Source of the DNA: Candidatus Tectimicrobiota bacterium
Lineage (GTDB): Bacteria > JACPSX01
Direction of reading: 5' to 3'
Assembly (NCBI GenBank): GCA_016193065.1
Contig: JACPSX010000198.1
Location: 1 to 18,065 of the forward strand
DNA length: 18,065 nucleotides
The notes below the pieces were generated by a model. The model was not told the origin of the DNA, searched no databases, and saw only the letters and a list, made by a program, of their open reading frames with translations. Each line of letters opens with the position of its first letter. Position 1 is the stretch's first letter. The position numbers and the translations under genes were made by a program. This document shows positions 1 through 18,065 of the stretch, in pieces.

Positions 1-4
1 CATC

Positions 5-1165
5 ATGCATTGGAAAGGGGGGCTTGCTATCGCGCTCGTGGCCGCACTGGTTCTGGGAGCCTCGGGCGCCATGGCCGCGGAGACCTACAAGATTGGAGCC
101 ATCTTCGCCCTTACCGGACCCGCATCGTCCCTGGGAATTCCGGAGAGGAACACTGCCTTACTGATTCAGGACGAGCTCAACAAGAAGGGGGGGATCCGGG
201 GGCCCGATGGCCAGATGCACCCCGTCCAGATCATCATCTACGATACAGCCAGCGAGGAAACCAAGACCGTTCTGGCCACCAAGAAGCTGATCGAGGAAGA
301 CAAGGTTTCGGCGATAGTCGGCCCTACTCAGAGCGGGGAGAGCCTGGCGATCGTGGACACCGTGCAGAAGGCCCAGATCCCGCTCATCTCGGCAGCGGCC
401 AGCATCAAGATCGTGGAGCCCGTGAAAGACCGCAAGTGGGTATTTAAAACTCCCCAGAGTGATACCCTGATCGCCTCGGTGCTGATCAGCTTCCTGAAGG
501 AGAAAAATCTCTCCAAGGTGGCATTTCTGAGCGTCAACAATGCCTTTGGGGACAGCGGCCGGGTGGAATTTGAAAAGGTCGCTGAAAAGTCGGGCTTGCA
601 AATCGTCGCCAGGGAAAAATTCGACGCTACGGATAAAGATATAACCGCCCAGCTCACCCGCCTGCGCGGGACCGATTTCCAGGCGGCCGTGGTGTGGGCC
701 ATCCCGCCGGCGGCCTCCATCGTTACGAAAAACTACCGGCAGATTGGCCTGCGCCAGCCCCTGTTCCAGAGCCACGGGGTGGGCAACAAGGCTTTCATCG
801 ATCTGGCCGGTCCGGCCGCCAACGGAGTTATCTTCCCGGTGGGCAAGTTGGTGGTAGCCGAAGATCTCCCCGGCAGCGACGCGCAAAAATCCGTTCTGGT
901 TCAGTACGCCAAAGATTACGAGGCCCGCTTTGGTCCCCGCAGCACCTTTGGGGGGCATGCCTGGGACGGATTGCGGATCGTCCTGAAAGCCATGGAAAAA
1001 GCCGGCAGCGACCGGGCCAAGATCCGGGACGCCGTCGAGGGGATGAAAGAATTCGTGGGAATCAGCGGGGTCTTCAGATTTTCCGCCCAAGATCACAACG
1101 GTCTGGACACCCGGGCCGTCACTATGGTGGAGATCAAGGACGGTAAGTGGACCCTCGCCAGGTGA
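5..1165 (+). CDS. livK: Branched-chain amino acid-type ABC transporter, periplasmic substrate-binding protein
   Basis: Periplasmic type I binding protein that would deliver amino acids, amides or small organic acids to the LivHMGF permease. The 386-residue product starts with a signal peptide: K4, a hydrophobic core at about 7-20, and a probable cut after A-M-A near residue 25. The mature protein opens with Y-K-I-G-A-I-F-A-L-T-G-P, the usual start of this family, and S-A-A-A-S near residue 130 is typical of the binding cleft. The length is normal. The ATG lies 4 bases from the window edge, so the ribosome site is not visible and a slightly earlier start cannot be excluded, but the signal peptide is complete from this ATG. 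It is the first gene seen of livKHMGF-tetR. The true ligand cannot be read from sequence; many homologues are annotated LivK but bind other compounds. Confidence 0.93.
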   Translation: MHWKGGLAIALVAALVLGASGAMAAETYKIGAIFALTGPASSLGIPERNTALLIQDELNKKGGIRGPDGQMHPVQIIIYDTASEETKTVLATKKLIEEDKVSAIVGPTQSGESLAIVDTVQKAQIPLISAAASIKIVEPVKDRKWVFKTPQSDTLIASVLISFLKEKNLSKVAFLSVNNAFGDSGRVEFEKVAEKSGLQIVAREKFDATDKDITAQLTRLRGTDFQAAVVWAIPPAASIVTKNYRQIGLRQPLFQSHGVGNKAFIDLAGPAANGVIFPVGKLVVAEDLPGSDAQKSVLVQYAKDYEARFGPRSTFGGHAWDGLRIVLKAMEKAGSDRAKIRDAVEGMKEFVGISGVFRFSAQDHNGLDTRAVTMVEIKDGKWTLAR

Positions 1166-1174
1166 ACACCATCC

Positions 1175-1200
1175 GGGGAGGCGCCTCCAGGCGCCTCCCC
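1175..1200 (+). promoter_or_regulatory. Strong intercistronic hairpin between livK and livH
   Basis: A perfect 11-bp inverted repeat (arms GGGGAGGCGCC and GGCGCCTCCCC, loop TCCA) starts 10 nt after the livK stop. No T-run follows, so it is not a classic intrinsic terminator. Hairpins at this place in binding-protein operons often stabilise the upstream mRNA or partly stop transcription, giving more binding protein than permease. That role is inferred here. Confidence 0.75.
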
Positions 1201-1252
1201 ATTCGCCAGGATGGCAAGCTAAAACCGTAGTGAAAAACCGCAAGGCGTGGCG

Positions 1253-2131
1253 ATGACCCTTTTGGGAAGTCAAATACTGCAGTATGTTCTGTCGGGAATC
1301 GTGGTGGGGGGAATCTACGCTCTCATCGCCATTGGGTTCGTGGTTATCTTCAACGTCACCGGAATCATCAACTTCGCCCAGGGGGAATTCGTGATGTTCG
1401 GCGGGATGCTGGCCGTCTCGCTGAATCAGGCGGGCTTTCCTCTGGGCGGGGCGCTGCTGGCGGCGACTCTTCTCACCGCATTGCTGGGCGCTTTGGTGGA
1501 AAGGGCGGCCATTAAACCGGCCAAGACGGCCTCCATCTCCACGCAGATCATCATCACGATCGGAGCCTCCATTGCCCTGCGGGGGATTGCTTTGATGATT
1601 TGGGGCACGGACCCATACCCCCTCCCCTCCTTCAGCGACGGGCCGCCCCTGGTTGTGGCCGAAGCCGCCGTCGTGCAGCAGGGACTGTGGGTCATCGGCG
1701 TCACTCTTCTGCTCCTGGTCGGGTTGCACGCCTTCTTCCACCGGACACTTCTAGGAAAGGCCCTGCGGGCCTGCGCCTACAACTCCGTGGGGGCACTTCT
1801 GAACGGCATCAGCGTGAGCCGCATGAGCCTGCTCTCCTTCTCCCTGAGCGCGGGCCTGTCGGCCGTGGCCGGGATCGTCATCTCCCCGATCACCTACGCC
1901 ACCTACGACATGGGGAGTATGCTGGGGCTGAAGGGATTCGTGGCCGCCATGGTCGGGGGGCTCACCAGCATTCAGGGAGCCGTAGTTGGCGGCCTGTTGG
2001 TCGGCATCCTGGAATCCCTGGGAGCCGGAGTCGTGTCCTCCGGTTACAAGGATGCGGTGGCTTTCCTGGTGCTGCTCGCCCTGTTTTTCCTGAAGCCTGA
2101 AGGGATCCTGGGAGGGAAGGCGAAGGCATGA
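1253..2131 (+). CDS. livH: Branched-chain amino acid-type ABC transporter permease LivH
   Basis: Inner-membrane permease that pairs with LivM to form the transport channel. It is almost entirely hydrophobic, with the LivH-type N-terminus (G-G-I-Y-A-L-I-A-I-G-F-V-V-I-F-N-V-T) followed by N-F-A-Q-G-E-F-V-M-F-G, and the C-terminal A-M-V-G-G-L-T-S-I-Q-G-A-V-V-G-G signature. I chose ATG 1253 (292 residues) over the in-frame GTG at 1247 because AAGG at 1242-1245 sits 7 nt before the ATG but only 1 nt before the GTG. The stop overlaps the livM start in ATGA, so the two are translationally coupled. Family assignment is firm; the substrate is not known. Confidence 0.93.
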   Translation: MTLLGSQILQYVLSGIVVGGIYALIAIGFVVIFNVTGIINFAQGEFVMFGGMLAVSLNQAGFPLGGALLAATLLTALLGALVERAAIKPAKTASISTQIIITIGASIALRGIALMIWGTDPYPLPSFSDGPPLVVAEAAVVQQGLWVIGVTLLLLVGLHAFFHRTLLGKALRACAYNSVGALLNGISVSRMSLLSFSLSAGLSAVAGIVISPITYATYDMGSMLGLKGFVAAMVGGLTSIQGAVVGGLLVGILESLGAGVVSSGYKDAVAFLVLLALFFLKPEGILGGKAKA

Positions 2132-3099
2132 AGATACCCTTCATCTGGACGGCAATCGCCGCAGGATTGGCTTTGCTGCCTGTGGTTCTTCCCAGCAATT
2201 ACTACCTGGGGATTATGATCTTCATCGGGCTCAACTCCCTGGCCGCCATGGGGCTGTGCCTGCTCATGGGCTACGCGGGCCAAATTTCCCTCGGACACGC
2301 CGCCTTTTTTGGGATGGGTGCCTACATCTCGGGGATTCTTTCGGTCTCCTATGGTTTCCCCCCCTGGCTGTCCGTGATCGCTGCCGTTACCGCCACCGCA
2401 TTGCTGGCCTTCGTTCTGGGTGTCCCAATCCTGCGATTGCAGGGCTACTATCTGGCTGTAGCCACTCTAGGGCTGGGCATCATCGTGTACCTGGTTTTTA
2501 TGAACTGGACTTCTTTGACAGGAGGACCCTCGGGCCTGTCGGCGATTCCTTATCTGGCACTGGGGCCGCTCAGCTTTAACCGGGATCTCAAGGTTTACTA
2601 CCTGGTTTGGGCCGTGGTTTTTCTCGCGCTGGCCTGCGGGCACAACATCGTGAAGTCCCGGGTCGGCAGGGCCCTGCGTTCCATACACAGCAGCGAGATC
2701 GCGGCTCAGGCCATGGGCATCAACACGGGCCGCTACAAAGTTAAGGTCTTTGCTCTAAGCGCCGCCTACGCGGCCTTGGCCGGGGGGCTTTATGCTCACT
2801 ACCTGACGTTTATTAGCCCTGCCCCCTTTGGCTTTCAATTCTCCATCGAGCTTCTTGTCATGGTCGTGGTCGGAGGGATCGGGGATTTATCGGGAGCCAT
2901 CTTGGGTGCCGCGGTAATCACCTTGCTTAGCGAGATACTCAGAGACCTTATGCCCCATCTCTTTTCTTACGGAGCCGGAGAATACGAAATCGTCTTCTTC
3001 GGGATTCTGCTTATCGTGTTCATGATCTTCCTGCCCGGGGGGTTGGTCCAGGGTCTGGATTTCCTGCGGCGGCGGCCCCGGGTGATGGCCCAGAGGTAA
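2128..3099 (+). CDS. livM: Branched-chain amino acid-type ABC transporter permease LivM
   Basis: Second inner-membrane permease subunit, 323 residues, normal for LivM without N-terminal extension. Visible family features are L-M-G-Y-A-G-Q-I-S-L-G-H-A-A-F-F-G-M-G-A-Y near residues 47-67, G-Y-Y-L-A-V-A-T-L-G-L-G near 109, T-G-G-P-S-G-L near 130, the loop with S-E-I-A-A-Q-A-M-G-I-N near 190-200 (EAA-like loop that contacts the ATPase), and the C-terminal V-V-V-G-G-I-G-D-L-S-G-A-I-L-G-A block. The start overlaps the livH stop by 4 nt, and livG begins 2 nt after its stop. It works with LivH, LivG and LivF. Confidence 0.93.
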   Translation: MKIPFIWTAIAAGLALLPVVLPSNYYLGIMIFIGLNSLAAMGLCLLMGYAGQISLGHAAFFGMGAYISGILSVSYGFPPWLSVIAAVTATALLAFVLGVPILRLQGYYLAVATLGLGIIVYLVFMNWTSLTGGPSGLSAIPYLALGPLSFNRDLKVYYLVWAVVFLALACGHNIVKSRVGRALRSIHSSEIAAQAMGINTGRYKVKVFALSAAYAALAGGLYAHYLTFISPAPFGFQFSIELLVMVVVGGIGDLSGAILGAAVITLLSEILRDLMPHLFSYGAGEYEIVFFGILLIVFMIFLPGGLVQGLDFLRRRPRVMAQR

Positions 3100-3101
3100 C
3101 A

Positions 3102-3875
3102 GTGAGCTTACTGCAAGTAAAGCGGATCACGAAGCACTTTGGCGGGCTTACGGCTCTCTCGGACTTAAGCTTCTCCGTCGAGGAGGGGAAGGTCTTCGGC
3201 CTCATCGGCCCCAACGGAGCCGGCAAAACCACGCTTCTCAATATCATTTCCGGTTTTCTCAAGGCCACCTCCGGAAACATCATCCTGCAGGGAAAATCCA
3301 TCACTGGATGCCACCCTCACATACTGGCCAGCCGGGGAATCAGCCGCACGTTTCAAAACGGCCAGATCTTCGGCAACATGACTGCTCTGGAAAATGTCAT
3401 GGTGGGGTGTCATATCCGCTTCGGCGGGGAATTCCTCAACGCCGCCCTGCAGACAGGTTGGAGCCGTCGGCAGGAGGGAGAAATTCGCCAGGTATCAGTG
3501 GAAATTCTTGCCTCCATGGGTCTGCAGGCCTGGGCTCAGGAACCCGCCGACAGTCTTCCGTTCGGGCTCCAGCGCTTGTTGGAGATCGCCAGAGGAGTGG
3601 CCACCAAACCCCGGCTCCTGCTGCTGGATGAGCCCGCCGCGGGACTCAACCGCGAGGAAAAGGAGCGTCTAACCCTGGAGATCGCCAGACTCCGATGCCA
3701 GGGGATTACGATCATCTTGGTGGAACACGATATGGATGTCGTCATGTCCATCTGCGACCGGCTCGTGGTTCTCAATTACGGCCAGAAGATTGCCGAGGGA
3801 ACCCCCGAGGAAGTTCAGAAGGATCGGGAGGTCGTTGCCGCCTACCTGGGAGACGAAGATGGTTTCCATGCTTGA
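3102..3875 (+). CDS. livG: Branched-chain amino acid-type ABC transporter ATP-binding protein LivG
   Basis: Cytoplasmic ATPase subunit of the Liv transporter, 257 residues. Motifs in order: Walker A GPNGAGKT at 36-43, Q-loop glutamine in R-T-F-Q-N at 85, signature L-P-F-G-L-Q-R at 152-158, Walker B LLLLDEP at 172-178, and switch histidine H209 in V-E-H-D. The signature departs from LSGGQ but keeps the Gly and the final Gln; Pro at the second place is common in LivG, while Leu in place of the first Gln is less usual. The start is GTG, with AGAGG at 3092-3096 five nt upstream. The 3' end overlaps livF by 17 nt. Confidence 0.93.
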   Translation: MSLLQVKRITKHFGGLTALSDLSFSVEEGKVFGLIGPNGAGKTTLLNIISGFLKATSGNIILQGKSITGCHPHILASRGISRTFQNGQIFGNMTALENVMVGCHIRFGGEFLNAALQTGWSRRQEGEIRQVSVEILASMGLQAWAQEPADSLPFGLQRLLEIARGVATKPRLLLLDEPAAGLNREEKERLTLEIARLRCQGITIILVEHDMDVVMSICDRLVVLNYGQKIAEGTPEEVQKDREVVAAYLGDEDGFHA

Positions 3876-4617
3876 CGTGAGCGGGGTATCAGCCGGATAC
3901 GGCCGCATCGGCGTTTTGAAAGAAATCACTCTCCGGGTTGGACCTGGAGAAATCGTGGCCATCGTGGGGGCAAACGGCGCCGGTAAGTCGACTCTCTTAA
4001 AAACCATTTCGGGGCTGGTCCGGGCCCGGCGCGGAATGATCCGCGTCGAAGATCAGGAGATCACCCACTGGGCTCCCGAGAAGATCGTGCGGTCCGGGGT
4101 GCGACACGTTCCGGAAGGACGACAGCTCTTCGGTCCCCTCTCGGTCCTGGATAACCTCCTGTTGGGTGCCTACGGGGATTCGACCTTAGCCAACCGAAAG
4201 GCAGTTATGGCTCGGGTGGAGCAGGTCTATGAGATCTTTCCCATTCTCCGGCAGCGGAATGCCCAGAGAGCCAATACCTTAAGCGGCGGAGAGCAACAGA
4301 TGCTGGCCATCGGGCGCGCCCTGATGGGGACTACGAAGCTCCTTTTGCTGGATGAGCCAACCACCGGTCTGGCTCCCCTTATCGTGAGAGAGATTCTGAA
4401 TGTGATTTTGCGACTGCGGCGCCAGGGAATTTCCATCTTGCTTGTAGAGCAAAATGCCCGCTTGGCCTTTTCGGTGGCAACACGAGCCTACGTCATGGAA
4501 ACCGGGCGGGTCGTGCTGGCGGGAACCCCGGAGCAGTTGATCCTGGAAGACACGGTTCGCAAGGCGTATTTAGGCAATTCCCCCAAACTGATCAGGACCG
4601 AGGTAACCCAGAGGTAG
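3859..4617 (+). CDS. livF: Branched-chain amino acid-type ABC transporter ATP-binding protein LivF
   Basis: Second ATPase subunit of the Liv transporter, 252 residues from ATG 3859. Walker A G-A-N-G-A-G-K-S-T is at 37-45, followed by the LivF-typical H-V-P-E-G-R-Q-L-F, a canonical signature L-S-G-G-E-Q-Q-M, Walker B L-L-L-L-D-E-P-T-T-G-L-A-P, and V-E-Q-N for the switch region. The frame is open upstream to 3736, but that stretch overlaps livG and does not resemble the family. ATG 3859 has GGGAG at 3848-3852 six nt upstream; ATG 3868 is a less likely alternative. Together livKHMGF is a complete five-part uptake system. Confidence 0.93.
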   Translation: MVSMLDVSGVSAGYGRIGVLKEITLRVGPGEIVAIVGANGAGKSTLLKTISGLVRARRGMIRVEDQEITHWAPEKIVRSGVRHVPEGRQLFGPLSVLDNLLLGAYGDSTLANRKAVMARVEQVYEIFPILRQRNAQRANTLSGGEQQMLAIGRALMGTTKLLLLDEPTTGLAPLIVREILNVILRLRRQGISILLVEQNARLAFSVATRAYVMETGRVVLAGTPEQLILEDTVRKAYLGNSPKLIRTEVTQR

Positions 4618-4628
4618 ATGAGGTAGAT
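4611..4628 (+). repeat. Perfect tandem 9-bp duplication at the livF-tetR junction
   Basis: GAGGTAGAT occurs twice head to tail (4611-4619 and 4620-4628). The first copy holds the TAG stop of livF. The second supplies GAGG, 6 nt before the ATG of the TetR gene. The duplication thus appears to have created or duplicated the ribosome binding site. Confidence 0.8.
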
Positions 4629-4629
4629 T

Positions 4630-5319
4630 ATGAGAATGGAACCCGACAATGGAACACCGGATCCCTACAGCGACAAGCTAGAACCGATCCTGAAGACTGC
4701 CGCCAAGCTCATTGCTGAGAAAGGGTTCGACAAGGCCTCGATTCGTACTCTCGCCCAAGCCCTCGACGTGAGCCTGGCGAGCATCTACTACTACTTCAAG
4801 GGGAAGGAGGAAATCCTCTTCCTCATCCAGGATAGTGCCCTGGACAATCTGTTGTTAAGCCTCCGCGAGCGGCTCTCCCAATCCCAGGATCCCCTGGCAA
4901 GACTTTATGCCTTCATCCATAATCATCTCACCTTTGCCCTCAATTATCCAAACGAACATCGAGTCTGCGCCACCGAGATCGACAGACTTTCGGGAGAATT
5001 CCAACACCGGGTGGCTGAAAAGCGCCGGCTCTATTTCCAGATGGTTTCCTCCATCTACACGGAAATTCAGGAGAAGCATGACCTTTCCTCGGATGACACC
5101 AGGGCTCAGGTCCTCTGCCTTTTTGGAGCACTGAACTGGATTCATACCTGGTACCAGCCCGAAAAAGACGGCGACGTCAACAAACTGAGCCTGCGCATCC
5201 TGCGGGTGTTTGCCCAGGGACTTTCTCTCACCGGGAGGGACAAGATTCCCGGCCTCGAGGAAATTCTGCAGGGGATTTCCGAGCAGAGAATCTTCCGCCT
5301 GGGCGAAGCCCTCTATTGA
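4630..5319 (+). CDS. TetR/AcrR-family transcriptional regulator
   Basis: Probable one-component repressor, 229 residues. The N-terminal DNA-binding domain is clear: I-L-K-T-A-A-K-L-I-A-E-K-G-F at 20-33, then the HTH from about 38 to 57 ending in the hallmark S-I-Y-Y-Y-F-K-G-K-E-E-I-L. The rest is a helical ligand-binding and dimer domain with no recognisable ligand signature. The start is ATG 4630, with GAGG 6 nt upstream; ATG 4636 is possible. It begins 12 nt after livF, so it is likely co-transcribed with the transporter and may regulate it in response to the transported compound or its CoA derivative. That is an inference from position; similar TetR-Liv pairs are common near acyl or aromatic acid catabolic genes. 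Confidence 0.9.
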   Translation: MRMEPDNGTPDPYSDKLEPILKTAAKLIAEKGFDKASIRTLAQALDVSLASIYYYFKGKEEILFLIQDSALDNLLLSLRERLSQSQDPLARLYAFIHNHLTFALNYPNEHRVCATEIDRLSGEFQHRVAEKRRLYFQMVSSIYTEIQEKHDLSSDDTRAQVLCLFGALNWIHTWYQPEKDGDVNKLSLRILRVFAQGLSLTGRDKIPGLEEILQGISEQRIFRLGEALY

Positions 5320-5360
5320 ACCAGGGAGCCTCGGTTCTCTGCAGTGTTTTCCTCGAAAGA

Positions 5361-5804
5361 TCAAGAACTCTGGGGAAATTTGTGGGAGGAGATCAGGGAG
5401 AGTGCCCGGTGCATCTCCCGGTCCGGGGTAATTTCCCTCAGGATGTGGACGATCAGGGGGGGCTTTTCCTCGCCCGCAGGCAGGGAGAGAATGGTGATGT
5501 TCAGGCGTACCTCTGCACCGCCGGCGCGGGGCACCAGGAGATCAAACCTCTGGATGGGAAGTTCTCGTTCGACCATCACTTTTACCGGACAGCAGTTGTA
5601 GCAAAACAGGTTCCGAAACATATCTTTTCCCTGGAAGACCTCGTAACATGGCCGTCCCAGGGCGCGGGAGGATTCGACTTCCAGGATCCGCTCCAATTCC
5701 GAATTCCAAAGGGTGATGAAGCCGTTCCCGTCCACGACAAACACCCCATCGCCGGCCCCGGCCAGCCCCTCCAGCCACAACTTTAAGACCTCAGGGACTT
5801 CCAA
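5361..5804 (-). CDS. PAS-domain protein without an output domain
   Basis: Predicted cytoplasmic sensor of 147 residues, nearly all a single PAS fold: G-D-G-V-F-V-V-D near 18-25, I-T-L-W-N near 30-34, G-R-P-C-Y-E-V near 50-56, N-L-F-C-Y-N-C-C near 65-72. It is clearly paralogous to the PAS domain of the LuxR-type regulator just upstream on the same strand and shares its C-x14-C-x3-C pattern. It stops soon after the PAS domain, where the paralog continues into a linker and HTH. The start is TTG, supported by GGGGAGGA about 3 nt upstream; no ATG fits. It is convergent with the TetR gene, leaving 41 nt between the two stops. It may be a shortened copy, or a small partner that forms heterodimers with the full-length regulator; neither is shown. 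Confidence 0.8.
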   Translation of the reverse strand: MEVPEVLKLWLEGLAGAGDGVFVVDGNGFITLWNSELERILEVESSRALGRPCYEVFQGKDMFRNLFCYNCCPVKVMVERELPIQRFDLLVPRAGGAEVRLNITILSLPAGEEKPPLIVHILREITPDREMHRALSLISSHKFPQSS

Positions 5805-5832
5805 TTTTCCTCCCCTGGACTTTCACATGTTT

Positions 5833-5917
5833 CTAACATTTCCTATGGCCCATCCTAGCGCCCCTGCCGGGGTCGGGGAATAGTGCAAACACGCTAATTT
5901 CCTATACCGGATGGCCC
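5833..5917. repeat. Imperfect direct repeat upstream of the PAS-only gene
   Basis: Two related blocks occur at 5833-5852 and 5894-5917. Both contain CTAA, then TTTCCTAT, then TGGCCCA; the second has an extra ACCGGA before the last word. The exact 9-mer ATTTCCTAT starts at 5838 and 5897. Position in the leader of the PAS-only gene suggests regulator sites, but no known box is recognised. Confidence 0.45.
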
Positions 5918-5929
5918 AAACCGTCCGGT
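5906..5929. promoter_or_regulatory. Hairpin/dyad between the two PAS genes
   Basis: ACCGGATGG and CCGTCCGGT form a 9-bp stem with one G-T pair around the 6-nt loop CCCAAA. A further ACCGG follows at 5932-5936. No T-run follows on the minus strand, so an operator or a weak terminator after the PAS-LuxR gene are both possible. Confidence 0.4.
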
Positions 5930-6024
5930 CTACCGGAAAATCGCAAAACGTTCCCCGGCCTTTTCTGTAGTTTCCACCGCGGAGAGGACGCCGCTGGGGA
6001 AAGCAGTGAAACGAGGCAGGCAGA

Positions 6025-6699
6025 TCAGATCAAGTGATTTTGATATGCGTAGACGACCGCTTCCAGCTTGCTGTGCACTCCCAGCTTCATGAGTATGTTC
6101 TGGGTGTGATTTCGCACCGTGGCGGGGCTGATGTAGAGCTGTTCGGCAATCGCCTGAGGATCGAGCCCCTTGGCTGTGAGCTTTAAGACCTCGAGCTCCC
6201 GCGAGGTGAGCCTGGGAGGGGCGGCGCTGGTAGTTTCTTCCTGATCCTGGTTGGCCTCCTTTTCAGGCCAGGGGAGCTCCTCCCTCAAATCCAGGAGCTG
6301 ACGGACGAGCTTTTGCAACTGCTCTCGTTGCTCGACTTCACGGAAGAGATGGAGCATCGTGAACAGATTTCTCTTGACTCCGGGGATAATCAGGACGCTG
6401 ACGTTGGCCCAAAGGGACTTTCCGTTTTTCCCCTTCATGAGAAGGTCGTAATTGCGGATCGGCTCGCCTTTCTTGGCCAACCGCATCACCTGGCAATCCT
6501 GGAAACAGAACAGGTTCTCGTACTGATCCCGACCCGAGACGACTTCGAAGCAATGCTTCCCCACCACCTCTTCCGATTTAAACCCGAGCAGCTTCTCGGC
6601 GGCCTTGTTCCACATGACGATACGGCCGCGCGCATCAATCGCAAAGGCTCCATCCGCAGTTGTCGATATGATATCCAGCACGTCCTTTTCCTTGCCCAC
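6025..6699 (-). CDS. PAS-LuxR (GerE-type HTH) transcriptional regulator
   Basis: Probable one-component regulator with an N-terminal PAS sensor and C-terminal LuxR-type HTH. From GTG 6699 the product is 224 residues: PAS at about 12-120, a charged linker rich in Glu and Gln, then L-T-S-R-E-L-E-V-L-K-L-T-A-K-G and the recognition helix I-S-P-A-T-V-R-N-H near the C-terminus. PAS cysteines follow C-x14-C-x3-C (H-C-F-E-V, N-L-F-C-F-Q-D-C). The frame is open to 6933, but I chose GTG because AAGGG lies 4 nt upstream, the N-terminus then matches the paralog, and a likely promoter lies at 6762-6789, downstream of the longer start. With no receiver domain, it should sense its signal through PAS. Targets are unknown; the neighbouring PAS gene and the bc operon are candidates. 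Confidence 0.85.
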   Translation of the reverse strand: MGKEKDVLDIISTTADGAFAIDARGRIVMWNKAAEKLLGFKSEEVVGKHCFEVVSGRDQYENLFCFQDCQVMRLAKKGEPIRNYDLLMKGKNGKSLWANVSVLIIPGVKRNLFTMLHLFREVEQREQLQKLVRQLLDLREELPWPEKEANQDQEETTSAAPPRLTSRELEVLKLTAKGLDPQAIAEQLYISPATVRNHTQNILMKLGVHSKLEAVVYAYQNHLI

Positions 6700-6761
6700 T
6701 GTTCCCTTCCCCCACTGGCCTATGGAAAATAGACTATCCTCCGGCGCGTGTACGTAAGCAT

Positions 6762-6789
6762 ATTTTACTAAAGATTTTACATTACTCAA
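6762..6789 (-). promoter_or_regulatory. Sigma-70-type promoter for the PAS-LuxR gene
   Basis: On the minus strand TTGAGT (6789-6784) and TAAAAT (6767-6762) are 16 nt apart, 4/6 and 5/6 matches to the consensus -35 and -10. The predicted transcript would begin near 6755, giving a leader of about 55 nt before GTG 6699. Confidence 0.55.
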
Positions 6790-6942
6790 ATGGTTTTTTG
6801 TGCGGAAATGGACCCAGGCAAGACTAAAAAATGGGGAAATGGGGGGCAACAGATGGAGGGGGGAAATCTGTTGCCCCACAGGAAACGTCTCCCGCGACGT
6901 TCCACCACTCCCCAAGGCAAAAGACGGGGGCAAGGAGAGATC

Positions 6943-7074
6943 TCAAGGCTCCTCTGAGGAACGAGCCCAGTCTCCCCGGAGCACCCGGAAAAGCAAATAA
7001 GCAAACCCACCCGCCGTCCCGGACAAGAACGTGTAGGCCATTACAAGATCAAAACTGAGAAGTTGCTGTCCCAT
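6943..7074 (-). CDS. Possible 43-residue small membrane protein (tentative)
   Basis: A short frame on the minus strand from ATG 7074 to TGA 6943. Residues 5-33 are largely hydrophobic (for example L-L-S-F-D-L-V-M-A-Y-T-F-L), followed by a charged tail with R-G-D-W-A-R-S-S-E-E-P. The composition suits a single-pass membrane peptide. Against it, the best ribosome-site candidate, AGGAAGG, is about 12 nt before the ATG, and I recognise no family. It lies upstream of, and on the same strand as, the PAS-LuxR promoter. It could be chance. Confidence 0.25.
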   Translation of the reverse strand: MGQQLLSFDLVMAYTFLSGTAGGFAYLLFRVLRGDWARSSEEP

Positions 7075-7361
7075 TGGGTTGAGTTTGCCTTCCTATGATC
7101 TGTACCGCCCACTCTTCGGGAGCTTCACGGGCATGCTGAACAGCCTGAACTCCCTGCGCTCCATTTATACTCCACTTGTCGGAAAGTGCAATTTCGATAC
7201 CTTTTCAGGATCCCCCGAAAAGAAGCATTTCCAGTAGGTTCCAGACCCGACCCAAATCAAACCCGGGAATCAATGGGTGCTTTGACCCAACATCTGTGTG
7301 AAATCACTCAGCGCTCCGGAAATGACGCCGAGATTCGCGGGCAGCGGCATACCCCTATTGA
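7075..7361. other. Gene-poor stretch without a convincing gene
   Basis: This part of the 6700-7780 gap has only short frames. An 80-residue plus-strand frame at 7186-7428 and a minus-strand frame crossing about 7160-7050 have ordinary amino-acid composition, but neither has a good ribosome site or a family I recognise. The stretch may hold decayed coding sequence or an uncharacterised RNA. I see no tRNA or insertion-sequence ends. Confidence 0.4.
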
Positions 7362-7493
7362 AATCGCTTTTCCAGAAGGGAAGAAAACCATGGGATCGAC
7401 GGGATTTTCCGATTTATGCAGCCGGTGATGGAAGTGAAGGGAAAGGACTTAGATCCAGATGACGCCCGTACCAGGCAGCTTGTCCAAAAATGA
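7362..7493 (+). pseudogene. Possible 3' remnant of a gene ending at a terminator
   Basis: One plus-strand frame runs from just after a stop at 7359 to a TGA at 7491-7493, and the first arm of a strong terminator begins on the next base. Its last residues (M-E-V-K-G-K-D-L-D-P-D-D-A-R-T-R) look protein-like. A different frame (7186-7428) is open just upstream, so a frameshifted gene would explain both. The gene family is not recognised, and this call rests on the terminator and local composition only. Confidence 0.25.
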
Positions 7494-7533
7494 CAAGGGG
7501 TGCTTCCGGAAAGCACCCCTTGATCCATTTTTT
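7494..7533 (+). terminator. Rho-independent terminator
   Basis: A perfect 12-bp stem (CAAGGGGTGCTT and AAGCACCCCTTG, loop CCGGA) ends at 7522 and is followed within 5 nt by a run of six T at 7528-7533. A second small inverted repeat, CTCTCT-TTT-AGAGAG, follows at 7534-7548. It would stop plus-strand transcription from the gene-poor region and insulate the sigma-54 promoter downstream. Confidence 0.8.
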
Positions 7534-7585
7534 CTCTCTTTTAGAGAGCTAAAGCGGTTATCCGCCTCAATTCGCCGCACCTCTT

Positions 7586-7675
7586 TGGCCTCTACCCATT
7601 TAACTGCGGCCCAAAATCCGGTAGAGGCCAGACTGAGGGAATTTCAAGACATGTATGAAAATGCATAGCATGTCT
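7586..7675. promoter_or_regulatory. Two consecutive inverted repeats of unknown role
   Basis: The first has perfect 11-bp arms TGGCCTCTACC (7586-7596) and GGTAGAGGCCA (7620-7630) with a 23-nt loop. The second, at 7647-7675, pairs AGACATG-TATG with CATA-G-CATGTCT around a 6-nt loop with one bulged G. They lie between the terminator and the bc-operon promoter, and could be part of a small RNA or protein-binding sites. Confidence 0.45.
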
Positions 7676-7705
7676 GGGCACCACCTTTCGCGTGTATATA
7701 TACCC

Positions 7706-7730
7706 AATCATTTGCCTCAGGTCAATGATT
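7706..7730. promoter_or_regulatory. 25-bp dyad upstream of the sigma-54 promoter (candidate enhancer site)
   Basis: Perfect 7-bp half-sites AATCATT and AATGATT are separated by 11 nt whose centre CCT-C-AGG is also symmetric, so 20 of 24 paired positions match. A 10-bp palindrome GTATATATAC at 7694-7703 lies next to it. The dyad centre is about 68 bp before the -24 element, a normal distance for a sigma-54 activator site. Confidence 0.5.
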
Positions 7731-7784
7731 AATTTTTCTTATTCACCTAGAACGGTCTTTCTGCCACACTAACTCGGCAGGAAG

Positions 7785-7799
7785 TGGCACAGTGGTTGC
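7785..7799 (+). promoter_or_regulatory. Sigma-54 (-24/-12) promoter of the cytochrome bc operon
   Basis: TGGCAC-N5-TTGC matches the sigma-54 core with the invariant GG (7786-7787) and GC (7798-7799) at the correct spacing. Transcription would start near 7811, just before the Rieske gene. TGCCAC at 7762-7767 forms an inverted repeat with GTGGCA at 7784-7789, overlapping the -24 box. Sigma-54 control implies an ATP-dependent activator, which is not encoded in this window. Confidence 0.7.
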
Positions 7800-7832
7800 C
7801 TTTTCTTAAAGGTTTGCAGGTTGCCAGGGGAT

Positions 7833-8348
7833 ATGGAAAAAAGGAAACCAAGCTGTTCAAGACGCAAGATTCTTCAAGGGTTTGGGGCCGCCGGGACGGC
7901 CGGCCTGATTCTCGGCAGCAGCTATGTTTCTTTGAACTTCTTTTCTCCCAAAGCCTTGTACGATCCTCCAAACCGGTTTCGGGCCGGCAAGCCCGATGAT
8001 TTCCTGAACAGCAAGGTCACGGAAATCTGGAAGGAAAGCCAGAAGATCTGGCTGGTACGGTCGGCTAGCGGACTCCATGCTCTCGTGGCGGTCTGCACCC
8101 ATCTGGGGTGTACTCCAAACTGGTTTCCGGAAGAGGAGAAGTTTAAGTGCCCATGCCACGGCAGCGTTTTTAACCTGAAAGGAGACGTGGTCTCGGGACC
8201 GGCTCCCGAGCCTTTATTTCGAACTCCCATTGTCTTGAACGAGAAAGGAGACCTGATCGTCGGCACCGGCAACTTGGGGATCCGCCTCCCCGAGCAGTCA
8301 AACCGTGAACCCCAACGTTCCGGAGAAGGTTTCTTGATCCGTGTGTAG
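7833..8348 (+). CDS. petC: Rieske [2Fe-2S] iron-sulfur protein of a cytochrome bc complex
   Basis: High-potential electron carrier that takes one electron from quinol at the Qo site and hands it to cytochrome c. From ATG 7833 it has 171 residues. The N-terminus carries a Tat-type signal/anchor (S-R-R-K-I-L-Q-G at 9-16, hydrophobic to about 35). The cluster-binding boxes are C-T-H-L-G-C at 88-93 and C-P-C-H-G-S at 106-111, giving two Cys and two His ligands plus the disulfide pair. TTG 7821, in frame with AAAGG 8 nt upstream, is a possible alternative start; AGGGG lies only 2 nt before the ATG. It is the first gene of the operon, followed by both cytochrome b halves. Confidence 0.95.
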   Translation: MEKRKPSCSRRKILQGFGAAGTAGLILGSSYVSLNFFSPKALYDPPNRFRAGKPDDFLNSKVTEIWKESQKIWLVRSASGLHALVAVCTHLGCTPNWFPEEEKFKCPCHGSVFNLKGDVVSGPAPEPLFRTPIVLNEKGDLIVGTGNLGIRLPEQSNREPQRSGEGFLIRV

Positions 8349-8399
8349 GGGTCCCCTGTTGGGATACCCTGGTTCACCTAAATACTTCGGGGGCAAACT

Positions 8400-9161
8400 A
8401 TGACCGAGGGGGAACACTTCAAAGAAAAACTGTTCCGTTCGCAACTCTGGCGGTCGGTTTTTCGCCATCCTTACCCGCGCTCCCCCCGGGAGGAGCGCCG
8501 TCGATCCCGGACCAACTTCTTCCTGCACCTCCACCCCCCCGTCATTGAAAGGGAGCGGCTCAAGATCTCCCAAACCTGGGGCCTGGGGGGGATTTCCTTC
8601 CTCTTGTTCCTGATCCTCGCGTTCAGCGGTGGACTGTTGATGTTTTACTACCGCCCATCCGTAGAACACGCCTACCATGACATGAAGGATCTGGAATATG
8701 TGGTGAGCTTCGGCCCGTTTTTGCGCAACCTCCATCGCTGGGCAGCCCACGCGATGGTGATTACGGTCATTGCCCACATGGCCAGGGTCTTCTATGCCGG
8801 TTCTTATCGTCCCCCCAGGGAACTGAACTGGGTGGTGGGGATCTCCCTACTGGTGTTTACCCTCTTGCTGAGCTTTACGGGATACCTCTTGCCCTGGGAT
8901 CAGCTTGCCTACTGGGCCGTCACAGTCGCAACCCACATGGTGCGGGCTGCCCCTCTCATTGGAGCAGACGGGCCCTTGACTCTGGTCCGCTCTGGAGGAG
9001 ACTTAAGCGCCCTCCTGCTTGGGGCAAGGACAGTGAGCGCGCCGAGCCTGCTGCGCTTCTATGTGCTGCATGTTTTTCTGCTCCCCTTGGCCATGGCGGC
9101 ATTAATCGCCTTCCATTTCTGGCGGGTCCGCAAAGACCGGATGATCCGGAAGCCCCTGTGA
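8400..9161 (+). CDS. petB: Cytochrome b N-terminal (b6-type) subunit
   Basis: Membrane diheme subunit of the quinol:cytochrome c oxidoreductase, 253 residues. Heme b ligands are H112 and H126 in one helix (L-H-R-W-A-A-H, then I-A-H-M-A-R-V-F) and H224 and H239 in a later helix ([11 protein letters not shown] to A-F-H-F-W-R-V-R-K). The second pair is 15 apart, as in cytochrome b6 rather than mitochondrial-type b. Y-L-L-P-W-D-Q near 162-168 is the conserved Qo-side motif. About 50 hydrophilic residues, rich in Arg, precede the first helix. GGGGG about 6 nt upstream serves as ribosome site. The stop lies 20 nt before the next gene. Confidence 0.95.
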
Positions 9162-9181
9162 ACCGGGGAGGAAAGATAACC

Positions 9182-9982
9182 ATGGAAACTGGGGAAAGAT
9201 CAGGAGCAGAGGGGCAAAGCAAGGAAGCCGCTCTGGCTGTGCGGGCGCCCCTTCCATCCTTTCCGGGAAGACCTTCGGAGGAAAAAGAAAGCAGCCTCGA
9301 ACCGCAGAGAGTCCCCACTTTCCCGAACCTGGTCTACATTGAATTAATCGCCGCTCTGGCAGTGACCGCCCTGCTCATTTTTCTTTCCCTCGGGTTTGAC
9401 GCCCCGCTTCAGGAAATGGCCGATCCGAACCTAACTCCGAACCCCTCCAAAGCCCCGTGGTATTTCGTAGGGTTCCAGGAGCTTCTCGTTTACTTTGACC
9501 CCTGGATCGGAGGATTTCTCATTCCCCTGATGATCATTGTCGGACTCATTCTCTTCCCTTACCTGGACCCGACACGAAAAGAAGGCGAAGGCTACCGGTT
9601 CCGGGACCGCCCGCTGGCAGTCACAATCTTTACGGCGGGGCTGACCCTCTGGTTTGTCTTGATCGCGTTGGGATCTTGGTTTCGAGGCCCAAACTGGCAG
9701 TTTTACTGGCCCTGGGAGTCATGGAACATCGAGAAGCCCCTTCCGAAACAAACCACGACTCTGCCGGCCGCCATTGGCATCTCCATACTGATTGGTTACC
9801 TGGCAGCGGGCTTTACACTCCCGGCAATCTTCTTGAAAGGACTTCTGCGGCGGCTGGGAATTGTCCGATATCTCTTGTTCGCGGGGATTCTCTCGATGAT
9901 GGGCGGAGTGTTCCTCAAGATCGGGCTGCGCCTGCTCTTCAACGTGAAGTATGTCCTCCAGACCCGCTGGTTCAACCTCTAG
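9182..9982 (+). CDS. Cytochrome b C-terminal (subunit IV-like) protein
   Basis: Second half of a split cytochrome b, 266 residues, supplying part of the Qo pocket. The recognisable block is N-P-S-K-A-P-W-Y-F-V-G-F-Q-E-L-L at 87-102, followed by F-D-P-W-I-G-G and L-F-P-Y-L-D-P. The usual PEWY motif reads A-P-W-Y, so its glutamate is missing. I count about five hydrophobic segments (50-72, 111-128, 144-166, 194-217, 230-252), more than the three of subunit IV, plus a hydrophilic N-terminus of about 45 residues. ATG 9182 is preferred over an upstream in-frame GTG (9158) because GGGGAGGA at 9165-9172 fits it. It forms the bc core with the preceding two gene products. Confidence 0.9.
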   Translation: METGERSGAEGQSKEAALAVRAPLPSFPGRPSEEKESSLEPQRVPTFPNLVYIELIAALAVTALLIFLSLGFDAPLQEMADPNLTPNPSKAPWYFVGFQELLVYFDPWIGGFLIPLMIIVGLILFPYLDPTRKEGEGYRFRDRPLAVTIFTAGLTLWFVLIALGSWFRGPNWQFYWPWESWNIEKPLPKQTTTLPAAIGISILIGYLAAGFTLPAIFLKGLLRRLGIVRYLLFAGILSMMGGVFLKIGLRLLFNVKYVLQTRWFNL

Positions 9983-9997
9983 GAGTCGGGTGAGGAA

Positions 9998-12043
9998 ATG
10001 AGGGACTTCTTTTTTGGACTCTTCGGTTTGGCAGTCCTCCTTGGACTCGGAGCGGTCATCTGGCAACATAACCAGCGGCCCTGGGTTCGATATCAGAGGG
10101 AGTTTTATGCCCAGAAGGAGAAGCTCCTGATCGAGGCGAAAAACAAGGCCCGGGATGTAAGGGAAACGGAGCGCCTTGATCGCGAGATCGAGAAGATCCG
10201 GGCAACATCCCCGCAGGTGCAGCAGATTGCTCTGAGCCATCTCAATTGGGCCGACCGTTGCACGACCTGTCATCTGGGGATCGAGGATCCCCAATTCAGC
10301 AACGCACCCCAACCCTTCAGGACTCACCCGGAGCCCTTTCTCTCCTGGCACCCCCCGGAACAATTCGGCTGCACCCCTTGTCACCGCGGGCAGGGCTTGG
10401 CAACAACCCGCGATGCTCACGGAGGAGCCAGGAATTGGAAAGAACCCATGCTGCCCGCTGAATTCCTGGAAGCCTCCTGCGCGACATGTCACCGCAATCT
10501 GACGAAGCGTGTGGCTCCCATCTGGTTCCGGGGTCGAGAGCTTGTTGATTTCCTGGGTTGCCGGGGCTGCCATGCGATTGGAGGCCTGAAGTCTGCGGAA
10601 AAAATCGGGCCTCCCCTGAACAACGAGAGCCGAAAGGTGAAGCCCGGCTGGCTGCTGAACTATCTCAAGGATCCCAGAAAGTACTCCGCCGAGACCCGTA
10701 TGCCGAACTACAAGCTCCCGGAAGCGGAGACACTCGCCCTGCGGGATTTTCTCATGACCCTGCGCACAGACCCGGACCCGGCAGAGGCAGTCCGATGGGA
10801 TCCCGGAGAAAAGCAAGCGGCCCGCGGCAAGAAATTGTTTGAAGATCTCGGTTGCCTGTCCTGCCACGCACTGGCCGCCGCGAAACCGGCGGGATTTTTC
10901 CAGGCCCCCAAACCAGGCCCCGAGCTGAGCCGGATCCGGGAAAAGATCAACCCGGTCTGGCTGGTGAATTACTTGATGGATCCCTCTAGGGTACAACCCG
11001 GGACCCGAATGCCCCTCTACCGTCTGACCCGGGACCAAGCCCAGGATCTGGCTGCATTCCTGTTGAGCCAAAACGCGGAGAATAGCAAGGACCAGGATGG
11101 AGAACCCGCTTTCCAGCCCGATCCGGCCAGGGCCCGGGAAGGGAAAGGGCTCGCGATCAAGTACAACTGTGTCGGTTGCCATGAAATCGAGGGGATCCGC
11201 CAGGGAGAAGCGGGCCCTCCTCTGGATGGAATCGGCGGCCGCAACGTGGAGCGCCTTGATTTCGGCTCCAATCCCAAAGGGAAAGACCGCAGCCTTTACT
11301 CCTGGCTCGAAGCAAAGCTGACGACCCCGAGAACCTATCGGGAGGGGCTCAAGATGCCCGAAGTGAACCTAAGAAGAGGGGAAGAAAAAGCCGTCGTCAC
11401 GTTCCTGTTGAGCTTGGTGGCAAGACCCTTCCCCGAACTGCACCCAGAGGGTACCCGGGTGGCGGCTCCGCATACTCTGGAGCCTGCCGTACCCTCCGGC
11501 GGACCGGCCGGCACCCTGTGGAGAAAACTCCAGTGCACAAGCTGCCACCGGATTGGAAACTCGGGGGGAAGCATCGGCCCCGATCTCAGCGGAGAGGGGA
11601 GCCGCGTGCGCCGGGCCTGGCTGGAACAATACCTGAAAAGGCCAAAACCCCTTCGCCCCCTTCTCCAAGCCCGGATGCCCGACTTCCATCTCCAGGACTC
11701 CGAGGTCAGGATCCTGGCCGACTTTATTTCAACCAGCCTCTGGTCGCAAGACGTCGGAAGGAATTCTCGGGGGTCCCTGGATTTGTCCCGGGAAACCGCG
11801 GAAAAGGGCAGGCTCCTTCTTAGAGAATCCGGCTGCATCGGTTGTCATGAACTTGAGGGTAAGGGAGGAAAGGTAGGCCCCCGCCTCGACCGGATCGCTG
11901 AGCGCCTGAACGAAGACTGGATCCGGGCTTATCTAAAAGATCCCCAGAGGATGTTTCGGGGGGCGGCCATGACCCCTAACTATGGCTTCGACGACGAGCA
12001 GATCCGGGCTCTGACTGCCTATTTGCTCAGGGGAGTTCCATGA
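9998..12043 (+). CDS. Membrane-anchored octaheme c-type cytochrome with tandem mono-heme domains
   Basis: Predicted electron acceptor of the bc complex, 681 residues. It has one N-terminal membrane segment (about 4-22) and a charged helical stretch to about 80. Eight C-x-x-C-H heme sites follow: 88, 125, 161, 188, 286, 391, 513 and 613. The first three are closely spaced. The last five are each followed by a repeated cytochrome c module: G-P-x-L, a W-L-x-x-Y-L-x-D-P type helix, and a probable distal Met in T-R-M-P (M235, M338), K-M-P (M453), A-R-M-P (M560) and A-M-T-P (M658). This suggests internal duplication of a mono-heme domain. Most of it should lie in the periplasm. Its stop overlaps the next start in ATGA. 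Confidence 0.93.
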   Translation: MRDFFFGLFGLAVLLGLGAVIWQHNQRPWVRYQREFYAQKEKLLIEAKNKARDVRETERLDREIEKIRATSPQVQQIALSHLNWADRCTTCHLGIEDPQFSNAPQPFRTHPEPFLSWHPPEQFGCTPCHRGQGLATTRDAHGGARNWKEPMLPAEFLEASCATCHRNLTKRVAPIWFRGRELVDFLGCRGCHAIGGLKSAEKIGPPLNNESRKVKPGWLLNYLKDPRKYSAETRMPNYKLPEAETLALRDFLMTLRTDPDPAEAVRWDPGEKQAARGKKLFEDLGCLSCHALAAAKPAGFFQAPKPGPELSRIREKINPVWLVNYLMDPSRVQPGTRMPLYRLTRDQAQDLAAFLLSQNAENSKDQDGEPAFQPDPARAREGKGLAIKYNCVGCHEIEGIRQGEAGPPLDGIGGRNVERLDFGSNPKGKDRSLYSWLEAKLTTPRTYREGLKMPEVNLRRGEEKAVVTFLLSLVARPFPELHPEGTRVAAPHTLEPAVPSGGPAGTLWRKLQCTSCHRIGNSGGSIGPDLSGEGSRVRRAWLEQYLKRPKPLRPLLQARMPDFHLQDSEVRILADFISTSLWSQDVGRNSRGSLDLSRETAEKGRLLLRESGCIGCHELEGKGGKVGPRLDRIAERLNEDWIRAYLKDPQRMFRGAAMTPNYGFDDEQIRALTAYLLRGVP

Positions 12044-12573
12044 AGTTTCAAAGAATCAAAGCCAGGATCCGCTTCTTCCCCTGGGTGGTTCTGTTCGTCA
12101 TGGTGACCGCGGCGGGTGGCTGCTCGGGCGGGGATCAGACTGCACTTGAAACACAACCTCTCCTGGTCAAGAAGCGGGTTTCCGAGCGGGTCTGGCGCGG
12201 AAAAGAAATTTACGTTTCTCACTGCGCCGCCTGCCATGGTCTCCAGGGACGCGGGGATGGACCAAACACAGACCGCCTGGAGCGCCCCCCTCGGGATTTC
12301 ACTGCAGCCGAATTCATGGCAGCCAAGACAGACGATTATCTCTACCGGGTGATTGCAGGAGGCGGCAAGTCGGTGGGTCTTTCCTCTCTAATGCCCCCCT
12401 GGGGCAAAACCCTAAATACGGAAGAAGTTTGGGATCTGGTCAAGGTCCTGCGGCAATTTTCCCAATCTTCCCCTCTGGACAGCAGCCGCCAGGCTCACGG
12501 GACAGCAGAAGGAGGGAGCGGCCCTCACCAGGGAGAACAATCCGACCCGATTTCTCAAAAAGGAAGGAGGTGA
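12040..12573 (+). CDS. Monoheme cytochrome c, probable lipoprotein
   Basis: Small periplasmic electron carrier, 177 residues. The signal peptide (K2, R5, R9, R11, hydrophobic to about 25) ends in A-A-G-G-C, a plausible but imperfect lipobox with Cys28 because position -3 is Ala rather than Leu. One heme site C-A-A-C-H is at 62-66, followed by G-L-Q-G-R-G-D-G typical of class I cytochrome c, and L-M-P-P-W-G gives the distal Met at 118. The tail after about 145 is low-complexity and hydrophilic. It is translationally coupled to the octaheme gene by ATGA and likely relays electrons from it. Its stop lies inside the strong ribosome site of the next gene. Confidence 0.92.
   Translation: MKFQRIKARIRFFPWVVLFVMVTAAGGCSGGDQTALETQPLLVKKRVSERVWRGKEIYVSHCAACHGLQGRGDGPNTDRLERPPRDFTAAEFMAAKTDDYLYRVIAGGGKSVGLSSLMPPWGKTLNTEEVWDLVKVLRQFSQSSPLDSSRQAHGTAEGGSGPHQGEQSDPISQKGRR
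12564..12573 (+). promoter_or_regulatory. Full-length Shine-Dalgarno of the PCYCGC-type gene
   Basis: AAGGAGGTGA matches the entire anti-Shine-Dalgarno core of 16S rRNA, and the GGAGG ends 6 nt before ATG 12577. It includes the TGA stop of the cytochrome gene. It is the strongest ribosome site I noticed in the window. Confidence 0.85.
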
Positions 12574-12576
12574 ACT

Positions 12577-13047
12577 ATGGGCAACAAAAAAAGAAAGGCT
12601 CCAAAGAGTGAAGAGCCGCTTTCTCCACCCAAAAAACAGGGGAAAGCGGCGATTCTGGTGCTGGCTCTGGCTGTCATCCTCGTCGCGGCTGTCGGGATTT
12701 ATTACATCAGCCGCCCGAGTGCCGGCCCGGCCCGCACATCTCAAGCATCCCCGGCGGAGTATCCGAGGAGAGAGACCAGACCGACTCTCTCTCCGGCCAT
12801 GTTCACCGGGGAAGTCGCGGCGACTTATCAGGTGGCCCAGGAGATCCCCGAAGTCCTGGACCAACTCTACTGCTACTGCAAGTGCCGGGAGAACTTCGGG
12901 CACAAGAGCCTTCTGACTTGCTATGTCGATCGCCACGCATCGACCTGACACGTCTGCTTGGATGAGGCGCAGTTGGCGTCTCAAATGCACAAGAAAGGGG
13001 CAACGCCCCAGGAGATTCAAAAGGCCATCGACCGGCAGTTCGGCTAA
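12577..13047 (+). CDS. Probable selenoprotein: membrane-anchored PCYCGC-type protein with in-frame TGA (Sec124)
   Basis: Read through TGA 12946-12948 the product is 156 residues ending at TAA 13045-13047. K/R-rich residues 3-23 precede one membrane helix (about 24-44), so the rest should face the periplasm. The domain reads L-Y-C-Y-C-K-C at 97-103, G-H-K-S-L-L-T-C at 108-115, then D-R-H-A-S-T-U-H-V-C-L-D-E-A, with Sec124 and Cys127 as U-x-x-C. From memory, PCYCGC proteins have H-A-x-x-C-x-x-C here and an A-I-D-x-x-F/Y-G end, as seen after the TGA, so the TGA replaces a family cysteine. A SECIS-like hairpin follows. Other genes here end in TGA, so this is not code change. Alternatives are a sequencing error or a nonsense mutation, giving a 123-residue product. 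It closes the bc operon; its reaction is unknown, probably thiol or metal redox. Confidence 0.75.
12963..12983 (+). promoter_or_regulatory. Candidate bacterial SECIS hairpin
   Basis: TGAGGCGC (12963-12970) pairs with GCGTCTCA (12976-12983) as an 8-bp stem with one G-U pair around the 5-nt loop AGTTG. The loop begins 23 nt after the TGA and has G as its second base, within the rules I recall for bacterial SECIS elements (loop about 16-37 nt from UGA, a G among its first two bases). CTTG 12957-12960 and CAAG 12990-12993 could add a lower helix. Confidence 0.55.
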
Positions 13048-13061
13048 TCCGACAAACGACC

Positions 13062-13161
13062 CGGGAGGCGGCTCTCCCAGGCCCTCCGCCGACGGGCCTG
13101 CGGGAGCTGCCTGCCCGGAATGGGCAGGTCAGACGGAAAAGCGGCGGGGTCCGATCCCGCC
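13062..13161. promoter_or_regulatory. GC-rich hairpin cluster after the bc operon
   Basis: Three inverted repeats follow the selenoprotein gene: GGGAG/CTCCC at 13063-13078, CCTGCCC/GGGCAGG at 13110-13128 with a 5-nt loop, and GGCGGG/CCCGCC at 13143-13161. None has a T-run. They may end or attenuate the operon transcript before the ferritin promoter. Confidence 0.4.
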
Positions 13162-13189
13162 AGCGGGGCTCCCTGGACTCCGGAAATGT

Positions 13190-13219
13190 TTGGGATTCAT
13201 CACGAATCTGCAGTATAAT
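13190..13219 (+). promoter_or_regulatory. Sigma-70-type promoter for the ferritin-like gene
   Basis: A perfect TATAAT at 13214-13219 has TTGGGA (13190-13195, 4/6 match) 18 nt upstream. The inferred start near 13226 gives a leader of about 40 nt before ATG 13267. This suggests the ferritin-like gene can be expressed apart from the bc operon. Confidence 0.6.
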
Positions 13220-13266
13220 CGGCCCAATCGGAATGCGGGAGAAGGTGGAAAAAGGGAGACTCGACT

Positions 13267-13722
13267 ATGGTTCAGGATCTCGACCTGACCCCCCTGGGGA
13301 TCATTAATCTAGCTGTTAATAAAGAAAAGGACTCGTTCTCGGCGTTTGCCAAGGCAGCTCAGGTATGCTCGGGGCTCAAGCTCAGGCGCACCTTGAACCA
13401 GCTTGCCCTCGAAGAGCTTCGCCACATTCTAAGGCTCATGGAGATGTCCGAAGGGCTTTCCGGGGACCCGCTGGAGGTTATCGATCTGACGATCCCTATA
13501 ACCCCCTCTTACACGGAGCTTCTGGGGCAAGAAGAAGAGGTGCTGGGAGCCGCCATTCGCAGTGAGCGGGAGTCCAGGGACTTCTACCGAAACATCATCG
13601 ACCAGATCCCGCCGGGCGGGGAAACCGCGGAGGTACGGCAACTCTTGCAGGATCTCATCCGGGAAGAGGAGCAGCATGAGGAATCCCTCAAGCTCCTCAC
13701 CTTGGTGAAACGCGACCGGTAA
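13267..13722 (+). CDS. Ferritin-like (rubrerythrin-type) diiron protein without rubredoxin domain
   Basis: Four-helix diiron protein of 151 residues, likely cytoplasmic because no signal is seen. Candidate metal ligands are E20 on helix 1, the E-x-x-H pair E50/H53 (A-L-E-E-L-R-H), E100 or E103 on helix 3 and the second E-x-x-H, E134/H137 (R-E-E-E-Q-H-E-E). The C-terminal C-x-x-C rubredoxin module of classical rubrerythrins is absent. Homologues reduce peroxide or store iron; which applies here cannot be told. The start has GGGAG 8 nt upstream. It follows the bc operon by 219 nt with its own promoter, and it is convergent with maeB. A role in protecting an oxygen-sensitive cell or the adjacent redox proteins is plausible. 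Confidence 0.8.
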   Translation: MVQDLDLTPLGIINLAVNKEKDSFSAFAKAAQVCSGLKLRRTLNQLALEELRHILRLMEMSEGLSGDPLEVIDLTIPITPSYTELLGQEEEVLGAAIRSERESRDFYRNIIDQIPPGGETAEVRQLLQDLIREEEQHEESLKLLTLVKRDR

Positions 13723-13727
13723 TCGCC

Positions 13728-13747
13728 GGGGTCCCTGGAGGGCCCCC
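13728..13747. terminator. Bidirectional terminator-like hairpin between convergent genes
   Basis: GGGG-T-CCC and GGG-C-CCCC pair around loop TGGA with one internal mismatch, between the ferritin stop (13722) and the maeB stop (13762). A second 7-bp inverted repeat CGCTTAC/GTAAGCG at 13759-13779 covers the maeB stop. T-runs are weak on both strands. Confidence 0.45.
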
Positions 13748-13761
13748 CTTACTTCTCCCGC

Positions 13762-16029
<2,268 letters not shown>

Positions 16030-16081
16030 GGGTGATTTCTCTCCTTACCGACTGCCCCCCGAGGAAAACGGAGAAAAGGAT

Positions 16082-16633
16082 TTATACCTTTGGCACCATG
16101 GCGGTCCGGCCAGCGGCAAACCCCGCCTCAAGAGCTCGGGTATTGAGAGCCTCGGTTCCTTTGGGAACCCGGGCCAGAACCGCCTTCTTGATAGCCTCCC
16201 GGGTCACGATTCCGGAAATCTCCGTGATGACCCCGAGGGCCACGATGTTCGCCACGATTTCCTTCCCAATCTCCTCTCGGGCAATCTGGATCATGGGAAC
16301 CTGATAGACCTGGAAGCTTCCGGGGGGGATGGAGGGCACATAGGTGGCATCGACGACCAAGTGCCCCCCTTCTTTCAGATCTTTCACGTACTCATTACAA
16401 CTTTCCTGGGTCAAGGACAAGAGCAGATCCACACGCGTCGCTTTCGGGTAATCAATCTCCTCGTCGCTAATAATTACCTCCGACTTGCTCTTCCCTCCCC
16501 GCGATTCCGGACCATAGGATTGGCTTTGAGTCACGTTTTTGCCGTCGTAAATTCCCACCGCCTCGGCCAGGATCACTCCCGCAAGAATCAGCCCCTGTCC
16601 TCCTTCTCCGCTGAGACGCGCCTCATAACGCAT
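16082..16633 (-). CDS. korC: 2-oxoacid:ferredoxin oxidoreductase, gamma subunit
   Basis: Gamma subunit of a CoA-dependent 2-oxoacid (probably 2-oxoglutarate) ferredoxin oxidoreductase, 183 residues from ATG 16633. The N-terminus R-L-S-G-E-G-G-Q-G-L-I-L-A-G is the family hallmark, followed by T-Q-S-Q-S-Y-G-P-E-S-R-G-G, also highly conserved. TTG 16648 and ATG 16639 are in frame, but GAGGGG at 16640-16645 is only correctly spaced (7 nt) for ATG 16633, which also gives the typical M-R-Y-E-x-R-L start. It overlaps the end of korB by 11 nt. It forms the enzyme with KorA and KorB. Substrate specificity cannot be read from these subunits alone. Confidence 0.93.
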   Translation of the reverse strand: MRYEARLSGEGGQGLILAGVILAEAVGIYDGKNVTQSQSYGPESRGGKSKSEVIISDEEIDYPKATRVDLLLSLTQESCNEYVKDLKEGGHLVVDATYVPSIPPGSFQVYQVPMIQIAREEIGKEIVANIVALGVITEISGIVTREAIKKAVLARVPKGTEALNTRALEAGFAAGRTAMVPKV

Positions 16634-17453
16634 GGCCATTCCCCTCAACTTTCACACGATCGATGAGTTGCTGATAGCGGGCCGTGTACTCGGTCGCCTC
16701 GTGCTTGTGAAGAATCTTTGTGAAGACTTTCCCCGCCAGTTGCTCCGGGGTGTACCTTCCCTGCTGGTCAATGGGAACGACCTTGTCCTTCTGGGCCAGG
16801 AGCATGTCCGCCGGATCTCCAAGCTTGTTTTTCCTGCCGTAAATTTCGGGGCAGTCCGTGATCACCTCCAGGAAAGAAAAGCCGGGATGCTGAATCGCCT
16901 CCACGATGAGCTTTTCCAGGGCCACGGCATGGTACGTGGTTCCCCGGGCCACAAAGCTCGCACCCGCCGCTTCCGCCAGCTTGCAGGCGTCGAAAGAGGG
17001 TTCCATCTGACCGTAAGGCATCGTGCTGGCCCACATGCCCATCGGGGTTGTGGGAGCAACTTGCCCGCCGGTCATGCCGTAAGTCGCGTTGTTGAACAAA
17101 ATGCAGGTGACGTCGATGTTGCGGCGGCAGGCATGAATAAAGTGATTGCCTCCGATGGCCAACCCGTCGCCGTCTCCCGTGATCACGATCACCTTGAGTT
17201 CCGGCCGAGCCAGCTTGACACCGGTGGCAAAGGCCAGAGGGCGACCGTGCGTGGTGTGAAGCGTATTAAAATCCACGTAGCCCGGTAGGCGGCCCGCACA
17301 ACCGATGCCGGAAACCATGGCCACGTCGTCTTTTTGAATCTTCAACCGGTCGATGGCGCGCAGGATGGATTTGGTGATGATCCCGTTGCCACACCCCTTG
17401 CACCAGATCAGCGGGAACATCTCCTCCCGCATGTACTCTTCGTAGACAAACAT
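16623..17453 (-). CDS. korB: 2-oxoacid:ferredoxin oxidoreductase, beta subunit (TPP and [4Fe-4S])
   Basis: Catalytic subunit that binds thiamine diphosphate and an iron-sulfur cluster, 276 residues. W-C-K-G-C-G at 17-22 supplies two cluster cysteines (C18, C21), with C52 in S-G-I-G-C-A-G-R and C201 in I-T-D-C-P as the probable other two. The TPP motif is G-D-G-D-G-L-A-I-G-G-N-H at 93-104 with N121-N122 completing it, and T-H-G-R is at 68-71. The start ATG directly follows the korA stop (TAAATG), and AAGGAGGG lies 4 nt upstream. The overall fold and length match KorB. The reaction makes acyl-CoA, CO2 and reduced ferredoxin, or runs in reverse in reductive TCA organisms. Confidence 0.95.
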   Translation of the reverse strand: MFVYEEYMREEMFPLIWCKGCGNGIITKSILRAIDRLKIQKDDVAMVSGIGCAGRLPGYVDFNTLHTTHGRPLAFATGVKLARPELKVIVITGDGDGLAIGGNHFIHACRRNIDVTCILFNNATYGMTGGQVAPTTPMGMWASTMPYGQMEPSFDACKLAEAAGASFVARGTTYHAVALEKLIVEAIQHPGFSFLEVITDCPEIYGRKNKLGDPADMLLAQKDKVVPIDQQGRYTPEQLAGKVFTKILHKHEATEYTARYQQLIDRVKVEGNGHAL

Positions 17454-18065
17454 TTAACCCTCCTTAATCGCAGAAAGGATCTGAGAAGGTGGAATGGGCT
17501 CCCCGTCCGCCTTCAGACAGGGGAGAACACGGGTCTTGCCGTGAACGGCCCTCTCCACCTCGTAAATCAGCTGTCCCATGTTCATCTCCGCCACCACAAT
17601 GGTCCGCACCCGCTCGCCGAGAGCGGCCACATCTTTCTCCGGGAAGGGCCACAACGTCCGGGGCCTTAATAGGCCCGCCCGAATGCCGAGATCCCGGGCC
17701 TCTCGAACAGCCCCGCGGGCCGAGCGGGCGGTGCTGCCGATGGCAAATACGGCGACCTCGGCATCGTCCGTGAGAAAACTTTCCGTCGAGAGAATGTCGT
17801 CCAGGTGCCGATCGATCTTGCGCTTCAGGCGCTCCTGGAGGGCCTGCACAATGGCTGGTTTTTCAGTGGGCAGTCCATGCTCGTCGTGCATGAGCCCGGT
17901 GATATGATAGCGATAGCCTTCCCCAAAATTAGCCAGGACGGGAATGTCGTCATCTGTCGGCCCATAGGGGACGTACTCATCGGGCGAACAAGTAGGCTGT
18001 GTGCGGTCTACAATCTCGTATTCCCCAGGCAGCGGAATCTCCACTGTTTCCCGCATGTGGCCCAG
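17454..18065 (-). CDS. korA: 2-oxoacid:ferredoxin oxidoreductase, alpha subunit (partial, 5' end outside window)
   Basis: The C-terminal 203 residues of the alpha subunit. The frame is still open at the right edge and reads L-G-H-M-R-E-T-V-E-I-P, a conserved internal segment, so the ATG at 18056 is not the true start and the upstream half is missing. Visible family blocks are H-I-T-G-L-M-H-D-E-H-G-L-P near the middle and the domain with A-V-F-A-I-G-S-T-A-R-S, L-R-P-R-T-L-W-P-F-P and V-V-A-E-M-N-M-G-Q-L. The TAA stop abuts the korB ATG. It is likely preceded outside the window by the N-terminal half and perhaps a ferredoxin-like korD. Confidence 0.93.
   Translation of the reverse strand: MGHMRETVEIPLPGEYEIVDRTQPTCSPDEYVPYGPTDDDIPVLANFGEGYRYHITGLMHDEHGLPTEKPAIVQALQERLKRKIDRHLDDILSTESFLTDDAEVAVFAIGSTARSARGAVREARDLGIRAGLLRPRTLWPFPEKDVAALGERVRTIVVAEMNMGQLIYEVERAVHGKTRVLPCLKADGEPIPPSQILSAIKEG

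Follow-up and report, generated by a model that had tools for sequence, protein, structure and literature searches.

The CYCXC family, also described as hypothetical protein OS_HP4, is listed among the predicted bacterial selenoproteins. In a 2026 review (PMC13188914), the entry 'CYCXC family protein (hypothetical protein OS_HP4), PF13798, UxxC' appears as a high-confidence predicted selenoprotein, and the family is credited there to Zhang and Gladyshev 2007 and their work on the Olavius symbiont. OS_HP4 is likewise listed with a UxxC motif in a 2022 review (PMC9312934). A relative with cysteine in place of selenocysteine (Sec) is the PCYCGC-type protein of Parageobacillus, a lipoprotein of unknown function (PMC13068155). 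The CYCXC/PCYCGC family as a whole is still annotated as of unknown function.

The gene considered here lies in a contig of a Candidatus Tectimicrobiota bacterium, and the window is the whole 18,065-nucleotide stretch that was analysed. It is a new member of the known CYCXC selenoprotein family and not the discovery of Sec in that family. A sequence-only reading of the window had known of no report of Sec among these proteins; that view gives way to the NCBIfam entry, NF041379, which is named 'CYCXC family (seleno)protein', and to the review listing. Since the family is already listed, the novelty of the gene is low. What the analysis adds is confirmation of probable Sec use in the PCYCGC/CYCXC family across several unrelated lineages, together with gene neighbourhoods that offer a testable lead on function. 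The main features are collected in Table 1.

Table 1. Position and basis of the features discussed in the text.
Feature	Position	Strand	Description	Basis
Bc-type operon upstream of the CYCXC gene	7821..12573	+	Rieske, cytochrome b N part, cytochrome b C part, multihaem c, small c-type cytochrome	ORFs, NCBIfam
AGGAGG, ribosome-binding-like	12565..12570	+	Shortly 5' of the start codon	Sequence AAGGAAGGAGGTGAACTATG
CYCXC/PCYCGC-family gene	12577..13047	+	156 residues, probable Sec at residue 124	Translation, NF041379, PF13798, alignment
In-frame TGA	12946..12948	+	Probable Sec codon	TGA or Cys in relatives at the same column
SECIS-like hairpin	12963..12983	+		Fold; pairing across seven relatives

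A family reading frame that continues past TGA

The reading frame contains a single in-frame TGA, at residue 124, followed by 32 sense codons HVCLDEAQLASQMHKKGATPQEIQKAIDRQFG and a TAA. As the sequence-only reading had proposed, the residues beyond the TGA are family-like. The translated protein scores 132.4 bits against NF041379, for which the equivalog cut-off is 90 bits, with residues 67-155 aligned to positions 1-89 of the 90-position profile. Pfam PF13798 (PCYCGC) is matched as well, with a score of 51 bits where the cut-off is 25, and the post-TGA part lies inside this match too; the earlier assignment to the PCYCGC type is thereby upheld. Since the NF041379 match spans the post-TGA part, which also aligns with relatives, coding beyond this codon is not a matter of chance. 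Third-position GC content is alike on the two sides of the TGA (0.68 before and 0.78 after). Standard gene calling would cut the gene at residue 123.

From its N-terminus, the protein presents a hydrophobic segment at about residues 24-44, the C-Y-C-x-C motif, a histidine, a cysteine, a second histidine and the predicted U-x-x-C. Compared with described members of OS_HP4, which it resembles over almost the whole model and in the likely placement of Sec within U-x-x-C, the gene shows no difference other than its host lineage and its position behind a bc-type cytochrome operon. The cysteine pattern is shared with PCYCGC proteins, from which it is distinguished by having C-Y-C-K-C instead of P-C-Y-C-G-C and by the probable Sec at the U-x-x-C site. 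Also unlike the PCYCGC type, it has a transmembrane-like segment and no evident lipobox. An AlphaFold model built from three sequences places a helix at residues 24-44; because its confidence is low (mean pLDDT 60), the model says little on function. Among solved structures no relative of the protein was found, the best match having an E value of 0.015 and covering only the N-terminal part.

TGA or cysteine at one column

The NF041379 profile was searched against the genome of the window and 97 others, none of them closer to it than the same domain. Matches were found in 9 of the 98 genomes, 8 of them above the cut-off, and more genomes were then drawn from the phyla of three TGA-bearing genomes (G031, G097 and G072), which added few. 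Seven other genomes share the TGA at this column of the alignment (G031, G047, G072, G084, G097, G098 and G101; the G084 match, at 55.7 bits, is under the cut-off). Cysteine occupies it in five genes: one each in G005 and G062, the other of the two G072 copies, and the loci L009 (Nitrospinales) and L010 from named metagenome-assembled genomes. In G072, the TGA-type and Cys-type genes (L036 and L037) lie on different contigs. A further genome, G060, has no in-frame stop within its NF041379 match. The TGA therefore aligns with cysteine in some homologues and with TGA in others, which bears out the earlier proposal that it occupies the first cysteine of a C-x-x-C motif and would give U-x-x-C.

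Conservation extends across this column. Ten aligned relatives share, in the numbering of the window protein, C99, Y100, C101 and C103 of the CYCKC motif (residues 99-103), then H109, C115 and H120, and finally C/U124 and C127 of the predicted UHVC motif (residues 124-127). Beyond the TGA, C127, A134 and G141 are invariant in the alignment of relatives.

A SECIS-like hairpin

Just 3' of the TGA, the transcript may fold into a hairpin that presumably serves as a bacterial SECIS element, whose general form it fits. Its stem of 8 bp pairs 12963-12970 with 12976-12983 around a five-base loop, AGTTG (12971-12975), which has G at its second position and starts 25 bases after the T of TGA. The fold of 12958-12985 has a predicted energy of -12.4 kcal/mol and a z score of -3.7, for a span chosen after the fold was seen; over the 45-base stretch 12946-12990 the z score is -1.3, so that the hairpin is significant over its own span only.

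Comparison among relatives adds to this picture. The seven TGA genes align without gaps, placing the hairpin at a constant distance after the TGA, and pairing is retained in 71% of cells of the alignment as against 27-52% with slid partners, a level reached by 8 of 500 shuffles. Covariation is modest: in four pairs both partners have changed. The C-G pair that closes the loop is kept in all seven TGA genes and the G at the second loop position in most of them, and in the Cys genes the hairpin is mostly absent at the corresponding place. Collectively, these properties lend moderate support to a SECIS-like hairpin at this site.

Selenocysteine machinery and alternative readings of the TGA

Earlier, selA, selB, selC and selD had been named as the genes to look for, and the search bore this out in part. 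The genome of the window has selB (370 bits) and selD, the latter twice (410 and 382 bits); each selD gene has its own in-frame TGA where Sec is usually encoded, in the contexts AGUGCK and AGUAGK. The two selD genes are distinct loci (L033, G000:C175, 8424-9350; L034, G000:C120, 3960-4886), and one of them is found on the selB contig, which also holds genes resembling a phosphonate/phosphate-type ABC transporter. By contrast, selA and selC were not found: two models gave no selA match in an assembly that is 86% complete and divided into 294 contigs, and no tRNA-Sec emerged from this assembly with either the Rfam model or a model built from eight relatives, with 150 out of many first-look candidates scored. 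The top tRNA-Sec matches that were scanned with ARAGORN are tRNAs for Trp, Ser, Leu and others, none of them Sec. The start of selB lies 269 bases from a contig end, and the 268 bases 5' of it (contig C175) contain neither an end of selA nor a cut tRNA-Sec. Since selA adjoins selB in four relatives (G031, G047, G084 and G101), a gap at this contig end could hide selA.

Among the seven TGA relatives the machinery is nearly complete. A strong tRNA-Sec is found in all of them (70-78 bits), selA in six and selB over the cut-off in six. In G072, for which completeness is given as 97%, neither selA nor selB exceeds the cut-off, yet a tRNA-Sec is there. In G005, which has only the Cys form, searches for selA, selB and tRNA-Sec were all negative. 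Codon and machinery do not correspond in both directions, since G062 has the Cys form yet carries the machinery.

With these results in hand, the competing accounts of the TGA can be weighed. If it were a real stop, arising from a mutated or mis-sequenced Cys codon, the gene would be a truncated or miscalled Cys-type gene. The failure to detect selA and tRNA-Sec in the incomplete assembly would fit such a loss, as would the TGC found at the corresponding codon in some relatives. However, the same TGA recurs in seven other genomes, most of them with the full Sec machinery, conservation continues in frame past it, and selB and two TGA-bearing selD genes share the genome, all of which make a genuine stop very improbable. 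More improbable still is that a reassigned or suppressor tRNA inserts one of the ordinary amino acids (Trp, Gly or Cys) at UGA. A bin without detected selA and tRNA-Sec is compatible with that account, but TGA is a normal stop in the window, where it ends 10 of 18 genes or long ORFs, as the claim that it is not reassigned genome-wide had anticipated. Moreover, the TGA falls exactly on a family cysteine, and no tRNA with a UCA anticodon occurs among the loci of the same genome scanned with ARAGORN, which cover part of it.

Selenocysteine at residue 124 is thus very likely on sequence grounds, given the TGA/Cys column, the hairpin, selB, the two TGA-bearing selD genes and the presence of the machinery in most TGA relatives. 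UGA at codon 124 would be decoded as Sec by SelB with tRNA-Sec, and insertion would be directed by the hairpin about 17 to 38 bases downstream of the TGA. Taken as a whole, the reading of this gene as a CYCXC (OS_HP4, PF13798) selenoprotein with Sec at UGA 124 and a periplasmic redox or metal role is given a probability of roughly 0.93.

Gene neighbourhoods and possible function

The predicted product is anchored by a single pass through the membrane, and some 80 residues would form a domain outside it. This outer domain would bear the C-Y-C-x-C motif, the additional conserved cysteines and histidines, and U-x-x-C. Upstream, the operon listed in Table 1 matches NCBIfam models for Rieske/PetC, cytochrome b6/ExtP, ExtQ, SoxX-like and ExtS c-type domains, although most of the scores fall short of the equivalog cut-offs. 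The multihaem c-type protein of this operon has 681 residues. The closest described counterpart is the Ext operon for selenite/tellurite reduction, whose ExtP, ExtQ and ExtS are resembled by the upstream cytochromes at 260, 59 and 77 bits. As all three scores are below the curated cut-offs of 290, 150 and 100, these genes were not classed as an ext operon.

The position of the gene at the end of a bc operon, to which the sequence-only reading had drawn attention, is right for this genome and has parallels in two others; it is not general. In G031 the order is CYCXC, Rieske, cytochrome b, cytochrome b and multihaem c, and in G005 it is CYCXC, an AhpC/TSA-type redoxin, a small ORF and cytochrome b, so that CYCXC genes stand beside bc-type cytochromes in three lineages. 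Elsewhere, a YHS/heavy-metal-domain protein is the neighbour in G072, whereas G062 has CusCBA-type efflux genes at this place. On plasmids of the Burkholderia group, Cys-type PCYCGC genes (L102 and L103) lie within copper-handling clusters with CueR or a copper-binding protein, a multicopper oxidase, HiPIP and DsbD; TlpA and a Rieske protein are also among the neighbours there. On a Paenibacillus plasmid, a heavy-metal P-type ATPase and an ArsR-type regulator are nearby.

Based on the C-Y-C-x-C and U-x-x-C motifs, the conserved histidines and these neighbours, the best guess is periplasmic binding of copper or another soft metal, or thiol redox work. Through either activity the protein may support c-type/bc respiratory proteins. 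Alternatively, the selenoprotein may be unrelated to copper or the bc complex, for example as a general periplasmic disulfide reductant. This account competes with the functional part of the preferred reading only, with which it overlaps in confidence, and it is a possible though less favoured one. Redoxin- or thioredoxin-like neighbours in G005 and G072, DsbD and TlpA on the Burkholderia-group plasmids and the UxxC motif itself point towards it, whereas the recurrence of copper genes beside family genes in unrelated phyla argues for the metal-linked role. A narrower proposal is that the CYCXC selenoprotein acts in several deep lineages as a dedicated accessory of the bc-type quinol-cytochrome c complex, holding a selenol at the outer face of the membrane as a copper/thiol redox partner. 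Such a specialised role seems doubtful, and no description of it for the CYCXC family was found in the literature.

RNA features after the gene

An Rfam scan of the window returned nothing at gathering scores. Weak matches to mir-2796 and Pxr at about 12989-13122 are far under the cut-offs and were taken as chance. In the interval that separates the CYCXC gene from the ORF after it, positions 13057-13122 fold into a GC-rich hairpin of very high predicted stability (about -50 kcal/mol and z -4.1 for the fold of 13050-13130), which is possibly a terminator-like or repeat element.
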